NCBI RefSeq assembly: GCF_031624395.1
Contig: NZ_JAMQON010000002.1
Span: 124,001 to 188,000 of the forward strand
Origin: Halomicroarcula saliterrae
GTDB lineage: Archaea > Halobacteriota > Halobacteria > Halobacteriales > Haloarculaceae
Direction of reading: 5' to 3'
Length of the DNA stretch: 64,000 nucleotides
In this document: in pieces, positions 1 through 64,000 of the stretch
How the letters are laid out: each line of letters begins with the position of its first letter
Position numbering within the stretch: the first letter of the stretch is position 1
Program-made: the position numbers and the translations under genes
Notes under the pieces: model-generated
What the model was told of the DNA's origin: nothing
Databases searched by the model: none
Seen by the model: the letters and a program-made list of their open reading frames with translations, nothing else

Positions 1-12
1 GCGGGTCGCCCG

Positions 13-165
13 TCAGAGACTGGATATCTGGCGTCGCTGCCGACAGGCGGCACACATGTACTTGCCCTCCCGTAGCGCCGCTCGTTCGGACGCCGTAGCC
101 CGGGCTATTTCGCCGCCACTGACCGGTTCACCACAGTCCGAACAGGTGTACGCTTTCCCCCTCAT
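13..165 (-). CDS. small zinc-ribbon protein
   Basis: A 50-residue protein with two CxxC pairs, CSDC at residues 8-11 and CAAC at 38-41, which would form one zinc ribbon. The frame is open further upstream, but the start at 165 is chosen because an AT-rich box (TATAATTATA region, about 183-194) lies roughly 27 nt upstream, as in leaderless haloarchaeal genes. The cysteine spacing resembles general small zinc-binding proteins. No specific partner is evident; function unknown. Confidence 0.7.
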   Translation of the reverse strand: MRGKAYTCSDCGEPVSGGEIARATASERAALREGKYMCAACRQRRQISSL

Positions 166-443
166 ACGCAATAGTACACAATCTATAATTATAAATTCTG
201 GCGACACACCGGTCAGAGGAGAGCGGCAACAACCCGTCCGCGACGCGGGTTGACTCTCCGGGCGAACGTCGAGACCGAGGCAGACGGGAAACCCGGGCCA
301 GTTCTTCGCGTTCAGTCGAGGACAAGATCGGGGACGGAACTGACCGCACTGGTGCCGGTCCGGCGTGAACAGTTTCGGTAAGTAGTAAATACCGGTATGA
401 ACGACCGACCGGAGTGAAATGCGAACTGCTCGAATCGGGAACT

Positions 444-662
444 ATGACACTGACTCACTCTGTCACGGCGAGCGCCTCGTTCGGTCCCATCGTCCCGCTC
501 CAGCTCGGGGGCGGACTCCTCTGGCTCGCACTGCTCTTTCTCGTACTCGCACTGGTCGCAGGGGTGCTGGGGGCCCGTGGAGTGGCTGGTCTGAGCATGG
601 ACATCGCGAAATGGCTGGTTATCATCTTCGTCGTGCTCGCGGTCGTCACCTTCCTGCTGTAG
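444..662 (+). CDS. DUF1328-family small membrane protein
   Basis: A 72-residue protein with two hydrophobic segments (about residues 20-40 and 52-71) separated by a short loop containing GARGVAG, the pattern of the DUF1328/YtjA family. The family has no assigned biochemical role. An in-frame GTG at 414 is an alternative start and sits about 27 nt below a TAAATACC box, so the mRNA may begin there. I prefer ATG 444 because the family normally starts close to the first hydrophobic stretch. The next gene, 144 nt downstream, has the same length and a similar ending. Confidence 0.75.
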
Positions 663-805
663 GTGAGCGACGACTCCTGGCCAGCGTCGCCGCTCGGCTA
701 CCGCGACGATACCGGTCCCGCATCGGGAAGCGCCGTCGCGCGTAGGCGTGTGATACCGCTTGAACGACCTCGATGAGTCAAATACGCGATCGGTCAATCC
801 CCCAT

Positions 806-1024
806 ATGAGCCTCACGCAGCTAGCCGTCGCTGGGCGCTGGGCAGTCAGGGTCCTCCAGACGCAGGGCGGACGCGCGCTGGCGGAGGTCCTGCTCGCGCT
901 CACCCTGTTCGCAGCTATCACGACCGCCCTCGCACACTACCACATCGGCGGCCTGCTCCTCCGTCTCACCAAGTGGCTCTCGCTCCTGCTTCTCGGTCTG
1001 GTGGTCGCGTTCCTGTTCCTGTAG
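806..1024 (+). CDS. small two-helix membrane protein, likely DUF1328 relative
   Basis: A 72-residue protein with hydrophobic segments at about 31-47 and 55-72. Its length and C-terminal layout (KW followed by a hydrophobic tail ending FLFL) match the preceding DUF1328 protein, so it may be a diverged duplicate. The first segment lacks the GARG loop. ATG 806 is preferred over ATG 773 because an AAATACGC box lies about 27 nt upstream of 806. No function can be assigned. Confidence 0.55.
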   Translation: MSLTQLAVAGRWAVRVLQTQGGRALAEVLLALTLFAAITTALAHYHIGGLLLRLTKWLSLLLLGLVVAFLFL

Positions 1025-1041
1025 CTCCCCGAGACGACCGT

Positions 1042-2076
1042 TCAGAGCGCTCGAACGGCGTCGACGGCGGCGTCGAGCGACGGGGCGTCGAAGACCTCGC
1101 CCCCGACGTAGGCGTTCGTGCCGGCACAGTAGAGGTCGCGAGCGGCCGCGACGACGGACTCGTCGAGCGGCTCGGGCGACTCGTCACAGAGCGATTTCCA
1201 GTCCGCGATACCCTCCGCAGTCGCCTCCTCTTTCGCGGCGCGTACGGCCTCGACCCAGTCGGGCTGGGTGCGTTTGTGATACTGGCGGATGACCTCCTTC
1301 GAGACCTGCTGGCCGTCGTAGGAGAAGCGGTTCTCGTCGAAGGTGCCGACCACGTCGGCCACGCGAATCCCCCCGTCGTGGTAGAGACACTCGATTTTGC
1401 CGTCCTCGTGGACCAGACCCGCCTCGGCGGCGTGGTCGGTGACGACGTGGTCGACGGCCAGTGCCAGCTCTTCGAGCCGGTCGAGGCTGGCCGCTCCGAC
1501 GATGTGCTCGGCTTCCGCGCGGTCGAGATAGCGGTCCTGCTCCTCGTACTTCGTCGAGAACTCCACTATCGGTTCGTCCAGTTCGACGACGCGGTCGGGC
1601 CACGTCTCGAAGTCGAGGTCGTGGTCGGCCGGGTCCGTCCGGCCCCGCAGCGAGGAGCCCGTCCCGACGCGGTTCCGGAAGACGATCTCCAGCGGGATGA
1701 GGTAGTTCTCGCCCGCCGCGTCGTGGTAGGCGTCGTAGTCGTACTCGCCGTCGCGCTCGGGGAGGTCCGGGACCTGGGTGAGCGAGATGACCATCTCCTC
1801 GGGCGGCGTGCCCGCCGAGAGGGCCTCGCCCAGGTCGAGGACGTCGCCGTCCGGTTCGACTCGCACGCCCTCGTAGTGGGTCGGGACGTGGTTCTCCTCC
1901 AGCAGCTGGAAGTTGTACGCGCCCATCGTACACAGCGAGGCACCCTTGTCGGGAATCCCGTCGGGCATCTTCCCCCAGTCGAACACCGAGTAGTCGTCCG
2001 TGAACACGAACGAGCCGCGACCGAGGGCAGCGGCGGTCGCCGGCTCGTCGACGCGGAACTCCTTGACGCTCGTCAT
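1042..2076 (-). CDS. purC: SAICAR synthetase
   Basis: Phosphoribosylaminoimidazole-succinocarboxamide synthase, which joins aspartate to CAIR in de novo purine synthesis, using ATP, in the cytoplasm. The 344-residue sequence carries family signatures: the N-terminal [14 protein letters not shown] region, the REPL-type segment replaced by [17 protein letters not shown], and the downstream [16 protein letters not shown] segment. Haloarchaeal PurC proteins of this length are longer than the bacterial form of about 240 residues. A TTTTAG box sits about 25 nt upstream of the start. It stands alone here; no other pur gene is adjacent. Confidence 0.93.
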
Positions 2077-2170
2077 TGCCGGCGCTTTGCGGTCGGGCTA
2101 AAAGACGTTTCTCATACTCTCGGCGGCAGTGGTTAGTTTGGCAGGGACCACGTTGGAGAGCCAGCCGCCC

Positions 2171-2213
2171 CTTTCTGGCCGTTCGAACTCCGTTCCGCGT
2201 AACTAAACACGGC
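2171..2213. repeat. copy 1 of GAACRGCCRGARAG / GTTTAGTTACGC intergenic repeat
   Basis: Bases 2181-2210 are an exact 30-nt inverted copy of 17224-17253. The match extends to about 2171-2213 with a few differences and includes the 14-nt GAACGGCCAGAAAG motif (minus strand, 2171-2184). It lies 3-5 nt beyond the stop of the NUDIX gene. No coding frame or tRNA fold is apparent. Confidence 0.8.
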
Positions 2214-2215
2214 CG

Positions 2216-2761
2216 TCACCGCTCGAACAGCGCGTAGTACATCACGCCCACGGCGGAGCGGCCGTCACGCAGGTCGCCCGACCGGACCGATTCCAGCAGG
2301 TCCGAAAACGCCGTCCGCTCCACCCGGATCGACTCGTTGAAATCGAGCTCCTGCTGGGCGGTCGGTTCACACCCCTCCGCGAGGAAGTAGTGAAAGACCG
2401 AGTCGGCGTAGCCGTTGGCGGGCTCGGCGGTGTAGAGGTGCTGGACCGACTCGGCCTCGTAGCCCGTCTCCTCGCGGAGTTCGCGGTCGACGGCAGCGGC
2501 GGGTTCCGCGTCGTCTGCCTCCATGCTTCCGGCGGGCAGGGCGCGGTTCACTCGCTTGACCGCCTGTCGCCACTCCTCGATGACGACGACGTCCCCGTCG
2601 GGGGTAAAGGGCAGGACGACGACGCTGTCGCCCTCACGCAGGAAGTCGAAGTCGGTCTCGGTCCCGTCGGGAAGCGTTACGTCCTCGTGGACGATATCGA
2701 ACCCCGGACAGCTGTAGGCGATGTCGGCGACGATGGTCTCCCAGGCGAGGTCCTCGGACAT
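2216..2761 (-). CDS. NUDIX hydrolase, ADP-ribose pyrophosphatase-like
   Basis: A 181-residue NUDIX protein. The NUDIX box is visible around residues 74-97, with G, E and the core RELREETGYEA. The preceding VVVIEEWRQAV and the PAGSMEADD stretch are typical of ADP-ribose and nucleoside-diphosphate-sugar pyrophosphatases. It probably hydrolyses a nucleoside diphosphate derivative with Mg2+; the substrate cannot be read from sequence. The start at 2761 (MSEDLAW) is chosen over a longer frame because the upstream residues are Gly/Pro-rich and not conserved-looking. Confidence 0.85.
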   Translation of the reverse strand: MSEDLAWETIVADIAYSCPGFDIVHEDVTLPDGTETDFDFLREGDSVVVLPFTPDGDVVVIEEWRQAVKRVNRALPAGSMEADDAEPAAAVDRELREETGYEAESVQHLYTAEPANGYADSVFHYFLAEGCEPTAQQELDFNESIRVERTAFSDLLESVRSGDLRDGRSAVGVMYYALFER

Positions 2762-2855
2762 ACGGTTGCCTGCGGCCGGGGACGGCATACCCGTGACGGT
2801 CCCCAACCCCTAAGAGTCCAAACCGCCAACATGAAGTATAGTGAATATATCTACG

Positions 2856-2966
2856 ATGGTGTTGCTCGTCGGTGCAGTACTGTTCGTCCTCCCGGTTCCC
2901 GGCAGCTTCGTCGCCGGCGCAGTGACGCTGCTGGCCGGCGGGCTCCTCCGCTGGCTCGGAATCTGA
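2856..2966 (+). CDS. 36-residue hydrophobic microprotein
   Basis: A short frame starting MVLLVGAVLFVLPVPGSF, almost entirely hydrophobic with a Pro-Gly kink and an LLRWLGI end, consistent with a single or hairpin membrane helix. AT-rich sequence (AGTATAGTGAATATAT) lies directly upstream, but too close for standard leaderless spacing. Its TGA stop is also the first base triplet of a palindromic repeat (2964-3051). The hydrophobic pattern looks selected, but the evidence is limited. Confidence 0.45.
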   Translation: MVLLVGAVLFVLPVPGSFVAGAVTLLAGGLLRWLGI

Positions 2967-3051
2967 TACGGATTGTTGTAGCGATTTACCGGTAGTCGCC
3001 GACCCTGGGGTCGGCGATATCCGGAAATAATCTACAATAAACCGTATGAAC
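2964..3051. repeat. TGATAC palindromic element, copy 1
   Basis: An imperfect palindrome. The outer arms are 2967-2981 (TACGGATTGTTGTAG) and 3032-3046, matching at 13 of 15 positions. The inner perfect stem is TCGCCGACCC (2996-3005) with GGGTCGGCGA (3008-3017). It begins at the stop codon of the upstream microprotein and ends 9 nt before the stop of the convergent lipoprotein gene. It resembles the elements at 41536-41693. It could serve as a bidirectional terminator or be a mobile palindrome; the sequence does not decide. Confidence 0.8.
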
Positions 3052-3060
3052 GGCCCGCCG

Positions 3061-5121
3061 TCAGAGCGAGCCGGCGTTTCGGGCCTGTTCGGTCCGTCGG
3101 GTGGCCTGGTCGAGGCGCTTCGCCGCGGCGGCCGACAGCGGCGCCGAGAAGTCGTCGCTGGCCGCTGTGAGGCGTGTTCTGACGTTTTCGAGGCGGTTCG
3201 CGACGGTTTCGAGTCGCCGGTCCGCGTTTCCGCGGTTCCCCGCGTCGGCCGCCTCGGCTGCCCGGGTGGCCGCGCTGGCCACCGCGTCCAGGGCCTGTGC
3301 GAGCCCCTGAATCGAGTTCTCACGCCCCCGGGCGCTCCCGTCCTCGGCCGACGCGGCCACCTGGTCGCGCGTCTCCGCGGCGATGTCGGCGAGGAACGTC
3401 GCGAGCGAGGCTTTCCCCGTGTTCGGCTCCGCGATGGCGACCGGGCCACTCCCGTCGGGGTCGGGGTTGACTCGGACGGCCCCCACCTCGTCGGCGGTGT
3501 CCCGGACCTCCGTCGTGTAGGCGCCGCCCGAGTGGACGTACACCGCGTCCGGCCCGTCGAGCGGCGCGTCGTACAGCCGACCACCGAAGTCGTCCTCGAC
3601 GGCGAGGGCGGTCAGGTCGCTGTCGGCGTCGGCCGGGTCGAGTTCGACCCTCGTGGCGTCCTCGCGGGCGACCAGCGGTATCTCGCCGGCGACGCCGGCG
3701 ACCGTGGCCCCGCCCCCCTCGGCCACTGACACCCCTTCGCTGTGTGGCGCCGCGCCGGCCCGGTTGACCGTCAGCCGGTGGTCGCCGGCCGGCACGTCCG
3801 CGACGACGGCGATACCCTCGAACGTCGGCACGGCCTCGGGGTCGCTCTCGAGCAGGGCGACGGCCTCGACGGCCGAGCCCTGCGTCGTCACCCCGTCCCC
3901 GTCGGGGGCGTCCGGGCTCGGGACCGCCTCCGAGACGGTGGCGACGACGGTGTTGACCGGCGCGGCCGCACCGATGGCGCCGTATCGTTCCGCGAGGGCG
4001 TCCCGGTGGCTCGGCTCGGAGATGTCCGCCGCCGGGTTCGAGTAGCGCGGCTGGCCCCACGGCGCGCCGGTCGTCGAGATGTGCCCCGAGACGGCGTCCT
4101 CGGCGAACGCCGGAACGGCGAACTCGAAGCTCAGCTGTGGTCCGGTGAAATCGGTGATAGCCTCGATGGCCGACGTCGGCACCAGCTCGTAGCCCACGTC
4201 GACGTCGCCGGTGTCGGCTCCCGAACGCCCGAACACCAGCCCGGTCCCCCGCGCGGGCAGGTCCGTCGGCGGCGACGACAGCGCGTCGTAGGACCGCACG
4301 ACGAGCTCCGCGGGGACGAAATCGTCCCGCTCGACCGAGGGGAGGTCCGCGTGTTCGTACAGCGGGGCGCCCTCGTACTCCGGCAGCAGGTAGGGGAGCC
4401 GCGAGCCCTCGTCGCGGGGCAGGCCGTAGGCGAGCGGGACGGCGGCCACGTCTTCGAGTGATTCGACGGCGCTGTTGGTGATGTCGGCGAGGTCGCCGCC
4501 CGTCGGGAGCCGCTGAAATCGGTCGATGGTGTCGTTGAGCGACAGCGCGCTCGAATGCGAGCCCAGTTCCGAGAGGATGCGCGGTCGCGTCTCCGGGTCG
4601 GGGTCGAGGAACTCGTTGTTCGGGACCCTCCGGGAGTGCGAACTGGCGACGTACAGCTGTGGCGTGTCGTCGGTCGTCTCGACGAAGACGTGCAGGACCT
4701 CCCAGTCGTGCCAGTGGAAGTTGGTCGTGAACTGGTCGAACACCGAGTAAAACCAGAACTGGACGACCGCGAGCGGCGACTCGTCGTACTCGACGGCGTT
4801 GTAGAACACCGTCGGTGCGGGCGGGGTCGAGCCGGTGAACCGCTCGTGGTAGCCGTCGAGGGCGTCGAACCCCGTGACGACGGTCGCCCCGTCCCGTTGG
4901 CTCGTGTACGGGCGCGGGTCGGTCGGGAACCACTGCTCGTGCTCGTCGAAATACACCGTCGGCGCGAACCGCTCGGCGAGCGCCCGGGCCCGCTCCTGAC
5001 CCACCGACGTAGCCGCCGTGTCCTCTTCGGGTGAGAACAGCGGGCAGCCGGCCAGAGACGCGGCACCGGCGCCCGCGAGAGTCCCGAGCACCGTCCGCCG
5101 GTCCGGAGTCGAGGGAGCCAT
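3061..5121 (-). CDS. Tat-exported lipoprotein with Vps62-like domain
   Basis: A 686-residue secreted lipoprotein. The N-terminus has a Tat-type DRRTVLG motif, a hydrophobic stretch and a lipobox LAGC with Cys at about residue 25. Residues of about 45-350 begin with APTVYFDEHEQWFPTDPRPY and contain aromatic-rich segments (VVQFWFYSVFDQF, HWHDWEVLHVFVE) like Vps62/DUF946 proteins of unknown biochemical role. A beta-rich middle follows. The last 90 residues are Ala/Arg/Glu-rich and likely helical. The protein would sit anchored outside the cell membrane. No partner gene is evident. Confidence 0.75.
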   Translation of the reverse strand: MAPSTPDRRTVLGTLAGAGAASLAGCPLFSPEEDTAATSVGQERARALAERFAPTVYFDEHEQWFPTDPRPYTSQRDGATVVTGFDALDGYHERFTGSTPPAPTVFYNAVEYDESPLAVVQFWFYSVFDQFTTNFHWHDWEVLHVFVETTDDTPQLYVASSHSRRVPNNEFLDPDPETRPRILSELGSHSSALSLNDTIDRFQRLPTGGDLADITNSAVESLEDVAAVPLAYGLPRDEGSRLPYLLPEYEGAPLYEHADLPSVERDDFVPAELVVRSYDALSSPPTDLPARGTGLVFGRSGADTGDVDVGYELVPTSAIEAITDFTGPQLSFEFAVPAFAEDAVSGHISTTGAPWGQPRYSNPAADISEPSHRDALAERYGAIGAAAPVNTVVATVSEAVPSPDAPDGDGVTTQGSAVEAVALLESDPEAVPTFEGIAVVADVPAGDHRLTVNRAGAAPHSEGVSVAEGGGATVAGVAGEIPLVAREDATRVELDPADADSDLTALAVEDDFGGRLYDAPLDGPDAVYVHSGGAYTTEVRDTADEVGAVRVNPDPDGSGPVAIAEPNTGKASLATFLADIAAETRDQVAASAEDGSARGRENSIQGLAQALDAVASAATRAAEAADAGNRGNADRRLETVANRLENVRTRLTAASDDFSAPLSAAAAKRLDQATRRTEQARNAGSL

Positions 5122-5259
5122 CAGCTCACCGACACCACCCGGTGTCGCCGTTCGCCCGAGTCACTCCTCGTAGCAGTCGCATAGTCGGCCCACGGAAGCA
5201 CGGGCGAAAGGTCTTCTGGCGCTGTCGCGCGCCCGCGGTCGACCCGGGACCGCTGGCGG

Positions 5260-5856
5260 TCAGTACCGCTCGAAGCCCTCGGTGTCGAGATAGTTGTGCG
5301 CGACGGTGATGGCGTGGTCGGCGTGGAGCGGTTCCGGGCCCAGCGAGAGCCGCTCGTCGGCGTGTGCCGCTATCCGGTCTGTCTCCCCGGCCTCGAAATC
5401 GCGGTGGTCCGAGAGGACGAACACCGGGTCGGTCGGCGGCTCGACGTCGACGACCGGCTCGCCGTCCTCGTGGAGCTGGACGACGGAGCCGTCGCCGGCG
5501 ACGTCGTCGAGCGTCGCCTCGAACCCCCGGCGGGTCAGCGAGACGCCGGGCGACGTTTCGACCGGGACGTGGCCGATTGCCTCCTCGCGCTCTTCGAGGG
5601 CGTTCCGGACTAACGCGGCCGTCGAGCGCTCGTCGGGGTTGAGCCGGCGGAGCTCGCTGCCGTCGAAAGTGACGGTGTACTCGTCGGCGAGGACGAGCTG
5701 TACCCGCACGGCCTCGCGGATGGCGTGACTCAGGAAGAACGCGCTCGTGACACACCGACACAGCACGTCGAGGCGTCCGGCGGCCCCGGCGAGGTCGTCG
5801 AGCGAGAAGTCGGGTGTCGTCGGCGCGTCGTGACCGATGACGACGAACTGGCGCAT
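5260..5856 (-). CDS. trmY: tRNA pseudouridine(54) N1-methyltransferase
   Basis: A 198-residue SPOUT-class methyltransferase. TrmY methylates pseudouridine 54 to m1-pseudouridine in archaeal tRNA T-loops using S-adenosylmethionine. The start [13 protein letters not shown], the [20 protein letters not shown] segment (seen here in pieces around residues 28-47) and the C-terminal [15 protein letters not shown] loop that forms part of the trefoil knot are family hallmarks. Length matches the family's roughly 200 residues. It is monocistronic, between a lipoprotein gene and a zinc-finger gene. Confidence 0.92.
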
Positions 5857-5911
5857 ACGCGTCCCTGTCGGCGCGAGCGGTTAGCCCTGTCGAAGAGCGT
5901 ACTGCCGACTG

Positions 5912-6553
5912 TCAGTCCGGGTCGACGAACTGGCCGTTCTCCACGGCGATGAGCTCGCGGGAGACGGCGGCGTCGATGACGGCGTCGAACTCGCCCGGGT
6001 CGATGTCGTAGGCGCTGGTCGCCACCTCGCGGATCTCCGCGCGGTCGACCGGGAACGGGCGGTTCTGGAGCAGCCGCATCACCTTGTTGTACTCCAGTTT
6101 CGTCAGCTGCGGGTCGCCGTCGTCCGAGCCCCGCTCGCTGCCGTCGCCGGAACTGCCTGCCGTGGTCGTCGGCTCCGCGTCGTCGGCGGGCTCGGGCGCC
6201 GCTGTCCCGTCGCTCGTCGGTGACTCCGACCCGTCCGCGGGCGCGGCCGTATCGGCGTCTGCCCCCGCCGCGGCGTCCAGCAAGGACCCGTCGGTCCTCT
6301 CCGCAGACTGGGTATCGGAAGCGCCCGCGATGTCGTCCTGCTCGGGGTCACCGCGCTCGGCCGCCGAATCGTCCTCCGTCGCCGCCACGACCGTTTCGAT
6401 GACGGCGCCGAGTTTCCGCCGGCAGGTCGAACAGAGCACGACCGTCGGGCCGTCGTCCCCGGCCGACCGGAGCGCTTTCGGCACGACCGGGTACTCGGAG
6501 AGCGACGCGTCGAGGGCGCCACCGCAGAAGTAACACGAGGAGAGTCGGTCCAT
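5912..6553 (-). CDS. haloarchaeal zinc-finger protein with acidic linker
   Basis: A 213-residue protein in three parts: an N-terminal zinc finger (CYFC at 7-10 and CSTC at about 41-44), a long acidic Ala/Asp/Ser/Thr-rich linker (about residues 58-148), and a compact C-terminal alpha-helical domain starting LTKLEYNKVMRLLQNRPFP. The arrangement suggests a protein- or nucleic-acid-binding adaptor, but no named family was recognised. The low-complexity linker is typical of salt-adapted disordered regions. Confidence 0.7.
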   Translation of the reverse strand: MDRLSSCYFCGGALDASLSEYPVVPKALRSAGDDGPTVVLCSTCRRKLGAVIETVVAATEDDSAAERGDPEQDDIAGASDTQSAERTDGSLLDAAAGADADTAAPADGSESPTSDGTAAPEPADDAEPTTTAGSSGDGSERGSDDGDPQLTKLEYNKVMRLLQNRPFPVDRAEIREVATSAYDIDPGEFDAVIDAAVSRELIAVENGQFVDPD

Positions 6554-6655
6554 AGGTGCGCAACTCGGTCACTGAATATAAAGCCCTTCTGGGTACCGGT
6601 TCCGTCGGCGGTTCCGTCCGAAAACCGCTCGCCGGCACCGGAATCGCGGAGAGAG

Positions 6656-7456
6656 CTATCCGTCGGCGTGTGCGAAGACGAACGCGCGCAGCAGTTTCGC
6701 CGCGAGCGTCGCCGCCTGCCCGTCGTCGCGGTCGTTCACCTCGACCACGTCGAACCCGACGGCGTGGGGCGCGACCGACCGCACGACGTCGTGGAGTTCC
6801 CCCGGGGCCACACCGAACGGCTCGGGCGTGCCGGTCCCCGGGGCGAAGCCGGGGTCGACGGCGTCGATATCGACCGAGAGGTAGGCGGAGTCGCCGTCGA
6901 GGTCTGGCGACCAGTCGGCCACCGCTTCCGGGGGGACGACGGTCACGTCGCCCCGACTGGCGCGCTCCCACTCGGCCTCGCTGCCGGTTCGGGCGCCCAG
7001 CACGACGGCGCGGTCGGCCACCGAGAGGGCGTGGCGGGTCACCGTCGCGTGGGAGAGCTCGTCCCCGGCGTACTCCTCCCGGAGGTCCAGATGGGCGTCG
7101 GCACAGACGAACACGTCCGGGTCGAGCGCCCGGACTGCGGCGACGGTGACGGTGTGTTCCCCGCCCAGGGTGAGCGGGACGACACCGTCGCGCTGGAACT
7201 CGGCGATGGCACTCGCGAGGAAGGTAAGGTATTCGGCGGTGTCGGCCGAGGGGCCGATGTCGCCGTGGTCGTACACGCCCAGGTCGGTAAAGTGCCGGGC
7301 GGTGTGGTGGTCGTAGTCGTCGAACTGTTCGCCGAACTCGCGGATGCGGCGCGGGCCAAAGCGGGCGCCGGGACGGAACGACGTCGAGGCGTCGAGTGGC
7401 GCCCCGACGACGGCGTACGCCGCCGCCTCGCGGTCGGCGACCGCGCCAGGGAACAT
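6656..7456 (-). CDS. speB: agmatinase-like ureohydrolase
   Basis: A 266-residue ureohydrolase with dinuclear Mn ligands visible in LGGEHT, CADAHLD and SVDIDAVDPGFAPG, the last with the following GTGTPEP. It starts 2 nt after the stop of the aIF5A gene. Work on Haloferax volcanii (Prunetti and colleagues) proposed that haloarchaea load agmatine on aIF5A and that an agmatinase-like protein then removes urea to give deoxyhypusine. The gene pair here fits that route. Free-agmatine hydrolysis to putrescine is the alternative activity. Confidence 0.9.
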   Translation of the reverse strand: MFPGAVADREAAAYAVVGAPLDASTSFRPGARFGPRRIREFGEQFDDYDHHTARHFTDLGVYDHGDIGPSADTAEYLTFLASAIAEFQRDGVVPLTLGGEHTVTVAAVRALDPDVFVCADAHLDLREEYAGDELSHATVTRHALSVADRAVVLGARTGSEAEWERASRGDVTVVPPEAVADWSPDLDGDSAYLSVDIDAVDPGFAPGTGTPEPFGVAPGELHDVVRSVAPHAVGFDVVEVNDRDDGQAATLAAKLLRAFVFAHADG

Positions 7457-7458
7457 CG

Positions 7459-7839
7459 TTACGAGCGGGTGATCTTGCGCTGTTCCTCGTACTCGAGATA
7501 CTCGATTTCGTCGTCGGGCTCCAGGTCGACGTCGTCGGGCATCAGCATGGTGAACGTCTCGTAGGTCTCGAGGTCCATGACCTGCGCGTCGCCGCCGTCG
7601 GTCGAGACGACCTGGCCCTGCTTCCGGTCGACGATGGGCACCCAGATCTTCGCGTCGACGGGCTGGGAGAGCGAGCGCTTCTTGCTGTCGAAGACGCCGC
7701 GGGCGTCGATACGCGCCTTCGCGCTGCCGTGCTTGCCCGGCTTGGCCGTGCTGTAGGAGTCAATCTTACACGGTGTGTCTTCGATCATGACGTAGCTTCC
7801 CTCGTCGAGTTCTCGGACCTCTGTCTGCTGTCTTGCCAT
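7459..7839 (-). CDS. eif5A: translation initiation factor aIF5A
   Basis: A 126-residue archaeal IF5A. The hypusination loop [12 protein letters not shown] is intact, with the modifiable lysine at about residue 36, followed by the OB-fold half ending [17 protein letters not shown]. The factor binds ribosomes and helps peptide bond formation on difficult sequences. A TTTATACT box at about 7864-7872 gives a leaderless start at 7839. The agmatinase-like gene follows 2 nt downstream, implying one transcript for factor and modifier. Confidence 0.96.
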
Positions 7840-7955
7840 ACCGCCGCGTTACCCCTGTTGTAGTATAAACGGTTTGGAATGGCGCAGAATCGGACGGCCT
7901 GTCGGGCGCGACACCGAGCCGAACGGCTTATTACCAGCAGATAGTAGTGGGTGGT
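7840..7955. promoter_or_regulatory. divergent promoters of aIF5A and PhyH operon
   Basis: The leftward box is TTTATACT (about 7864-7872, read on the minus strand), 27 nt before the aIF5A ATG. The rightward box is CTTATTACC (about 7927-7935), 27 nt before ATG 7956. Both spacings fit leaderless transcription. Confidence 0.6.
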
Positions 7956-8726
7956 ATGAGCCTGTCCGACGAGCAGTTCGAGCAGTACCAGCGCGACGGC
8001 TACGTCGTCGTCGAGGACTGCCTCGACGGCGCGACCGTCGAAGCGGTGACCGAACGCATCGAATCATACGTCCGGGGCGACCGCGAGGAGAGCGGGTTCC
8101 AGCGGATGCTCGAACCCGACGCCGAGGACGCGGCGCTCTCCGACGCCGACCCCGTCCGGAAGTTCGAGGGCGTCGGGATGGTCCGCGAGGACGACGTCTT
8201 CGCCGACCTGGTCCACGACGAGACCGTCGTAGACGTGGTCCAGCAGCTACAGGGGCCGAACCTCTCCCTGCTTCGCAGCGCCGCGATGCTGAAGCCGCCC
8301 CGCGTGGGCAGCGAGAAGAAGTACCACCAGGACGCGGCCTACTACCCCATCCACCCGATGGACCACGTCACGGTGTGGATGGCGCTGGACCAGTCCACCA
8401 CCGAGAACGGCTGCATGCAGGTCGTCCCGGGCGCACACACGGACGGCCTGCTGGGCCACGAGGCCGTCGAATACGACACCGACATCACCATCGCCGAGGC
8501 CGACTACGGCCCCGAGGACGCCGTCGCGCTGCCGATGGAGCCCGGCGACGTGCTCTTCCAGCACTGCCTGCTCCCACACTACACCGCCCCGAACGGGACC
8601 GACGACTGGCGGCGGGCCTACATCGCCGCCTACATGCGCAACCGCTCGCGTTTCACCGACCCGGACCCGCCCGAATGGGTCGACAGCGAGCACATCAGCG
8701 GCGAGTCGTTCCCGGGGTGCGTGTAG
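7956..8726 (+). CDS. phytanoyl-CoA dioxygenase-family protein
   Basis: A 256-residue Fe(II)/2-oxoglutarate oxygenase of the PhyH type. The iron ligands are visible as H124 and D126 in KYHQDAAYYP and H208 in LPHYTAPNGTD, followed by Arg 219/220, which would bind 2-oxoglutarate. These enzymes hydroxylate small molecules, and the substrate cannot be inferred. ATG 7956 is selected over an upstream ATG 9 nt earlier because of the CTTATTA box. The stop abuts the ATG of a transporter gene, so the two are cotranscribed. Confidence 0.85.
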   Translation: MSLSDEQFEQYQRDGYVVVEDCLDGATVEAVTERIESYVRGDREESGFQRMLEPDAEDAALSDADPVRKFEGVGMVREDDVFADLVHDETVVDVVQQLQGPNLSLLRSAAMLKPPRVGSEKKYHQDAAYYPIHPMDHVTVWMALDQSTTENGCMQVVPGAHTDGLLGHEAVEYDTDITIAEADYGPEDAVALPMEPGDVLFQHCLLPHYTAPNGTDDWRRAYIAAYMRNRSRFTDPDPPEWVDSEHISGESFPGCV

Positions 8727-10067
8727 ATGGCCGCGAGTACCGACGCCGGGCTCGTCGGCAAGCTCTCCAACATGGGTCCGACGTGGCTCGCGGGGGCCAT
8801 CGCTACCGGGCCGGCCACCATCGGCGCGCTCGTCACCGCCGGCGCGGGCTACGGCTACACGCTGCTGTGGGTCGTCGTCCTCTCCGCGCTGATGGGTGCG
8901 ACGGCGCAGTATCTCGCGATGCGGCTGGGACTGCTGACCGAGACCGGCATCGTCTCGGCCGTCGAGGACAACCTCGGCTCGGCGTGGGCGTGGCTGCTCG
9001 TGGCCGACACCGTCGTCGCGGCCGGACTGGCCCAGCTGGTCATCATGAAGACGCTCGCGGGGGTCTCCGCCGAGGTCACGGGTATCGGCCCCGTCGCCTG
9101 GGCAGTCGCCTGGGGAGTCGTCCTCGCCGTCGGGCTGGCCGGCGGCGGCTACCGGTTCGCCGAGCTGGGCGCGAAAGTGCTCGTCTCTCTGGTCGTCCTG
9201 CTGTTCGTCGCCTCGCTGTTCGTCGTCCCCATCGACGCCGGCGCGGCCGCAGCCGGGCTCGTCCCGTCCGTCCCGGCCGGCGTCGAGGGCGCACTGCTCG
9301 CCGCCGGCATCCTCGGCGGGGCGGTCCACATCGCGCTGGTGACGATGCAGTCCTACACGATGCGGGCCCGCGGCTGGACCGAGGACGACGCCGCGCTCGC
9401 GCGCTTCGACGTGGGCGCGTCGATGCTCGTGGCCTTCGGTATCGCCAGCCTCGCCATCTTCCTCGTCGCCGCCTCGGTGCTCTCCGACCCGAGCCTCGGC
9501 GTCGTGGCCGCCGCGAACGCGCTCGGCCCGCTCGTCGGGAGCAACGCCAAGTGGCTGTTCCTGCTCGGTCTCTGGGGCGCCGCGGTGACGACGCTGGGCG
9601 GCAACACCGTCGTCCCGCCGTATCTCGTCGCCGACAAGATGGGGTGGGAACAGGACACCTCGGACCCGCGCTACCGGGCGGCCGTCGCCGCGTTCGCGCT
9701 CGTCAGCGTGCTGGGCGTGTTCATCCCCGGGGCCGTCTTCGGCCTGCTCGTGCAGGCGCTGGCTATCGGCTTCGTCGGCACGCCGTTCGTGCTGGCGCTC
9801 GTGCTCTACCTCCTGAACGACCCGACCGCCGTTCCGGCGACGAACTCGGTCGTCGAGAACGTCGGCGGCGTCCTGCTCATCGGTATCAGCACTGTGGTCG
9901 CCGGGCAGTGGCTCCAGCGCGTCGCGTCGGGCGGCGTCACCGACCCCGTCTCGCTCGCCATCCTCGCGTTCGCGGCCGTGCTGGGCGCGGCGATGCTGGG
10001 GCTCGGCGGGCTCTCGGTCCGGAACTGGCTGGCCGACGACGCCGAACCGGCGGTGGCCGCGGACTGA
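8727..10067 (+). CDS. NRAMP-family-like membrane transporter
   Basis: A 446-residue protein with about 11 hydrophobic segments and the NRAMP opening GPTWLAGAIATGPATIGALV. The usual metal-binding DPGN of helix 1 is replaced by TGPA and the MPHN of helix 6 by the AVHIA region, so classical Mn2+/Fe2+ coordination is not preserved and the substrate is uncertain. It starts directly after the PhyH stop and its own stop abuts the next ATG. Context with an Fe-dependent oxygenase hints at a metal or metabolite uptake role, which is inference. Confidence 0.8.
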   Translation: MAASTDAGLVGKLSNMGPTWLAGAIATGPATIGALVTAGAGYGYTLLWVVVLSALMGATAQYLAMRLGLLTETGIVSAVEDNLGSAWAWLLVADTVVAAGLAQLVIMKTLAGVSAEVTGIGPVAWAVAWGVVLAVGLAGGGYRFAELGAKVLVSLVVLLFVASLFVVPIDAGAAAAGLVPSVPAGVEGALLAAGILGGAVHIALVTMQSYTMRARGWTEDDAALARFDVGASMLVAFGIASLAIFLVAASVLSDPSLGVVAAANALGPLVGSNAKWLFLLGLWGAAVTTLGGNTVVPPYLVADKMGWEQDTSDPRYRAAVAAFALVSVLGVFIPGAVFGLLVQALAIGFVGTPFVLALVLYLLNDPTAVPATNSVVENVGGVLLIGISTVVAGQWLQRVASGGVTDPVSLAILAFAAVLGAAMLGLGGLSVRNWLADDAEPAVAAD

Positions 10068-10619
10068 ATGGCGCTCCCGGTTCCACTCTACGGCACGACG
10101 CTCGTCGTCGGTCCCTCGAACGCCGGGAAGACACGGCTGACGGCCCGGACGCTCGATTGCTGGGTCGACGAACACGGCCCCGGTGGCGTCGTCGTCCTCG
10201 ATTTCGCGCCGACGGTCGAACGCGACGGCGAGATACTGGGCGGACCGCTCACGCAGTTCACGACGGTGCCCGACGGCGCGTATCGAGGCGTCGTCGACGC
10301 CCACGCACCGCGTTCGGAGGGGGCGGACGACGCCGAGGCGCTCGCGCTGGCCGAGTCAAACGCCGCGGCGGCCCGCGAGCACATCGACGCCGCCCCCGCC
10401 GACCCCGCCGCCGTCTTCGTCAACGACGCGACCATCGCGCTGCAGGCCGACCCCGCCGCGACCGAGCGGCTGACAGAGTACTGCGACCGGGCGGAGTGTG
10501 CCGTCCTCAACGCCTTCGAGAGCGACGAACTGGGCGTCGAAAGCCCGGTGTCGGCGAACGAGCGCGCGGCGCTCGATTCGCTGCGAGCGTGGGCCGACCG
10601 CGTGGTCGAGCTGTCGTAG
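10068..10619 (+). CDS. small P-loop NTPase-like protein
   Basis: A 183-residue protein with a clear Walker A motif GPSNAGKT at about residues 15-22 and a hydrophobic strand VVVLDFAP at about 41-48 that may act as Walker B. The remainder is Ala/Glu-rich and predicted helical. It is the third gene of a no-gap operon with the PhyH and NRAMP-like genes. It may be a nucleotide-dependent regulator or chaperone of that system. No named family was recognised. Confidence 0.7.
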   Translation: MALPVPLYGTTLVVGPSNAGKTRLTARTLDCWVDEHGPGGVVVLDFAPTVERDGEILGGPLTQFTTVPDGAYRGVVDAHAPRSEGADDAEALALAESNAAAAREHIDAAPADPAAVFVNDATIALQADPAATERLTEYCDRAECAVLNAFESDELGVESPVSANERAALDSLRAWADRVVELS

Positions 10620-10649
10620 CTACCGCGAAAACAGCGGGCTCCAGTCGGA

Positions 10650-10898
10650 TTACTCTCCCTGTTCGACCTCGTAGATTTCGTCGGCCGTGAGGCCGTGTGC
10701 GTGTTCGTGGACTTTCTCACCGGCCTCCTTGCTCGGTCCCTCGAAGAGGCAAAAGACCGCGCCCTCCTCGTCGTCGACCCAGTAGTTCACGTACTCCACG
10801 TCGTACTCTTTCTGGGTCTCGATGTCTTTCTTGTGTGCCTCGACGACCTCGTCTACGGTCGCGTCGACATCCCTGTGAACGTCCATATACAGTGGCAT
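10650..10898 (-). CDS. DUF4242 / SCO4226-like protein
   Basis: An 82-residue ferredoxin-fold protein starting MPLYMDVHRDVDATVDEV, with HKKDIETQKEYDVEYVNYWV and AVFCLFEGPSKEA segments typical of DUF4242. One characterised relative (SCO4226) binds nickel, but function in archaea is unknown. A GATATAATC box at about 10923-10931 sits 27 nt before the start, supporting a leaderless mRNA. It is convergent with the P-loop gene. Confidence 0.85.
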   Translation of the reverse strand: MPLYMDVHRDVDATVDEVVEAHKKDIETQKEYDVEYVNYWVDDEEGAVFCLFEGPSKEAGEKVHEHAHGLTADEIYEVEQGE

Positions 10899-11025
10899 GG
10901 TACGAGGGTTGTTGACACTCGACGGATATAATCGTATATTGTCACTTCGTGGTCGAAAGCGGCGACATAGCTACGGTTGGATGTCTGCTGTGAGGACCGC
11001 GCGGCCGCGGGTGGCGGGACCGGAG

Positions 11026-12726
11026 TCAGCCGTCCTCGCCCTCGTCGGGGAGTCCCATCGCACCGACGTTGCCGGCCTCGCGTTCGCGCATGCTCTGGCG
11101 GGTGAACTGCGGCTTCGCTCGGACGCCTTTCTTCTGCCGGAACGACCACCACAGCGACACGCCGAGCCCGAACACTACCAGCCCGGCGAGCCCCGCGACG
11201 AGCGCCGTCGCCTCCGCGTAGAGGAAGGCAGTGGAAAACAGCGTGCTGGCGAGCATCATCCCCAGAATCAGCCGTTTGGTCATCCTCGCCAGCAGGCGGT
11301 CGGAGTCCCGGATGTCGGCCTGCACCGTGAGCTCCTCGCGCTCGACGCGGTCGAGGACGGATTCGAGCTTCGGGGGAATCCGGACCGCCGACTGGGCGGC
11401 GTCTTGCACCTCGTTCGCGCGGTCCTCGACGTAGTTTTTCACGCCGGCGGTGATGTACCCCTCCTCGCGCAGGAAGCCGGTCGCGACCGTGATGAAGTCG
11501 AAGTCCGGGTCGAGCGTGACACAGACGCCTTCGACGACCGTGGCCACCCGGAGGACGAGCGCCAGATTCGCCGGCAGCCGGAGCGGGAACTCGTAGATGG
11601 TGTCCTCGACCTGCTGGACGATCTGCTGGACGCGGTACTGCTCGATGTCCTCGCCGCGGGCGTCGGCGATGGCCAGCTCCATCACGTCGCCCATCACCTG
11701 CCGGTCGGCCTCGGGACTCAGGGTGCCCATCTCGATGAGCGCATCCAGAATGGCCTGGATGTTCTGGTCCGCGACGGCGGCGTAGAAGTCGACGATTTTC
11801 TCCTGGACGAACGGGTCGACCCGCCCCGACATCCCGAAGTCGTAGAAGACGAGTTTGCCGTCCGCCTGGACCGCCAGATTCCCGGGATGGGGGTCGGCGT
11901 GGAAGACGCCGTCGTCGATAATCATCTGGAGGTACGCCTCCTGCAGCGTCTCCGCGAGTTCGGTCCGGTCGAACCCGCGCTCGTCCAGGTCGTCGATGTC
12001 GTTTATCTTCGTGCCGGGGACGTACTCCATCGTGAGCACTCGCCGCGTGGAGTGGCTGTCCACGACCGCCGGGATGCGGACGCGGTCGTTGTCCGCGAAG
12101 TTCGCCCGGATCTCCCGGAGCATATCGGCTTCGCGCTCGTAGTCCATCTCCTCGCGGATGGTCTTGGCGAACTCGTCGGCCAGCGTCTCCAGGGAGAAGG
12201 AGCGGGCGTCGCCGAGGAAGTACATCAGGATGGGCAGCGACCAGCGGATGACCCGCAGGTCGGCCTCCACGAGCTCCTCGATGTCGGGCCGCCGGATTTT
12301 CACGGCGACGGCCTCGCCGTCGACCTCGGCGCGGTACACCTGGCCGAGCGACGCGCCGCTGATGGCGTCGGTCTCGAACTCGGCGAACCGCTCGTCGACG
12401 GGGCCGAGTTCTTCCTCCAGAACGACCTTCGCCCGCGCCCAGTCGGCCGGCGGGACCCGGTCTTGCAGCGCCGCGAACTCGTCGATGTACTCCGGCGGGA
12501 GCACGTCGGGCCGCGTCGAGAGCAGCTGGCCCAGCTTGATGAACGTCGGCCCGAGGGTCAACAGCGAGTCGAGCAGCGACTGCGCCCGCTCGCGGCGCTG
12601 TTCGCTCGTCACCTGCCGGGGCGACCCGAACAGGAAGAACCGCTTCCGGTCGCGGGCGTACGCGAGCAACAGGGGGAGGAACTGCCGGGCGACGACGAGG
12701 AACCGCCAGTACGCGCGGAGATTCAC
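11026..12726 (-). CDS. ABC1/UbiB-family atypical kinase
   Basis: A 566-residue membrane-associated UbiB/ADCK-type protein. Visible motifs are KLGQLLSTRPD (family KxGQ), the Ala-rich loop SGASLGQVYRA, the lysine strand VAVKIRRPDI, the catalytic loop FHADPHPGNL and metal-binding DFGMSG. Two hydrophobic helices close the C-terminus (about 500-550). Relatives support isoprenoid quinone synthesis; in haloarchaea this would concern menaquinone-type lipids, which is inference. GTG 12726 is chosen over TTG 12729. Hsp20 lies 17 nt upstream and could share its transcript. Confidence 0.88.
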   Translation of the reverse strand: MNLRAYWRFLVVARQFLPLLLAYARDRKRFFLFGSPRQVTSEQRRERAQSLLDSLLTLGPTFIKLGQLLSTRPDVLPPEYIDEFAALQDRVPPADWARAKVVLEEELGPVDERFAEFETDAISGASLGQVYRAEVDGEAVAVKIRRPDIEELVEADLRVIRWSLPILMYFLGDARSFSLETLADEFAKTIREEMDYEREADMLREIRANFADNDRVRIPAVVDSHSTRRVLTMEYVPGTKINDIDDLDERGFDRTELAETLQEAYLQMIIDDGVFHADPHPGNLAVQADGKLVFYDFGMSGRVDPFVQEKIVDFYAAVADQNIQAILDALIEMGTLSPEADRQVMGDVMELAIADARGEDIEQYRVQQIVQQVEDTIYEFPLRLPANLALVLRVATVVEGVCVTLDPDFDFITVATGFLREEGYITAGVKNYVEDRANEVQDAAQSAVRIPPKLESVLDRVEREELTVQADIRDSDRLLARMTKRLILGMMLASTLFSTAFLYAEATALVAGLAGLVVFGLGVSLWWSFRQKKGVRAKPQFTRQSMREREAGNVGAMGLPDEGEDG

Positions 12727-12743
12727 CAACAGGGCACCCCGTC

Positions 12744-13100
12744 TCAGGCCTCTTCGATGGGAATCGTCGTGCTCGGCGCGGCTGTCGCCTTCGGAATCGC
12801 GAGTTCCAGCACCCCGCGGGAGACGGTCCCCTCGGCCCCCTGTCCGGTGGCGTCCGGCGGTAGCGGCAGCTCGACGTCGAGGAAGACCGAGCGGTCCTCG
12901 CGGACGAAGCGGAACTCCCGGGGAACGTCCTTGCTGCGCTGGCCTTCGACGACGAGCCGGCCGGCCTCGACCGTGACTTCGAGGTTATCGGCGGTCACGC
13001 CCGGCAGGTCCAACACGAGCAGGTACCCCTCATCGGATTCGAGTACGTCCGCGAACACGGCGTCTGGAAGCGACCCTAACGCTTCACGCAGCGCTGACAT
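12744..13100 (-). CDS. Hsp20-type small heat-shock protein
   Basis: A 118-residue alpha-crystallin-domain protein. The core LVLDLPGVTADNLEVTVEAG, the EFRFVREDRSVFLDVELPLP segment and the GVLELAIPKA terminus (the A-x-x-x-n-G-v-L region with a C-terminal I-P-I motif) are present. It would bind unfolding proteins and form oligomers. The N-terminal arm is short, about 20 residues. It is transcribed toward the UbiB-like gene, 17 nt away. Confidence 0.9.
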   Translation of the reverse strand: MSALREALGSLPDAVFADVLESDEGYLLVLDLPGVTADNLEVTVEAGRLVVEGQRSKDVPREFRFVREDRSVFLDVELPLPPDATGQGAEGTVSRGVLELAIPKATAAPSTTIPIEEA

Positions 13101-13179
13101 GAGGCGACCTAGGGACGGCGCAGTGGTAAACCCGGCGGTTTCGGCAGTCTCGGGTCGACAGTGGAGCGCCTCGTCGGAG

Positions 13180-13953
13180 CTACAGCAGGAGCGAGGCGCC
13201 GACGACTGTGCCGACGGCGGCTACGAACAGCCCCAGCCCGGCCCGCCACAGCCCGCCCCGGGCGATACGCCACGCCGTCCCGCGCTCGTCCGTATCGGAG
13301 ATGACGAACACGGGCGTCCCGTCGCCGTCGCCCACGAGCGCGTCGACGAGGTCGCTCCCCCACTCGACGGACGGCCCGCGTCGGGCCTGCCCGTAGACGT
13401 ACACCGTCTCGCCCACGTCGAGGCGGCGCTCGGTGAACCGCTGTTTGTTGCCGACCTTGAACTGGGTCACCTTGAGGTCGACGACGCCGTCCTGCGGATC
13501 GACCCCGTCGGTGGCGGCGACGTATCTGGCGATTCGCTCGGGCAGTTCGGTGTGGGGCGGGACCGTCACGGAGTGGGATTCGAGGTGGATATCTGCACCG
13601 GCCGGGTCGACTTTCACACGCCCGGTGCCGTCGTCGACGACGAAGTCGACCCCGCCCATCCCGGTGTCGAGCGTCTCCCAGGACTCTGTCTTGCCCGAGG
13701 AGCGCAGTTCCTCGGCCTCGTAGGTGTAGGCCAGACAGCGCGAGCCTGTGAAGGGAGCCGCGACGGTGCCGTCGTCGCCCTCGACGGCCCGGCCCTCTAT
13801 CTCGACGGGGCCGCGGTGGCCGTGGAGCTCCCGAACGGGGAGCGGGTCCGACCGGAGGATGTGATACACTGTCGTCAGGCGGCGACCGCCGGTGTAGCAG
13901 AAGTAGCCGCCGACGGCGAGGGCGGCGAGGGTGAGGAGCTGGGCGACGACCAT
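13180..13953 (-). CDS. GIDE/MULAN-like membrane protein
   Basis: A 257-residue protein with an N-terminal hydrophobic helix and another at the C-terminus. Between them lies a soluble domain containing GPVEIEGRAVEGDDG, AAPFTGSRCLAYTYEAEE and VYVYGQARRG. This BAM/GIDE-like layout is shared with the intermembrane domain of MULAN-type E3 ligases; the archaeal versions lack a RING finger, as here. Function is unknown. The start MVVAQLL at 13953 is preferred over an upstream in-frame ATG because it leads directly into the helix. Confidence 0.75.
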   Translation of the reverse strand: MVVAQLLTLAALAVGGYFCYTGGRRLTTVYHILRSDPLPVRELHGHRGPVEIEGRAVEGDDGTVAAPFTGSRCLAYTYEAEELRSSGKTESWETLDTGMGGVDFVVDDGTGRVKVDPAGADIHLESHSVTVPPHTELPERIARYVAATDGVDPQDGVVDLKVTQFKVGNKQRFTERRLDVGETVYVYGQARRGPSVEWGSDLVDALVGDGDGTPVFVISDTDERGTAWRIARGGLWRAGLGLFVAAVGTVVGASLLL

Positions 13954-14046
13954 ACGTTCGGTGCCGACTGGGCGGGACAAAAGGATTACCGAGGTGTGTC
14001 ACTCCCGACGCCGGGTGCTTTTGGCCCAGTAGCCCCAACGGCGACC

Positions 14047-14976
14047 ATGGCCGGGGCTTCGCCGACGGACGTGGAGGAATGCACGCTGGAGACCGCCAGA
14101 CGCCAGCTCGGGAGTTACGCGGTACCGGTCGACCGGACCGACCGCATCCCGCTCTCGGTCGCCGTCGGGCGCGTGCTGGCAACCGACGCGACGGCCAACG
14201 ACCCCATACCGGACGCCGGTATCGCGGTCGAGGATACCGTCTTCGAGCGGGGCCACCAGCTCAGACCCGCCGACGTGGGCCTGCTGAAAGCCGCCGGCGT
14301 GAACGAGCTCCTCGTCCGCCAGCGGCCCCAGGTCGGCATCGTCCCGACGGGGGACGGGGTCGTCGAGTACGACGCCGGGCCGGACGAGCGCGTCGAGACC
14401 GCCGGGTTCACGCTCGCCCAGTACGCCGACCGCTGGGGCGGCAAAGTCACGTACCGGAACGCCGTCGCCGACGACGCCCCCGCCTTGCGGATGGCCGTCC
14501 AGCGGGACCTGACCCGCGACATCGTGGTGCTCACTGGGACCGAACCCGGCGATACGCTCCGGTCGGTCGTCCGCGAACTCGGCGAGGTCGTCGCGGACCG
14601 GGTCGCTATCACGCCCGGCCGCGAGACTGGGCTGGCCGTCGTGCGGGACCGGCCGGTGCTTCTCCTGCCCGAATCGCCCGTCGCCGCCCGCGTCGGCGCG
14701 GTACAGCTGCTTCGCCCGCTGCTGAAAGGCTTCGGCGACGGGCCGCTGCCGGACCACCCGACCCAGTCGGCGACCCTCACCGCGGGGCTCGACACGGACG
14801 ACTCTGTCCGGTCGTTCGTGCCGGTCGCGCTGGACGACGGGGCGGCGACACCGCTGTCCGGGACGGACCTCGCGACGGCGACGCGAGCGGACGGCTGGGT
14901 GACGGTGCCCGAATCGGCGACCGACCCCGCGGCCGGTGGGACCGTCGCCGTCGCCGACTGGGACTACCTTCCGTAG
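14047..14976 (+). CDS. truncated MoeA-like protein
   Basis: A 309-residue homologue of molybdopterin molybdenumtransferase. It keeps the MoeA N-terminus (IPLSVAVGRVLATDA), then jumps to a GHQLRPADVGLLKAAGV segment followed by IVPTGDGVVE and a domain III. The SAMDGYAVR region and most of domain II (about 90 residues) are absent. The usual LPGNPVS loop reads LPESPVA, and the GGxSxG segment reads GTEPGDT. MoeA inserts molybdate into molybdopterin; this copy probably cannot do so in the usual way. It may be a regulatory paralogue. No other moa/moe gene is adjacent. Confidence 0.75.
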   Translation: MAGASPTDVEECTLETARRQLGSYAVPVDRTDRIPLSVAVGRVLATDATANDPIPDAGIAVEDTVFERGHQLRPADVGLLKAAGVNELLVRQRPQVGIVPTGDGVVEYDAGPDERVETAGFTLAQYADRWGGKVTYRNAVADDAPALRMAVQRDLTRDIVVLTGTEPGDTLRSVVRELGEVVADRVAITPGRETGLAVVRDRPVLLLPESPVAARVGAVQLLRPLLKGFGDGPLPDHPTQSATLTAGLDTDDSVRSFVPVALDDGAATPLSGTDLATATRADGWVTVPESATDPAAGGTVAVADWDYLP

Positions 14977-15029
14977 CCCCCGAATTCGGCAACAACAGTT
15001 ATATACGATTGTAATCAGCTTGAATATGC

Positions 15030-15806
15030 ATGAGAAAAATCATGACGGTCGTCGTCGTGTTGACCGTCCTGCTGGCCGGCTGTAGCTTCGGTGGCTCCAG
15101 TGGGACGCCGACTGCTGGGACGAACACGACAGCGGCGACCAGTAACACCCTCGACGCCTCCGCCGTTCCGGGTGTCACCGGCACCAACGTAACGAACGTT
15201 TCGGCGCTGGCTTCGGCGTACGGCGAGTCGATAATCAACGGACCGGTTGACTTCCGGACCACGATGGACCTGAGCCCGAACGCGACCATCCTTCGGATCG
15301 AAACCGTCGACTATCGGTTCCGGAACGACACGGAACAGCAACTGTTCGAGCTGAACAACACCAACTCGGAGGTCACGTACTTCATCGACGGCGAGAAGGC
15401 CGCGGCGCGAAACGAGAGTTCGGGCGAGGTTCGGTACAGCAACGCGACGAACAGAGTCGGTGGCGAGGCGTACTTCAGCACTCTCTATGCCGGTATCAGC
15501 CTCAATTACATCCCGATACTGGAGTGGGAGGTGACCGGGACCACGACGGTCGACGGTGAGACGCACTACGTCCTCGAATCGAACGCGGTCAACGAGACGG
15601 TCCTGCAGCGCCCGTCCAGTTCGCTGTCGGCGGAGAACGTCGATTCGGCCGACGGTCGACTGGTCGCCGGAGCCGACGGTGTCATCCACAGCGGGAGCGT
15701 TACTATCGACGGGAACAAGGATATCGCGGTCACCTTCTCTATGAGCAAGGACGAAGGCATGGACGTGACCGCACCCGGTTGGTACGACGAGTCGCAGGCG
15801 AGCTAA
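15030..15806 (+). CDS. haloarchaeal secreted lipoprotein
   Basis: A 258-residue Sec-type lipoprotein: MRKIM start, hydrophobic core, lipobox LLAGC with Cys at about residue 18, then a Thr/Ser/Gly-rich spacer. The mature part is beta-rich (repeated short strands, NETV and NATN glycosylation sequons) and resembles lipoprotein families common in haloarchaea without known function. An AT-rich TTATATACG box lies at about 14999-15007, near the expected distance. It is monocistronic. Confidence 0.75.
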   Translation: MRKIMTVVVVLTVLLAGCSFGGSSGTPTAGTNTTAATSNTLDASAVPGVTGTNVTNVSALASAYGESIINGPVDFRTTMDLSPNATILRIETVDYRFRNDTEQQLFELNNTNSEVTYFIDGEKAAARNESSGEVRYSNATNRVGGEAYFSTLYAGISLNYIPILEWEVTGTTTVDGETHYVLESNAVNETVLQRPSSSLSAENVDSADGRLVAGADGVIHSGSVTIDGNKDIAVTFSMSKDEGMDVTAPGWYDESQAS

Positions 15807-15822
15807 GCCGTCCGACCCGTTC

Positions 15823-16452
15823 TTACAGTTCTTGCAGCGACGTGACCCGATGGTCGCCCCAGACACAGCGGTCCTCGCTTATCGGCGACCCCCGCTCGAC
15901 GTGAATCCCGTCTAGCCCCGCGTTCCGGGCCGCACCGATGTCGCCGGGGTTGTCGCCGGCGAGTGCGCCCACGTGGCCGTTGTGGCCGACGCCCAGGTCG
16001 CCCATCGCCCGATGGACCGGTTCGGGGTCGGGCTTCCAGCCGATGTCGTCGTCACAGCAGACGACGGTGTCGAACCAGTCGCTGATATCGAGCCGGTCGA
16101 GAATCGGCCCGGTCAGATACTCCTGGCAGTGGGTGACCAGCCCGACCGGCTCGGTGCGTTCGGAGAGGAACGTCTCGACGTCGTCGTAGAGATAGGTCGC
16201 GTCGGCGCGGGCGAGCGGGTCTTCCTCCTCGTGGAAGACGTCCCAGAACCGCGCCGGGTCGACCTCGCGTTCGGCGAGAAAGTCCCGCCGCGCCCGGCCC
16301 TGCCCGTACCACAGCAGCGCGGCCTCCCGCTCGGTGAACCCCTGGCCGAGCCGGTCGCCGACCCGCTCCATCACCGCGACCGGGTACGACGGGTCGACGT
16401 CGACGAGCGTCCCGTCGAGGTCGAACAGCCAGAAGTCGTAGTCACGAGCCAT
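15823..16452 (-). CDS. HAD-superfamily phosphatase
   Basis: A 209-residue HAD hydrolase. Motif I is DLDGTLVD (Asp nucleophile at about residue 11), motif II is the VTHCQEY region, and motifs III/IV are WKPDPEP and AGDNPGDIGAA. The cap domain between motifs is about 75 residues and helical, as in phosphoglycolate phosphatase and beta-phosphoglucomutase relatives. It should be a cytoplasmic small-molecule phosphatase; the substrate is not inferable. Confidence 0.85.
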   Translation of the reverse strand: MARDYDFWLFDLDGTLVDVDPSYPVAVMERVGDRLGQGFTEREAALLWYGQGRARRDFLAEREVDPARFWDVFHEEEDPLARADATYLYDDVETFLSERTEPVGLVTHCQEYLTGPILDRLDISDWFDTVVCCDDDIGWKPDPEPVHRAMGDLGVGHNGHVGALAGDNPGDIGAARNAGLDGIHVERGSPISEDRCVWGDHRVTSLQEL

Positions 16453-16494
16453 TGGAGAGTAGTATAGTACAGTTGCGCGTAAAGCCTTTCTGCC

Positions 16495-16893
16495 CTACTC
16501 GACCCGGATAGAACTACCGAGGTACTTTTTCAGCACCTCGCTGACGGTGTCGGCGTTGAACGCGTCGAGGTCGTCAGCGATGGCCGCTTTCAGGTCGTCG
16601 AGGTACGCCTCGGTGGTCTGGAGCTCGCTGAACGACACCGATTCGACGGGGACGCCGAGCGCGTCCGCGGCCAGTCGCCGCCCGTGGGCCGCGTCGCCGA
16701 GTTCCCCGCGCCAGAGCGTGTCCCGGAAGAAGAGCCACCCCTCCTCGCCGGGCGGGTCGGCGGCCCGGGACAGCACGGTCTCGAACGCGGCGGGCTCTGT
16801 GGCGTACCCGGCCGCCGGCTCTAGCCGGACGGTCACGCGGAACACGTAGCGGGCTGGCGCGTCCCCCGAGTCGCCGTCAGTGGGCCCGGACAC
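16495..16893 (-). CDS. LWR-salt protein (haloarchaeal)
   Basis: A 132-residue protein with the TLWRGELGDAAHGRRLA stretch that gives the LWR-salt family its name, in a beta-alpha context beginning YVFRVTVRLEP. The family is limited to haloarchaea, and I know of no biochemical role. It starts with GTG one base after the stop of the PCD gene, so the two are almost certainly cotranscribed. Confidence 0.75.
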   Translation of the reverse strand: MSGPTDGDSGDAPARYVFRVTVRLEPAAGYATEPAAFETVLSRAADPPGEEGWLFFRDTLWRGELGDAAHGRRLAADALGVPVESVSFSELQTTEAYLDDLKAAIADDLDAFNADTVSEVLKKYLGSSIRVE

Positions 16894-16894
16894 G

Positions 16895-17173
16895 CTACTC
16901 GTAGATGCCGTTCAGCCGCTCGGCCATGTCGATGTCGTTGTCGGTGATACCGCCGGCGTCGTGGGTGGTGAGCCGGACTTCCACCTCCCCCCAGCTGATG
17001 GTCATCTCTGGGTGGTGCCAGGCGTCCTCGGCGACGCCGGCCGCGGCGGCCAGAAAGCCCGACGCGTCGAGGTAGGCGTCGAAGTCGTAGCTGCGGACGA
17101 TTTCGTCGTCCTCGCGGTCCCAGCCCGCGGGGAGACGGTCGCTGATTTCCTCGTCGGATAGCAGGTCTGCCAT
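16895..17173 (-). CDS. pterin-4a-carbinolamine dehydratase
   Basis: A 92-residue PCD/DCoH protein. It dehydrates 4a-hydroxytetrahydropterin and in other organisms supports aromatic hydroxylases or acts as a binding partner. The characteristic AWHHPEMTISWGEVEVRLTTH run is visible in part (HHPE, then W, then TTHDAGGIT) at about residues 52-78, including the catalytic His pair. Length is normal. It heads a two-gene unit with the LWR-salt gene. Confidence 0.9.
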   Translation of the reverse strand: MADLLSDEEISDRLPAGWDREDDEIVRSYDFDAYLDASGFLAAAAGVAEDAWHHPEMTISWGEVEVRLTTHDAGGITDNDIDMAERLNGIYE

Positions 17174-17221
17174 ACCGAAGAGTTGCCTGCCAGCCTCAAA
17201 GTGGTTTGGCCGGAGGAGTGG

Positions 17222-17373
17222 TCGTGTTTAGTTACGCGGAACGGAGTTCGAACAGCCGGAAAGCCCTACCCAGAGCTGCGTGACCAACCGGCTACGGGTG
17301 GGATTTCCGGCTGTGAGCGGTGTCGCTGACGGTGGGCGCCACGGGGGCTCTCTGGCCGTTCAGAGAGAAGCTA
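17222..17373. repeat. compound intergenic repeat, copy 2
   Basis: It contains the 30-nt exact inverted match (17224-17253) to 2181-2210. It also holds a perfect 10-nt inverted pair CAGCCGGAAA (17253-17262) / TTTCCGGCTG (17304-17313) extended by an imperfect CCCTACCC/GGGTGGG stem. At 17347-17361 there is a 15-nt inverted match to 53555-53569. The region sits between the PCD start and the hemA stop and has no convincing coding frame. Confidence 0.75.
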
Positions 17374-17400
17374 TTCGCGTCAGCGGAAAATCGGGTACAG

Positions 17401-18735
17401 CTAGTCGTCGGCCAGCTGTTCGAGCACTGCGGGGGGAATCTGGTCGCGCATCCCCTCGGGGATATCATCGATGGCCATGTCCTCGACGAACGCCGGCGGC
17501 TCGGGGCCAAAGTCCGGGTCGAACAGCTCCAGTGCCGTGTGGATGGTTTCCCAGTCGTCCTCCTCGGCGGCGTCCCGGAGGCTCTTCGTCGGCGCGGCGA
17601 GCAGCTGGGAGACGATGGTGTCGGCCATCGCCTCCATCACTTCGCGCTGGTCCTCGTCGAAGTCGGCCTGGGCCATCGCGGTGTTGAGTTCGGCGGCTTT
17701 CACCCGCTCGGCGCTCTCGTACATCGCGGAGATGACGCGGTCGGCCCGCTTGCGCTTGTACTGGGTCAACAGGTGGTCGAACTCCTCGTCGACCAGCTGT
17801 TCGACCTCTTCGGCGGCGCGCCGGCGCTGTGTTCGGGTCTCGTCGGTGACCGACTCCAGCGCGTCGAGGTCGTAGACGCTCACCGCCGGGAGCCGGTCTG
17901 CGGCGGCGGGCACGTCGCGGGGCTGGGCGATATCGACGACGGCGGTCTCACCGGCCTCGGCGAACGCGCCGACGTCGAACACCTGTCCGCTGCTCCCGGT
18001 CGCCGAGACGACGACCCGGGACTCGGCGACGGCGGCCTCGATGGCCTCCAGCGCGACGGCGCTGGCCTCGACGTCGACGGTCTCGGCGACGTGTTCCGCG
18101 TGGGGAACGGTCCGGTTCGCGACGATGAGATGGTCGACCCGCTCGGAGAGCGCCTTGGCGGCGAGCTGTCCCATCTCGCCGGCGCCCACCACGAGCGCTG
18201 TCTCGCCGGCCAGCGAGCACTCCCGGTCGACGAGCCGGACGGCCGCAGAGGCCAGCGAGACCACGCCCTCGTTGATGCCGGTTTCGTTGCGGGCCCGCTC
18301 GCCGACGTGGATGGCCTTCGTGATGCCGTCCTCCAGCAGCTGGCCGATGCCGCCGACGCCGCGCGAATCCTCGTAGGCGTCCCGCAGCTGGCCGAGAATC
18401 TGGTCCTCGCCCAGCACGATGGATTCGAGCCCGGCCGCCACCCGCATGAGGTGGCGCAGGCTGGCCTCGTGGCCCATCTCGACGACGACGTCGTCGGTGA
18501 CTGCGCGGGTGAAGAGTTCGAGGGCGTCGAGGCCCGCCTGGTGGTCGCTGGCGACGACGTACCCTTCCGTTCGGTTGCACGTCTGGAGGGCGAAGGCCTC
18601 GGAGACGCCCGGCGCCGTCAACAACGACTCGACGGCGTGGCGCTGACTGTCGGCGGCGGCGGTCTCCAACTGGTCGACGCTGGCGCGTTCGTGGGACACG
18701 CACACACCGACGATGACGCCTGTCTGCTCTCTCAC
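17401..18735 (-). CDS. hemA: glutamyl-tRNA reductase
   Basis: A 444-residue GluTR, which reduces glutamyl-tRNA to glutamate-1-semialdehyde with NADPH at the entry of tetrapyrrole synthesis. The catalytic cysteine is in QTCNRTEGY, the family segment is LRHLMRVAAGLESIVLGEDQ, and the nucleotide-binding loop is VVGAGEMGQLAA. An acidic C-terminal tail of about 100 residues follows the dimerisation domain. The GTG start overlaps the stop of the upstream precorrin-2 dehydrogenase by GTGA. Confidence 0.95.
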   Translation of the reverse strand: MREQTGVIVGVCVSHERASVDQLETAAADSQRHAVESLLTAPGVSEAFALQTCNRTEGYVVASDHQAGLDALELFTRAVTDDVVVEMGHEASLRHLMRVAAGLESIVLGEDQILGQLRDAYEDSRGVGGIGQLLEDGITKAIHVGERARNETGINEGVVSLASAAVRLVDRECSLAGETALVVGAGEMGQLAAKALSERVDHLIVANRTVPHAEHVAETVDVEASAVALEAIEAAVAESRVVVSATGSSGQVFDVGAFAEAGETAVVDIAQPRDVPAAADRLPAVSVYDLDALESVTDETRTQRRRAAEEVEQLVDEEFDHLLTQYKRKRADRVISAMYESAERVKAAELNTAMAQADFDEDQREVMEAMADTIVSQLLAAPTKSLRDAAEEDDWETIHTALELFDPDFGPEPPAFVEDMAIDDIPEGMRDQIPPAVLEQLADD

Positions 18736-19379
18736 GACGTATCACCCATTTGGTATCCAATCACGTCTGCTGCTACTTGTCGTGCCTTGGACCTGCCACT
18801 ATCTAAAGCCTTCCAAACCTCGTCGGATCTGACGACCGTTCTGACGGCGTCCCGCCGTTCTGTGGCCGTCATGTCAGTGGCTTTCAGTTCTTCGCGGAGA
18901 TTTCCGGTCAGTCGAGCCATGTCCCCCGCGCCGGCGAACTGCGCTTCGAGCGACTCGCGGAGGTGCTTCGAGAGCGCCGGCGAGTGTCCCCCGGTCGCGA
19001 CGGCCAGCGTGACGGGGTCGTCCCGAACCGTGGCGGGGACGACGACGTTGCCGACGGACTGCTCGCCGTGGTCGTCGGCGCGGTTGACCAGGGCGCCCCG
19101 GTCACTCGCGGCCGTCTCGGCGGCCGCGTTCAGGTCCGCGTCGTCCGTCGCCGCGACCACCAGCGCCGGCTCGGTGCGCTCGACCCACGCGCGGACGCCG
19201 TCGGCGTCGGGGGCCTCCCGCACCAGCTCGGCGCTCCCGAACTCGCGGTCGGCGAACTCGGGACTGACCACGACCACCTCGGCCTCGGCGGCGAAGCGGC
19301 GGGCCTTCCGGGCGCCGACCGGGCCACCGCCGAATACCAGCACCGTCTCGTCGGTGAAATCGTGCAGGAGCGGAATCAT
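18732..19379 (-). CDS. precorrin-2 dehydrogenase / siroheme synthase (Met8-like)
   Basis: A 215-residue protein with an N-terminal Rossmann motif (VLVFGGGPVGARKARRF) and the ATGGHSPALSKHLRESLE segment typical of Met8/CysG N-terminal enzymes. It oxidises precorrin-2 to sirohydrochlorin with NAD+ and may insert iron. The C-terminal helical extension is short. ATG 19379 overlaps the ahbAB stop (ATGA), and its own stop overlaps hemA, so all three are translationally coupled. Confidence 0.92.
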   Translation of the reverse strand: MIPLLHDFTDETVLVFGGGPVGARKARRFAAEAEVVVVSPEFADREFGSAELVREAPDADGVRAWVERTEPALVVAATDDADLNAAAETAASDRGALVNRADDHGEQSVGNVVVPATVRDDPVTLAVATGGHSPALSKHLRESLEAQFAGAGDMARLTGNLREELKATDMTATERRDAVRTVVRSDEVWKALDSGRSKARQVAADVIGYQMGDTS

Positions 19380-20431
19380 TCGGATGCGACGTTGGCTTTT
19401 GCGCGGTCGTCGAGCCTGATCCCCGTCTTCTTCAAGATTCTGGTCGAGAACAGCGTGTCCCAGTCGTCCCCGCCCACGTCCCAGTACTCGCTCATCCGGT
19501 CGTGGACCTGCTGGATGCGGGCCTCGCTCTCGTCCTCGCTGCGGCCGTGAGTCATCGCGAAGAAGTTGTACGGCCAGACCCCCTCGTGGCGCGGGCGCTC
19601 GTAGCAGTGCGTGACGAAGTCGAACTCGGCGACGGCCGGCCCCACCTCGTCGACGACGTCGTCGGGCACGTCCCAGACGGTCATCCCGTTCTCGGAGTAG
19701 CCCAGCGCGTAGTGGTTCGGGATGGCGCCGACGCGGCGGACCTTCCCCTCCTGCTCGAACCGCTTGATCGTCTCGACGACCCAGTCCGTGTCGGCGTCGA
19801 CGGCCTCGGCCACGTCGGCGTAGGGCGTCTCCGTGATGGGAAGGCCCCCCTGAATCTCCAGTACGAGGTCTAGCTCCTCGGGCGTCAGCGACTGGGCGTC
19901 GGTCGGCTCGACGGGCGGCCCGGCGTCGCTGCAGTCGACGGCCTGGGTCTGTGGCCCGGAGACGGGGAACTTCGCGCCGACGTGGAACTCCTGCTGTTTG
20001 GGCAGGTTGTAGGTCGGTTCGCCCGTCTCGGCTTCTATCTCGGCCAGCACCTCCGCGACGCGCCCCTCGTCGACCACGCTCAGCACGAACCACATGTTGA
20101 GATAGGGGTGTTCGCGCTCGTAGTTGTGGGCCACCTCCGGATGGGCGTTGACCATCTCGACGTGGTCCTCGTAGCTGTCCTCGGGGGCGTGCGTGGCCAC
20201 CAGCGTCGCCGTCCCACCGATCTCCTCGGCGTTGATGAGCGCGCCAAAGCGGCTCAGCACCCCCCGCTCGTCGAGGTCCTGGACCCGTTCGAGCAGTTCG
20301 GCTCCGGTGATGTCGATACCGTGCTCGGCCAGCGCCGCCGCCGCCGGGTCGAACGGGCGCTCGACGACCGGGAACCCACCCTGAAACGCGTTGCAAATCG
20401 CGCTGTCTACCCGCCCGAGCTCTTCGGTCAT
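19376..20431 (-). CDS. ahbAB: siroheme decarboxylase, fused AhbA-AhbB
   Basis: A 351-residue protein built of two Lrp/AsnC-like halves. The first half has QGGFPVVERPF and later YLNMWFVLSV; the second starts at about residue 190 with EIQGGLPITETPYADVAEA and ends in HEGVWPYNFFAMTHGR. AhbA and AhbB decarboxylate siroheme to didecarboxysiroheme on the alternative heme pathway, and in haloarchaea the two can be fused. The operon order with precorrin-2 dehydrogenase and hemA supports this role over transcriptional regulation. Confidence 0.9.
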   Translation of the reverse strand: MTEELGRVDSAICNAFQGGFPVVERPFDPAAAALAEHGIDITGAELLERVQDLDERGVLSRFGALINAEEIGGTATLVATHAPEDSYEDHVEMVNAHPEVAHNYEREHPYLNMWFVLSVVDEGRVAEVLAEIEAETGEPTYNLPKQQEFHVGAKFPVSGPQTQAVDCSDAGPPVEPTDAQSLTPEELDLVLEIQGGLPITETPYADVAEAVDADTDWVVETIKRFEQEGKVRRVGAIPNHYALGYSENGMTVWDVPDDVVDEVGPAVAEFDFVTHCYERPRHEGVWPYNFFAMTHGRSEDESEARIQQVHDRMSEYWDVGGDDWDTLFSTRILKKTGIRLDDRAKANVASE

Positions 20432-20516
20432 AGCCGTCAGTCAGGACTCGGTGAATAAAAACGGCGCGGGAGCGGACCGTCAGAGCGCTTTAGCCGTTCG
20501 CACGCGTAGCCCCACT

Positions 20517-20795
20517 GTGGCGATCACTACCGCAGAGCTCGCACTCCGACTGCTGGTGTATCTGTGCGTACTGGTGGGTGCGCCGCTCTGTTTCGTCCTC
20601 GCGTTCCGGCTCATGGACTACGGGGCCAAGGAGACGCTCGTCGAGCAGTTCAGCGGCCAGCGGACCGGCCGGGACACCGGCCAGTTGAACGCGTACTTCC
20701 GACAGGCGGGCGTCGAGGCGACCACCTGCAACGTCTGCGGTGCGGCCAACGGCCCCGACTACAGCTACTGTCACACCTGTCAGGAACGGCTGTGA
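20517..20795 (+). CDS. small membrane protein with C-terminal zinc ribbon
   Basis: A 92-residue protein with one membrane helix (about residues 8-31), then a helical stretch, and a C-terminal CNVC/CHTC double pair. The GTG start at 20517 is chosen over a longer frame that would run over the ahbAB start, because a CTTTAG box lies about 27 nt upstream. The zinc ribbon would face the cytoplasm if the N-terminus is outside. Function unknown. Confidence 0.65.
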   Translation: MAITTAELALRLLVYLCVLVGAPLCFVLAFRLMDYGAKETLVEQFSGQRTGRDTGQLNAYFRQAGVEATTCNVCGAANGPDYSYCHTCQERL

Positions 20796-20825
20796 GAAGG
20801 GGCGGCGGACGCCGGCGTCGAGCAG

Positions 20826-21614
20826 TTACATCTCGACGACGCCGGACTGTCTGGTCAGTACCGACCCGTTGTAGCGGATGGTGGCGTCGAACGCCGTACT
20901 GGGGCCCAGATCAGACGTGTTGAACGCGGCGCTGAGCGTCCCGTCTTCGTTTACCGTGGTCTCCCGGGAGCGGAGGAACGGCGTGCTCGTATCGGCGCTG
21001 CGGAGGCGCAACTCGACTCGTGTGCCCGCTTCGAGCTCTGTCTCGGCTTTGAGCGTGGCGGTTTCGCTCGGCGCGAGCGTCAGGACGTCGCCCTCGACGA
21101 CGAAGCTAGCGTCGGCCGTCGTGGACTCGTTGCTATCGCCGACACGTTCGTACTCGTCGTTCGCACCGGGGTCGATATCGGTAATCGGGTCGGTCGCATT
21201 GCCGACGACCTGACCCGAGCGGCTGGCGACCACGTCGCCGTCGTGACGCACCGTCAGTTCGAAATCCGGCTGGTCGGTGATCCGGGAGAGGTCGACAGTG
21301 GTCCGGAACGTCCCGTTCTCGCTGACCGTGGCCTCCCGGGAGCGGAGGAACGGCGTCGCGGCGTCGCTTGCGCTGACGATACGAACCGAGAGTGTTTCAC
21401 CGGCGGCGATATCCGTCCGGCCGCTGATGACCTGTCCCGTCGTCGCGTCGAGTCGCACCGTCTCGGTGTCGGGCAGGACAACGGTGCCGTTGACCTGCTG
21501 GGTAGTGTTTGCCTGTGGCTGGGTCTCGCCCGTATCGAAGACGACAGCCCCGGTGACGGCGGCGATACCGATAGCGGCACCGATAGCGACCAAGACGCCG
21601 ACCTGGCGGTTCAT
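20826..21614 (-). CDS. BGTF-like anchored surface protein
   Basis: A 262-residue protein with an N-terminal hydrophobic helix (MNRQVGVLVAIGAAIG) and two repeats of a beta-domain, each containing TPFLRSRE, T, V and E/D-x-GT. Repeat one spans about residues 35-140 and repeat two about 165-262. The repeats resemble domains annotated as BGTF surface domains in haloarchaea, and a further relative lies at 24599-25906. It has several NxT/NxS sequons. A TATA-like TGTATTTTAC lies at about 21750-21760, giving a 5' UTR of about 115 nt. It is divergent from the 21857 gene. Confidence 0.75.
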   Translation of the reverse strand: MNRQVGVLVAIGAAIGIAAVTGAVVFDTGETQPQANTTQQVNGTVVLPDTETVRLDATTGQVISGRTDIAAGETLSVRIVSASDAATPFLRSREATVSENGTFRTTVDLSRITDQPDFELTVRHDGDVVASRSGQVVGNATDPITDIDPGANDEYERVGDSNESTTADASFVVEGDVLTLAPSETATLKAETELEAGTRVELRLRSADTSTPFLRSRETTVNEDGTLSAAFNTSDLGPSTAFDATIRYNGSVLTRQSGVVEM

Positions 21615-21795
21615 CGGCCCACCTCCGGCGTCGGTCGGTTGGAGAGGCAATGCGGACTGCAGGGACCAGTCCCCGCTGGGGAGCGGGGCAACTCTGTAGC
21701 GTACATGGCACTCCCGACTACAGATGTGGTAGAAAAAGCGACGGCGGATAGTAAAATACAGATTTGAGCGGTCCTGCACACCGAGGGCGGCGACT

Positions 21796-21816
21796 GGCTA
21801 CAATCCGGTTTTAACC
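21796..21816 (+). promoter_or_regulatory. envelope-cluster operator 1
   Basis: A 21-nt imperfect palindrome with half-sites GGCTACAA and TTTTAACC, agreeing with a symmetric GGnTAnAA-n5-TTnTAnCC at 14 specified positions. It ends 10 nt before the CTATTAAAC TATA box (21826-21834) of the 21857 gene. Near-matches lie at the same place before two other promoters of this cluster. Confidence 0.65.
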
Positions 21817-21856
21817 AAGCGTGGACTATTAAACGGGACTGGTCGAGACACCGATT

Positions 21857-22624
21857 ATGGGACTCGTACGGGTCGGTGTGGTCGCACTCGTGTTGGTGAG
21901 TGCCGTGTGTCTCGGACTCGACTTCGGCGGGACACAGTCGAACGGCGGGGCGTCTCCCCTCCCGCCAGGAGTGGACGACGGGAGTCTGAACGCGACGGCG
22001 CTGGCGGCGGCCCACGAACGGTCCCTCGTGGACACCCCCGTTGCTATCGAGACGTCTCGGGCGACGTGGAACACCGACCCGGGCGGCAATCAGACCGTGA
22101 CAACCAAGACGCTGACCGACGGCAACGGGACGCTCTGGCGGCGGACAGTGACCGGCGACAGCGAGCAGTCACACGTTGAGCGGTGGACCGACGGGCGACG
22201 GAGTCTCCGGTACGTCGCGGCTACCGGGGAAACGGTGTCGGCAGATGTGGTGACGAGGCCCGGACAGCGGTACCTGACACCGAGGCTGGCGACGTGGCTC
22301 GATACGGGACGGTACTCACTCACCGCCGTCGAGTCGGCTACGCCCGGGCGATACGTCCTCACGACGACCACTTACACGCCGCCGGACGGGGAACCACTGG
22401 AGGCCGACACCGTCCGGTACGAGGCGACAGCCGTCGTGACGGCGAGAGGCCGCGTGCAGGCGATGTCGGCGACGCTCGTGACAATCGAGACCAACAGATG
22501 GGGTCGACACGTCCGGTCGCGATCGTACAGCTACCGCGTCGTCCGGACCGGCGGTGTCACCCCGCCGACCCCCGACTGGCTCCCCGACCGGTCCGCAGCG
22601 GCCGTGGAGGGCGACGATGGCTGA
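21857..22624 (+). CDS. signal-anchored envelope protein of unknown family
   Basis: A 255-residue protein with an N-terminal hydrophobic segment (VGVVALVLVSAVCLGLDF) and no clean lipobox. It is followed by a beta-rich ectodomain with several NxT sequons (NATA, NQTV, NGTL). The layout recalls haloarchaeal lipoprotein families similar to the 15030 gene. The TATA box CTATTAAAC is 27 nt upstream. Its end overlaps the start of the subtilase gene by 8 nt, so both are made from one mRNA and probably act together at the cell surface. Confidence 0.7.
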   Translation: MGLVRVGVVALVLVSAVCLGLDFGGTQSNGGASPLPPGVDDGSLNATALAAAHERSLVDTPVAIETSRATWNTDPGGNQTVTTKTLTDGNGTLWRRTVTGDSEQSHVERWTDGRRSLRYVAATGETVSADVVTRPGQRYLTPRLATWLDTGRYSLTAVESATPGRYVLTTTTYTPPDGEPLEADTVRYEATAVVTARGRVQAMSATLVTIETNRWGRHVRSRSYSYRVVRTGGVTPPTPDWLPDRSAAAVEGDDG

Positions 22625-23897
22625 CACCCGGCGAGTGGCGCTGCTCGTTGCGGCCGTAGTCGCCGTGTTCACTGTGGTCATCGCCGTCGTCGCGACGAGC
22701 ACGCCGCCTGCAGGACCCCCGTCGGACGGGACGGCTGTCGCGGCTACCGGCGGCTTCGAGCGCATCCATGACCGCGGGCTGACGGGGTCGAACGTCTCAG
22801 TCGGAGTCGTCGACGTGACTGGGTTCAACACGGGCTCGACAGCACTCTCGGACCAGCTCCGGGCCGCCCGCGCGTTCGGGACCGGGTCGCTGGACGCCGG
22901 CAGTACCCACGGTACCGCCGCGGCGACGGTCGTGGCCCGTATCGCCCCCGATTCCGAGCTGTACCTCGCGAGCGTCGGCGGTATCGGCGATTACGAGCGG
23001 GCGGTCGAGTGGCTCCGACAGCAGGACGTCGACGTCGTCGTCACCACGGTCTCGTTCTACGGCCGGCCGGGCGACGGCGGCGGAACCGTCGGGCGAGTCA
23101 CCGCTGAAGCGGTCGAGGACGACATGGTGGTCGTCGCTCCGAGCGGGAACCTCGCTACCTCCCACTGGCGGGGCACGTACGACGCATCGAGCGTCGAGAA
23201 CGGGACCCTCCAGTTCGCCGACGGGGCCACCCGAACGGCCATCGACGGCCCGACGGACGTGACGGTGTGGCTCTCGTGGGACAGCGCCCACGCCGACGAA
23301 GACTACACCGTCGAACTGTACCGCACCGACGGCGCCCGGCCGCGACTGGTCGCCCGCTCCCAGCCGTATCCGGCCGACGACACGCCAAACGAGCGAATCG
23401 TCGCTGACGTGTCGCCGGGTCGGTACGCGCTCGTCGTCGCCGGCCCCGACGAACCCACGAACGCCACCGTCCGCCTGCTGTCGCCCACCCACGAGTTCGA
23501 ACACGTCAGCGAGAGCGGTAGCGTCGTCGCTCCCGGCACCGGCAGTGACGTGCTGACCGTCGGCGCGTACAACAACCGCACGGGCGAGGTGGAGCCGTTC
23601 AGTTCGCGGGGACCGACGCTGGACGGCCGGACCGGCGTCGACGTGGTGGCACCGAACCGCCGATACGCGACGCTGACCGAGAACGGGTTCGTCGGGTCCT
23701 CGGCCGCGACGTCGTACGTCGGTGGACTGGTCGCGCTGTTACTCGACGCCGACCCGTCGCTGTCACCGTCACACGCCGAGTTGCTCGTCGAGCTCACCGC
23801 GACAGACATCGGCCGACCCGGCGTGGACTACGCCTCGGGCCACGGCGTCGTCGCCCCGGTCAACGCCGTCGGTGCGGCCGCAAACGGGACCGGTTAA
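22617..23897 (+). CDS. membrane-anchored subtilisin-like protease (S8)
   Basis: A 426-residue serine protease. The N-terminal helix (about residues 7-27) anchors or exports it. The catalytic triad is visible as D66 (VGVVDVTGF), H98 (GSTHGTAAA) and S362 (GSSAATSYVGG), with the oxyanion Asn N178 (APSGNLA). Between N178 and the serine block lies an inserted beta-domain of about 130 residues (TVWLSWDS to VRLLSP), unlike minimal subtilases. No long propeptide is evident. It overlaps the upstream envelope gene by 8 nt and is followed by a regulator gene with its own promoter. Confidence 0.88.
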   Translation: MADTRRVALLVAAVVAVFTVVIAVVATSTPPAGPPSDGTAVAATGGFERIHDRGLTGSNVSVGVVDVTGFNTGSTALSDQLRAARAFGTGSLDAGSTHGTAAATVVARIAPDSELYLASVGGIGDYERAVEWLRQQDVDVVVTTVSFYGRPGDGGGTVGRVTAEAVEDDMVVVAPSGNLATSHWRGTYDASSVENGTLQFADGATRTAIDGPTDVTVWLSWDSAHADEDYTVELYRTDGARPRLVARSQPYPADDTPNERIVADVSPGRYALVVAGPDEPTNATVRLLSPTHEFEHVSESGSVVAPGTGSDVLTVGAYNNRTGEVEPFSSRGPTLDGRTGVDVVAPNRRYATLTENGFVGSSAATSYVGGLVALLLDADPSLSPSHAELLVELTATDIGRPGVDYASGHGVVAPVNAVGAAANGTG

Positions 23898-23911
23898 ATC
23901 GGATTTTAAGC
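23891..23911 (+). promoter_or_regulatory. envelope-cluster operator 2
   Basis: The site begins GGTTAAAT, ends TTTTAAGCC and has a CGGATT core like the other two. The left half is one base shorter and the right half one longer, so the symmetry is weaker. It overlaps the protease stop codon (TAA 23895-23897) and ends 10-11 nt before the GCTATAGG box of the HTH gene. Confidence 0.5.
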
Positions 23912-23958
23912 CTGCCAAACGGCTATAGGAACGGCGACGTGAGCCACGTCCAGTGACA

Positions 23959-24579
23959 ATGTCGGGACTCATCGACCGGATTCAGGAGCGAACGGGGTCG
24001 CCGAAGGAACGACCCCGAGTGCTCGATGTCGACGACTCGGACACCGACGCAGTGCTCGATGCGCTCTCCTCGGACACCGGCCGAGAACTGTACCGGACGC
24101 TGTTCGACGAACCCGGGACTGCCTCGGAAATCGCACGGCGCTGTGACACTTCCGTCCAGAACGTCCACTACCACATCTCGAACCTCGAGGCCGCCGAACT
24201 CGTCGAACCGATCGAGACGGTGTACTCCGAGAAGGGCAACGAGATGACCGTGTACGGGCCGGCGAGCGACCCGCTCGTACTGGTCGGGAACCGGGGTCTG
24301 TACGCGCAGGTCCAGCAGTCAATCACCGACATCGTGGCCGGTATCGGCCTGCTGGCGATGGCGAGCCTCCTCGTCCAGTGGGGCGCCGAACGCATCGCCG
24401 GCCGGCCCGGCGGGAGCGGGGCGCTGGGTCCGGCCAGTCCCACGTCCCCACAGACGGACCCCACTGGTTCCGTCCCGTGGCTGGTGTTCGGCGTCCTCGA
24501 ACCCGGTCTGCTCTTTTTCTGTGGCAGCCTTGCGCTCCTCGGCGTCGCGGCGCTCGCGGCCCGACGGCTGTCGCACTGA
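23959..24579 (+). CDS. membrane-bound winged-helix transcription regulator
   Basis: A 206-residue protein with an N-terminal ArsR-like winged helix (about residues 30-105; TASEIARRCDTSVQNVHYHI is the recognition region). Two membrane helices follow at about 120-140 and 170-200, with a Pro/Ser/Gly linker between. This topology lets an outside or membrane signal reach DNA directly. ATG 23959 is used instead of GTG 23953. Its promoter carries a near-copy of the palindrome found at the 21857 and 24599 genes, so it is the natural candidate to bind it. Confidence 0.8.
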   Translation: MSGLIDRIQERTGSPKERPRVLDVDDSDTDAVLDALSSDTGRELYRTLFDEPGTASEIARRCDTSVQNVHYHISNLEAAELVEPIETVYSEKGNEMTVYGPASDPLVLVGNRGLYAQVQQSITDIVAGIGLLAMASLLVQWGAERIAGRPGGSGALGPASPTSPQTDPTGSVPWLVFGVLEPGLLFFCGSLALLGVAALAARRLSH

Positions 24580-24598
24580 GGTGGCGAGATGCGGGGGG

Positions 24599-25906
24599 TC
24601 ACGACAACAGCGTTCTGACGACCAGAGTGACCCCGCCGATAGCGAGCAGGCCGCCCACCGCAATCGCAGCCGTTCCCGCGTTCAGTAACCCCGTCGACCT
24701 CCCGCTGGTCACGCGTTCGGTCGTCACCGCCAGCGCCGCGTCGGCCGCGGTCGAGACGTTCCCGGACTGCAGCGAGAGGGTCGCAGCCGCGTCCGCCTCG
24801 CTCGTGACGTTCGGACCCCGGTAGAGAGTGATATCGTAGACACCGTCTTCGATATGCGTGTCCCGACTGACCTCTGACCCGGGAACCGTCGTGACCGAGT
24901 CGCGACTGGCGACCGTCCGGAGTGTCTCGCCCGACTGGCCGGCCGCTCGGGTGTCGAACAGCAGGGTAACCGTGCCGTCACCGTCACCGTCGCGGACGGT
25001 CGCGTTAATCTGGTAGCCGTTTGCCGGCCCGCCGAGCGAGAGCGTCGCGGTGTCCCAACTGCCGAGGGTGACGGGTATCTCCGCGACCTCGCCCTGTGCG
25101 CTCGTGTAGGTGGCGCGTTCGAAGCCGAACCCGTCGTCACCGACGGCGAAATCCGCGCTCCGGTTCGACTCGACGACGAGCAGCCCGTTCTCGACCGCCG
25201 AAGCGCCGCCGGCGACCCGGAAGTGGTAGCCACCGGTCCCGACTGTCGGGGCGAGGGTCGCCCGCTCTCGGGTGACGGTAATCGAGTCCTCGGCAGCGGC
25301 GACGGAGAGCCGGTCGCCGTCGTTAGCGGCCGTTTCGAACCGGAGACGGACCTCGCCGTCGTCGCTACCGTCCGTCAGCGTCGCGTTGACGAGAGGAGCG
25401 CCGGACGGCGCTCCGAGCGAGAACTGGACGGAGTCGCCGTCCACCGTCGAGACCGGTATCGTCGCGACGCGTCCCCGCTCGACGGTGACGACGGTGTCCG
25501 GCACACCGGCGATGTCCGGCTCGGGGTCGGTACAGCCGCTCTCACAGGGAGCGACTCGTCCGTCGTACTCCGCGAGGGACGTCCCGTTGTGCTGGACGGT
25601 GACGGCGAAGCCGGTGTTCGCGTCGACAGTGCGCAGGTCGAACACCGCTGCGAAGGCGCCGTTCCGGCCGACGTAGACCGTCTCCTGACTGAGATACGGG
25701 GCCGTCGTGTTCGTCAGTTGGAATCGAACGGTAAGTTCGGTCCCCTGTTCGAGGGTGGTCTGGCCGCGCAAGACCTGCTGTTGTCCCGCTTCGAGGGGGA
25801 GGCTGTTCTCGTCGATACTGGCCGTCTCGTCGGCCAGTGTGGGGTCGGCACCCGTCACGGCGGCCCCGAGGAGTAGCGTGGCGAACGCAATGAGACGAAC
25901 GCTCAT
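24599..25906 (-). CDS. BGTF-like surface protein with C-terminal anchor
   Basis: A 435-residue protein with a signal peptide (SVRLIAFATLLLGAAVTG), a first domain (about 28-118) with TLEQGTELTVRFQLTNT and TVYVGRNGAFAAVFDL that parallels the repeats of the 20826-21614 protein, several beta-domains, and a hydrophobic C-terminal helix (about 405-433) with a short basic end. It would be anchored by its C-terminus and exposed outside. ATG 25906 is used. The probable promoter is at 26018-26058, giving a 5' UTR of about 90 nt. Confidence 0.75.
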   Translation of the reverse strand: MSVRLIAFATLLLGAAVTGADPTLADETASIDENSLPLEAGQQQVLRGQTTLEQGTELTVRFQLTNTTAPYLSQETVYVGRNGAFAAVFDLRTVDANTGFAVTVQHNGTSLAEYDGRVAPCESGCTDPEPDIAGVPDTVVTVERGRVATIPVSTVDGDSVQFSLGAPSGAPLVNATLTDGSDDGEVRLRFETAANDGDRLSVAAAEDSITVTRERATLAPTVGTGGYHFRVAGGASAVENGLLVVESNRSADFAVGDDGFGFERATYTSAQGEVAEIPVTLGSWDTATLSLGGPANGYQINATVRDGDGDGTVTLLFDTRAAGQSGETLRTVASRDSVTTVPGSEVSRDTHIEDGVYDITLYRGPNVTSEADAAATLSLQSGNVSTAADAALAVTTERVTSGRSTGLLNAGTAAIAVGGLLAIGGVTLVVRTLLS

Positions 25907-26037
25907 CGCCACACTACCCCCGAGCGTCGGTCACAGCCCGGAAACACCACACTGGTCGGTGGCGACGCGAGCGCTGGCGAGGCGGTCACTATCATCACGC
26001 GTCGCGTTCTGTCGACCGATACAAAGCTTCGCCGGTA

Positions 26038-26058
26038 GGTTAAAATCCGGTTGTAGCG
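26038..26058 (-). promoter_or_regulatory. envelope-cluster operator 3
   Basis: Read on the minus strand it has half-sites CGCTACAA and TTTTAACC around CCGGA, matching the symmetric pattern of operator 1 except for the first base. A TATA-like TTTGTATC (26018-26025) lies 12 nt downstream in the direction of the 24599-25906 gene. Confidence 0.65.
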
Positions 26059-26076
26059 GTTCGGCAGCCGTCGAAT

Positions 26077-26484
26077 CTACTCGCCCCGGACGCCGGTGAC
26101 CGCGAAGCCGTGGTCCTCGATGGCGTCGAGAACGCCCTCGTGGTCGGCACTGGCCTCGTAGTAGAAGACGAGGTCGAACGAGCCGTTGCGGAGGAGCTGC
26201 TGGCACTCCCAGACGAACTCCTCGCCGTCGAGCGTGAGCCCCTGGTGCTGGTTCGAGGAGAACTGCGGGTCGTCGCTGCCCGAGTAGACGAAGGTGTCGG
26301 TCGGATCCATACCGTACCCCTCGGCGATGAGTTCGCCCACGTCGATGGTGGCCTGCATCATCTCTATCTCGTCGCTGCCGTCGTAGTCGGTGTGGACGAC
26401 AGCGCCGTTGAGCTGTATCTCACCGGGTTCCAGCAGCTGCTTGGTTCGCCGATAGAGGTCGTCGTCGAGTGTGCCGTCGCTCAT
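26077..26484 (-). CDS. conserved haloarchaeal protein, DUF5778-like
   Basis: A 135-residue soluble acidic protein starting MSDGTLDDDLYRRTKQLLEPGEI, with an alpha/beta pattern and a DPTDTFVYSGSDDPQFSSNQ loop. The overall look matches a haloarchaea-only family I believe is DUF5778; function is unknown. A CATTAGG box lies about 27 nt upstream. It sits between the surface-protein promoter and the cold-shock genes with no obvious link to either. Confidence 0.65.
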   Translation of the reverse strand: MSDGTLDDDLYRRTKQLLEPGEIQLNGAVVHTDYDGSDEIEMMQATIDVGELIAEGYGMDPTDTFVYSGSDDPQFSSNQHQGLTLDGEEFVWECQQLLRNGSFDLVFYYEASADHEGVLDAIEDHGFAVTGVRGE

Positions 26485-26552
26485 ACCCGTGGCTCTGCAG
26501 GGAACGTCCTAATGGGCTTCGAATGGGGCGGGCGCGGTGCCCGCTGGTCAGT

Positions 26553-26747
26553 TCAGAGCCGCGTCACGTTCTCCGCGCGCGGCCCCTTGTCGGCCTGGAC
26601 GATGTCGAACTCGACTTCCTGCCCCTCCTCCAGGTCGGGGCCGCCGACGTCTTCCATGTGGAAGAACACGTCCTCGTCCGCGTCTTCGGTATCGATGAAC
26701 CCGTACCCGCCGGTGTCGTTGAAGAAGTCAACGGTGCCTGTTGCCAT
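26553..26747 (-). CDS. cspA: cold-shock protein CspA, second of tandem pair
   Basis: A 64-residue cold-shock domain protein with RNP1-like GGYGFIDTED and RNP2-like DVFFHMED motifs. It binds single-stranded RNA or DNA and relieves RNA structure. It follows the first copy by 2 nt and differs from it at only a few positions (for example VGGPD for IEGPD, and the C-terminal ENVTRL). No promoter fits in the gap, so it is made from the upstream gene's mRNA. Confidence 0.94.
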   Translation of the reverse strand: MATGTVDFFNDTGGYGFIDTEDADEDVFFHMEDVGGPDLEEGQEVEFDIVQADKGPRAENVTRL

Positions 26748-26749
26748 GA

Positions 26750-26944
26750 TCACACCCTCGTGAGGTTCTTCGCTCGCGGACCCTTGTCCGCCTGTTCGAT
26801 GTCGAACTCGACTTCCTGACCCTCCTCTAGGTCGGGACCTTCGATGTCCTCCATGTGGAAGAAAACGTCCTCGTCGGAGTCCTCTGTGTCGATGAAGCCG
26901 TAACCGCCCGTGTCGTTGAAGAAGTCTACCGTACCGGTCGCCAT
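26750..26944 (-). CDS. cspA: cold-shock protein CspA, first of tandem pair
   Basis: A 64-residue cold-shock domain protein with the same RNP motifs (GGYGFIDTED, DVFFHMED). A TTTATTAG box (about 26968-26975) lies 27 nt before the ATG, so this copy leads the transcript. Near-identity with the downstream copy shows a recent tandem duplication or ongoing gene conversion. Confidence 0.94.
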   Translation of the reverse strand: MATGTVDFFNDTGGYGFIDTEDSDEDVFFHMEDIEGPDLEEGQEVEFDIEQADKGPRAKNLTRV

Positions 26945-27048
26945 TGCGACCGGCAGTTCTCACCCGGGGCTAATAAATGTATGTGGCAGGTTCCCACGGC
27001 CGACGCCAGCCACAAACGCCTTATCGGCTCGTTGATATGCTACTGGTG
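26945..27048. promoter_or_regulatory. divergent promoters of cspA pair and uppS
   Basis: The leftward box TTTATTAG is at about 26968-26975. The rightward box CTTATCGG is at about 27020-27027, 27 nt before the uppS ATG 27049. The two TATA boxes are about 45 nt apart. Confidence 0.55.
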
Positions 27049-27969
27049 ATGCGAGAGCGGATCGAGCGAGTGGGCTACGCGGCGTACGAGCGCCTGCTCC
27101 GGCGGGAGCTGTCGGGAACGCCCAGTCACGTCGCGGTCATCATGGACGGGAACCGACGCTACGCCAGGAAACACGGCGTCGAGGCGACCCAGGGCCACAG
27201 CGAGGGCGTCGAGACGGCCGAGGCGCTGTTACACTGGTGTGACGACCTCGGCATCGACGAGGTCACGCTGTACACCTTCTCGACGGAGAACTTCGACAGA
27301 CCGGAGGAGCAACGGGAGTATCTCTTCGACCTGGTCGAGGAGAAACTCCGGGGCTTCGCGGACGCCGACCGCGTCCACGAGGCCGAGGTCTGTATCCGCG
27401 CCATCGGTGAAACCGAGATGCTCCCCGAGCGGGTCCGGGACGCCATCGACTACGCTGAGCGTCGGACGGGGCAGTACGACCGCCTCAACCTCAACATCGC
27501 GCTGGCCTACGGCGGCCGCGCGGAGCTTCTGGGCGCGGCCCGGGATATCGCCGCGGCCGTCGACGCCGGGGAGCTGTCCCCCGGGGCCGTCGACGCCGAC
27601 ACCATCGAGTCCCGCCTCTACGAGGGGCCGACCCGCGACGTCGACCTCATCGTCCGCACCGGCGGCGACGAGCGCACCTCGAACTTCCTCCCGTGGCACG
27701 CCAACGGCAACGAGGCCGCGACGTTCTTCTGTACCCCCTACTGGCCCGAGTTCCGGAAAATAGACTTTCTCAGGGCGATCCGTACCTACCAGAACCGCGA
27801 GGAGTCCTGGCGCGCCACGCGGGCCCGCCGCGCGGTGACGCTCGTCCAGGCCGTCGAGGATGCGGAACTGTCGCAGGCGAGGGCCGTGCTGGGCCGGTTC
27901 CGTGATGCGCTCCCGACCGCCGAGCGAGAGGGGTTAGACGACGAAACGGCCGAGGCGTCGGCGGACTGA
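27049..27969 (+). CDS. uppS: cis-prenyltransferase (polyprenyl diphosphate synthase)
   Basis: A 306-residue cis-prenyltransferase, which extends an allylic diphosphate with isopentenyl units to make the polyprenol (dolichol) carrier for glycosylation. The catalytic opening HVAVIMDGNRRYARK (Asp33) is intact, as are YTFSTENFDR, NLNIALAYGGR and the C-terminal DLIVRTGGDERTSNFLPW. ATG 27049 is chosen by TATA spacing. A second, divergent family member faces it 6 nt away. Confidence 0.92.
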   Translation: MRERIERVGYAAYERLLRRELSGTPSHVAVIMDGNRRYARKHGVEATQGHSEGVETAEALLHWCDDLGIDEVTLYTFSTENFDRPEEQREYLFDLVEEKLRGFADADRVHEAEVCIRAIGETEMLPERVRDAIDYAERRTGQYDRLNLNIALAYGGRAELLGAARDIAAAVDAGELSPGAVDADTIESRLYEGPTRDVDLIVRTGGDERTSNFLPWHANGNEAATFFCTPYWPEFRKIDFLRAIRTYQNREESWRATRARRAVTLVQAVEDAELSQARAVLGRFRDALPTAEREGLDDETAEASAD

Positions 27970-27974
27970 GCGCT

Positions 27975-28583
27975 CTATCGACCGTATCTGCGCTGCCGTT
28001 CCTGATAGTCCCGCAACGCCCGCAGGTAGTCGCGCTGGCGGAAGTTCTGCCAGTTCACGTCGGTGAAGTACAGCTCGGAGTACACCGACTGCCAGATCAT
28101 GAAATCCGAGAGCCGTTCGGCGCCGGTCTTGATGACCAGATCGGGAGCCGTCGGGAAGACGAGGTGCTCCTCGACGGCCGCCTCGTCGATGTCGTCGGGC
28201 GCGAGCTCCCCGCCGTCGACGCGCTCGGCGAGTTTCTGGACCGCCGTCGCGAACTCCGACTGGCCGCCCAGCCCGATAGATATCTGGATCGGAGCGTCGG
28301 CAGCGTGCCGGTCTCCGGGGCCCCGAACGGCGACGCTGGTCGGCGCCCGGAGGTTCGCGAGCTCGCGCCGGAGCGTCGGCACCACCTCTTCGTCGAGGAC
28401 GCTGACGTAGACGACGATGGTGTCGACCCCGTACCGAACGGCCCACTCGAAAAACCGTTCCAGCGTGGCGTAGGCCCCGTCGGTCAACAGGTCCCGTTCG
28501 GTGATGACCAGCGCGACCGTCTCCGGGAGGTCGGCGTCGCTGCGGCGGAGCCGGAGCGCGAGGTATCGGTCGTACAGACCCAC
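27975..28583 (-). CDS. divergent cis-prenyltransferase paralogue
   Basis: A 202-residue relative of UppS. It keeps the C-terminal binding motif (DLVIKTGAERLSDFMIWQ and SELYFTDVNW) but lacks the N-terminal MDGNRR block with the catalytic Asp; the corresponding region reads VALVITERDLL. It could be a non-catalytic subunit for the neighbouring UppS, like NgBR with DHDDS in eukaryotes, or a distinct enzyme. The GTG at 28583 is preferred over GTG 28619 because a GTTTTACG box lies 25-32 nt upstream of it. Confidence 0.8.
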   Translation of the reverse strand: MGLYDRYLALRLRRSDADLPETVALVITERDLLTDGAYATLERFFEWAVRYGVDTIVVYVSVLDEEVVPTLRRELANLRAPTSVAVRGPGDRHAADAPIQISIGLGGQSEFATAVQKLAERVDGGELAPDDIDEAAVEEHLVFPTAPDLVIKTGAERLSDFMIWQSVYSELYFTDVNWQNFRQRDYLRALRDYQERQRRYGR

Positions 28584-28765
28584 GATATCGGGTATGCCGA
28601 CCGCTCGCGTAAAACTCACGGTCCGGGCTAGCGACGGTCGTTGGCGGGGACACCGGCACCGAACAGATCGTCAGACTGTCACCATCTCAGACGGAGACCG
28701 CATCTATGGTTCCTAGCCCGGGAAGTTCGGAAAGGGTAAGTGGCTCTCGGGGATACGGCCGGGAC

Positions 28766-30109
28766 GTGAGTTCGACAGTCCAGCGGGCGGGAGCGTTCGC
28801 CGCGGTCGGCACGCTGGCGTTCGCCGTGCCGGTCGCTGCGGGGCTCGCTTCGCCCGCGCTCGCGACTGTCGCCGCGACCGCGCCCTTCGTCGCGGTCGCC
28901 CTGTTCGCCATGTTCGCAATCGGTCCGGAGACGGCCGTGTTCGATATCTTCGCGCGCCCCGGCGACTACGAGGACGGGCGCCTCTACGGCCTCGCCGCCT
29001 TCGCGCTGGCCGCGGCGAGTCTGGCCTTCCTCTCGGTGCAGTTCGACCTGCCCGTCTGGGTGTTCGTGGCCACCGTGGTCCTCGTCGCGTACGGTAACTT
29101 CGGCCAGCGCGTCGCCCACCGGCTCGACAGCGACGAGGTGGTCGCGACGGCCGGCTTCGTCGTCACCGGCTTCGCCTGTGGGACCGCCGCCAGCCTCGTC
29201 GCGGCGCGGACGGGGGCCGGCAGCGTCGCCCCGTCGACAGCGCTGTTCCTGGCCGGGACGGGCGCGCTGGTCGCCGCGCTCTTTCGCTCCGTCCTCTTCG
29301 AGCGCGACGACCCGCTCGTCTTGCTGTCGGTCGGTCTGCTGCTCTGGCTGTTCTTCGAGCTCGACCCCGCGGTGGGGACGACCCGCGTGTTCGTCGCGCT
29401 CGGCGTCTCCGCGGTGCTTGGCTACGCCGCCTACGCGCTGGATACGGCCTCGCTGCCCGGCATGTTGACCGGGGTCCTCCTCTCCTTGCTGACCATCGTG
29501 CTGGGCGGCTACGGCTGGTTCGCCATGCTCATCTCGTTTTTCGGGCTGGGCGGGCTCTCGACGAAGTACCAGTACGAGGAAAAACAGGACCGGGGCATCG
29601 CCGAGGAAAACGAGGGCGCACGCGGGAGCGGGAACGTGCTCGCGAACTCCATCGTCGCCCTGCTCGCGGTGCTGCTGTGGGCCGCGAGCCCGACCCACGT
29701 CAGTGTCGACCCCGACATCTTTCTCTATGCCTTCGCCGGGGCCGTCGCCGCAGCGATGACCGACACGTTCTCCAGTGAGTTCGGCGGCCTCTACGACAAC
29801 CCGCGGCTCATCACGACGTTCGAGCGAGTCGAGCCGGGCACCGACGGCGGTGTCACCTGGCAGGGCGTCGTCGCCGGGCTCGTCGGCGCCGGCATCATCG
29901 CCGGTATCGCCGCCGTCACCATCGACGGCGTCGGCACGGCCGGCGCCCTGCTCATTCTCTGCTGTGGCTTCGTGGGCATGACCGTCGACAGCCTCCTCGG
30001 CGCGACCGTCGAGGGCACCGTCGTCGGCAACCAGGGGGTCAACACGCTGGCGACGCTCGCGGCGGCGCTGACCGGTGTCGGCGCGGCGCTCGCGGTCAGT
30101 CTGGTATGA
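28766..30109 (+). CDS. DUF92-family membrane protein
   Basis: A 447-residue polytopic protein. The C-terminal half (about 220-447) carries DUF92 marks: GKLSTKYxxx-like LGGLSTKYQYEEK, AASPTHVSVD, DTFSSEFG and GTVEGTVVGNQGVN. The N-terminal half adds several helices. DUF92 includes plant VTE6, a phytyl-phosphate kinase, so an isoprenoid-phosphate kinase role next to two cis-prenyltransferase genes is attractive but inferred. GTG 28766 is selected over ATG 28706, whose extra residues are not membrane-like. It overlaps the GNAT gene by 4 nt. Confidence 0.85.
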   Translation: MSSTVQRAGAFAAVGTLAFAVPVAAGLASPALATVAATAPFVAVALFAMFAIGPETAVFDIFARPGDYEDGRLYGLAAFALAAASLAFLSVQFDLPVWVFVATVVLVAYGNFGQRVAHRLDSDEVVATAGFVVTGFACGTAASLVAARTGAGSVAPSTALFLAGTGALVAALFRSVLFERDDPLVLLSVGLLLWLFFELDPAVGTTRVFVALGVSAVLGYAAYALDTASLPGMLTGVLLSLLTIVLGGYGWFAMLISFFGLGGLSTKYQYEEKQDRGIAEENEGARGSGNVLANSIVALLAVLLWAASPTHVSVDPDIFLYAFAGAVAAAMTDTFSSEFGGLYDNPRLITTFERVEPGTDGGVTWQGVVAGLVGAGIIAGIAAVTIDGVGTAGALLILCCGFVGMTVDSLLGATVEGTVVGNQGVNTLATLAAALTGVGAALAVSLV

Positions 30110-30528
30110 TTCGCGAGGCCGTCCCGGCGGACGAGACACGGCTCGGCGCCATCCAGTCGGCCGCGCTCGACGACACGTGGCCCGAACTGCTGGCGGTCGC
30201 TATCGACGGCGCACCGCACGTCCTCGTCGCGGACGAGGGACAGGGGCCCGTCGCGTACACGCTGACCGTCCCGGACCACCCGGTCGCGTACGTCGCCGAG
30301 GTCGCCGTCGCGCCGGCGATGCAGGGACAGGGGCACGGGACGGCGCTGCTGTCGGCACTCCTCGACCGGCTTCGAGAACAGGGGTTCGAGACGGTGCGGC
30401 TCACGGCCCGCGCCGACGACGAGCGCGTCCGGTCGTTCTACGACGGGTTCGGGTTCACCGTCGCGGACGACCTCCCGGAGCACTACGACGACGGCGGCGA
30501 CGGCGTGTTGCTGGTCAGGCCGCTCTAG
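30106..30528 (+). CDS. GNAT-family N-acetyltransferase
   Basis: A 140-residue GNAT. The acetyl-CoA loop VAVAPAMQGQGHGTALL is visible at about residues 66-82, followed by RADDERVRSFYDGFGF. It transfers an acetyl group to an amine; the substrate is unknown. It is translationally coupled (ATGA) to the DUF92 gene and its end overlaps the dnaG end by 4 nt, tail to tail. Confidence 0.88.
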   Translation: MIREAVPADETRLGAIQSAALDDTWPELLAVAIDGAPHVLVADEGQGPVAYTLTVPDHPVAYVAEVAVAPAMQGQGHGTALLSALLDRLREQGFETVRLTARADDERVRSFYDGFGFTVADDLPEHYDDGGDGVLLVRPL

Positions 30529-31808
30529 ACGGTCCGGACCTGCACGCCCGTCGGCTGTTTCACGTACTCGCCCTCGCCGGTCGCGACGACCACCTCGACG
30601 CCCCGCTGGGCGGCGACGTCGAGCACCTTCTGTGAGCAGGTGTCGTCGAGGACGACCGTCTGGGGGGCGGGCTCACAGGCCTCGATGAGCGAGACCGCGT
30701 CGGCGGCCTCGCCCTCCGAGCGGACCGAAAGGTCCGTATCGAGCAGCCGGACGGTCCCGCTCCCGACGACGGCGTCGATGTGGTCCGAGAGCGCCGTCGG
30801 GGCCTCGGCGCTCGCGTCACCGTCGACGGCCTCCTCGGCCGCGGTCCCAGTCTCGGTGTCCGACCGGGTGCCGGCCGTCGCCGGCTCGGCCGTGCTGGTC
30901 GGTGGTTCGGCTTCGACGCCGGCGACGGCCGCCGCGGCGTCGCTCTCTTGTGAGCCTGACCGGCCGATTGCCACCGTCCCGTCGAGGGCAGCCGCCGCCG
31001 AGTCCGCCTCGGCGACGGTCTCGTACGGAATCTTCTCCCGCAGCGCGGACATGACGGTCTCGCGAGAGAGCCCCTCGACCGAGCGGCCCCGGGGTGCGAC
31101 GGCGACGTAGTCGATGTCCCCCATCTGCGCGAGCTCTTCGAGGATGAGATCGCCGCCACGGTCCCCGTCGACGAAGGCCGTGACGGTCCGCTCACGGCTC
31201 AGCGCCGCGACGGCCTCGGGGACGTCGGTCCCCTCGACGGCGATGGCGTTCTTGACGCCGTACTGCAGGAGCTGTAACACGTCGGCTCGCCCTTCGACGA
31301 CGACGATAGCGTCGGAGTCCGCGACCCGCGGACCGGCCGGCAGCCCCTCGTACGTGGTGATGTCCTCGACGCGGGCCCGCTGGCGGACCGTCTCGACGAT
31401 GTCCTCCGTTCGGACGGCCTGTGCGTCGAACGACGCGAGCAGCTCCGTCGCCCGCTCGACGACCGCGCGCCGTTTGGCGCTCCGGATGTCCTCGATGTCC
31501 GTGACGGTTATCTCGGCGCTGCAGGGGCCGACCTGCTCGATGGTTTCCAGAGCCGCCGCGAGGATAGCCGTCTGGACCTTGTCGAGGCCGCTGCCGACCG
31601 TTATCTCGCCGTAGGAACTCCCCTCTTCGGAACGGATCTCGACGTCGATGCGCCCGACTTTCTTCGAGTCCTGCAGGTCCCGCAGGTCGAGCTCGTCGCC
31701 GAGCAGCCCCTCCGTCTGGCCGAACACCGCGCCGACCACGTCGCTGCGCTCGACGACGCCGGCGGCGGTTATCTCCGCGTGTATCAGGTACTTTGCTGTC
31801 TCGTCCAT
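30525..31808 (-). CDS. dnaG: archaeal DnaG primase-like protein
   Basis: A 427-residue archaeal DnaG. The Toprim core is visible: AIVVVEGRADVL (catalytic Glu, about residue 176) and AFVDGDRGGDLI (DxD, about 215-219). Archaeal DnaG associates with the exosome as an RNA-binding subunit and has some primase activity. Residues of about 290-350 form an acidic low-complexity linker, an expansion typical of halophiles, before a final conserved domain. The upstream intergenic DNA is unusually structured (see 31824-31990). Confidence 0.95.
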   Translation of the reverse strand: MDETAKYLIHAEITAAGVVERSDVVGAVFGQTEGLLGDELDLRDLQDSKKVGRIDVEIRSEEGSSYGEITVGSGLDKVQTAILAAALETIEQVGPCSAEITVTDIEDIRSAKRRAVVERATELLASFDAQAVRTEDIVETVRQRARVEDITTYEGLPAGPRVADSDAIVVVEGRADVLQLLQYGVKNAIAVEGTDVPEAVAALSRERTVTAFVDGDRGGDLILEELAQMGDIDYVAVAPRGRSVEGLSRETVMSALREKIPYETVAEADSAAAALDGTVAIGRSGSQESDAAAAVAGVEAEPPTSTAEPATAGTRSDTETGTAAEEAVDGDASAEAPTALSDHIDAVVGSGTVRLLDTDLSVRSEGEAADAVSLIEACEPAPQTVVLDDTCSQKVLDVAAQRGVEVVVATGEGEYVKQPTGVQVRTV

Positions 31809-31823
31809 TGCTAGCTGAGTCCC

Positions 31824-31990
31824 GGCCCGTCGCAGAACGGAAGCGACGGGCCACTGCCACTATGGTTACGTACGTAGCGACGGCCCAAATAACCTGCCCA
31901 CCGCTCGCCTCGACGGACGGGTCCGCGGTCCGCTCGTGGGCACGAGCGGGCCGCGGTCCGGAGCGAACACCGGACGTCCGTCACCGACGT
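31824..31990. other. strongly structured intergenic DNA, possible ncRNA or UTR
   Basis: This lies in the 268-nt gap between dnaG and the peroxiredoxin gene. It contains a perfect 10-nt hairpin GGCCCGTCGC (31824-31833) / GCGACGGGCC (31843-31852), 16 nt before the dnaG start. A second hairpin has 16-nt arms with one G-T mismatch, 31923-31938 and 31941-31956 (arm CCGCGGTCCGCTCGTG). There is no convincing coding frame. Confidence 0.5.
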
Positions 31991-32076
31991 GTCGGTCGAC
32001 GGCCCCGACGGCACGAGAGACGCTGGGCACGCACAGCCCCCAAGTGGTTAAACCGCCCAACCGCGGACCAGTGCGT

Positions 32077-32559
32077 ATGACGATTCAAGGCGAATCTGCC
32101 CCCGAGTTCACGCTCGAAAGCACCGGCGGCGGCAAGGTGTCGCTGACCGAGCGGCTCGAAGACGGCCCGGCGGTCGTGCTCGTCAACCGCGGCCACTGGT
32201 GCAGTTTCTGTGCCGAACAGCTCAGGACGTTCAGCTCGGTCGCCGAAGACCTCCGGTTCCACGACGGCGTCGACGTTCTGGCGGTGGTCCCCGACGAACT
32301 GCAACGCGTCACCGAGATGCGCGACCGGAACGACCTCGACATCCAGCTGCTCGCGGACCCCGACGGCGCGGTGGCCGAGCGGTACAGCGGCACCGAGGAG
32401 ACAAGCCACGGTCGCACCGGTATCGCGGCCACGTACGTCGTCGACACGGACGGTGTCGTCCGCTACGAGCAGGTGGCGGACCACCCCGCCGACCGGACGT
32501 ACGGGAACTGGGTCCGGTACTTCGTCCGCAACGACTTCGAGAACCCGTTTGGCGAGTAA
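32077..32559 (+). CDS. peroxiredoxin-like thiol protein (AhpC/TSA)
   Basis: A 160-residue thioredoxin-fold protein. The redox site is HWCSFCAEQL (C42 and C45, a CxxC rather than a lone peroxidatic Cys) following VVLVNRG. The later VVDTDGVVRYEQVADHPADRT resembles peroxiredoxin-like and AhpC/TSA proteins. It probably reduces peroxides or oxidised thiols in the cytoplasm. A GGTTAAACC box lies about 27 nt upstream, giving a leaderless start at 32077. Confidence 0.85.
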   Translation: MTIQGESAPEFTLESTGGGKVSLTERLEDGPAVVLVNRGHWCSFCAEQLRTFSSVAEDLRFHDGVDVLAVVPDELQRVTEMRDRNDLDIQLLADPDGAVAERYSGTEETSHGRTGIAATYVVDTDGVVRYEQVADHPADRTYGNWVRYFVRNDFENPFGE

Positions 32560-32602
32560 CCGCGGGGTGAACCTACAAGGGCGTTCGGACCGTCCGTCCG
32601 GT

Positions 32603-32983
32603 ATGGACGACACCAAGAACGTCGGCGGCCGAGACCGCCTCGTTCGGCTCCTGCTCACAATCGTGCTGAGTATCGTCGCGGTCCGGTCGCTCCGCCGCGG
32701 GAAACGCCTCCGCGGGCTGCTCGCCGGCGTGGGGGCGCTGGGCCTCGGCTTCAACGCGACGACCGGTTACTGCGGCGTCAACGACGCGCTTTCGGTGGAC
32801 ACCACCAGTGGCGGGGACGTCGAGATCGACTTCGAGGGGACCGACAGCGAGGAGCGCGAGACCGGACCGGAGCAGTCCCGGTCCAGCTATCTCACGTGCG
32901 CGTCCTGTGGGGACCCAATCGTCCCGGGACAGCGCCGTGGCCCCAACGGTCAGGACGACATCGTCCACGACGACTGTCTCTGA
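32603..32983 (+). CDS. YgaP-like membrane protein with zinc finger
   Basis: A 126-residue protein. The N-terminal part (about 1-60) has the RLVRLLLTIVLSIVAVRSL and RGLLAGVGALGLGFNATTGYCGVN pattern of the DUF2892/YgaP-like membrane module. An acidic linker leads to a C-terminal CASCGDPIVPGQ plus HDDC zinc-binding motif. The fusion of membrane module and zinc finger is a haloarchaeal variant. Function unknown. It sits 43 nt after the peroxiredoxin gene. Confidence 0.75.
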   Translation: MDDTKNVGGRDRLVRLLLTIVLSIVAVRSLRRGKRLRGLLAGVGALGLGFNATTGYCGVNDALSVDTTSGGDVEIDFEGTDSEERETGPEQSRSSYLTCASCGDPIVPGQRRGPNGQDDIVHDDCL

Positions 32984-33109
32984 GCCGCCGCGGACAGGCC
33001 GTCAACGACCCGCTGTTTCTCGCGAGTCAGTCACCTCACCAGTGACGACAGAGATTGACACGGACGATAGATACTTGTTACGTGCTCACATGGGTCATCA
33101 TGGATCGAC

Positions 33110-33379
33110 ATGCAACCGTGCCAGAACTGTCAGGCGGTCATCGACGAGTATCTCCTCGATAAACAACTCGAACCCCTGCGCGAGCTCACAGTCGACGACT
33201 TCAATCTCTGTGTCGACTGCACGACCATCGCCGCGGATGCGTGCGTGGAGTGTGACGGCGCGGTCTATGTGCCACGCGGCGAGACCGAAACCCCCGACTA
33301 CTGCCCGGCGTGTCGGGCGGACCTGCTGAAACAGACGGGCCGGGACCCGGGCTGGACGGCCGACGCGGTGTCCACCTGA
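33110..33379 (+). CDS. small cysteine-rich zinc-binding protein
   Basis: An 89-residue protein with four CxxC-type pairs: CQNC (4-7), CVDC (about 34-37), CVEC (about 45-48) and CPAC (about 65-68), enough for two zinc sites. The sequence VYVPRGETETPDYCPACR looks like a rubredoxin- or treble-clef-type knuckle. A GATAGATACTTG region lies upstream. Many such proteins occur in haloarchaea; no partner is suggested by context. Confidence 0.7.
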   Translation: MQPCQNCQAVIDEYLLDKQLEPLRELTVDDFNLCVDCTTIAADACVECDGAVYVPRGETETPDYCPACRADLLKQTGRDPGWTADAVST

Positions 33380-33508
33380 GCAGACGGCCGGCCGACGACT
33401 GCGGTTCCGTTTTCCGCGGCCACGGCGTGGCAGCCGCGGCCCTCGGCGCTGCGGGCCGTTCGCCGGAGAACGCGGGAGCTTTTATAAACAGCCCCGCTAC
33501 GCTCGGGT

Positions 33509-34426
33509 ATGCAGACCCACATCGTCCCGGTCGGGTTCGACTACGACCGGCTCATCGCGCCGCTGGTGCGCGAGCAACTCGACGTGGACCGCGTCATCTT
33601 GCTGGAGGGGGCAGTCGGCTCCGAGGCCAACGTCGAGTACTCGCGCAACCTCGCGGAGAAGCTGGAGAAAGACTACGAGAACCTGCTGGGCGCCGAGACC
33701 GAACGGGTAGTCGTCGCGGACGTGTACGACTACGACGAGGCCTTCGAGCAGGCCTTCGCGCTCATCAACGCCGAACTGGACTCGGGCAGCGAGGTGTGGG
33801 TCAACGTCTCGGCGATGCCCCGGACCGTCTCCTTCGCCTTCGCCACGGCCGCCCACTCCATCATGGTCGAGCGCGAGGGCGACCGCGAGCGCATCCACAC
33901 CTACTACACCGTCCCGGAGAAGTACCTGGAGACGGAACTCGCCGAGGAGCTGCGCAAGCAGGTCGACCTGTTGCAGGACCTGCAGGCCGACGAGCCCGTC
34001 GACGACCGCGTCGCCGACCGGCTGTCGACGGCGCTCGACCTGCTGGACGAGTTCGACGAGCGCGGGACGACCATCGGGGCCAAGGAGATAAACGGCTCGC
34101 ACATCGTCGAGCTGCCGGTCGCCTCGTTCTCGAACGTCAAGCCCTTCGAGGAGGTCATCCTCTTTACGCTGGGCGACCACGGCGAGTTCGAGTCCGTCTC
34201 CGAGCTGGCCCAGCAGCTGGCCCGCGAGCTGGGCGAGGAGTACACCGACTCCTTTCGCTCGAAGGTCATCTACAACGTCGACCGGCTGGGCCCCGGCGGG
34301 AAGGGGTACATCGAGCAGGAGGAACACGGGAAATCCTACCGGACGCGGCTCTCACGCATCGGCGAGCTGTGGGTCCGGGCACACTCCGCCGAGGACCGCG
34401 AACGCCGCGGTACCGACCTCCCGTGA
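33509..34426 (+). CDS. CARF-like domain and winged-helix regulator (HFX_2341 type)
   Basis: A 305-residue protein. Residues 1-150 look like a CARF/Rossmann-type ligand-binding domain: MQTHIVPVGFDYDRLIAPLV, DRVILLEGAVGSE and VWVNVSAMPRTVSFAFATAA. A linker leads to a C-terminal winged helix (about 210-300; FEEVILFTLGDHGEFESVSE, then LSRIGELWV). Relatives are annotated as HFX_2341-family/DUF6293 regulators. CARF domains bind cyclic oligoadenylates in CRISPR-linked proteins, but no CRISPR array or cas gene is in this window. A TTTATAAA box (33481-33488) sets a leaderless start. Confidence 0.7.
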   Translation: MQTHIVPVGFDYDRLIAPLVREQLDVDRVILLEGAVGSEANVEYSRNLAEKLEKDYENLLGAETERVVVADVYDYDEAFEQAFALINAELDSGSEVWVNVSAMPRTVSFAFATAAHSIMVEREGDRERIHTYYTVPEKYLETELAEELRKQVDLLQDLQADEPVDDRVADRLSTALDLLDEFDERGTTIGAKEINGSHIVELPVASFSNVKPFEEVILFTLGDHGEFESVSELAQQLARELGEEYTDSFRSKVIYNVDRLGPGGKGYIEQEEHGKSYRTRLSRIGELWVRAHSAEDRERRGTDLP

Positions 34427-34467
34427 CTACTGGCGTCGTCTCGGACTGCGCTGACGGCCCGACGCGC

Positions 34468-34503
34468 TGAAGACAATCTTTCTTCAAAAATATCCTGTGA
34501 AGA
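34468..34503 (+). promoter_or_regulatory. AT-rich triple half-site before DUF3311/symporter operon
   Basis: TGAAGA (34468-34473) and TCTTCA (34481-34486) form a 6-nt inverted repeat with a 7-nt spacer. A third TGAAGA follows at 34498-34503. It lies 43 nt upstream of ATG 34546 in an AT-rich island (CAAAAATATCC) unlike the surrounding DNA, a plausible activator site. Confidence 0.45.
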
Positions 34504-34545
34504 TTCGCTACCCATTAGTGGCGGCAGTGGCTAGCCTGAGACAGT

Positions 34546-34764
34546 ATGAGCACCGTTCGATTCCTCGCGTGGACGGTCGTCGCAGTGGTGCTAATGGCGC
34601 TCGCAGTGCCGTGGTTCCTCTGGGGGAGCACGCAAACGGCTCTGGGGCTCCCGGTGTGGCTGTGGTGGCACATCGGGTGGATGGCGCTCGCCAGTGTCGT
34701 CTTCGCCGTGTTCGCGCACACTGACTGGGGTCTCGGCATCGAGGCGGTGAGCCCGCGTGGCTGA
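34546..34764 (+). CDS. DUF3311 small membrane subunit
   Basis: A 72-residue protein with two helices (about 7-27 and 37-58) and the PWFLWGSTQTALGLPVWLWW motif of DUF3311. Members are encoded directly before solute:sodium symporters, as here, with an 8-nt overlap. The protein likely forms an accessory subunit of that transporter. Confidence 0.88.
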   Translation: MSTVRFLAWTVVAVVLMALAVPWFLWGSTQTALGLPVWLWWHIGWMALASVVFAVFAHTDWGLGIEAVSPRG

Positions 34765-36283
34765 CACGGCGCTACAGCTGGGAATCGTCGGCGCGTACAT
34801 GGTCGTCGCGCTGGCGGTCGGCGTCGTCGCCTACCGGCTGACCGACCGGACCGCCGAGGACTACTACCTCGCGAGCCGGACCCTCGGGACCGTCGTGTTG
34901 CTGTTCACGACGTTCGCGACGCTGCTGTCGGCGTTTACGTTCTTCGGCGGCCCCAACCTCGCGTACAGCGCCGGCCCCGAGTGGATACTCGTCATGGGGC
35001 TGATGGACGGCATCATCTTCGCCGTCCTCTGGTACGTGCTGGGGTACAAGCAGTGGCTGGTCGGCAAGCGCCACGGCTACGTGACACTGGGCGAGATGCT
35101 CGGCGACCGCTTCGGCTCGACGCCGCTCCGGGTCGTCGTCGCCGCCGTCAGCCTCTTCTGGCTGTTCCCGTACGTGATGCTCCAGCAGAAGGGGGCGGGC
35201 CAGGCCATCGTCGGGCTCACCGGCGGCGCGGTCCCGTTCTGGGTCGGGGCGGGGGGAATCACGCTGTTCATGGTCCTGTACGTCACGCTCTCGGGGATGC
35301 GCGGGGTCGCCTGGACCGACACGCTCCAGGGGCTCTTTATGCTCTCGCTCGTCTGGGTCGCGGTCGCGTGGGTCCTCTCGGCCGTCGGCGGCGCCGGCGA
35401 GGCGACCGCCGCGCTGGCGGTGGACGAGCCCGCTTTCGTCGGCCTCGGCGGCGGGCTCTACACGCCCCAGTACATCGTCTCGACGGCCGTGAGCATCGCC
35501 TTCGGCGTGGCGATGTTCCCACAGATAAACCAGCGGTTCTTCGCCGCCGGGTCGAAGCGAGTGCTCAAGCGCACGTTCGCGCTGTGGCCGGTCCTCGTCG
35601 TGCTCCTGTTCGTCCCGGCGTTCATGCTCGGCGCGTGGGCGGCCGGGCTCGGCGTGACCGTCCCGGAGGGCGGCAACGTCATCCCCGCGGTGCTGTCCGA
35701 GTACACGCCGGCGTGGTTCGTCGCGCTGGTCGTCGCCGGCGCGATGGCGGCGATGATGTCCTCCAGTGACTCCATGCTGCTGTCGGGGTCGTCGTATCTG
35801 ACTCGCGACCTCTACCGGCCGCTGACCGGACGCGACGACACGAGCGACGAACGGACCGACCGCCGCGAGACGCTCGTCGCCCGCGTGGGCGTCGTCGCCT
35901 TCGCGACCCTCTCGTTCGTCGCGAGCCTCTACACGCCGGGGACGCTGGTCCAGATCGGCGACACCGCCTTCAGCGGCTTCGCACAGCTCACGGTGCCGGT
36001 CGCCCTGGCGCTGTACTGGCGGGGGACGACCCGGAGCGGGATGTTCGCCGGCGTCGTCGGGAGCCAGCTGTTCTACGGCCTGCACGTCTTCCCCGTCGTG
36101 TCGGCTCTCGGGGAACTGGTCAGCACAGACGTCGCGCTCCCCGCGACGTATCTCGGCTGGACGCCGGGCGTCGTCGGCATCCTCGTCGGCCTCCTGCTGA
36201 CGGTCACCGTCTCGCTGGTGACGGCGCCCGCCGCGACCGAGGACCCGGCCGCCTACGCCGTCTCCGGCGTCGAGAGCGACTGA
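34757..36283 (+). CDS. solute:sodium symporter (SSS family)
   Basis: A 508-residue transporter with about 13 hydrophobic segments. Family segments include YYLASRTLGTVVLLFTTFATLLSAFTF (in part), GMRGVAWTDTLQGLFML and AMAAMMSSSDSMLLSGSSYL, the last near the Na+ site. It imports a small organic solute with Na+; the substrate is not evident (pantothenate and carboxylates are known for relatives). The GTG start lies inside the end of the DUF3311 gene. Confidence 0.9.
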   Translation: MADTALQLGIVGAYMVVALAVGVVAYRLTDRTAEDYYLASRTLGTVVLLFTTFATLLSAFTFFGGPNLAYSAGPEWILVMGLMDGIIFAVLWYVLGYKQWLVGKRHGYVTLGEMLGDRFGSTPLRVVVAAVSLFWLFPYVMLQQKGAGQAIVGLTGGAVPFWVGAGGITLFMVLYVTLSGMRGVAWTDTLQGLFMLSLVWVAVAWVLSAVGGAGEATAALAVDEPAFVGLGGGLYTPQYIVSTAVSIAFGVAMFPQINQRFFAAGSKRVLKRTFALWPVLVVLLFVPAFMLGAWAAGLGVTVPEGGNVIPAVLSEYTPAWFVALVVAGAMAAMMSSSDSMLLSGSSYLTRDLYRPLTGRDDTSDERTDRRETLVARVGVVAFATLSFVASLYTPGTLVQIGDTAFSGFAQLTVPVALALYWRGTTRSGMFAGVVGSQLFYGLHVFPVVSALGELVSTDVALPATYLGWTPGVVGILVGLLLTVTVSLVTAPAATEDPAAYAVSGVESD

Positions 36284-36382
36284 GCCCTCGTCGTGTCTAC
36301 CCCCGTCAGCGGTTCGCCGGCACCCGCCCGCTGTCGCGCCAAACCGAAGTCGTTTAGCCCCCGGTTGGCCCATAGGCAGATA

Positions 36383-36451
36383 ATGGCGCGTCGAGCACCC
36401 GGTTCGCCCGTTCCCGTACCCCGCGTAGTAGGGGTCTCCACGCCCCACTAA
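36383..36451 (+). CDS. putative valine-rich leader peptide before valS
   Basis: A 22-codon frame with ATG at 36383 and TAA at 36449-36451. Five of its residues are valine (positions 10, 12, 15, 16, 18; segment VPVPRVVGV), and three of the five use GTA, an uncommon valine codon in the neighbouring genes. A GTTTAG box at 36351-36356 lies 27-32 nt upstream, so the peptide would be the first thing translated on a leaderless mRNA. It ends 55 nt before valS. Translation is not proven. Confidence 0.45.
   Translation: MARRAPGSPVPVPRVVGVSTPH
36418..36450 (+). promoter_or_regulatory. mutually exclusive hairpins in valS leader
   Basis: Stem A pairs ACCCC (36418-36422) with GGGGT (36431-36435). Stem B pairs TAGTAGGGG (36426-36434) with CCCCACTA (36443-36450), one A bulged. 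Both use the same GGGG, so only one can form. The valine codons lie inside the overlap. No U-rich run follows directly; TTTCT appears at 36476-36480. Confidence 0.45.
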
Positions 36452-36506
36452 TCACACCTCTCGACGCCCGTACCGTTTCTAACTACCCGAAGACCACAGA
36501 TTCGAC

Positions 36507-39173
36507 ATGAGTGACACACAGGACCCACCGACCGAGGAACCGCCAGCCGACGAACAGCTCACTGGGGAGTACGACCCCAACGACATCGAGCCCAAGTGGC
36601 AAGACCACTGGGTGACCGAAGACACCTACGCCTACGACGGGGACGCCGACACCCGCTTTTCCATCGACACGCCGCCGCCCACGGTGTCGGGGAACCTCCA
36701 CATGGGTCACCTCTACCAGTTCACCCTGCAGGACTTCGTCGCCCGCTACCACCGGATGGCCGACGACACCGTCTACTTCCCCTTCGGCTACGACGACAAC
36801 GGCATCGCCTCCGAGCGCCTGACCGAGCGGGAACTGGGCATCCGCCACCAGGACTTCGAGCGCCGGGAGTTCCAGGAGAAGTGCCGCGACGTCTGTGCCG
36901 ACTACGAGGACGAGTTCACCGAGGACGTCCAGTCGCTGGCCATCTCCGTCGACTGGGACAACACCTACAAGACCATCGAGCCGCGCGTCCAGCGCGCCTC
37001 GCAGCTGTCCTTCCTCGACCTCTACGAGCGGGGCCGGGAGTACCGCCAGCGCGCCCCGACTATCTGGTGTCCCGACTGCGAGACGGCTATCTCGCAGGTC
37101 GAACAGGAGGACGAGGACAAGGCCACGAAGTTCAACGACATCGAGTTCGACCTGGTCGCGGACAGCGAGGGCCCCATCACGTGGGACGAGACGTTCACCA
37201 TCTCCACGACGCGTCCGGAGCTCCTGCCCGCGTGTGTCTCCGTCTTCGTCCACCCCGACGACGACGAGAACCAGCACCTCGTCGGCGGCCGTGCCCGCGT
37301 CCCCCTGTTCGAGCAGGAAGTGCCCATCATCGCCGACGAGCGCGTCGACATGGAGACCGGCAGCGGCCTCGTGATGTGCTGTACCTTCGGCGACCAGAAC
37401 GACATCGAGTGGTACCAGGCCCACGACCTCGACCTGCGGCTGGCCATCGACGAGTCGGCGACGATGACCGAGGTCGCCGGCGACTACGAGGGGCTCTCGA
37501 CGACCGAGGCCCGCGAGGCAATCATCGAGGACCTCGACGACGAGGGGTACCTACTGGAGTCCCGGGACCACGACCACACCGTGCAGGTCCACGAGCGCTG
37601 TGGCGTCGAGGTCGAGTATCTCGTCACCGAGCAGTGGTACATCAAGATGCTCGACAAGAAAGACGAGTATCTCGACGCGGGCCGACAGATGGACTGGTTC
37701 CCGGAGAAGATGTACAGCCGCTACGAGCACTGGATCGAAGGCCTGGAGTGGGACTGGTGTATCTCCCGCCAGCGCGACTCCGGGATTCCGATCCCCGTCT
37801 GGTACTGCGACGACTGCGGCGAGCCCGTCTTCGCCGAGAGGGCTGACCTGCCGGTCGACCCGCTGTCGGACGACCCGCCGGTCGACTCCTGTCCCGAGTG
37901 TGGCCACGACGACCTGACGCCGGAGGAGGACGTCTTCGACACGTGGGCGACCTCCTCGCTGACGCCGCTGGTGAACGCCGGCTGGGACTGGGACAGTGAG
38001 GTCGAGGACTTCACGTGGGACAACCCCGAACTCTACCCGTTCGACCTGCGCCCGCAGGGCCACGACATCATCTCGTTCTGGCTGTTCCACACCGTCGTCA
38101 AGTGTTACGAGCACACCGGCGAGGTCCCATTCGAGAACGTCATGGTCAACGGAATGGTGCTGGACGAGAACCGCGAGGCGATGTCCAAGTCCAAGGGCAA
38201 CGTCATCCCGCCGAGCGAAGTGCTGGAGAACTTCCCCGTCGACGCGGCCCGCTACTGGGCCGCCGGGACCTCCATCGGCGACGACTTCCCGTACAAGGAG
38301 GGCGACCTCGAAGCCGGCGAGCGCCTGCTCCAGAAGCTCTGGAACGCCTCCCGGCTGGTCGACCAGCTCACCCCGGCCCAGCGGCCCGACGAGCCCGCGG
38401 CGCTCGCCTCGGTCGACCGCTGGCTGCTGGCCGAACTCGACGCGACCGTCGACTCCGTCACCGCGAAGTTCGAGGACTACGCCTTCTCGAAGGCCCGGAA
38501 CGAGCTGCGCTCGTTCTTCTGGAACACCTTCTGTGACGACTACCTCGAAATCGCCAAACAGCGCCTGAGCAACGGCGGAGACGCCTCCACCGAGTACACG
38601 CTGTTGACGGCCCACCGGACCTTCCTGCAGCTGTTCGCGCCGTTCCTCCCGCACATCACGGAGGAACTGTGGTCGCGGCTGTACGGTGCCGGCGAGTCGG
38701 TCCACACCACCGACTGGCCCGTCGCGGGCGGCTACGAGGCCGACCTCGCGGCCGGCGAGACGGCCATGGAGGTCGTCTCCGCGCTGCGCCGCTACAAGAC
38801 CGAGAACGGCCTGCCGCTGAACGCCGACCTCGACCACGTCGAGGTGTACGGTCACATCGACGGCTTCGAGGACGCGGTCGCCGAGGCGATGCACGTCGAG
38901 CGACTGGACACCTACGAGGACGCGCCGGACATCACCACCGAGATAAGCGGTATCGACCTCGACTACTCCGTCGTCGGCCCCGAGTTCGGCAGCGACGTGG
39001 GCGCCATCGACTCGGGCATCGAGTCGGGCGACTACGAGATCGACGGCGACACACTGGTCGTCGCCGGCGAGTTCGAACTCGGCGCCGACCTGTTCGAGGT
39101 CGAGGAGACACAGACGTACTCCGGCGAGGGCGAGATGACCGAGACGGAGAACGCGGTCGTCGTCGTGCGGTAA
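36507..39173 (+). CDS. valS: valyl-tRNA synthetase
   Basis: An 888-residue class Ia synthetase that charges tRNA-Val and edits mischarged threonine. Signature motifs: HMGH (HIGH-type) in PTVSGNLHMGHLYQF, and MSKSKGN (KMSKS). The editing domain begins near TFTISTTRPELLPACV. Two zinc knuckles are visible (WCPDC, and CDDCGEP with CPECGHD). The C-terminal segment is short, as in other archaeal ValRS. The preceding 223-nt gap contains the leader described at 36383. Confidence 0.97.
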   Translation: MSDTQDPPTEEPPADEQLTGEYDPNDIEPKWQDHWVTEDTYAYDGDADTRFSIDTPPPTVSGNLHMGHLYQFTLQDFVARYHRMADDTVYFPFGYDDNGIASERLTERELGIRHQDFERREFQEKCRDVCADYEDEFTEDVQSLAISVDWDNTYKTIEPRVQRASQLSFLDLYERGREYRQRAPTIWCPDCETAISQVEQEDEDKATKFNDIEFDLVADSEGPITWDETFTISTTRPELLPACVSVFVHPDDDENQHLVGGRARVPLFEQEVPIIADERVDMETGSGLVMCCTFGDQNDIEWYQAHDLDLRLAIDESATMTEVAGDYEGLSTTEAREAIIEDLDDEGYLLESRDHDHTVQVHERCGVEVEYLVTEQWYIKMLDKKDEYLDAGRQMDWFPEKMYSRYEHWIEGLEWDWCISRQRDSGIPIPVWYCDDCGEPVFAERADLPVDPLSDDPPVDSCPECGHDDLTPEEDVFDTWATSSLTPLVNAGWDWDSEVEDFTWDNPELYPFDLRPQGHDIISFWLFHTVVKCYEHTGEVPFENVMVNGMVLDENREAMSKSKGNVIPPSEVLENFPVDAARYWAAGTSIGDDFPYKEGDLEAGERLLQKLWNASRLVDQLTPAQRPDEPAALASVDRWLLAELDATVDSVTAKFEDYAFSKARNELRSFFWNTFCDDYLEIAKQRLSNGGDASTEYTLLTAHRTFLQLFAPFLPHITEELWSRLYGAGESVHTTDWPVAGGYEADLAAGETAMEVVSALRRYKTENGLPLNADLDHVEVYGHIDGFEDAVAEAMHVERLDTYEDAPDITTEISGIDLDYSVVGPEFGSDVGAIDSGIESGDYEIDGDTLVVAGEFELGADLFEVEETQTYSGEGEMTETENAVVVVR

Positions 39174-39246
39174 GGGGTATCGGTCCCACCGGCGACGTCG
39201 CGTCCGACCGCACAGCTTTATTTTCCGCCGCAGTGAGCCATCGGCT

Positions 39247-40041
39247 ATGCAGGGGAAACCACCGGCCGCGCTGGGGAGTGGCGCCTACGTCGCCGGCGTT
39301 GCCGGGGCCGCGGCGCTAGTGGCCGGGTTCGCCTACGACGCGGCCGCGCCCCTCGCCGTCGGGGGGCTGTGTCTGGGTATCGTCGCGGGCGGGCTGGCGG
39401 TGACCCGGTCCCAGCTGCTCGGCCGCGGGCTCACGTCACGGCTGACAGGGGCCGTGTTGCTCGCACTCGGGGCCTGGGTGACCTGGACCGGCGTGCAGAG
39501 CGGGGCCGGCGCTCGCTACCAGCTAACCATCGGGAGCGTCTTCGTCGCCGTCGTCGGCTGGGCCGTGATGGTGCGGGGGGATGGGGCGCTCGCGTCAGTG
39601 GACGGCACCCGGGAACCGCGGGCGACCCTCCCGCGGACGACCGACGGCGCGACAGCAGGTGACGGTCGTCGCCAGCAGTTCCAACGCCTCGTCGACGTCG
39701 GTGTCATCGTCGCCGTCGCCTACTTCTTCTACCGCGCACTCGCCCAGTCCGACCCATCAAGCTGGCTCTTCGGTGGGCTCTTTCTGGTCGTCTTCCTCCC
39801 CGGAACCCGCTCGCAGGTCCGGCTGACCGACAGTGGACTCGTCACCACGCACTACGTCTTCTGGCGGGTCCCGTTCGACCAGTCCCAGACCCCCTGGACG
39901 GGTCTGTACGGCTACGAGGCGACCGATACCAGGCTCAGAATCGCTGCCGACTTCGGCCCCGACCGGGTCTACGACCTCGCCCGGATCGACGACGTCGACC
40001 GCGTCGTCGCGGTCCTCGACGACCACATCCCGCGGCTGTGA
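39247..40041 (+). CDS. multi-helix membrane protein of unknown function
   Basis: A 264-residue protein with about four to six hydrophobic segments in the first 200 residues (for example GVAGAAALVAGFAYDAAAPL and VGVIVAVAYFFYRALAQ). The soluble C-terminal part is beta-rich (GLYGYEATDTRLRIAADFG). It does not resemble a named transporter. A CTTTATTTTCC box lies about 27-33 nt upstream. No family recognised. Confidence 0.65.
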   Translation: MQGKPPAALGSGAYVAGVAGAAALVAGFAYDAAAPLAVGGLCLGIVAGGLAVTRSQLLGRGLTSRLTGAVLLALGAWVTWTGVQSGAGARYQLTIGSVFVAVVGWAVMVRGDGALASVDGTREPRATLPRTTDGATAGDGRRQQFQRLVDVGVIVAVAYFFYRALAQSDPSSWLFGGLFLVVFLPGTRSQVRLTDSGLVTTHYVFWRVPFDQSQTPWTGLYGYEATDTRLRIAADFGPDRVYDLARIDDVDRVVAVLDDHIPRL

Positions 40042-40116
40042 GCGTGCCGCGGGAGCCTTCGCGCCGGGCTCCGACGCGGGGAAACGCTCTAACCGTCGGG
40101 CCGCCCAACAGCGGAC

Positions 40117-41538
40117 GTGACACCCTCCGTCTTCGACCCCGGGCTGGAGTCTATCACCGTCGCGGAGACCGAACTCAGCGACGTGGACGGCGAGGCGGGC
40201 GAACTCGTCGTCCGCGGGTACCCGATCGCGGAGCTGGCGGCCAACGCCACCTACGAGGAGGCCGCGTCGCTGTTGCTCTCCGGTCGGCTCCCGCCGGCCG
40301 ACGAGCTGCGGGCGTTCAGGTCGTCGCTCGCCGACGCCCGCCGCCTCCCGGACCCGGTGACGGCGCTGCTTCGGGCGGCGGCCGACGACGCCGACCCGAT
40401 GGACGCGCTGCGGATGGGGCTCGGGGCGACCTCGCTCGGCGTCGACGAGGAGACCCCGAGCGCGGTGGCTCGCCGCGTCGTCGCCGTCACGCCGACCGTC
40501 GTCGCGACGTACTGGCGCGCCCGCGAGGGGCTGGACCCGGTGACACCGGACCCCGACCTCGGGCACGCCGCTAACTACCGCTACATGCTGACCGGCGACG
40601 AGCCGACAACGGCCGAACGGCGGGCGCTGGAGACCCTCCTGACGACGATGGTCGACCACGGGCTGAACCCCTCGACGTTCACCGCCCGCACGGTCGTCTC
40701 GACGGAGTCGGACCTCGTCTCGGCGGCCACCGCGGCCGTCGGTACGCTCAAAGGGCCACGACACGGTGGCAACCTCCGACGCGTCTTCGACCTGCTCCGG
40801 ACGGCCCACGAGGCCGACGACGTGGCGACCGTCGTCGAAGAGCACGTGGACAGGAGCGGGTGGCTCCCCGGCTTCGGCCACCGCGTCTACGACGTCCGTG
40901 ACCCGCGGGCGGCCGTCCTCTCGGCGGCGCTGGAGACGCTGCCGGGCTCGACGAGCGACGCCTTCCGGGCGACGGTCAGGGAACTGGAGGCCGCCGGGAC
41001 GGCAGCGCTCTCCGACCGCCAGTCCCGCCACACCGCCCCGACCGTCGAGTTCTACGCCGTGGCGCTGCTGTACAGCGCGGGCGTCCCGCCGGCGCTGTTC
41101 ACGCCGACCTTCGCCGTCGCTCGCGTGGGCGGCTGGATGGCTCACTGCCTCGAACAGCGTTCCGACAACGAACTGGTCCGGCCGGTCTCCCGGTACGTCG
41201 GTGCGACGGGTCGGTCGTGGACGCCCGTCGAGGAGCGGAGCGTCGACTCGGCCCAGTCGCGCCGCGACGCGGTCGACCCCATCGCCGACCGGCTGTCGAC
41301 GCTCGCCGAGCCGGCGCGCCTGGAGATTCTCCTCGCGCTCGACGAGGCGGAGACGCCGGTCGAGTACTCGACGCTGCGGGCCGCCACCTCTATCGACGAC
41401 AAGGGGCGGTTCAACTACCACCTGCGCCAGCTCCGCGGGACGTTCGTCGCGAACCGCGACGGGGGCTACGCGCTGGGCCAGTCCGGTCGACGCTTCGTCG
41501 ACGCCGTCGTCGACGGCGACTTCCTGCCCGACGACTGA
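40117..41538 (+). CDS. citrate-synthase-family protein fused to winged-helix domain
   Basis: A 473-residue protein. Residues of about 1-375 are a citrate/methylcitrate-synthase fold: KGPRHGGNL (first catalytic His), GFGHRVYDVRDPRA (second His) and APTVEFYAVALL, where the usual Asp is Glu. Residues of about 385-473 form an ArsR-type winged helix (DRLSTLAEPARLEILLALDEA, then RFNYHLRQLRG). The fusion suggests either a citrate synthase that binds DNA or a metabolite-sensing regulator using the enzyme fold. GTG start. The end abuts a palindromic repeat, and a paralogue without the HTH follows. Confidence 0.85.
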   Translation: MTPSVFDPGLESITVAETELSDVDGEAGELVVRGYPIAELAANATYEEAASLLLSGRLPPADELRAFRSSLADARRLPDPVTALLRAAADDADPMDALRMGLGATSLGVDEETPSAVARRVVAVTPTVVATYWRAREGLDPVTPDPDLGHAANYRYMLTGDEPTTAERRALETLLTTMVDHGLNPSTFTARTVVSTESDLVSAATAAVGTLKGPRHGGNLRRVFDLLRTAHEADDVATVVEEHVDRSGWLPGFGHRVYDVRDPRAAVLSAALETLPGSTSDAFRATVRELEAAGTAALSDRQSRHTAPTVEFYAVALLYSAGVPPALFTPTFAVARVGGWMAHCLEQRSDNELVRPVSRYVGATGRSWTPVEERSVDSAQSRRDAVDPIADRLSTLAEPARLEILLALDEAETPVEYSTLRAATSIDDKGRFNYHLRQLRGTFVANRDGGYALGQSGRRFVDAVVDGDFLPDD

Positions 41539-41619
41539 TACTGCCGGCTGTAACAAACTGACGGAATTCGCCGCCCCGGGGTGGCGAATATCGTGCCGGA
41601 CTTACAGCCGGCAGTATGA
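41536..41619. repeat. TGATAC palindromic element, copy 2
   Basis: Perfect 16-nt outer arms ATACTGCCGGCTGTAA (41538-41553) and its complement (41602-41617). The inner stem is ATTCGCC/GGCGAAT around CCCCGGGG. It begins at the TGA stop of the citrate-synthase fusion, just as copy 1 begins at a TGA stop. It shares the nested two-stem layout of 2964-3051. Confidence 0.85.
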
Positions 41620-41693
41620 GACGGATTGCAGCGGGAGTCGCCGGACCCGAGGTCGACGATATCCGGAACAGACCGACAGCGGTCCGTGTGAAC
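41617..41693. repeat. TGAGAC palindromic element, copy 3 (degenerate)
   Basis: Directly joined to copy 2. It begins TGAGACGGATTG and ends CCGTGTGAAC, with GTCGCC and GATATCCGG core pieces matching copy 1 (CGGATTG, GATATCCGG, GTGAAC). Outer pairing is weaker. The rest of the 304-nt gap (41694-41842) holds no recognisable feature except the promoter of the next gene. Confidence 0.65.
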
Positions 41694-41842
41694 GGAGAAC
41701 GCTCGTTCCCCCCATCGTCACCGATACAGCGGGCCGCCGGGCGGTATTCGCCGGCGTCGTCGTCCCTGTCCCGGATACGTCAAATCCGGTGAAGAAATGG
41801 CGTTCTCCGAGCGCTTAGGGGGCGCTGGCCGCTGGATACCGT

Positions 41843-42976
41843 ATGACCGGACAACAGCTTCGGCCCGGACTGGAGGGAGTCACTGTCGCCGAGACGCGCC
41901 TCAGCGATATCGACGGCGAGGCGGGTGAACTCGTCATCGGGGGCTTTCCCGTCGAGACGCTGGCGACGAACGCCACCTACGAGGAGACGGTGTTTCTCCT
42001 GCTGGAGGACCGACTCCCGTCGGCCGCGGAACTCGACGCGTTCCGCGCGGACCTCGCCTCGCGGCGCGAACTCTGTGAAGAGACCCACGCCGTCCTCCGC
42101 CGCGCCGCCGAGGACGGGGAGCCGGCGATGGACGCGCTCCGGATGGGGCTGGCGGCAGCGACGCTCGACGCCGACACCGACGAGCCCTCCGAGGCCGCAA
42201 AGCGCGTCGTCGCGGTGATACCGACCGTCGTCGCGGCCTACTGGCGCTACCGGAGCGGGGAGGCGCCGGTCGCGCCCGACCCCGAGCTCGGCCACGCCGA
42301 GAACTACCTCGCGATGCTCACCGGTGACCCGCCCGATGACCACGCCGTCCGTGGACTGGAGACCTATCTGAACACCGTCGTCGACCACGGGCTGAACGCC
42401 TCCACGTTCACCGCTCGTACCGTCGTCTCGACGGAGTCGGACCTCGTCTCGGCGGCCACCGCGGCGGCCGGCGCGCTCAAGGGCCCGCTCCACGGCGGCG
42501 CGCCCGGACCCGTACTGGAGATGTTGCGGACCGTCCACGAGTCGGGTGACCCGGAGCGGTACGTCCGGGAGGCCCTCGACGCGGGCGAGCGACTGATGGG
42601 CTTTGGCCACCGAGTGTACCGGGTTCGCGACCCGCGTGCCGAGGTGCTGTCGACCGCCGCCGAGCGGTTCTACGCGGCGGCCGCCGAGACCGACTTCTAC
42701 GACACCGTCGAGCAGTTCGAGACGGTGGCGCTGGACCTGCTGGCCGACCACAAACCCGACCGACGGCTGGCGACGAACGTGGAGTTCTACACCGCCGCCT
42801 TGCTCCACGGCGTCGGCGTCCCGCGAGCGCTGTTCACCGCGACGTTCGCCGTCGCCCGGAGCGGCGGCTGGATGGCCCACGGGCTCGAACAGCTGGCCGA
42901 CAACCGGCTGGTCCGGCCGGTCGGGCGCTACGTCGGAACGCGTGACCGCTCGTGGACGCCGGTCGAGCAGCGGTGA
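41843..42976 (+). CDS. citrate-synthase-family enzyme
   Basis: A 377-residue protein with KGPLHGGAPG and GFGHRVYRVRDPRA catalytic His motifs and ATNVEFYTAALL (Glu where Asp is usual). Its length is that of archaeal citrate synthases. It is a clear paralogue of the upstream fusion protein (shared SDxDGEAGELV, DHGLN and STESDLVSAATAA blocks). Citrate or 2-methylcitrate synthesis from acetyl- or propionyl-CoA and oxaloacetate is expected, but which one cannot be told. Confidence 0.85.
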   Translation: MTGQQLRPGLEGVTVAETRLSDIDGEAGELVIGGFPVETLATNATYEETVFLLLEDRLPSAAELDAFRADLASRRELCEETHAVLRRAAEDGEPAMDALRMGLAAATLDADTDEPSEAAKRVVAVIPTVVAAYWRYRSGEAPVAPDPELGHAENYLAMLTGDPPDDHAVRGLETYLNTVVDHGLNASTFTARTVVSTESDLVSAATAAAGALKGPLHGGAPGPVLEMLRTVHESGDPERYVREALDAGERLMGFGHRVYRVRDPRAEVLSTAAERFYAAAAETDFYDTVEQFETVALDLLADHKPDRRLATNVEFYTAALLHGVGVPRALFTATFAVARSGGWMAHGLEQLADNRLVRPVGRYVGTRDRSWTPVEQR

Positions 42977-43000
42977 CGCCCCGGAAAGGGCCGGGCTGGG

Positions 43001-43357
43001 TCACCGTCCAGTCGGCCGACGAATCCCACCGTCCGGCTGCTGTGTCAGCTGGCCGGTCGGCTGCTGTGGTGGCTGAGCCGTAGATTGCTGTGGCATCCCA
43101 CCGGTCGGCTGTTGCGGCGGCTGGCCCGTCGACTGCGGTAGCGGGTGGCCGGTCGGCCCACCTGCGGGCCTGACGCCGTCGGGGAGGATATACTGTAACA
43201 TCACGTCTGGAACGAACCCGATCTGGTGGTCGTCGGTGTCGGACTCGTAGCGCTCCGGGGCCTCGTCCGCGGCGCCGCTGTACAGTTTCACGCCCTTATC
43301 GGTCAGTTCGTAGCGGTCACAGCGAAAGCTGGTGCCGTCGGTGCATATCACGTTCAT
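43001..43357 (-). CDS. small protein with Gln/Pro repeat tail
   Basis: A 118-residue protein. The N-terminal part (about 1-60) is a compact beta-type domain starting MNVICTDGTSFRCDRYEL. The tail (about 65-118) consists of imperfect repeats of QxPTG and PPQQPTG with few acidic residues, unusual for a haloarchaeal cytosolic protein. The DNA beneath the tail is a matching imperfect tandem repeat. Function unknown. ATG 43357 is chosen over an ATG two codons upstream. Confidence 0.65.
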   Translation of the reverse strand: MNVICTDGTSFRCDRYELTDKGVKLYSGAADEAPERYESDTDDHQIGFVPDVMLQYILPDGVRPAGGPTGHPLPQSTGQPPQQPTGGMPQQSTAQPPQQPTGQLTQQPDGGIRRPTGR

Positions 43358-43387
43358 CGACACGTCGGCGGTTCGGGCTCGACGCAG

Positions 43388-44167
43388 TTAGCTGTCGGCC
43401 CGGCGCCGCTTGAGCTTCTCCACCCTGGTCGCGAGCGCGAGGAACGTCGCCAGAATCGTCAGCGTGACCGCCCAGCCCGCAGCGAGGTCGTGGGCCAACG
43501 CAGTGTGGTCGAACCCGTAGACCGAGACGCGAGGTTCGCCCCGCAGCCACGTGTGGTGTGGGCCGCCCAGCACGGGGACGAAGTAGTCCACGATGTCGTT
43601 GAAGCCGTACCAGAAGGCCGCCACCGCGACGGCCGGGACGGAAAAGGTCGCGTAGCGGTGGATGAGAAACGCCTCGACGGCCATGGCCAGATGCGAGAGG
43701 ATGAGAAACCAGTAGAGCCACGCGGCGATGCCCTCGCTGCCGTTGATGACGAGCTGGACGTACGGCGTCCAGAGGCCGAGCTTGATACAGCCGAAGAAGG
43801 CCAGCGCGTGGAGCCACTGGAGGTCCCAGTCGAGTTTCCACGCCGCAAAGGAGAGCCCGATGAACATCGTCGCGACGGGCGAGTCCGGAATCAACGGGTA
43901 CGCCAGGGGCGTGGCGGCGCCGAGCTGCCCGCCCAGCAGCGGCGGTGACAGGTCCGTCGGCTGGCCGGCGTAGTACCAGAAGCCAAACAGCGTCCCGACG
44001 AGATTGACGATCGCGATGGGCCAGGCGAGGCGCAACCCGACGTTTTCCAGCCACTGGGGGAGCGGCGCGACGTAGCGGGGCAGCCCCTCCGGGTCGGGGA
44101 GCGACCCGTCGAAGTACCGCGCGACGACAGCCTCGATTCGGCGCCCCACCCGGTTCACGACGGACAT
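43388..44167 (-). CDS. DUF1405-family membrane protein
   Basis: A 259-residue protein with about six hydrophobic segments and the DUF1405 marks FGFWYYAGQ, WKLDWDLQWLHALAFFGCIK (in part), and YGFNDIVDYFVPVLGGPHHTW. The family is widespread in archaea and Bacilli and has no assigned role. It sits alone between the repeat-tail protein and a lipoprotein gene. Confidence 0.85.
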   Translation of the reverse strand: MSVVNRVGRRIEAVVARYFDGSLPDPEGLPRYVAPLPQWLENVGLRLAWPIAIVNLVGTLFGFWYYAGQPTDLSPPLLGGQLGAATPLAYPLIPDSPVATMFIGLSFAAWKLDWDLQWLHALAFFGCIKLGLWTPYVQLVINGSEGIAAWLYWFLILSHLAMAVEAFLIHRYATFSVPAVAVAAFWYGFNDIVDYFVPVLGGPHHTWLRGEPRVSVYGFDHTALAHDLAAGWAVTLTILATFLALATRVEKLKRRRADS

Positions 44168-44216
44168 GGACAGGGGGACGCGAGGCTGGCTGAAAACGCT
44201 AGCGGTCGGCCGGTGG

Positions 44217-45635
44217 TCACTGACTCAGACCGCGTTCCAGCACCGAGAGAACGTCCGGCCAGTGCTCGCGGGCCGCCGTGGCGTTCGCCGCCGGCGAGCC
44301 ACCGAGCACCAGCGGCCCGACCTGCGTCGAGCCGTAGGTCGGGGTGAACGGCGGCGTGATGGAGTGGCCGGCACCGTCGTACACCGTGAGGTCGAACGCG
44401 TAGTCGTACTCCGAGCCGTCCAGCCGGTCGGTCGCGAGCCGGCTGTATCGCGGGCTGTTCCAGAGCCGGTCGTCGCTGCCGGCGACGAACTCGACGGGTC
44501 CGTCGATGCGCTCGACCGGGATAGTCGCCGCCTCGACCGTCGACGCGGCGGCGGCCTCGAAGCCGTCGCCGTAGTACGCCCGGCCGTTCGACATCGTCGG
44601 CTGGCGCTCGGGGTAGGGGATGTACGGAACGGGCTCGCCGTCTATCGTCCACGAAGAGGCGTCCGGCGCCTCGCCGAGGGACTCGATGCCCTCCCAGACC
44701 AGGCCGCCGCCGGAGACGCTCACGACCGCGCCGACCACATCGCTGTTGGCCCCCGAAAGCAGCGCCAGTTCCGCCCCCTTCGAGGCGCCGTACAGCCCGA
44801 CCTGCTCGCCGGCGACGCGGTCGTTCGCGGCCAGGGTCTCGCAAGCCCGGACGACGTACTCCACGGGGACCTCGACGAGCGTCTCCGGAACCGGTTCGGG
44901 TTCGCCGAAGTACTGCAGGCTCGCGGCGACGAACCCGTTGGCGGCCAGCAGGCGTGCCGGCCCTCGCAGCTCCCGCGGCTGGGAGCCGTGCAGGAGCACG
45001 ACGCCGGGTGCCGGACCGTCCGACGGTGGGTAGTGGACCGTCCCGGCGAACTCGTCGCCCAGTGGTTCCTGTTCGACGGACGGGAGCACGCGCTCGGTCG
45101 TCGTCTCGGCGAGCGCCCTGCCCTGTGTGTCGGTGACCGTAATCGTCACCTCGTGGGTCCGGAGTGGGAACAAGGCCCGCCGAGCGGCGAGGTCCGTCTC
45201 CATGGCCCAGAACAACCCCATCGGGTCGGCGTCGTCGTAGTCGCCGGCGACGGGCGACTGTGAACCGAGTGTGACCGTCCCGCCGTCACCGACGGCGAAC
45301 GTAGCGGAGGACGACCAGTCGACCGGACCGTCGGGTCCCGGTGTCGACGTCGCGGCTTCGACGGACACCCGTTCGCCGGGTGGCAACCCGGACAGCGTCG
45401 GGGATATCGACTCGTCGATGCGCGCGGTCGCGGGCACTTCGATAGCGGCGTCCGCAGGGTCGTTTCCCGTCGGGGTCCGTGGGCTGTCGGTCCGAGCGTC
45501 GTCCGTGGCCGTGCCGGTGTCGGACTCGTCCCCGAGGCCGCCACAGCCGGGAAGCGTGCCGAGACCGGCGGCCGCCGCCGCTGTGAGCAGTCGACGGCGG
45601 CCAATCAGCGGAGGGAACTGATTCTTATCCGTCAT
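44217..45635 (-). CDS. Tat lipoprotein, acyl-CoA thioesterase/BAAT-type hydrolase
   Basis: A 472-residue exported hydrolase. It has a Tat signal (GRRRLLTAAAAAGLG), a lipobox TLPGC (Cys about residue 31) and a Thr/Asp-rich spacer. A BAAT N-terminal beta-domain (about 65-185) is followed by an alpha/beta-hydrolase domain. Catalytic residues visible are Ser in GLYGASKGAEL, Asp in AGSDDRLW and His in GAGHSI. It likely cleaves an ester or thioester outside the membrane. Secretion of this family is unusual. Confidence 0.85.
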   Translation of the reverse strand: MTDKNQFPPLIGRRRLLTAAAAAGLGTLPGCGGLGDESDTGTATDDARTDSPRTPTGNDPADAAIEVPATARIDESISPTLSGLPPGERVSVEAATSTPGPDGPVDWSSSATFAVGDGGTVTLGSQSPVAGDYDDADPMGLFWAMETDLAARRALFPLRTHEVTITVTDTQGRALAETTTERVLPSVEQEPLGDEFAGTVHYPPSDGPAPGVVLLHGSQPRELRGPARLLAANGFVAASLQYFGEPEPVPETLVEVPVEYVVRACETLAANDRVAGEQVGLYGASKGAELALLSGANSDVVGAVVSVSGGGLVWEGIESLGEAPDASSWTIDGEPVPYIPYPERQPTMSNGRAYYGDGFEAAAASTVEAATIPVERIDGPVEFVAGSDDRLWNSPRYSRLATDRLDGSEYDYAFDLTVYDGAGHSITPPFTPTYGSTQVGPLVLGGSPAANATAAREHWPDVLSVLERGLSQ

Positions 45636-45768
45636 TATCTGGCAGATTTATTGACATGACGGCGTAATAAACGTTCCTCTCCCGGCGTCGCACTTCGCAG
45701 TAGACACCAGATACGCACAGTCAGGCGAAGGACACGCGTTAAGTAAATCCAGTCCTAAGCCCGGCGTA

Positions 45769-46677
45769 ATGCCTGAAGCTACCGATTTGGAGGAACTCCG
45801 CCGCGGGACCGATCTCGTGAAACGCGGCTTCGCGAAGATGCAGAAAGGCGGCGTCATCATGGACGTCGTCACGGCCGAACAGGCCCGCATCGCCGAGGAC
45901 GTGGGTGCAGTGGCCGTGATGAACCTCGAAGCGGTGCCCGCCGACATCCGCAAGCGCGGCGGCGTCGCGCGGATGGCCGACCCCGCCTCGCTGCAGTCGG
46001 TCATCGACGAGGTCTCTATCCCGGTGATGGGGAAGGCCCGCATCGGCCACACGAAGGAAGCCGAGATTCTGGAGGCCGCGGGCGCGGACATGCTCGACGA
46101 GAGCGAGGTGCTCACCCCGGCCGACGACCGCTACCACATCGACAAGCGGGACTTCACCGCGCCCTTCGTCTGTGGCGCGCGGAACCTGCAGGAGGCGCTG
46201 CGCCGCATCGACGAGGGCGCGGCGATGATTCGGACGAAAGGCGAGGCCGGTACCGGCGACGTGAACCAGGCCGTCCACCACCAGCGCAACATCAAGGGCT
46301 CCATCCGCAAGCTCGAAGGGATGAGCCACGAGGAACGCGAAAAGTGGGCCCGCGAGCACGAGGCGCCCGCCGACCTCGTCCACGAGACCGCCGAGATGGG
46401 GCGCCTGCCCGTCGTGAACTTCGCTGCCGGCGGCATCGCGACGCCCGCCGACGCGGCCCTGATGATGCACCACGGCTGTGACGGCATCTTCGTCGGCTCG
46501 GGCATCTTCGGTGCGGAGGACCCGGAGGCGATGGGGACGGCCATCGTCGAGGCCGTCAACAACTGGGACGACGCCGAGGCGCTGACCGAGATCAGCAAGA
46601 ACGTCGGTAAGGGGATGAAAGGCGACGCGAACGCCGACCTCCCCGAGGAAGAGAAACTGCAGGGCCGCGGCGTCTGA
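45769..46677 (+). CDS. pdxS: PLP synthase lyase subunit
   Basis: A 302-residue PdxS, which builds pyridoxal 5'-phosphate from a pentose phosphate, a triose phosphate and ammonia. Conserved segments: [20 protein letters not shown] (in part), [12 protein letters not shown] with an active-site Lys, [14 protein letters not shown] and [16 protein letters not shown]. The glutaminase partner PdxT is not adjacent. A TTAAGTAAAT box (about 45738-45747) lies 27 nt upstream. Confidence 0.97.
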
Positions 46678-46752
46678 GCGGCCGTTTGTCGCGGCGGGGT
46701 CGGGTCTATCGAAAGACGAAGAACCAAGTCGGTCGGTACGTGACTGAGGGGT

Positions 46753-47961
46753 GTGCAGCAGACGGAGACCGCGGCGACCGACGCAAACGAGGGTATCCTC
46801 GACCTCGTCAGAGCCTTTCAGGAGTCACTGGAAGGGCTCGCGGCAACGCAGGGTCGCCTCGTCGCGACTGGCCTGCTCGTGGCGGCGCTGTTCGTCAGCG
46901 TCGTCGTCGTCCCGGCGCTTCTCTCCCGGCTCCGGGCGGCCTCACTCGGTCGATTGGGGACGGAGCAGTCCGGGAACTGGCTCCAGGTCGTCGCGGGATA
47001 CACGCCGACGACGTTCCGGGGCCTGTTGTTGCGGACGGCACAGCTTACGGTGTTTTCTATCGTCGTCGTCTCGTTTCTCGTGGTCTGGGGCGTCGCCGAC
47101 ATCGTCGAAGTGCTCCAGCCGTATCTGGAGGACAGGGACCCCACGCTCGTGCCGACGATTCAGACCCTCGTCCTCATCATGCTGGCGTTCGTCGCGTCGG
47201 ACCAGCTCCAGCGGTGGATAGACCGGTTCAGCACGGCGCTGTCGGATTTCACCGAACACCAGGAGGAGATCCTCCTACGGGTGGGGCAGGTCACCATCTT
47301 CGTGACGGTCGGCGCGACGATCTTCGCGGTGTGGAGCATCAACGTCGGCGGCCTGCTCGTGGGGGCCGGCTTTCTGGGTATCGTCGTCGGCTTCGCCGCG
47401 CGCCAGACGCTGGGCTCGCTCATCGCCGGCTTCGTCCTGATGTTCTCCCGGCCCTTTACCATCGGTGACTGGGTGGCCATCGGCGAGCAGGAGGGTATCG
47501 TCACCGACATCACGATATTCAACACGCGACTGGAGAACTTCGACGGGGAGTTCGTCGTCATCCCGAACGACAGGGTGAGCGACAGCGCCATCACCAACCG
47601 GAGTCGGAAGGGGCTCTTGCGGCTGACCCTCGACGTGGGCGTCGACTACGACACCGACGTGGACGCGGCGAGAGAGCTCGCCCGCAAGGCGATGATAGAC
47701 GTCGCCGACGTCGTCGATTCGCCGCCGCCACAGGTCGTCCCCAAGTCGTTCGGTGACTCCGCCGTGGTGCTCGAACTGCGCTTCTGGATCGACCACCCGA
47801 CGCCGCCCCGGAAGTGGCGGGCGGTCTCGGCGGTCGTCCGGGCGGTCAAGACGGCCTTCGACGAGGAGGGAATCTCGATTCCCTTCCCGCAGCGCACACT
47901 CACAAGGCGCGGGGACGACGCGGCCACGGACCACCCCCACAGCGTCACGTCGGAGGACTAG
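46753..47961 (+). CDS. mscS: MscS-type mechanosensitive channel
   Basis: A 402-residue channel with several N-terminal helices and the MscS core (about 200-300): GLLVGAGFLGIVVGFAARQTLGSLIAG (in part) as pore helix, RPFTIGDWVAIGEQEGIV, NTRLENFDGEFVVIPND and a C-terminal cytosolic alpha/beta domain. It releases solutes on hypo-osmotic shock. It starts with GTG and ends overlapping the next gene by 4 nt, tail to tail. Confidence 0.92.
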   Translation: MQQTETAATDANEGILDLVRAFQESLEGLAATQGRLVATGLLVAALFVSVVVVPALLSRLRAASLGRLGTEQSGNWLQVVAGYTPTTFRGLLLRTAQLTVFSIVVVSFLVVWGVADIVEVLQPYLEDRDPTLVPTIQTLVLIMLAFVASDQLQRWIDRFSTALSDFTEHQEEILLRVGQVTIFVTVGATIFAVWSINVGGLLVGAGFLGIVVGFAARQTLGSLIAGFVLMFSRPFTIGDWVAIGEQEGIVTDITIFNTRLENFDGEFVVIPNDRVSDSAITNRSRKGLLRLTLDVGVDYDTDVDAARELARKAMIDVADVVDSPPPQVVPKSFGDSAVVLELRFWIDHPTPPRKWRAVSAVVRAVKTAFDEEGISIPFPQRTLTRRGDDAATDHPHSVTSED

Positions 47962-48266
47962 TCGAAGAGCCCGTCCAGAACCAGCCCGGCACCCAGCAGC
48001 CAGCAGCCACTGAGCAGCGCAAGCGTCGCGACGTGGAACAGCCAGCGGAGGCCGAAGCCGGCAAACAGCGGTCCGTCCATCGCGTGCGTCGTGACAGCCA
48101 CCGCGACGGCGGGCGAACCGGCCTCCGTGACCAGCCCCGCGGCGGCGCCCGCGACGAGGGGGACTGTGACGGCGATGAGAGCGAGTCCGACCCGTGTCAG
48201 AACGGTGCCCACGGTCGCCGGGTCGAGGCGACCGGTGGCCCGGACCGTCGAACCGCGATGTGCCAT
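47958..48266 (-). CDS. small three-helix membrane protein
   Basis: A 102-residue protein with hydrophobic segments at about 21-46, 53-70 and 78-97. No family recognised. ATG 48266 is used; the frame is open further upstream but without membrane character. It is convergent with mscS, overlapping by 4 nt. Confidence 0.6.
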   Translation of the reverse strand: MAHRGSTVRATGRLDPATVGTVLTRVGLALIAVTVPLVAGAAAGLVTEAGSPAVAVAVTTHAMDGPLFAGFGLRWLFHVATLALLSGCWLLGAGLVLDGLFD

Positions 48267-48418
48267 GTCTAGACACACCATCCGAGCGCCGATAAATCCC
48301 GGCACCGAACCAGGTGAGCATGAGTCCACAGGTCCGACTGCCGTCGCACGGTTTCCTCCTTACAGCCAAGGGAACCGCCTGTCGAAGCTATTATCCCCGG
48401 GCGCACGTACGGGGAGAT

Positions 48419-49000
48419 ATGAGCACGCCGCCGGGGGAGTACTACACCGACGAACGCTGGCAGAACTGGCTGGACCGTATCGAAAACGAGGGGATAGACC
48501 CCGAAGACGAGGACTCGGCGCGCCTCCTGTTGAACCTGCAGGACGACGCCGCCATCGCCGTCGCGAAGATACTCACTGACTACGACGACGGGGAACTGGA
48601 CGAGGAGACGGCGCTGTCGGAGCTCGCGGGCGTCCGGGAGATAGTTCTCGACGATATCACCATCGACGACGAGGAGACGCTGATGCTTATCGACGGCGTC
48701 CAGACCTCGCTGGTCTGTGTGTTCTACGCCGCAGAGGAGTACACCGCCGAGGGCGTCGCGAGCGAGGCGACCGTCACGGACTACGTCGGCGCGGCCGCCG
48801 ACGCCGAGGCCGAGGAGGACCTCGACGCGGCGCTTGGCTACTGCGTGCAGGCGGGGACGCGTATCATCGACGGCGACGAGCTCGCGATGGAGGTCGTCGA
48901 GGACCTCGAATACGGCCTCGTCTCCGAGTGGGTCAACGGACTGGACAGCCTCCAGACCGCGCTGTCGGACCCGGAAGTCGTCGAGGAAGACGAGGACTGA
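48419..49000 (+). CDS. DUF2150-family protein
   Basis: A 193-residue very acidic soluble protein starting MSTPPGEYYTDERWQNWLDRI, mainly helical, with ILTDYDDGELDEETALSEL and VQTSLVCVFYAAEEY segments typical of DUF2150. The family is archaeal, with no known role. ATG 48419 is supported by a CTATTATCC box about 27 nt upstream, despite an open frame that extends further 5'. Confidence 0.82.
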   Translation: MSTPPGEYYTDERWQNWLDRIENEGIDPEDEDSARLLLNLQDDAAIAVAKILTDYDDGELDEETALSELAGVREIVLDDITIDDEETLMLIDGVQTSLVCVFYAAEEYTAEGVASEATVTDYVGAAADAEAEEDLDAALGYCVQAGTRIIDGDELAMEVVEDLEYGLVSEWVNGLDSLQTALSDPEVVEEDED

Positions 49001-49075
49001 GACGGGCAGCCACGCGTCGGATATCGCTGACGCGAGTCGGCGGACGTCGCAGCGTCCGAGCCGGCGGATAGGCTT

Positions 49076-49093
49076 TTACGTGGTACTACGTAA
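49076..49093 (+). promoter_or_regulatory. palindrome over surface-protein promoter
   Basis: TTACGT-GGTACT-ACGTAA: perfect 6-nt arms and 16 of 18 positions symmetric. It begins in the TTTTACG TATA box (49074-49080) and covers the stretch between it and the ATG at 49103, where a bound protein would block transcription. Confidence 0.5.
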
Positions 49094-49102
49094 GTAGTCG
49101 GC

Positions 49103-51955
49103 ATGGATTTGGTCGGGGACCGGCGAGGGCAGTCGATTCAGATAGGTGCCATTCTCCTGTTTGCCGTCCTCGTCATCGCCTTCGCCAGCTATCAGGCGTT
49201 CGTCGTCCCCAGCCAGAACAGCGAAGTCGAGTTCAACCACAACCAGCAGGTCCAGTCGGAGTTACAGGACCTGCGCAACGCTATCGTCTCCGTCGGCGGC
49301 GTCGACCGGAGCCGGAGCGTCTCCGTCCGGCTCGGGACCCGCTATCCGAGCCGGCTGGCGGCCCGCAACCCCAGCCCGCCCTCGGGCTCGTTGCGGACGG
49401 TCGGGACGACCGACGAGCGCGTCGACCTGACCATCGCGAACGCGCAGGCCAGCGGTGAGGCCGGCGACTTCTGGAACGAGAGCCAGCGCTACAACACCGG
49501 TGCCATCACCTATCGGCCGAGCTACAACGTCTACACCAACGGCCCGACCACGACCTACGAGCAAACGGTCCTCTACAACCGGTTCCGGACCGGCAATACA
49601 ACCGTCGCCAACCAGTCGTTCATCGACGGGACCGACATCTCGCTCGTGGCGCTCAACGGGACGCTGTCGCGGTCTTCGACCGGGACCACGTCGGTCGACG
49701 TCCGGTCGGTCAGCAGCTCGACCGAGCGAATCCGACTGACCGACGACGGGACACCCATCAACATCACGTTCACCTCTACGCGGCCCGCGACCTACTGGGA
49801 CTTCCTCGAGAACACGCAGCCAAACGTCACGGACGTACGCCTCGCATCCAGCGGCAACGGGTTCTACAACGTCACCGTCGAACTCCAGCCCGATCAGAGC
49901 TACATGCTGCAGTTGACGAAAGTCGGTGTCGGGACCGGCGTCATAGACGAGCCGGCGGCGTACCTCACCGACGTCGAGTGGGACGGCGACTCCGTCCCGC
50001 AGGGCGGGACGAAAGAGCTGACCCTGGAAGTGCGAGACCGGTTCAACAACCCGCCGGGCGACGCCGGCGAGCTGACGGTCAACGCGTCCGTCGCCGACGA
50101 CGGGTCGTTCCAGTCGTCCGGTGCCGGAGACGCGACCAAGACGCCCGACGAGGACGGGAAGGTGACGTTCGTCTACGAAGCTACTGGGTCGGCTGGTCGA
50201 CAGGAGATACGTTTCAGCTACACGACCATCAACGGGAGCTTCGAGGCGTCGACGCCCGAGGACGTCTCGGTGAACGTCACGGTACAGCCGTCGAGTAGTG
50301 GTGGCGGCGGTCGACTGGTGAGCCTGAACAACGGACAGGCGTTCGACGGCAACGGTAACGGGGTCGCGGGGGCGTTCTCCGTCACGGTGGAGAACCGAGT
50401 CGGACGGCCAGTCGAACTCACCGACGTGGCGGTCGTGCCCGAGAACAGCGATATCAACGGGCTCTCGGACGAGTCGGATGGAACTGCGCCGGGCGAATCA
50501 GAACTCGCCGTCGAAAACCTCGCAACGGGCGAGACACGGGTCGTCGAACTGGGTCTGTTTACCGGCGCCCAGTACGGGTTCGTCTCCGGTCGCGGCACGG
50601 TGCTCTCGCTCGAGAGCCCGACGGACGAGGAGACGTACAGTGTTAGCAGCGGCTCCTTTGGCACCGTCGAAACCGACCTCACGGGTTCGGCTATCGAACT
50701 GGGGTCGGGCGAGTCGGCCGACGTCACCTTCGCGGAGTTCTGGACTGTCGGCGGCTCGACGGCCGTGCCCGCCAACGTCTCCGGCGAAACGTTCCGTCTG
50801 GCGGTTACCTACGCGGCGGGCGGCTCCCGGGTCGCCGACGAGTTCGTGGTCAACGTCGCCCCGCCGTCGGCCAGTCCCGGGAACTCGCCGCCGATGGCTG
50901 ATATCGCCGGGCCGAGCTCGGCGTCCGTCGGCGACCCGCTCACCTTCGACGCGGGAGGTTCGAGCGACCCCGACGGTGACACGCTGAGCTACGAGTGGGA
51001 CCTCGACGACGACGGCGCCTACGACGACGACACCGGTGAGACGGCCTCGACGAGCTTCGGCAGTTCCGGCGACCAGACTGTCTCCGTGCGGGTGAGCGAC
51101 GGCAACGGCGGGTCCGATACCGCGAGTCAAACCGTGACTGTCAGTGGTGACAGCGGGGCGACGACGGTGTATCCGACTGCGTTCAACGACCGGGACAACG
51201 ACAACACCGAGTCCGGCGAGGACGAGTCGCTTCCGCCGGCTCCCGCCGAGAGCGGGAACCTGGCTTCGTTCTCGAACATGCAAGCGGCCGACGGCTCGTT
51301 GACGCCGGTTCAGGACGGTGGACAGACCACCAACGTCGGAATCGAGCTCGACGGTATCACCACGAGTGCGGACGACTACCGCATCGAGACGCGGTACGAG
51401 AGCCGGGAGTACGGTGGCGTCGGAACGCTCGACCTGGTCGTCGTCGACAGCGACGGGAACGAGCTGCAACGCAAACCGCTCCGCAACACCGGCGAAACCG
51501 ACACCCTGTCGTTCACGGTCAACGACGCCGCGGAGCAGGCCATCTCGAACTCGGGGGCCGTCTACCTCGTGGTCGAAAAGACAGGTGGTAACTACGCTCG
51601 CGTCGACTTCGATTACATCCGTGCGACGGCGCTGACCGACGGCGACGCGAGGGCGGGCGGACCGCCGTCTGCCTCGGTGACTGTCACGACCGGGAACTGC
51701 AACAACGGCAATGGCGCTGGCTACTGTGCCGCGTGGAGTGCATCCGACACCGACGGTGACCTCACGAACGTGACGACGGTCATCGAGGACAGCGACGGAA
51801 ACGCCCTCAGTACGGTGTCGAACACGTTCGGACAGACCAACTCCCGGAACGGTGAGGACCGCCACGAGGGCATCAGCGGGACGGCGGCGAAAGTCCGGGT
51901 TATCGCGACTGACGCCAACGGTAACGAGGTCACGTTCACCAGACCGGCACCCTGA
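49103..51955 (+). CDS. large pilin-like surface protein with PKD domain
   Basis: A 950-residue secreted protein. The N-terminus DRRGQSIQIGAILLFAVLVI is a type IV-pilin/archaellin-like signal helix. It is followed by helical VQSELQDLRNAIVS and a large beta-rich ectodomain. A Big-1/filamin-like domain occurs at about 275-395 and a PKD domain at about 592-680 (PPMADIAGPSSASVG, SYEWDLDDDG, VSVRVSDGNGG). The C-terminal part has a carbohydrate-binding-like fold (VGTLDLVVVDSDGNEL). Many NxT/NxS sequons. It may be a surface filament tip or adhesin. Confidence 0.8.
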   Translation: MDLVGDRRGQSIQIGAILLFAVLVIAFASYQAFVVPSQNSEVEFNHNQQVQSELQDLRNAIVSVGGVDRSRSVSVRLGTRYPSRLAARNPSPPSGSLRTVGTTDERVDLTIANAQASGEAGDFWNESQRYNTGAITYRPSYNVYTNGPTTTYEQTVLYNRFRTGNTTVANQSFIDGTDISLVALNGTLSRSSTGTTSVDVRSVSSSTERIRLTDDGTPINITFTSTRPATYWDFLENTQPNVTDVRLASSGNGFYNVTVELQPDQSYMLQLTKVGVGTGVIDEPAAYLTDVEWDGDSVPQGGTKELTLEVRDRFNNPPGDAGELTVNASVADDGSFQSSGAGDATKTPDEDGKVTFVYEATGSAGRQEIRFSYTTINGSFEASTPEDVSVNVTVQPSSSGGGGRLVSLNNGQAFDGNGNGVAGAFSVTVENRVGRPVELTDVAVVPENSDINGLSDESDGTAPGESELAVENLATGETRVVELGLFTGAQYGFVSGRGTVLSLESPTDEETYSVSSGSFGTVETDLTGSAIELGSGESADVTFAEFWTVGGSTAVPANVSGETFRLAVTYAAGGSRVADEFVVNVAPPSASPGNSPPMADIAGPSSASVGDPLTFDAGGSSDPDGDTLSYEWDLDDDGAYDDDTGETASTSFGSSGDQTVSVRVSDGNGGSDTASQTVTVSGDSGATTVYPTAFNDRDNDNTESGEDESLPPAPAESGNLASFSNMQAADGSLTPVQDGGQTTNVGIELDGITTSADDYRIETRYESREYGGVGTLDLVVVDSDGNELQRKPLRNTGETDTLSFTVNDAAEQAISNSGAVYLVVEKTGGNYARVDFDYIRATALTDGDARAGGPPSASVTVTTGNCNNGNGAGYCAAWSASDTDGDLTNVTTVIEDSDGNALSTVSNTFGQTNSRNGEDRHEGISGTAAKVRVIATDANGNEVTFTRPAP

Positions 51956-52143
51956 CAGTTCGAGGGTGGTACCGATTTCTCACGGGGAATACTCGTCCTA
52001 ACGGTCGTGCCGTGTCTTTCCCCAGTTCCAGCGGAGACGAGGGGACAAGTCCGCTCGGCGTCCGGGCCAGCCGACGGCGTGGTTCGACATCTGTCGAATG
52101 CATGGTCGACACTCATATATACGTACACGCTGACCCTCCGGTA

Positions 52144-53481
52144 ATGACAGCAGTCGGCATCGACGCGATGGAAATCTGGACAGGAAAACTCAAACTGGAC
52201 CTCGCGGAGACGTTCGCGCCGGCACAGGGCGACGACCCCGGCAAGTACACGAAAGGGCTCGGGCTGCACGCCTCCTCGTTCCCCGACGTCCACGAAGATA
52301 TCGTGACCATGGCGGCCAACGCCGCCCACCGACTGATGGACCGGAAGGGGCTCGAACCGGAGGACATCGGCCGTATCGACGTGGCGACGGAGTCCTCCTT
52401 CGACAACTCGAAGCCCGTCTCGACGTACGTCGCGGGCTGTCTGGAGAAGGTGTACGAGGGCGACTTCCATCACGCCAACAAGGGCGAGCGGAAGTTCGCC
52501 TGCATCTCCGGGACCCAGAGCCTCGACGACGCGTACAACTGGATTCGCGCCGGCCGGAACCGGGGCCGGGCGGCCATGGTCATCGCGACCGACACCGCGC
52601 TGTACGCCCGGGACGACCCCGGCGAGGCGACCCAGGGCTCCGGTGCCGTGGCGATGCTCGTCGACGAGGACCCCGACCTCGTCGAGCTCTCGATGGAGCA
52701 GGGCTTTGGCAGCGCCGACGAGACGGACTTCCTCAAGCCCAACCAACAGTTCCCCTCCGTCGACGGGAAGCGTTCGGTGAAGGTGTACCTCGCCCGGTTG
52801 CGCGAGGCGCTCGACGACTTCGCCTCGGTCGCGGGCGACATCCACCCCGAGGACTACCCGCTCATCCCGTTCCACACGCCGTTCCCCGGGATGGTCCGGA
52901 AGGCCGCGGCGCTGGGCTACCGACACGTCACCCGTGACACCGAAATCGAGGACGAACTCGCCGAGGAGATCGGCTACCAGCCCGTTCCCGACGCCTACGA
53001 CTCCGACGACGCCTTCTACGAGGCCATCCGGGAGTACACCGACGCGCTGACCGAGACCGAGCGCTACCGCGACTGGTACGCCGAGACCATCGACCCGACG
53101 CTCGAAATCTCGCGCCACGTCGGCAACTGGTACACCGGCTCGGTCCACATCGCCCGGGCGGCCGGCCTGAAACACGCCCGGGAGAACGGTCGCGACCTGA
53201 ACGGCAAGAAGCTCCTGGTCGCCTCCTACGGCTCCGGCGCACAGGCGGAGGTCCACGCCGAGACCGTGGTCGACGGCTGGGAGGCCGAAATCGCCCAGCT
53301 GAACGTCGACGAGCAGATTCGCAAGCGGTACGAGATGTCCTTCGAGGAGTACGAGCAGATTCACGACGTCCACAACCACGACACCGAGGCCGACGCCGAG
53401 GCGTTCACGGAGCCCGAGGCGGAGTTCGTCTTCGACGGCTGGGGCCGGATGGGCGAGCGAACGTACACGTACGTCGACTAG
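52144..53481 (+). CDS. hmgB: hydroxymethylglutaryl-CoA synthase
   Basis: A 445-residue HMG-CoA synthase, which condenses acetyl-CoA with acetoacetyl-CoA in the mevalonate route to archaeal lipids. Catalytic residues: Glu83 (ATESSFDNSK), Cys120 (KFACISGTQ) and His in IPFHTPFPGMV. A CATATATACG box (about 52112-52121) lies 27 nt upstream of ATG 52144, so a longer in-frame ATG at 52012 is rejected. Confidence 0.95.
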   Translation: MTAVGIDAMEIWTGKLKLDLAETFAPAQGDDPGKYTKGLGLHASSFPDVHEDIVTMAANAAHRLMDRKGLEPEDIGRIDVATESSFDNSKPVSTYVAGCLEKVYEGDFHHANKGERKFACISGTQSLDDAYNWIRAGRNRGRAAMVIATDTALYARDDPGEATQGSGAVAMLVDEDPDLVELSMEQGFGSADETDFLKPNQQFPSVDGKRSVKVYLARLREALDDFASVAGDIHPEDYPLIPFHTPFPGMVRKAAALGYRHVTRDTEIEDELAEEIGYQPVPDAYDSDDAFYEAIREYTDALTETERYRDWYAETIDPTLEISRHVGNWYTGSVHIARAAGLKHARENGRDLNGKKLLVASYGSGAQAEVHAETVVDGWEAEIAQLNVDEQIRKRYEMSFEEYEQIHDVHNHDTEADAEAFTEPEAEFVFDGWGRMGERTYTYVD

Positions 53482-53518
53482 TCCGATTTTCGACTGGCGT
53501 TCGTGCGGGTAGAGACTG

Positions 53519-53610
53519 TTGACAGCCGGAGAGCCCCGCAATCGACCGCTCCGCGAACGGCCAGAGAGCTCCGAAAGCGCCCTCTGCCCTCGCGGTCCGC
53601 TCACTCCAAC
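53519..53610. repeat. compound intergenic repeat, copy 3
   Basis: Contains two direct copies of the ACRGCCRGAGAGC motif, at 53522-53536 and 53555-53569. The second is a 15-nt exact inverted match to 17347-17361. It fills most of the gap between hmgB and the convergent XRE-regulator gene. No coding frame is credible. Confidence 0.65.
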
Positions 53611-53654
53611 CCGTACCGGTTGGTCGACCGCACGAGCGCCACCGGAGAGCGCGA

Positions 53655-54362
53655 CTAGGGCAGCCCGCGCAGCCCGTCCAGCACCGTTTCCAGCTCCGCG
53701 TCGGTGACGGCGAGCGAGACGTCGTCGATGCGGGCCAGCTCCGAAGCGTGTTCCCAGATAGCGTCGCTGTCGAGGCCGTGCAAGACGACGGCGCTCGGCG
53801 TCGGTGAGAGGACGCGCATCGCGACCAGCGGCGACTCGCCGCGGGTGACGCCGGTGAAGACGAGCGCCCGGTTCGTCGACTGGCCGTACAGCTGGTGGAA
53901 CTGGTCCGAGGAGAGCCGCGTGATGGCCGCGATGGAGTTGATGACGGTGTGGCCGGCGACGGTGTCGGCCCCGCCGCGGTGGATCTCCTCGGCGTCGATG
54001 GCGTCGTACACCCGCTCGACGCCCACGTTGGCCGGGTACTCCCGGAGGTCGTGGACGACGTCGCTATCGAAGCCCGACGAGAGGACGCGGGCGTACTGGC
54101 GGATGTGGTTGCCGCCGCGGCCCTCGTCGATGTCGAGCAGGGCGACGACCAGCCGGCGGACGACGCCGATACCGGGGTTGTCCCGGCGACCGCTCTCGTA
54201 GTCGGAGACGACCGACGGCGACACGTCCAGCCGGTCGGCGAGCTGGGTCTGTGCGATATCGAAATCGGTGCGCCACTTCCGGAGTGTCGCCCCGGGGTCG
54301 TCGCTGAGCGCGACCTCGCCGGCGATCTTCTCCGCCAGTTCGTCACGGACACCCCGTGCCAT
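53655..54362 (-). CDS. XRE-type helix-turn-helix regulator
   Basis: A 235-residue protein with an N-terminal Cro/C1-type HTH (about residues 25-85; DIAQTQLADRLDVSPSVVSDYESGRR, quoted in part). A C-terminal domain of about 120 residues (GGADTVAGHTVINSIAAITRL, ALVFTGVTRGESPLVAM) is shared by archaeal COG1709-like regulators and may bind a ligand. The start MARGVRDEL at 54362 is chosen over a longer frame with Ser/Thr-rich residues. The following genes on this strand encode a pilin and a membrane protein. Confidence 0.85.
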   Translation of the reverse strand: MARGVRDELAEKIAGEVALSDDPGATLRKWRTDFDIAQTQLADRLDVSPSVVSDYESGRRDNPGIGVVRRLVVALLDIDEGRGGNHIRQYARVLSSGFDSDVVHDLREYPANVGVERVYDAIDAEEIHRGGADTVAGHTVINSIAAITRLSSDQFHQLYGQSTNRALVFTGVTRGESPLVAMRVLSPTPSAVVLHGLDSDAIWEHASELARIDDVSLAVTDAELETVLDGLRGLP

Positions 54363-54423
54363 TAGGTGACGAGAAAGGTGGACGCGGACAAAAACGTACC
54401 GGAGCGCGGGCCCGGACGACGTC

Positions 54424-55008
54424 TCAGTCCGCGCGAACGGGCTGGTCGATGACGACGCTGTCGGTCGGTGTATGGACGACACGGACGGTGAAGCTGTCGC
54501 CGGTGTCGAGGGGGCACTCCCGCGTCGAGAGCCGGAACTGGACCGTCTCGCCGGCGGACCACTCGCCGTCGTCGTCCACGTCGCCGGTGCCGATGGGTCC
54601 CTCCACCGAGTTCGCGGCGTTGTCGAAGACGTCGTCGCCGCGGACGTACTCGCTCGTGGGGCGCGGGTCGTCGCCCGACGCCGGGAGGTTCACCAGCCGG
54701 CCCGTCTTCCCGCAGGCGTCGCTCGCGTCGACGGCGATTTCGATGTCGCGCACGGTCAGCGTGTCGCCCGCCTCGTGGGTGACGCGGACGACCTGCTCGT
54801 CGTAGCGCCCGCCGCCACTGGCGTAGCGCTCGTAGGTCCCGCTCGACTGGGCGACGGTGGGGGCGACCCCGGTCAGTTCGTCGGCGAAACCGAGCGCGGT
54901 GGCCGAGACGGCGGCGGCCAGCAGGAGCGCGAGGCCGACCAGCAGGACGGTACCCACGACCGGCGATAGCGCCCGGTCGTCCGGGGGAAGGCAGATCGCT
55001 CGTACCAC
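54424..55008 (-). CDS. archaeal type IV pilin-like protein
   Basis: A 194-residue protein with the archaeal pilin N-terminus DDRALSPVVGTVLLVGLALL (class III-type cleavage before LSPVVG followed by an assembly helix), then a soluble beta domain with two cysteines in conserved-looking spacing (DACGK, RECPL). The start is GTG. It lies 61 nt upstream of the XRE regulator on the same strand. Assembly genes are not in this window. Confidence 0.82.
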   Translation of the reverse strand: MVRAICLPPDDRALSPVVGTVLLVGLALLLAAAVSATALGFADELTGVAPTVAQSSGTYERYASGGGRYDEQVVRVTHEAGDTLTVRDIEIAVDASDACGKTGRLVNLPASGDDPRPTSEYVRGDDVFDNAANSVEGPIGTGDVDDDGEWSAGETVQFRLSTRECPLDTGDSFTVRVVHTPTDSVVIDQPVRAD

Positions 55009-55051
55009 GACCGACGCTGGCCGCGGCTTCCGATAAAAACAGTCGGGCGGC

Positions 55052-55618
55052 TTACTCCCCGGCGAGCACCGCGCCGACGACGGCCCCGACTGTGCCGAAC
55101 ACGACGGGGTAGACGACGCCGGCGAGGACGACGGCCGTCAGTAGCGTCGGCGACCCGCCGCTGTTCTCACCGATGCTGATGGCAAACAGCACGGCGCCGC
55201 CGACTGCCAGCGGGAGATAGCCCAGAGCGACCGAGGGGCCGACTCTGAGCGCGTCCGCGGCCTCGGTCACCCCGTCCAAGCGCGCCGCGGCGAGGCCGGC
55301 GGCGGTCAGGAGAGCGGGCGGAATCAGGTACAGCACCGCCGACAGCGAGTCGCTCTCGGCGACGAAGTTCACCGCGTCGGTCCCGCCGAACAGCGGGACG
55401 TCGATGGTGACAGTCGTCGTGACGAAGTGGGCGTTGAAGACGAGCCAGCCGACGACTTTCCAGTCGGCGTTCTCGTCGCCGAAGGCCTCGGCGACACCGG
55501 TCAACAGGGAGTCCCGGACCGTCGAGATTGTGAGCGCGTATATCAGCACGTACGTGATGGCGAAGGCGACGACACCCGCGACGGCGGCGGTGCCGTAGCG
55601 ACGGCTGTTCAGGTTCAT
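55052..55618 (-). CDS. four- to five-helix membrane protein
   Basis: A 188-residue protein with helices near 10-30, 85-112, 125-148 and 160-185, and an outside loop (about 35-80) containing VVGWLVFNAHFVTTTVTIDVP. No named family was recognised. It is divergent from rfcL (85 nt) and 43 nt upstream of the pilin gene on the same strand; the pilin promoter could lie in that gap or they may be cotranscribed. Confidence 0.65.
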   Translation of the reverse strand: MNLNSRRYGTAAVAGVVAFAITYVLIYALTISTVRDSLLTGVAEAFGDENADWKVVGWLVFNAHFVTTTVTIDVPLFGGTDAVNFVAESDSLSAVLYLIPPALLTAAGLAAARLDGVTEAADALRVGPSVALGYLPLAVGGAVLFAISIGENSGGSPTLLTAVVLAGVVYPVVFGTVGAVVGAVLAGE

Positions 55619-55703
55619 AGCGGATTGGACCCGGGCCGGCCCCGGTATAGGTCTTCGGGCCGCTCCGCAACCCCTAAACGACCCTCGCGCCAACCACGGA
55701 CCA

Positions 55704-57167
55704 ATGGACTGGACCGAGAAGTACCGCCCGAGCACGCTCTCGGAGGTACGGGGGAACAACAAGGCCCGCGACAGCCTGAAACAGTGGGCCGACACGTGGG
55801 CGGACCACCGTGAGGCCGTCATCCTCCACGGCACGCCCGGCGTGGGCAAGACCTCCGCGGCCCACGCGCTCGCCAACGACATGGACTGGCCGACCATCGA
55901 ACTGAACGCCAGCGACTCGCGGACCAAGGACGTCATCGAGCAGGTGGCCGGCGAGGCCGCCAAGTCCGGGACGCTCACCGCCGGCGGGGCCGGCCGCCGA
56001 CTGGTCGTCATGGACGAGGCCGACAACATCCACGGGAACGCCGACCGCGGCGGCGCGCGGGCCATCGGGTCGCTGGTCAAGGAGGCCAGCCAGCCGATGA
56101 TACTCATCGCGAACGAGTACTACGAGATGTCGAACAGCCTCAGGAACAGCTGTCAGGACATCGAGTTCTCCGCGGTCCAGAAGCGCTCTATCGTCCCCGT
56201 CCTGCGGGATATCTGCCGCAAAGAGGGCATCGAGTACACCGACGCCGCCATCGAGGACATCGCCGAGCAAAACAGCGGCGACCTCCGCGGGGCTATCAAG
56301 GACCTCCAGGCCACCGCGGAGGGCCGGGACCGCATCGAGGCCGACGACTACGTCTCCGGCGAACGGGACACCTCCTCGGGCATCTTCGAGTATCTGGACG
56401 TGGTGCTCAAGGAGGGGGACGCCGAGACGGCGCTGAAGGGGAGCTACGACGTCGACGAGACGCCGGACGACCTCATCAACTGGATAGAGGACAACATGCC
56501 CAAAGACTACGAGGGGGCGGAACTCGCGCGGGCCTACCGCTCGCTCTCGGACGCCGACCGCTGGCTCGGTCGCGTGCGGGCGACACAGAACTACTCGTTC
56601 TGGAAGTACGCCGGCGACGCGATGACCGCCGGCGTCGCCGCCGCCCGCGACGGCACCAAAGGCGGCTGGACCCGCTACGGCCCGCCCAGTTACTGGTCGA
56701 AACTCGGCCGCTCGAAGGGGGCGCGGTCGACGCGGGACTACGTCGCCCGCCAGATCGCCGCCATCGACGGCGTCTCCATGCGCACGGCGCGCCGGGAGAT
56801 CATGCCCTTCCTTGCGACGATGACACACCACTGCACGAACCGCGAGCTGACGGTTGCGATGGCCGCGACCTACGAGCTGGAGGCCGACCACGTCTCCTTC
56901 ATCACCGGCTCGGGCGAGTCGACGAACAAGGTCCAGTCCATCGTCGAGGACGCCGAGCGGCGCCGGGAGGAAGCTGCGGTGGAACACTCCGGCGGGGCGT
57001 TCGAGGGCGGCGTCGCCGGCGGGACCGACGACGGTGAGCGCGCCGAGGAGTCCGAGAGCGATGCACAGGCGACGCTGGCCGGAGACGCGTCCGAAGAGAC
57101 CGAGGAGACGCCCGACAGCGAGAGCGCGGACGACGACCAGCAGTCCGGGCTCTCGGATTTCATGTAG
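55704..57167 (+). CDS. rfcL: replication factor C large subunit
   Basis: A 487-residue clamp-loader subunit, which with RFC small subunits loads PCNA on primed DNA using ATP. Walker A GTPGVGKT is at about residues 46-53 and Walker B VVMDEADN at about 100-107. An acidic linker precedes a C-terminal PIP-like box QSGLSDFM that would bind PCNA. The gene ends 1 nt before the convergent ABC permease gene. Confidence 0.96.
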   Translation: MDWTEKYRPSTLSEVRGNNKARDSLKQWADTWADHREAVILHGTPGVGKTSAAHALANDMDWPTIELNASDSRTKDVIEQVAGEAAKSGTLTAGGAGRRLVVMDEADNIHGNADRGGARAIGSLVKEASQPMILIANEYYEMSNSLRNSCQDIEFSAVQKRSIVPVLRDICRKEGIEYTDAAIEDIAEQNSGDLRGAIKDLQATAEGRDRIEADDYVSGERDTSSGIFEYLDVVLKEGDAETALKGSYDVDETPDDLINWIEDNMPKDYEGAELARAYRSLSDADRWLGRVRATQNYSFWKYAGDAMTAGVAAARDGTKGGWTRYGPPSYWSKLGRSKGARSTRDYVARQIAAIDGVSMRTARREIMPFLATMTHHCTNRELTVAMAATYELEADHVSFITGSGESTNKVQSIVEDAERRREEAAVEHSGGAFEGGVAGGTDDGERAEESESDAQATLAGDASEETEETPDSESADDDQQSGLSDFM

Positions 57168-57168
57168 C

Positions 57169-58152
57169 TCAGCCCTGTCGCCGCCCGCCGAGACCCGGAA
57201 TCGCCGTCCGTTCTTCGACGACGTTCATCGCCACCGACGCCGAGACGACCAGCGCGATGTAAAACAGCGCCGCGAGCACGTAGAGCTCGGTGTAGCGGAA
57301 CGTTTCGTTGGCGATGCTTTCGGCCCGGAAGAACAGCTCCCGGACGGTGATAAAGGACGCCAGGGAGGAGTACTTGATGAGATAGACGAGCTCGTTCGAC
57401 CAGCCCGGGATGGCGTAACGAAGCCCCTGTGGGAGCACGACGTAGCGGATGCCCTCGCGCTTCGAGAGCCCGATGGACCGGGCGGCGGTCAGTTGTCCCG
57501 CGTCGACGGATTCGAGCGCCGAACGGATGTACTCGGCCTGATACGCCGCGCTGTTGATTGTGAAGCCGACGATAGCGACCAGCGCCGCCGTCCCCGGGAC
57601 GAACCCCGAGCCGACGCCGGGCACGTAGCGGAGTAGCTTTGTCGACGGCAGGCCGAAGTACAGCAGGAACAGCTGCGCCAGCAGCGGCGTCCCCCGGATG
57701 AGCTCGGTGTACGACAGCGAGAGCCAGCGCAGCGCCCGCCCGCCGTACACCCGGGCGACCGACAGCGGCACCGCGAGGACGAAGCCGAGCGCGATGCCGA
57801 CGACGGTCAGGACGATGGTGAGCCACGCGCCGCGGGCCAGCGCCGGAAGCGAGGGGATGGCGCCGGCGACGAACGATAGCAGCCCGGCCGCGAACGCGAG
57901 CGGCGCGCCGGCGACCCCGAGTGAGGACGCCGTCGCGGTGAGGGACTCGGCGGCCGACGCGAACGGCGCGGCCGGGAAGAACGACTGGTCGCTCGGGAGC
58001 GCGACGGCGGCGGGAAGCAGGAAGTCGTTGGTCCAGCGGACGACCAGCCAGCCCCAGAACACCGCGAGGCCGAGCAGCGCCCACGGCCGGTCGGTGTCGA
58101 CGTCGATGGTCGTCCGGACCTGCTCGGCCGCGGTGGGGTCCTCGGCGCTCAT
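57169..58152 (-). CDS. polar amino-acid ABC transporter permease (large)
   Basis: A 327-residue inner-membrane permease of the HisM/GlnP type. The EAA-like loop SVDAGQLTAARSIGLSKREG and following RYVVLPQGLR are visible. The N-terminal 110 residues add extra helices compared with the second permease of the operon. Its start overlaps the ATPase gene end by 4 nt. Substrate class is inferred from the family and the solute-binding protein. Confidence 0.9.
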   Translation of the reverse strand: MSAEDPTAAEQVRTTIDVDTDRPWALLGLAVFWGWLVVRWTNDFLLPAAVALPSDQSFFPAAPFASAAESLTATASSLGVAGAPLAFAAGLLSFVAGAIPSLPALARGAWLTIVLTVVGIALGFVLAVPLSVARVYGGRALRWLSLSYTELIRGTPLLAQLFLLYFGLPSTKLLRYVPGVGSGFVPGTAALVAIVGFTINSAAYQAEYIRSALESVDAGQLTAARSIGLSKREGIRYVVLPQGLRYAIPGWSNELVYLIKYSSLASFITVRELFFRAESIANETFRYTELYVLAALFYIALVVSASVAMNVVEERTAIPGLGGRRQG

Positions 58153-58892
58153 CGCTGCTCGCCCGACTGGAGGCCGGTGAGAAACGTCTCGGTTCGGTCG
58201 TGTTCCGGGTGCTCGAACAGCTGTTCGGGCGGCCCCGACTCGACGACGCGGCCGCCGTCGAGGAAGTGGATGTCGTCGGCGGCCGACCGGGCAAAGCCCA
58301 TCTCGTGGCTGACGACGAGCATCGTCATCCCGCGGTCGGCCAGGTCACGCATCACGTCGACCACCTCGCCGACGAGCTCCGGGTCGAGCGCGCTGGTCGG
58401 CTCGTCGAACAGCAGTAGTTTCGGCTCCATCGCCAGCGCGCGGGCGATGCCGACCCGCTGTTGCTGGCCGCCCGAGAGCTCGGCGGGGTACGAGTCCGCC
58501 TGGGCCGCGAGTCCGACCTGTTCGAGGTGCGCCGTGGCCGCGTCGGTGGCGTCGGCCGCGGGCATACCCCGCACCCGTTTCAGCCCGAGCGTGACGTTTT
58601 CGAGCGCCGTGAGGTGGGCAAAGAGGTTGAAATCTTGGAACACCATGCCGACGTCCTGTCGGAGTTTGTTCACGTCCGTCTCCGGGGCGGCGACGTCGGT
58701 TCCGTCGAGCCAGATGTCGCCGCTGTCGATGTCGGTCAGCCGGTTGATACAGCGCAACGTCGTCGACTTCCCGCTGCCGCTGGGGCCCATCAACACGTCG
58801 ACGTCCCCGCGGTCCATCTCGAAGCTGACGCCGTTCAGTACCTCCTCGTCCCCGTAGGACTTGTCGACGTTCTCGACTCGTAGCAGTGTCAT
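58149..58892 (-). CDS. polar amino-acid ABC transporter ATPase
   Basis: A 247-residue GlnQ/HisP-type ATPase. Walker A MGPSGSGKST, signature LSGGQQQR, Walker B LLLFDEPTSALD and the switch VVSHEMGFA are all intact. It powers uptake through the two permeases encoded on either side. It overlaps the first permease by 4 nt at its start and the second by 4 nt at its end. Confidence 0.95.
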   Translation of the reverse strand: MTLLRVENVDKSYGDEEVLNGVSFEMDRGDVDVLMGPSGSGKSTTLRCINRLTDIDSGDIWLDGTDVAAPETDVNKLRQDVGMVFQDFNLFAHLTALENVTLGLKRVRGMPAADATDAATAHLEQVGLAAQADSYPAELSGGQQQRVGIARALAMEPKLLLFDEPTSALDPELVGEVVDVMRDLADRGMTMLVVSHEMGFARSAADDIHFLDGGRVVESGPPEQLFEHPEHDRTETFLTGLQSGEQR

Positions 58893-59563
58893 CTGTTTTC
58901 TCCCGAGGGAATCGCGTAGTAGTCGGCCAGTCGGTCCAGCCCGCGGTTGGTCACGAACGTCAGGACGAAATACACCGCGCTGATCGCCAGAAACACTTCG
59001 AGGACGGCGGTCGAACGCCCGCTCTGGGTGAACAGGTCGTACCCCCGCGTCAGCAGCTCCGCGAGGCCGATGGCGAAGGCGATGCTGGTGTCTTTCAGAA
59101 CGATAGTGAACTCGTTTTGGAAGCCGGGCATGCTGCGGCGCAGCGCCTGCGGGACGACGACGTGACGGATAGCCTCGAAGCGGCTCATGCCGACTGCGCG
59201 GGCCGCCTCCAGTTGTCCCTCGTCGACACTCTGGATCGCCCCTCTGAATATCTGTGACTGGTAGGCCGCGCTCCGCAGTCCGAGGCCGACAGTCGCCGTC
59301 ACGAACGCCGACTTCGAAATCGAGACCACGAAGAACAGCACGAGCATGATGACGACGATAGGCGTGCCTCGGAGGAGAACGCCGCCCGTGCTCACGAGCC
59401 GCTGTAGCAGGCCGTCACCGTACACTTCGAGCGCCCCGGCGGGGAATCCCAGCAGGAACCCCACGGCGAGGGCCGCGAGCGTCAGCCCGACTGTGACGGT
59501 CGCACCGCCAAACAGGTAGCCGAGATTGTCGACGACGAACGCCCAGTCACCTGCCTGTAACAT
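58889..59563 (-). CDS. polar amino-acid ABC transporter permease (small)
   Basis: A 224-residue permease with about five helices and the EAA loop SVDEGQLEAARAVGMSRFEA. It pairs with the larger permease to form the channel. It begins 4 nt after the solute-binding protein gene and ends overlapping the ATPase gene. Confidence 0.93.
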   Translation of the reverse strand: MLQAGDWAFVVDNLGYLFGGATVTVGLTLAALAVGFLLGFPAGALEVYGDGLLQRLVSTGGVLLRGTPIVVIMLVLFFVVSISKSAFVTATVGLGLRSAAYQSQIFRGAIQSVDEGQLEAARAVGMSRFEAIRHVVVPQALRRSMPGFQNEFTIVLKDTSIAFAIGLAELLTRGYDLFTQSGRSTAVLEVFLAISAVYFVLTFVTNRGLDRLADYYAIPSGENR

Positions 59564-59567
59564 CGGT

Positions 59568-60356
59568 CTACTCGCCGAACCACTTCTGGGTCAGTTCCTC
59601 GTAGGTGCCCGACTCGCGGACCGTCCCCAGCCCCTCGTTGAGGGCGGACTGGCGGGCCTCGTCGCCCTCTCGGACGCCGAAGCCGAACTTCTCGCCTGTC
59701 TCGTAGACGAACGCCACCTCGACGGGGCGGTTCGCCGCGAAGGAGTTGGCGACGGGGACGTCGATGACGACGGCGTCGACGTTGCCGTTCTCGAGGTCCT
59801 GAATGGCCAGTACGTAGTTGCCGTAGGCGTTGTACTGGTTCTCGGTGATCTCGTCTCCGACGAGTTCGTCCTGAACGGTGCTCTCCCCGGTAGTTCCTTT
59901 CTGTGCCCCGACGGTTCGGTCCGCGAGGTCCGGGAGGCTCCCCGGCGAGAAACTGCCGTCCGACCGTACGACAATGGCCTGGTCGGAGGAGTAGTACGGG
60001 TCGCTGAAGTCGATGTTCTCGTCGCGGTCGGGGCCGATAGTCAACCCGGCGGCGATGACGTCGATGTTGTTGTTGAGCAGCGCCGGGGTCAGCGAGTCGA
60101 ACTTGAACTCCTCCCAGCCCGACAGCGTGTAGTCGGTCTGCTCGACGACGGCCGTCAGCAAGTCGACGTCGAAGCCGACGAGCTCCCCGCCCTCTTTCAT
60201 CTCGAACGGCGGGAAGCCGGGTGCGGTACCGGCCGTAATCGTCCGTTCGTCGCCGTTACTACTGTCGTTGCCGGAACAGCCGGCCACCGACAGGGTGACG
60301 GCTGCCCCGCCGACCGTGGTGAGATACCGCCGTCGCGAGAGTCCTCTCTCAGACAT
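59568..60356 (-). CDS. polar amino-acid-binding Tat lipoprotein (SBP_bac_3)
   Basis: A 262-residue solute-binding protein and first gene of the ABC operon. Tat signal (SRRRYLTTVGGAA), lipobox SVAGC (Cys about residue 27), then the family-3 binding fold: TAGTAPGFPPFEMKE, LVGFDVDLLTAV and IAAGLTIGPDRDENIDFS. The ligand is probably a polar or acidic amino acid; the conserved pocket Arg and Asp are present but do not decide. ATG 60356 leads straight into the signal peptide. Confidence 0.93.
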   Translation of the reverse strand: MSERGLSRRRYLTTVGGAAVTLSVAGCSGNDSSNGDERTITAGTAPGFPPFEMKEGGELVGFDVDLLTAVVEQTDYTLSGWEEFKFDSLTPALLNNNIDVIAAGLTIGPDRDENIDFSDPYYSSDQAIVVRSDGSFSPGSLPDLADRTVGAQKGTTGESTVQDELVGDEITENQYNAYGNYVLAIQDLENGNVDAVVIDVPVANSFAANRPVEVAFVYETGEKFGFGVREGDEARQSALNEGLGTVRESGTYEELTQKWFGE

Positions 60357-60436
60357 ACCCGACCATCGGGGTATGCCGGGATGAGTGTTACGAACGGAAC
60401 AACACGTGTTGTAAAACGGTCGACAGTGTGTGCCGT

Positions 60437-60937
60437 TCAGTCGGAGCTCGGTGTCGCGTCGGTGTCCGTCCCCGACTCGGCCGATGTATCGGCGGTCGCC
60501 GTCGTCGCGGACGCGTCGTACGACCACGCGGTCGCGGCGACCAGCGCGGTCAGGATCGCCAGCGCGGCGGCGTGGTGGAGCACCTGCGCGGCCGCCCCGA
60601 AGTTGACGATGGTGTTCGCCCCGAGCAGTATCTGGACCGGGAGCACCACCGTAGCGACGGCGGTAGCGTACTTGAGTCGGGACGAGTAGTCACCGCGCCA
60701 GGCGGCGGCGGTCGAGCCGAGGATGGCGAAGCCGGTTATCATCGCCACGAAACGGTGGAACCACTCGACGAAGCTCGCCCAGTTGGCCGGGAAGAGTCCG
60801 AGCCAGCCGTCACACAGCGGCCAGCGGCCGTCACAGGTCAGCCCGGCACCGATGGCCCCGGTGTACACCCCGAGCAGGATGAGACCGAAGGTCAGCGCCG
60901 TCGTCGCCGTGAGCAGCCGGCGGAAACGGGTGGTCAT
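60437..60937 (-). CDS. ctaA: short CtaA/COX15-like heme A synthase
   Basis: A 166-residue four-helix protein, half the size of bacterial CtaA, as in other archaea. The His motifs EWFHRFVAMITG and VLHHAAALAI, which bind heme, and a Cys pair in TCDGRWPLCDGW are present. It oxidises heme O to heme A for terminal oxidases. ATG 60937 is preferred; it is divergent from the malic-enzyme gene with a 202-nt gap that holds both promoters. Confidence 0.88.
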   Translation of the reverse strand: MTTRFRRLLTATTALTFGLILLGVYTGAIGAGLTCDGRWPLCDGWLGLFPANWASFVEWFHRFVAMITGFAILGSTAAAWRGDYSSRLKYATAVATVVLPVQILLGANTIVNFGAAAQVLHHAAALAILTALVAATAWSYDASATTATADTSAESGTDTDATPSSD

Positions 60938-61139
60938 AGTTGCCACTGAGGACTCGACGTACTTAGGAATCGCTCTTTGCGGTCGCCGCTCCCGCCCCCG
61001 TCGTCACGGGGCGGCCGCTCGTCGTCGGTACGAGGGCGCAAGCGGTCGCTATCGCGGTCGGCGGTGACGACCCAGACGTGTCCGACGCACCGCCCATGTG
61101 CCAGCGTACATTTATACGGCCCCCTGACTCCCATTCCCT

Positions 61140-63395
<2,256 letters not shown>

Positions 63396-63412
63396 CGTAC
63401 GCCGAGTAACGG

Positions 63413-63658
63413 TCACTTCAGCCGTTCAGTCGGGGGGTTCAGAAAGAGCGCGTCCGCGAGCACCGCGACACCGAGGACCGACCCCCCTGCGAGCGCGGTG
63501 GGCAGGGCCACGCCGAAGAGCCCGCTGGCGACAGCGGTCAGTAGGAACGCCATCGGGATAAGGGCCAGCACGATGTCGTAGCGCGAGACCTGCCAACGCC
63601 GCGCTCGCTGGTTTCGGTACTGTCCGTCGGGTCCGCGTGTTTGTCGTCCGGTACTCAT
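63413..63658 (-). CDS. small two-helix membrane protein
   Basis: An 81-residue protein with a basic N-terminus (about 25 residues) and two helices near 28-48 and 53-72, ending NPPTERLK. No family is recognised. A GATACATA box at about 63679-63686 (minus strand) lies close to 27 nt before the start. It converges with maeB. Confidence 0.65.
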   Translation of the reverse strand: MSTGRQTRGPDGQYRNQRARRWQVSRYDIVLALIPMAFLLTAVASGLFGVALPTALAGGSVLGVAVLADALFLNPPTERLK

Positions 63659-63845
63659 TTTCGACAGCTCTCACCGGAGAGTATGTATCTCCCCTCACTT
63701 AAAATTTGAGCTGTGTGACGTTTCGGGAACGTCCTCGAAGTCACAAACAATCATCGCCATAACTTATCGGTCGCGTCCACAGAGCGACGGCGCTCACGCT
63801 AGCGGACCGCAGGAACCTTTCAATCTACCGGATGTACGCCGGTAC

Positions 63846-64000
63846 ATGACAGAGACGGTCGCCGTCACAGGCGGGAACGGTCGCATCGGTGGGGCAGTGC
63901 TCGAACACCTGTCCGGCGAGGGGTTCCGGACGGTGAACCTCTCGCGCGGGTCCCGCGAGGAGTCACACGCGGACGCCTACCTCCGGACAGACCTGCTGGA
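63846..64000 (+). CDS. NAD(P)-dependent SDR/epimerase-like protein, 3' end outside window
   Basis: The first 51 codons only. MTETVAVTGGNGRIGGAVLE is the Rossmann nucleotide-binding opening (TGGNGRIG) of extended SDR proteins such as sugar-nucleotide epimerases. A CTTTCAATC box lies about 27 nt upstream of ATG 63846. Substrate cannot be told from this fragment. Confidence 0.8.
   Translation, partial: MTETVAVTGGNGRIGGAVLEHLSGEGFRTVNLSRGSREESHADAYLRTDLL

Follow-up and report, generated by a model that had tools for sequence, protein, structure and literature searches.

The locus studied here, part of a 64-kb window (the whole stretch of DNA that was analysed, 64,000 nucleotides), carries genes for envelope proteins around the gene of a putative transcriptional regulator, and similar palindromes lie in their promoters. 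This raises the question of which protein acts on these palindromes and in which direction. The preliminary description of the locus put forward the 23959-24579 protein as the regulator of a local regulon that includes its own gene. Our analysis supports this reading, to which we assign a probability of about 0.8: the 23959-24579 protein, predicted to be a membrane-tethered ArsR-like winged-helix one-component regulator, would control itself and the local envelope genes via shared putative sites. The reading came through two tests. The motif is not scattered at random over the genome, and orthologous promoters of the regulator, the protease operon and the surface protein have kept it.

The regulator and its neighbours

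The regulator gene (23959-24579, forward strand) encodes 206 residues, in which an N-terminal ArsR-like winged helix (HTH_20, 46.9 bits against a Pfam cut-off of 27) is combined with HVO_1552_C (PF24267; 32 bits against a cut-off of 27, and 33 bits in the genome search). In the structure model the winged helix-turn-helix covers residues 26-101, with wing strands at 82-89 and 95-101, and the first of two long helices (112-148 and 182-205) follows about 10 residues after the wing. Hydropathy peaks lie at 121-143 and 183-201. The predicted topology is two C-terminal transmembrane helices around a loop of ~40 residues, which would anchor a cytoplasmic HTH as in a membrane-bound one-component regulator. 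The Pfam scan found no HAMP or sensor domain between the HTH and the membrane. Across orthologs as well as paralogs, conservation in the protein is highest in the recognition helix and the wing (SVQNVHYH and YSEKGNEM). Two features expected of an ArsR/SmtB metalloregulator were looked for and not found: the NCBIfam model HTH_metalloreg reached 20.9 bits, below its cut-off of 55, and no Cys stands among the invariant or nearly invariant columns of a 30-sequence alignment.

The operon upstream of the regulator begins with a small membrane-anchored protein (21857-22624, forward strand; 255 aa) with one N-terminal transmembrane segment by hydropathy. Its Cys18 is invariant in the alignment of 4 relatives, and searches of Pfam, NCBIfam and the PDB gave no match, hence no recognisable family or solved relative. 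The next gene (22617-23897, forward strand) encodes a membrane-anchored S8 subtilase (Pfam Peptidase_S8, E 2.4e-20) with all of the catalytic residues D66, H98, N178 and S362; the H, N and S are kept in 37/37 aligned sequences and the D in 33/37. Beyond the regulator, an S-layer-like surface protein is encoded on the reverse strand (24599-25906), composed of a signal peptide, a BGTF surface domain, DUF7827 and, by hydropathy, a C-terminal transmembrane segment (PF25162, 92.7 bits; NF045517, 74.5 bits). It also matches NF041335 partially and is similar in part to the model of the haloarchaeal S-layer glycoprotein. Divergent from the operon is the gene of another BGTF surface protein (20826-21614, reverse strand; NF045517, 136.3 bits). 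The gene order subtilase-regulator-BGTF is kept in most family loci. None of the housekeeping genes that flank the cassette in the window (hemA, UppS and others) was found at the other family loci, and the cassette therefore forms a separate unit. As a speculation, the subtilase might trim surface proteins or the outer loop of the regulator.

Four putative operators and their conservation

When the window sites were aligned with the regulator promoters of orthologs, the motif unit proved to be an even palindrome of 20 bp with the half-site RNTHMAA and a spacer of 6, the best form of which is GGTTAAA-N6-TTTAACC. The preliminary description had given 21 nt with GGnTAnAA-n5-TTnTAnCC. This form was replaced, because in the alignment of orthologs the unit has 20 bp and a 6-nt spacer; searched over the genome, the old form occurs once only, at the first site. 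The cluster contains four copies, all putative operators, which were scored with a matrix whose training set was the regulator promoter itself from 40 orthologous loci, that of the window excluded. S1 (21797-21816, forward strand; GCTACAATCCGGTTTTAACC; 24.4 bits) lies in the promoter of the anchored protein/subtilase operon, and S2 (23892-23911, forward strand; GGTTAAATCGGATTTTAAGC; 26.6 bits) in the regulator's own promoter. S3 (26038-26057, reverse strand; GCTACAACCGGATTTTAACC; 19.8 bits) belongs to the promoter of the BGTF/DUF7827 surface protein, and S4 (21750-21769, reverse strand; GCTCAAATCTGTATTTTACT; 23.8 bits and also a pattern match) to that of the divergent BGTF protein 20826-21614. 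All three of the near-identical sites described before exist, the second of them starting at 23892 and not 23891, but S4 had been missed and the count of three was too low. S4 and S1 are 27 bp apart, and S2 overlaps the stop codon of the subtilase gene (23895-23897). Read in gene orientation, S1 and S3 share 17/20 letters; singly, S1-S4 are imperfect palindromes with 8-12 of 20 positions symmetric.

The pattern RNTHMAAN6TTKDANY matches the 64-kb window four times, exactly at S1-S4, where dinucleotide shuffles give an expectation of 0.00. In the whole 4.2-Mb genome, scanned by pattern matching and not by weight matrix, it is found at 11 places against 6 for the reversed-pattern control, and 4 of these 11 fall inside the 4.3-kb cluster. 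Since the pattern was devised after the sites had been seen, the tests in other genomes are the independent ones.

The family search gave 41 close orthologs (at least 52% identity, that of the window included) in 146 genomes, and in the order search 69 of 392 genomes contained relatives at E <= 1e-40. Relatives occur in Haloarcula, Halomicroarcula, Halomicrobium, Halosimplex, Halorientalis, Halorussus, Halorubellus, Natrialba and others. An equivalent site is present in the regulator's own promoter in 41/41 family loci and, with a matrix trained only on regulator promoters, in the surface-gene promoter in 41/41 as well. The protease-operon promoter has a clear site in 19 of the 37 family loci with a subtilase, and a few more operon sites lie between the operon and a divergent BGTF gene. 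In most loci the next-best matrix matches are the surface-gene and operon promoters. Outside the regulator promoter, the 41 loci contain 70 matches of at least 15 bits, against 1 with the reversed and 0.8 with the dinucleotide-shuffled control. Among 30 order-level genomes outside the training set, a site was found in 26 regulator promoters, the other 4/30 being below the threshold, and in 12 of 15 surface-gene promoters. Since related genomes do not count as independent, the sets were weighted for similarity; the regulator set then amounts to ~46 sequences and the surface-gene set to ~33. The idea that S2 is conserved merely via the subtilase stop codon was rejected: the regulator site is kept in three loci (L060, L063 and L064) where the upstream search found no subtilase, so it is not kept for coding reasons.

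In loci L043-L056, recurrent matches (ACTTCAAAGCGTTTTTGACT) are located at about 11.7-16.3 kb, upstream of a TetR-like gene, whose product may use them as its own operator. They are counted in the 70 but not in the promoter counts.

Proposed binding and direction of control

The sites lie just upstream of the TATA box, as had been described. The box starts at +11 after S1 (TATTAA, 21827-21832, forward strand; operon promoter) and at +13 after S2 (TATAGG, 23924-23929, forward strand; regulator promoter) and S3 (TTTGTA, 26020-26025, reverse strand; promoter of the BGTF/DUF7827 gene). A TATA-like TTTTT (21733-21737, reverse strand) starts at +13 after S4 in the divergent BGTF gene promoter. Across loci the box begins 11-13 nt downstream of the site almost without exception. 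TATA is seen at +12 to +15 in 67 promoters of the regulator, 54 of surface genes and 19 of the operon, the operon class having it one base closer to the site. The A/T fraction at +13 to +15 is 0.88-0.97 in the 67 regulator promoters and 0.94-1.00 in the 54 surface-gene promoters, and A/T is also conserved at +30/31. Judging from the TATA spacing, transcription would start near +41 after the site. The +30/31 A/T would then stand at the expected place of the haloarchaeal WW element (about -10), and the palindrome would span about -60 to -41. Counted from S1, +41 is the operon ATG at 21857, so the operon mRNA would be leaderless. The presumed BRE positions in surface-gene promoters are G+C-rich, which is suggestive of a weak BRE dependent on help.

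These observations are consistent with the following mechanism. The 23959-24579 protein would dimerise and bind the four palindromes as its operators, and the two-helix membrane hairpin would sense a change at the cell envelope. From its fixed place upstream of BRE/TATA, the regulator most likely recruits TFB/TBP and would thereby raise its own synthesis and that of the anchored protein/subtilase operon and the two S-layer-like surface proteins. Activation is favoured over repression because of the fixed spacing just upstream of BRE/TATA, a geometry also found in the TFB-RF1 regulon described below; given the regulon, we consider it probable by about two to one.

The same regulon with the opposite sign is possible, if rather unlikely: an ArsR-type autorepressor would hinder the access of TFB from just upstream of the BRE and be released on an envelope signal. 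Autorepression is common, ArsR-like winged helices are mostly repressors, and the closest solved folds to the regulator are ArsR-family regulators, including Pyrococcus Phr and PH1932. Moreover, position alone is no proof of activation, because the haloarchaeal phaRP promoter is reported to have a negative semi-palindromic element directly upstream of the BRE (PMC6085418). Against a repressor, a gap of about 10-12 nt lies between the end of the 20-mer and the TATA box, which is left uncovered, and over ~140 promoters the spacing hardly varies, a constancy that a blocking mechanism would not require. The G+C-rich BRE positions in the surface-gene promoters likewise suggest dependence on help.

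A regulon run by the 23959-24579 protein also has to be weighed against the binding of another factor, either a paralogous HVO_1552-family protein or an unrelated regulator, of which the neighbouring regulator gene would be a mere further target. At least one other HVO_1552_C protein is encoded in the same genome, and a similar site adjoins its gene. However, the best sites accompany the ortholog group of the 23959-24579 protein and its neighbours in 41/41 family loci, and sites at paralog promoters lean to GTCAAA, as expected if each protein reads its own sites; we regard another factor as improbable. The link of the sites to the 23959-24579 protein, which is inferential, appears good, because the self-site is present in every family ortholog, even where no subtilase was found, and because related sites precede many paralogs of 36-54% identity. 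The half-sites do look like A+T-rich promoter letters, so that one might think of chance similarity of promoter DNA in a G+C-rich genome, but the conservation tests have already refuted this: the excess over expectation in the window (four against 0.00) and in the loci (70 against 1), together with the out-of-sample conservation, leaves it a negligible probability.

The HVO_1552 family and known systems

Many paralogs with 36-54% identity have GGTCAAA-N6-TTTGACC sites near -60 from their own start, whereas many others have no site at their own promoter; matches of at least 13 bits were found at 23/40 paralog loci against 2 with the reversed control. Two Haloarcula-type genomes have further sites, located between a paralog and a metallo-beta-lactamase-fold gene and also before a SIMPL-domain secreted protein. 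The half-site class appears to be common to the paralogs of one genome, and one paralog could therefore bind some of the sites. Over 32 genomes of the genus, RNTHMAAN6TTKDANY occurs 405 times against 153 for the control. The paralog sites and this pattern count fit a family-wide operator code with some overlap between paralogs. We give even odds to the broader idea that the whole HVO_1552 family uses the 20-bp palindrome as its operator code: several membrane-tethered winged-helix paralogs per haloarchaeal genome would read half-site variants (GTTAAA, GTCAAA and CTACAA) that stand in a fixed position upstream of TATA, and would jointly make up an envelope-sensing network setting surface proteins, proteases and lipoproteins.

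To our knowledge, the whole chain of regulator, site and target has been worked out for few archaeal regulons, and for even fewer in which the membrane is connected with surface-layer genes. Our literature search on HVO_1552 or the BGTF domain found no paper. The cluster yields a candidate regulator, a defined putative operator whose place with respect to the preinitiation complex is known, and a short list of putative targets, and thus a concrete candidate control circuit for a widespread regulator family without an assigned function. Its parts are conserved over many haloarchaeal genera, and binding, sign and signal are directly testable; the HVO_1552 Pfam family is also present in Haloferax volcanii, in which genetics is easy.

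Among known systems, the archaeal ArsR-like proteins Phr (2p4w) and PH1932 (1uly/2cwe) share the winged-helix domain with the regulator by sequence and fold. The significant similarity lies in the winged helix, with no sign of a shared membrane hairpin. The 20-nt UAS of GvpE in haloarchaea, which sits upstream of BRE and TATA (PMC8241225), resembles our element in its length and its place in haloarchaeal promoters, but it serves gas-vesicle genes and a different activator. In Thermococcales, promoters activated by TFB-RF1 (PF1088) are marked by a palindrome whose distance to a weak BRE downstream of it is conserved (PMC5937170). That regulon shares with the present one the palindrome at a fixed distance upstream of BRE/TATA and consists of an autoregulated operon and one more operon, conserved across genomes; it differs in its 13-nt site (TCTGAANTTCAGA) and its protein, and activation was shown there whereas it is inferred here. 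The closest functional analogues of the 23959-24579 regulator, judged by architecture and description, are ArnR and ArnR1, two membrane-bound one-component regulators that activate surface structures in Sulfolobus acidocaldarius (PMC6396743). A putative HAMP/sensor domain is present in ArnR but was not found in the present regulator with its HTH_20 and HVO_1552_C, and the targets of ArnR are the archaellum and pili instead of S-layer-like proteins and a protease; unlike the ArnR boxes, the promoters here have one 20-bp site each, at a fixed place. What they have in common is an N-terminal HTH with two C-terminal transmembrane helices, predicted here, inverted repeats in the target promoters and the control of surface structures, here a proposed one.

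A fourth putative operator in the window

The preliminary description listed three palindromes, and these stand, but a further copy at 21750-21769 (-) was overlooked. This fourth putative operator, S4, lies upstream of the second BGTF surface protein gene, 20826-21614. The sites of two divergent promoters are here separated by 27 bp, with one site per promoter.

Other genes in the window

From a reading of their sequences, the convergent genes at 26977-27969 (+) and 27975-28619 (-) both resemble the undecaprenyl diphosphate synthase family, and 27975-28619 (-) is the predicted divergent copy of this pair. Two tandem cold-shock-domain genes with apparently near-identical products, likewise recognized from sequence, occupy 26553-26945 (-).

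Similar sites at other loci

A site of the same class at G000:C1:1123468-1123487 (loci L078 and L157) is located immediately 3' of a paralog of the HVO_1552 family, the membrane-tethered winged-helix regulators, and upstream of a metallo-beta-lactamase-fold gene; a second Haloarcula-type genome has such a site at the matching position (L208:2001-2020). In two genomes, a site precedes the gene for a SIMPL-domain (DUF541) secreted protein (G000:C4:375901-375920, L082; L211:2001-2020). Small lipoprotein-like genes are also preceded by same-class sites in two genomes (G000:C7:20361-20380, L083; L214:2001-2020). In L043-L056, at about 11.7-16.3 kb, a similar palindrome, ACTTCAAAGCGTTTTTGACT, recurs upstream of a TetR-like regulator gene (e.g. 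L049:11700-11719), and it is possibly this regulator's own operator.

Follow-up and report, generated by a model that had tools for sequence, protein, structure and literature searches.

A conserved leaderless uORF upstream of haloarchaeal valS as a candidate valine leader-peptide attenuator

The window analysed here is a whole stretch of 64,000 nucleotides from contig NZ_JAMQON010000002.1 of Halomicroarcula saliterrae, and it raises the question of whether the short open reading frame upstream of valS (hereafter uORF) is a translated leader through which the charging of tRNA-Val is sensed. A preliminary description had read the locus as a possible valine-dependent attenuator, with a 22-codon frame holding five Val codons (three of them GTA), a TATA-like GTTTAG ahead of it, a stop 55 nt before valS and two hairpins competing for one GGGG run, and had suggested checking whether frame, Val codons and paired bases are conserved. 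The frame and its promoter were confirmed in the sequence: GTTTAG occupies 36352-36357, the ATG at 36383 lies 26-30 nt 3' of the TATA box, the 22 codons include GTT, GTA, GTA, GTA and GTC for valine, and 55 nt separate the stop (TAA, 36449-36451) from the valS ATG at 36507. The features concerned are the following (positions are those of the window).

36341 to 36357, + strand: BRE/TATA-like promoter AAACCGAAGTCGTTTAG, aligned in the Haloarcula clade as AAACCGAAGTCRTTWAT/G
36383 to 36451, + strand: leaderless uORF (putative leader peptide) MARRAPGSPVPVPRVVGVSTPH*, conserved in 152/181 valS upstream regions
36428 to 36430, + strand: GTA Val codon, the proposed sensing codon, present at this site in 152/152 uORFs
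36476 to 36480, + strand: T-stretch TTTCT in the uORF-valS spacer, possible site of transcription termination (T-stretches are enriched in the leaders)
36507 to 39173, + strand: valS, ORF for an 888-aa valyl-tRNA synthetase, presumed target of the regulation

Homologous places of valS were found in 292/292 genomes of the class searched, and its nearest relatives belong to Haloarcula and Halomicroarcula (85-90% identical), which places the window in the Haloarcula group. The second GTA (36425-36427) is only partly conserved.

The comparison set comprised 181 valS upstream regions (L002-L181 and the window); L155, for which the coordinates were wrong, was kept within this set and counted among the 29 regions without match. 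Because GTAGTA or GTAGG[GC] served as anchor in the search for uORFs, one GTA per uORF is partly imposed. A TATA-preceded uORF with an in-frame GTA was found in 152 of these regions, in many haloarchaeal families and with similar TATA placement across loci, and when the ATG could be chosen in any frame it was in frame with the GTA for 146/152; conservation of both the frame and the Val codons was thus upheld. The circularity of the GTA anchor is answered by two results: the valS regions without uORF match have no GTN-GGGG hairpin with a synonymous GTN codon (the only two GTNGTNCG matches there are isolated and do not show the leader layout), and a scan picking the uORF by TATA score alone, without codon anchor, returned GTA in 127/148 valS uORFs. 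GTA accounts for 47% of uORF Val codons (one per uORF being imposed by the search) versus 71/3613 Val codons (2%) in the valS reading frames.

Alignment of 17 close relatives displayed a conserved BRE/TATA followed by an ATG 26-30 nt after the TATA, a uORF starting with ATG-NNN-CGY-CGA, a conserved GTAGTAGGGG or GGTGTAGGGG, and conservation of the other stem arm and of CTCGACGC. In L003 about 80 nt are inserted within the uORF with the frame kept, and single-base codon changes in the uORF of Haloarcula s.s. were 7 synonymous versus 1 non-synonymous. Among uORFs ending in V-F-V-G (45 distinct sequences), the third base of the first Val codon is free (T 30, G 12, C 2, A 1) and both TTC and TTT are used for Phe; GTA is the only codon for the last Val, where the search anchor fixes it. 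The penultimate codon of the Haloarcula s.s. uORF is GGT, which was counted against an attenuator. From these comparisons, the valS uORF is real and its substitutions look coding; its translation is inferred from this coding signature and from frame conservation, without ribosome data.

Blind scans were performed for the same layout before other synthetase genes. For thrS (Natrialbaceae and two further families), 30 leaders carry a leaderless uORF (e.g. MVGVRFTGAFARF or MAGVYFTGRSTAK) with a GC hairpin 3' of its TTT-ACA; these uORFs often carry GTA at codon 2 besides ACA, which was also counted against the attenuator. For trpS, a TGG-CGC-TGG uORF is present in 13 leaders before two TrpRS types (MVSTPADGWRWHVRRVDSFAVPVRRA in the window's own genome), and the stem around these codons covaries (137 bp in sum for own pairs versus a permuted mean of 110, 0/3000). 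For pheS, uORFs ending in a GFGFFFA-like Phe cluster were found in 7/8 genomes (MAPESTRAGVARQPAVSSGFGFFFAF in the window's own genome), several of them 26 aa long. When no codon anchor was used, at least two TGG occurred in 10/17 trpS uORFs versus 1/148 for valS, and the Phe cluster in 3/4 pheS uORFs passing the promoter filter and in none elsewhere. No consistent cognate uORF was found by the blind scan for leuS (both types), ileS, serS, proS and tyrS (6-17 genomes each).

Several further details of these leaders were recorded. The thrS leaders (L200, L201, L230-L257) have an invariant ACA in the uORF, and L231 and L251 have GGCAGGTGTC/GACACCTG-like pairs in place of the GGTAGGTG/CACCTACC helix. 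The trpS leaders (L290, located at G000:C3 near 10194 on the minus strand, L286-L288 and L316-L324) have leaderless uORFs with TGG-CGC-TGG within the covarying stem, and a downstream TCCGCTTTCTC, followed by a T-stretch, could pair with the 3' arm of this stem. In the pheS leaders (L350, located at G000:C3 near 7504 on the minus strand, L345-L349 and L351), some Phe codons form TTCTTTTTC, which resembles a T5C terminator, and conserved GACGAAACCG and CCGTTAACTGAC come after it.

The codons of the leader ORF therefore match the downstream enzyme (GTA for valS, ACA for thrS, TGG for trpS and TTY for pheS). This tracking of synthetase identity is considered as strong comparative evidence that charged tRNA is sensed, and a cognate-codon rule holding in four systems is best explained by ribosomes reading the tRNA charging state. 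A constitutive brake on valS, in which the translated uORF would slow ribosomes without sensing valine charging, remains conceivable since a rare GTA and a GC hairpin would do so at any valine level and no response data exist; such a brake would have no need of codons matched to the synthetase in four systems, and it is regarded as unlikely. Transcription of leaders of this kind has independent experimental support from mapped transcripts of Haloferax volcanii, in which a 23-aa uORF precedes the tryptophan-tRNA ligase gene HVO_A0127 and a 26-aa uORF precedes pheS HVO_2948 (Babski et al. 2016, PMC4983044 Table 2; sequences were not compared). These uORFs are listed there as small proteins, and neither attenuation nor codon bias is discussed (PMC4983044).

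The uORF precedes two divergent ValRS types (about 40% identical to each other), which indicates that the leader goes with the role of the gene and not with one enzyme lineage. The second type, found in Halobacteriaceae and relatives as well as in several genera of the window's own family, is preceded by a much shorter uORF of 9-13 codons (e.g. MGLMSSVVR, MRVGSTVVRV, MSAIRSVVR), with GTA-GTA-CGN in nearly all cases. The conserved translation signature would also suit a functional microprotein made with the synthetase; the peptides are alike only in the Val region and otherwise vary widely in length and sequence (from MALMSSVVR to 48 residues), which makes this reading highly improbable. No uORF element was found in Haloferacaceae, where valS is simply leaderless; the element is thus dispensable, a point counted against the attenuator. 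A haloarchaeal family of leaderless leader-peptide attenuators that reads the charging of tRNA-Val, -Thr, -Trp and -Phe, controls the matching synthetase genes in most families of the order, and is retained or re-evolved when a synthetase is replaced by a divergent type, is probable on these grounds.

Variation in the valS leaders themselves was noted in three places. Within genus g4, G138 and G282 differ from the other genomes in ValRS type (about 40% identity), so that valS was replaced and a GTA leader either retained or regained. Natrinema hispanicum DSM 18328 and Haloterrigena sp. H1 (L017, L023) carry an insertion, about 330-150 nt ahead of valS and bounded by the inverted ends TCAGGGCGGACGTAA / TTACGTCCGCCCTGA, that interrupts the element between its GTA and its GGGGC; the element is intact in another N. 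hispanicum strain (L020). In the last 150 nt of the Natrialbaceae valS leaders (L018-L058), the stretch TTTCGACGGATGTATTG..TTCACCGAGCAACGACC is additionally conserved, and a Shine-Dalgarno-like GGTGA precedes valS; the complementarity of TCACCG to CGGTGA suggests a second, translational layer.

Single-sequence folding of the window was unremarkable (z -0.7 to -1.7), and the structural case therefore rests on comparison. This result, together with the many open frames of GC-rich DNA, would be compatible with a chance ORF within a GC-rich leader; all comparative tests speak against it, conservation already refutes it, and it can practically be dismissed. Two helices were delimited.

36426 to 36450, + strand: hairpin P2, UAGU-(A)-GGGGU / GCCCC-ACUA, directly 3' of the GTA codons, 98.7% of cells paired
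36388 to 36395, + strand: 5' strand of long-range helix P1, GCGTCGAG, uORF codons 2-5, 93.4% of cells paired
36460 to 36467, + strand: 3' strand of P1, CTCGACGC, pairing with GCGTCGAG in 93.4% of cells

Covariation supports the P2 core (GGGG 36431-36434 / CCCC 36443-36446); an outer stem (UAGU 36426-36429 / ACUA 36447-36450) lies around the bulged A, and the compensatory changes in P2 are UA-GC and AU-UA. P1, which is conserved and had not been mentioned in the preliminary description, shows a compensatory UA-CG change in L010, L013 and L014. Taken together in the Haloarcula clade, P1 and P2 have 96.2% paired cells versus 89.2% in shuffles, 15 double-change cells versus 4.8 (0/500 shuffles reach 15), and a covariation score of 0.187 versus at most 0.064 for slid versions. 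Conservation of paired bases was thus borne out, and both helices overlap the uORF and covary; mutual exclusion with a second state was not established. Of the two hairpins said to compete for the GGGG run, the downstream one covaries, while the upstream one (CCCC 36419-36422 with GGGG) can be drawn in the window and was rejected, the C-run being shortened or deleted in relatives (alignment A1).

Short uORFs show greater complementarity to the spacer of their own leader than to spacers from other genera (genus-level permutation, 3/5000). An ungapped-leaning score was used for this purpose; an earlier duplexfold scoring tolerated long bulges and had little discriminating power. Short-uORF leaders with a preserved GTA-GTA either lack the hairpin that directly follows the codon or have a different one. 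Bacterial ThrRS uses a structured-leader operator, and with this precedent and the covarying P1 and P2 in mind, the leader could be conceived as a non-coding operator bound by ValRS or tRNA, the ORF being incidental; such an operator has against it the frame and synonymous-change signature, the loss or alteration of the post-codon hairpin just described, and the switch of the codon to ACA, TGG or Phe with the enzyme, and it is considered quite unlikely.

The element is likely a leader-peptide attenuator for valS, ribosome-mediated, codon-specific and with a leaderless start, this judgement being founded on sequence comparison. In the proposed mechanism, the transcript would begin at the uORF ATG or adjacent to it, and a ribosome would load on this leaderless start. 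When Val-tRNA(UAC) is scarce, this ribosome is inferred to stall at the rare GTA codon, so that P2 could not close and the surrounding mRNA would fold differently; for short uORFs the stalled ribosome itself, and for long uORFs a queued one (also inferred), would cover the 5' segment of the uORF and block P1. The footprint of a stalled ribosome is about 30 nt. The footprint of a single stalled ribosome does not extend to P1 in Haloarcula (42-45 nt from ATG to GTA), which was counted against the attenuator, and a queued ribosome would be needed there to cover the 5' strand of P1. With P1 and P2 blocked, RNA polymerase would pass the T-stretch into valS, or valS expression would be otherwise raised; when Val-tRNA is plentiful, the ribosome would finish the uORF and leave, P1 and P2 would form, and most transcripts would end in the leader. 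The uORF, its frame, the GTA codon, the helices, the T-stretch and the cognate-codon exchange before thrS, trpS and pheS are the parts established by comparison; stalling, queue, sign and readout are inferred, no expression, 5'-end or ribosome data being available for this genome, and the sign (more valS when Val-tRNA is scarce) comes from logic and not from data. The valine-dependent attenuator originally put forward is accordingly supported by the frame, the Val codons and the paired bases, regulation itself remaining to be demonstrated.

As regards the readout, a T-stretch is present in 38/46 short-uORF leaders versus 4.5 expected and in 68/96 longer-uORF leaders versus 14.8 expected; it is not universal, which was again counted against the attenuator. 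Intergenic terminators of Haloferax are T stretches, and transcription terminates at C (PMC7237163). This fit with archaeal biology and the enrichment suggest transcription termination as the readout, which itself was not demonstrated. Masking of the valS start received little support as a readout: modelling of a stalled ribosome barely shifted start openness, from 0.59 to 0.57 for short uORFs (not significant) and from 0.46 to 0.48 for long ones (p 0.0002), i.e. by at most 0.02 on average. A scan for sigma-70 promoters and bacterial terminators, not suited to archaea, gave no match.

For transcription-translation coupling in bacteria, leader-peptide attenuation is a textbook example. The bacterial attenuators (trpL, hisL, ilv/ivbL, pheL) likewise combine a short leader ORF with clustered cognate codons, a downstream amino-acid gene and overlapping RNA helices; their terminator before the structural gene has only a candidate counterpart here. 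The present leaders differ in being archaeal, in a leaderless 5'-end start without Shine-Dalgarno site for the leader, in having one rare codon (GTA or ACA) or a codon pair where the bacterial leaders have long runs, in an archaeal T-stretch instead of a hairpin with U-run, and in having the synthetase itself as target; as long as functional data are lacking, they cannot be assigned to the bacterial class. T-box riboswitches also place synthetase genes under tRNA-charging control, whereas the codon here lies within a frame inferred to be translated, and an Rfam scan of the whole 64-kb window returned no family at gathering threshold, T-box covariance model included. The E. coli thrS operator, a tRNA mimic, likewise belongs to a structured synthetase-gene leader; the present leaders have a conserved uORF, inferred to be translated, that carries cognate codons, no tRNA likeness was found (not tested in depth), and ARAGORN, which does not address mimicry, detected no tRNA gene within the window. 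No archaeal precedent for leader-peptide attenuation was found in the full-text literature (open-licence papers only); to our knowledge none has been demonstrated, amino-acid-sensing switches of this type being known so far only from bacteria. The long 5'-UTRs of Haloferax volcanii likewise contain a 26-aa uORF before pheS and a uORF before trpS, in a dRNA-Seq study that judged structured-leader control not typical of haloarchaea (PMC4983044). As one leader plan occurs naturally with Val, Thr, Trp or Phe codons, the system makes archaeal coupling, stalling on leaderless mRNA, and termination versus translational readout directly testable.

Follow-up and report, generated by a model that had tools for sequence, protein, structure and literature searches.

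A conserved fusion of a CitA-type citrate synthase with a winged helix in Halobacteria, a probable one-component regulator of the neighbouring paralogue

Results and Discussion

A citrate synthase and a winged helix are encoded in one reading frame

The window, by which we mean the whole 64-kb stretch of DNA that was analysed, contains two neighbouring citrate synthase (CS) genes on the forward strand. The first (40117-41538, +) starts with GTG according to the ORF listing of the window and codes for 473 residues; its assignment is based on the ORF, Pfam and homologues. A CitA-type CS domain (residues 9-356; 40141-41184, +) is followed by a C-terminal winged helix-turn-helix (HTH) domain of the family DUF7347 (residues 391-464; 41287-41508, +). 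The second gene (41843-42976, +), named partner in the following, codes for an unfused CitA-type CS of 377 residues, as judged by its ORF, Pfam, the NCBIfam model NF009005 and a residue table; it is presumed to be the regulated enzyme. A preliminary description of this DNA had proposed a CS fold and a winged helix in a single reading frame, both catalytic histidines being kept, and a paralogue without HTH coming next. All of this was recovered. The Citrate_synt match (PF00285) is complete with 345 bits, the DUF7347 match (PF24038) reaches 78.3 bits at a Pfam gathering cut-off of 27.6, and the frame extends exactly from 40117 to 41538. The residue table lists the catalytic residues His216 and His255 as retained, together with Glu311, Arg264, Arg336 and Arg355, and Pfam detects a CS domain alone in the partner. 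By the Pfam assignments, a sensor-type domain and a DNA-binding domain reside in one chain of the fused protein.

Among solved structures, the fused CS domain comes closest to the B. subtilis enzyme CitA (PDB entry 2c6x), both in a search with a sequence profile (355 bits, next 318) and by fold for the full-length AlphaFold2 model (mean pLDDT 73). Like the window proteins, all six bacterial CitA-type enzymes examined have a Glu at the position of Asp375. CitA differs from the fused protein in being devoid of a DNA-binding domain. In B. subtilis, citA is adjoined by a separate gene for a LysR-type regulator, CitR. In the tree described below, the fused CS domains fall into the CitA-type clade alongside bacterial CitA and apart from haloarchaeal CitZ (split 0.996). 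Neither CS of the window reaches the equivalog cut-off of 550 for haloarchaeal CitZ (NF041301), the scores being 337 and 374 bits. Of the two, the partner (343.7) exceeds the NF009005 cut-off of 332, and the fused protein (275.6) stays below it. The source genome has three CS genes; the third (L001) lies on another contig and groups with haloarchaeal CitZ in the tree. The protein encoded slightly downstream of the pair, at 44217-45635 (-), belongs to the acyl-CoA thioester hydrolase/BAAT family according to its Pfam domains, Bile_Hydr_Trans and BAAT_C.

In the full-length model, the winged helix spans approximately residues 379-466 and has the element order helix-helix-helix-recognition helix-two strands-helix. 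The 50 best fold matches listed for this model are citrate synthases alone, and the HTH was therefore modelled separately (pLDDT 88.8). The HTH-only model matches QsrR (4hqm; Z 11.3, 89 residues, rmsd 2.6), SmtB (1r22; Z 10.9, 91 aligned residues, rmsd 2.7) and CzrA (6cda; Z 10.9, 89 aligned residues, rmsd 2.5), and these scores tie with those of many ArsR, HxlR and MarR proteins. A Foldseek search with the same model gave no match at E ≤0.001, the best being NolR with 0.0093; our statement on the fold is based on the Z-scores. The profiles of the ArsR/SmtB family stay below their cut-offs (HTH_20, 17.8 of 27; NCBIfam HTH_metalloreg, 14 of 55). The label "ArsR-type" given in the preliminary description is thus appropriate for the fold, which is the ArsR/HxlR/MarR winged helix, but not for the family, which is DUF7347. 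An alignment shows that the recognition-helix stretch SIDDKGRFNYHLRQLR is nearly invariant; the domain as a whole was delimited by PF24038, this alignment, the model and the fold matches. The C-terminus of the window's fused protein is a few residues shorter than that of most relatives. The source genome also contains two haloarchaeal DUF7347-DUF7351 genes (L034, L035), whose products belong to the same winged-helix family and carry a DUF7351 domain instead of a citrate synthase.

All fusions found are from Halobacteria, and at every intact locus an unfused paralogue follows

After contigs and coordinates had been matched across overlapping searches, 19 distinct fused loci proved intact and one carries an internal deletion; all of them are from Halobacteria. 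A class-wide sample yielded a full-length fused match in at least 10 of 391 genomes, a figure from which very divergent fusions may be missing. Three family searches, which overlap with this sample, gave eight intact fusions and an internally deleted one in 125 genomes, a fusion in 8 of 146 genomes of the window's own family, and in 2 of 170 genomes of a third family. A pattern-based scan of named genomes, in which relatives can be missed, returned 26 loci with nine intact fusions and one deleted fusion, again exclusively from Halobacteria. The intact ones are from Natrinema gari, Halorientalis marina, Salinibaculum litoreum, Halovivax, Halogranum rubrum, Natrialba, two YIM strains and Actinarchaeum halophilum. 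The concern that the fusion might be an assembly or annotation artefact without conserved fused orthologues is answered by these 19 intact loci and by the single clade described below.

An unfused paralogue is located downstream on the same strand at all 19 intact fused loci; in genome G032, two predicted ORFs lie between the fused gene and the partner. Further recurrent neighbours at the fused loci were found only among close relatives of one genus. Ten neighbour proteins of unfused homologues, searched for hints of a pathway, belong to unrelated Pfam families or to none.

In Natrialba swarupiae (L073, 8001-8792; L170, 4565-5356), the CS domain of the fusion has suffered a large internal deletion, the HTH is intact, and no partner was found in the stretch fetched around the gene. 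In genome G460 (L172, 4026-5200), a fragmented assembly, the partner gene has an in-frame stop, which may be a sequencing error or a sign of decay.

The fused copies form one clade and diverge faster than their partners

A tree was calculated from 68 citrate synthases, nine sequences (fragments, a truncated duplicate and distant matches) having been left out. The 15 fused CS domains constitute one clade with support 1.0, which sits within the haloarchaeal CitA-type group; the nearest bacterial group in this tree is the Bacillus-type CitA. The node attaching the fused clade is weak (0.195). The partners do not form one clade, and the unfused homologues of fusion-less genomes are interleaved with them. 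Distances among fused copies correlate with those among partners (r 0.858, reached in 0 of 5000 permutations), as is to be expected for co-inherited genes, and a shared species history gives the same signal. In each of the 105 genome comparisons, divergence proceeds faster in the fused copy than in the partner.

In the sister species G368, the syntenic locus holds a single unfused gene (L047, 7575-8708). Its first 100 residues share 71 identities with the fused copy and 51 with the partner, whereas residues 101-375 share 217 identities with the partner and 159 with the fused copy. Because the front of the gene matches the fused copy better and the remainder the partner, the tandem pair has apparently collapsed by recombination into a chimeric gene, and the HTH was lost. 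Genome G424, which belongs to the same genus, still has the pair.

The active site is largely retained and the winged helix is under strong selection

All 15 fused proteins of the alignment possess the two catalytic His as well as the three substrate Arg; His181 is kept in 14 and lost in one. Arg256, which follows the second catalytic His, is lost in 13 of the 15 and kept in two, but it is present in all 53 other sequences (15 partners, 24 unfused homologues, 8 CitZ and 6 bacterial CitA-type enzymes). The position which we take to be equivalent to Asp375 of the pig-heart enzyme is occupied by Glu in five and by Asp in ten of the fused proteins; the roles of the other residues are likewise presumed. 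Glu is found there in 15/15 partners, 24/24 unfused haloarchaeal homologues and 6/6 bacterial CitA-type enzymes, and in none of the eight haloarchaeal CitZ, which all have Asp. The preliminary description had stressed this residue. Both proteins of the window indeed contain it (VEFY motif), but as judged from the alignment it marks the CitA-type family rather than this pair in particular, and most fused proteins have Asp.

For three genome pairs, dN/dS values of 0.05, 0.08 and 0.10 were determined for the HTH, of 0.13, 0.26 and 0.18 for the CS part of the fused protein, and of 0.16, 0.20 and 0.15 for the partner. By these estimates, purifying selection in the three pairs computed acts more strongly on the winged helix than on the CS part. 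A protein that evolves faster but largely preserves its oxaloacetate/CoA pocket is consistent with a sensor, and also with an enzyme of altered kinetics.

A palindrome upstream of the partner accompanies the fusion

The spacer between the two genes of the window contains two candidate operators. The distal one, GGAGAACGCTCGTTCCCC (41694-41711), is the only match to GGRGAAN6TTCYCC in the whole 4.2-Mb source genome. The proximal one, GAAGAAATGGCGTTCTCC (41791-41808), immediately precedes the presumed BRE/TATA region of the partner gene. They are the only sites in the window with at most one mismatch; shuffles of the window that keep dinucleotides gave a mean of 0.09.

The 18-bp palindrome GGAGAA-N6-TTCTCC, or a near form of it, occurs upstream of the partner in 19/19 pairs. 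The motif was first spotted by eye in 14 spacers between fused gene and partner, all of which had the palindrome or near forms, so that only the four loci found later constitute an independent test; in these four, an exact relaxed palindrome precedes the partner each time. With one mismatch allowed within 260 nt upstream, it was detected for 15/15 partners, 0/24 unfused homologues (1/24 at two mismatches), 0/8 CitZ and 0/6 bacterial genes; L071, L073, L075-L080 and one truncated duplicate were left out. Shuffled partner regions, in which only the base composition was kept, gave a mean of 0.12 of 15 at up to two mismatches. As the unfused homologues are interleaved with the partners in the tree, it is the fusion with which the motif is associated, rather than the lineage of the enzyme. 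Upstream of the fused genes themselves, it was found at the same threshold in 0/15 cases; autoregulation by way of the same site is therefore not seen.

On the genomic scale, the 15 fused genomes contain the motif GGRGAAN6TTCYCC at 27 places, of which 15 are at the pair and 12 elsewhere. It is found at the pair in 14 of these genomes; G123 has no such place because its site has one mismatch. In the four newly found fused genomes, 4 of 7 places are at the pair, one in each genome, and 12 fusion-less genomes contain four places altogether. Six of the 12 places lying elsewhere were inspected: four are within predicted genes and two are intergenic. Several loci possess two sites, one near the partner and abutting the presumed BRE/TATA, the other approximately 85-190 bp further upstream. 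Counted from the start, the proximal site begins at -50 to -62 in most loci, and at -85, -110 and -146 in G032, L059 and G424, respectively. By strong comparative evidence, the palindrome is a likely operator at the promoter of the partner.

An independent DUF7347-DUF7351 gene of genome G143 (L125, 354-1475) has an exact GGAGAA-N6-TTCTCC just behind it, which is one of the two intergenic places mentioned above. This single case suggests that DUF7347 domains might read such palindromes by means of a shared recognition code.

A further inverted repeat in the same spacer was considered as an operator or terminator. Its arms (41539-41553 and 41602-41616) belong to a short repeat element of approximately 78-80 bp with perfect terminal inverted repeats of 15-16 bp, which lies at the stop codon of the fused gene (41538-41617). 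It was rejected as an operator because the genome contains two more copies with paired arms, on contig C5, and a single exact arm at three places.

The fused protein is probably a local regulator with a citrate synthase as sensor

Known citrate synthases are dimers and undergo a large domain closure upon substrate binding. The large closure would make the enzyme a natural allosteric switch. Based on the sequence data, the fused protein is probably a dedicated local one-component regulator that uses a duplicated CitA-type CS as metabolite sensor and acts on the partner via the palindrome. It would have arisen when such a duplicate acquired a winged helix. The CS core would serve as the ligand-sensing and dimerising part, and the two C-terminal winged helices of the dimer would bind the 18-bp palindrome upstream of the partner and set its transcription. 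The ligand in the retained active site might be oxaloacetate, an acyl-CoA or (methyl)citrate, that is, a substrate or the product of the partner reaction. Its binding would close the CS domains, move the winged helices and change their spacing. From the sequence comparisons, we infer both the binding of the palindrome by the fusion and its control by a ligand. A site just upstream of BRE/TATA is a usual position of an archaeal activator. Since the proximal site is just upstream of the presumed BRE/TATA, we slightly favour substrate-dependent activation over repression. The varying distance of the proximal site, the motif places away from the pair, the absence of the motif upstream of the fused gene and the active-site deviations of some fused proteins weigh against this reading of the fusion.

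The preliminary description had already suggested a regulator derived from a citrate synthase. The conserved fusion with its single clade, the purifying selection on the HTH and the palindrome tracking the fusion argue well for this idea; the emphasis on the Glu is not supported.

An alternative is a bifunctional trigger enzyme, a working citrate or methylcitrate synthase that is at the same time a DNA-bound regulator and reports flux and not only concentration. The two catalytic His, a Glu or Asp at the acidic position and the three Arg, all retained in 15/15 fused proteins, are compatible with catalysis, as is the purifying selection on the CS part. However, the fused copy outpaces the divergence of the partner in 105/105 comparisons, and 13/15 fused proteins lack Arg256, which none of the 53 others has lost. 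Moreover, with three CS genes in the genome, a further enzyme beside the canonical CitZ and the partner would be redundant for flux. We regard a trigger enzyme as possible but rather doubtful.

It is unlikely that the winged helix is merely a tail for protein interaction or dimerisation, by which a heteromer of fusion and partner tunes activity while the palindrome is owned by another regulator. HTH folds can mediate protein contacts, and the presence of both genes at 19/19 loci makes mixed dimers of these presumably dimeric enzymes conceivable. Such a tail does not explain why the palindrome tracks the fusion, being absent at up to one mismatch from all 24 fusion-less homologues, nor why the DUF7347-DUF7351 gene of G143, admittedly one case, has the exact palindrome as well. 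That the protein is just an accessory citrate synthase whose HTH tail is decaying or accidental, due to drift or to an artefact of assembly, might fit the patchy distribution, the collapse in G368 and the internal deletion in one Natrialba genome, but is highly implausible and already contradicted by the conservation data: 19 intact loci spread over four families as defined by the search tool, a recognition stretch that hardly varies, an HTH under strong purifying selection and a palindrome conserved at the partner.

If the regulator reading is correct, the fold of a TCA-cycle enzyme would act as the sensor of a transcription factor, one for which a candidate operator is at hand together with one clear target. 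Likely direct sensors of oxaloacetate, acetyl-CoA or propionyl-CoA would then exist in archaea and, by the parallel described below, also in Proteobacteria. A regulatory role would furthermore offer a reason why some genomes have several citrate synthase genes.

Related systems and a parallel in Proteobacteria

One-component regulators derived from enzymes are well established, examples being BirA, PutA, MocR/GabR, ROK proteins and haloarchaeal GfcR. Like the fusion, they combine an enzyme fold with a DNA-binding domain and sense the ligand of the enzyme; to our knowledge, none of them has a citrate synthase fold as sensor. In the open-licence literature of PubMed Central, we found no description of a transcription regulator derived from a citrate synthase. 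Caulobacter CitA is reported to be a citrate synthase with a catalysis-independent regulatory role acting on the cell cycle (PMC7083601). In the same study, growth of an E. coli gltA mutant is rescued by CitB but not by CitC, the two having the consecutive locus numbers CCNA_03757/03758 (PMC7083601). In contrast to the haloarchaeal fusion, the passages on these proteins mention no helix-turn-helix (PMC7083601).

On proteobacterial plasmids, Pfam identified a MerR-type HTH (HTH_17/MerR_1) followed by a CS domain in four proteins; such proteins are mostly annotated as "citrate synthase family protein", a name that presents them only as citrate synthases. For the A. fabrum fusion, HTH_17 scores 26.5, just under the cut-off of 27, and MerR_1 passes (25.3 of 21.6). 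The fusions of A. fabrum, A. vitis and Chelatococcus (L097, L100, L106) are divergent from an unfused CS gene, the domains of the A. vitis pair having been taken from similarity. The unfused CS of A. fabrum is of the Glu type, with the motif TNVEFY. The three divergent promoters have the palindrome TTGATT-N5-AATCAA in common.

As in Halobacteria, the proteobacterial fusion (A. fabrum pAt, Chelatococcus pTAD1) thus joins a CS paralogue to a DNA-binding domain, is found beside an unfused CS and has a palindrome in the promoter. In contrast, its HTH is of the MerR type and N-terminal, the gene order is divergent and the palindrome is a different one. The type of the HTH and the end to which it is attached suggest independent origins of the bacterial and the haloarchaeal fusions. 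We did not find a function for the proteobacterial fusions in the open-access literature. It is rather likely that a citrate synthase became a metabolite-sensing transcription factor at least twice, in Halobacteria with a C-terminal DUF7347 domain and in Proteobacteria with an N-terminal MerR-type domain, each serving an accessory CS via a palindromic operator. Together they would constitute a new class of one-component regulators reading the oxaloacetate/acyl-CoA node.

Other bacterial fusions adjoin genes for a CoA transferase, a thiamine-pyrophosphate enzyme, a copper-related protein, a 2-hydroxyacid dehydrogenase or other genes and are without a CS neighbour; the bacterial family therefore serves more than one kind of target. 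Further plasmid-borne "citrate synthase family" genes (L096, L103, L105) are transcribed divergently from genes for a CoA transferase or a 2-hydroxyacid dehydrogenase, and their products are possibly local regulators of carboxylic acid pathways.
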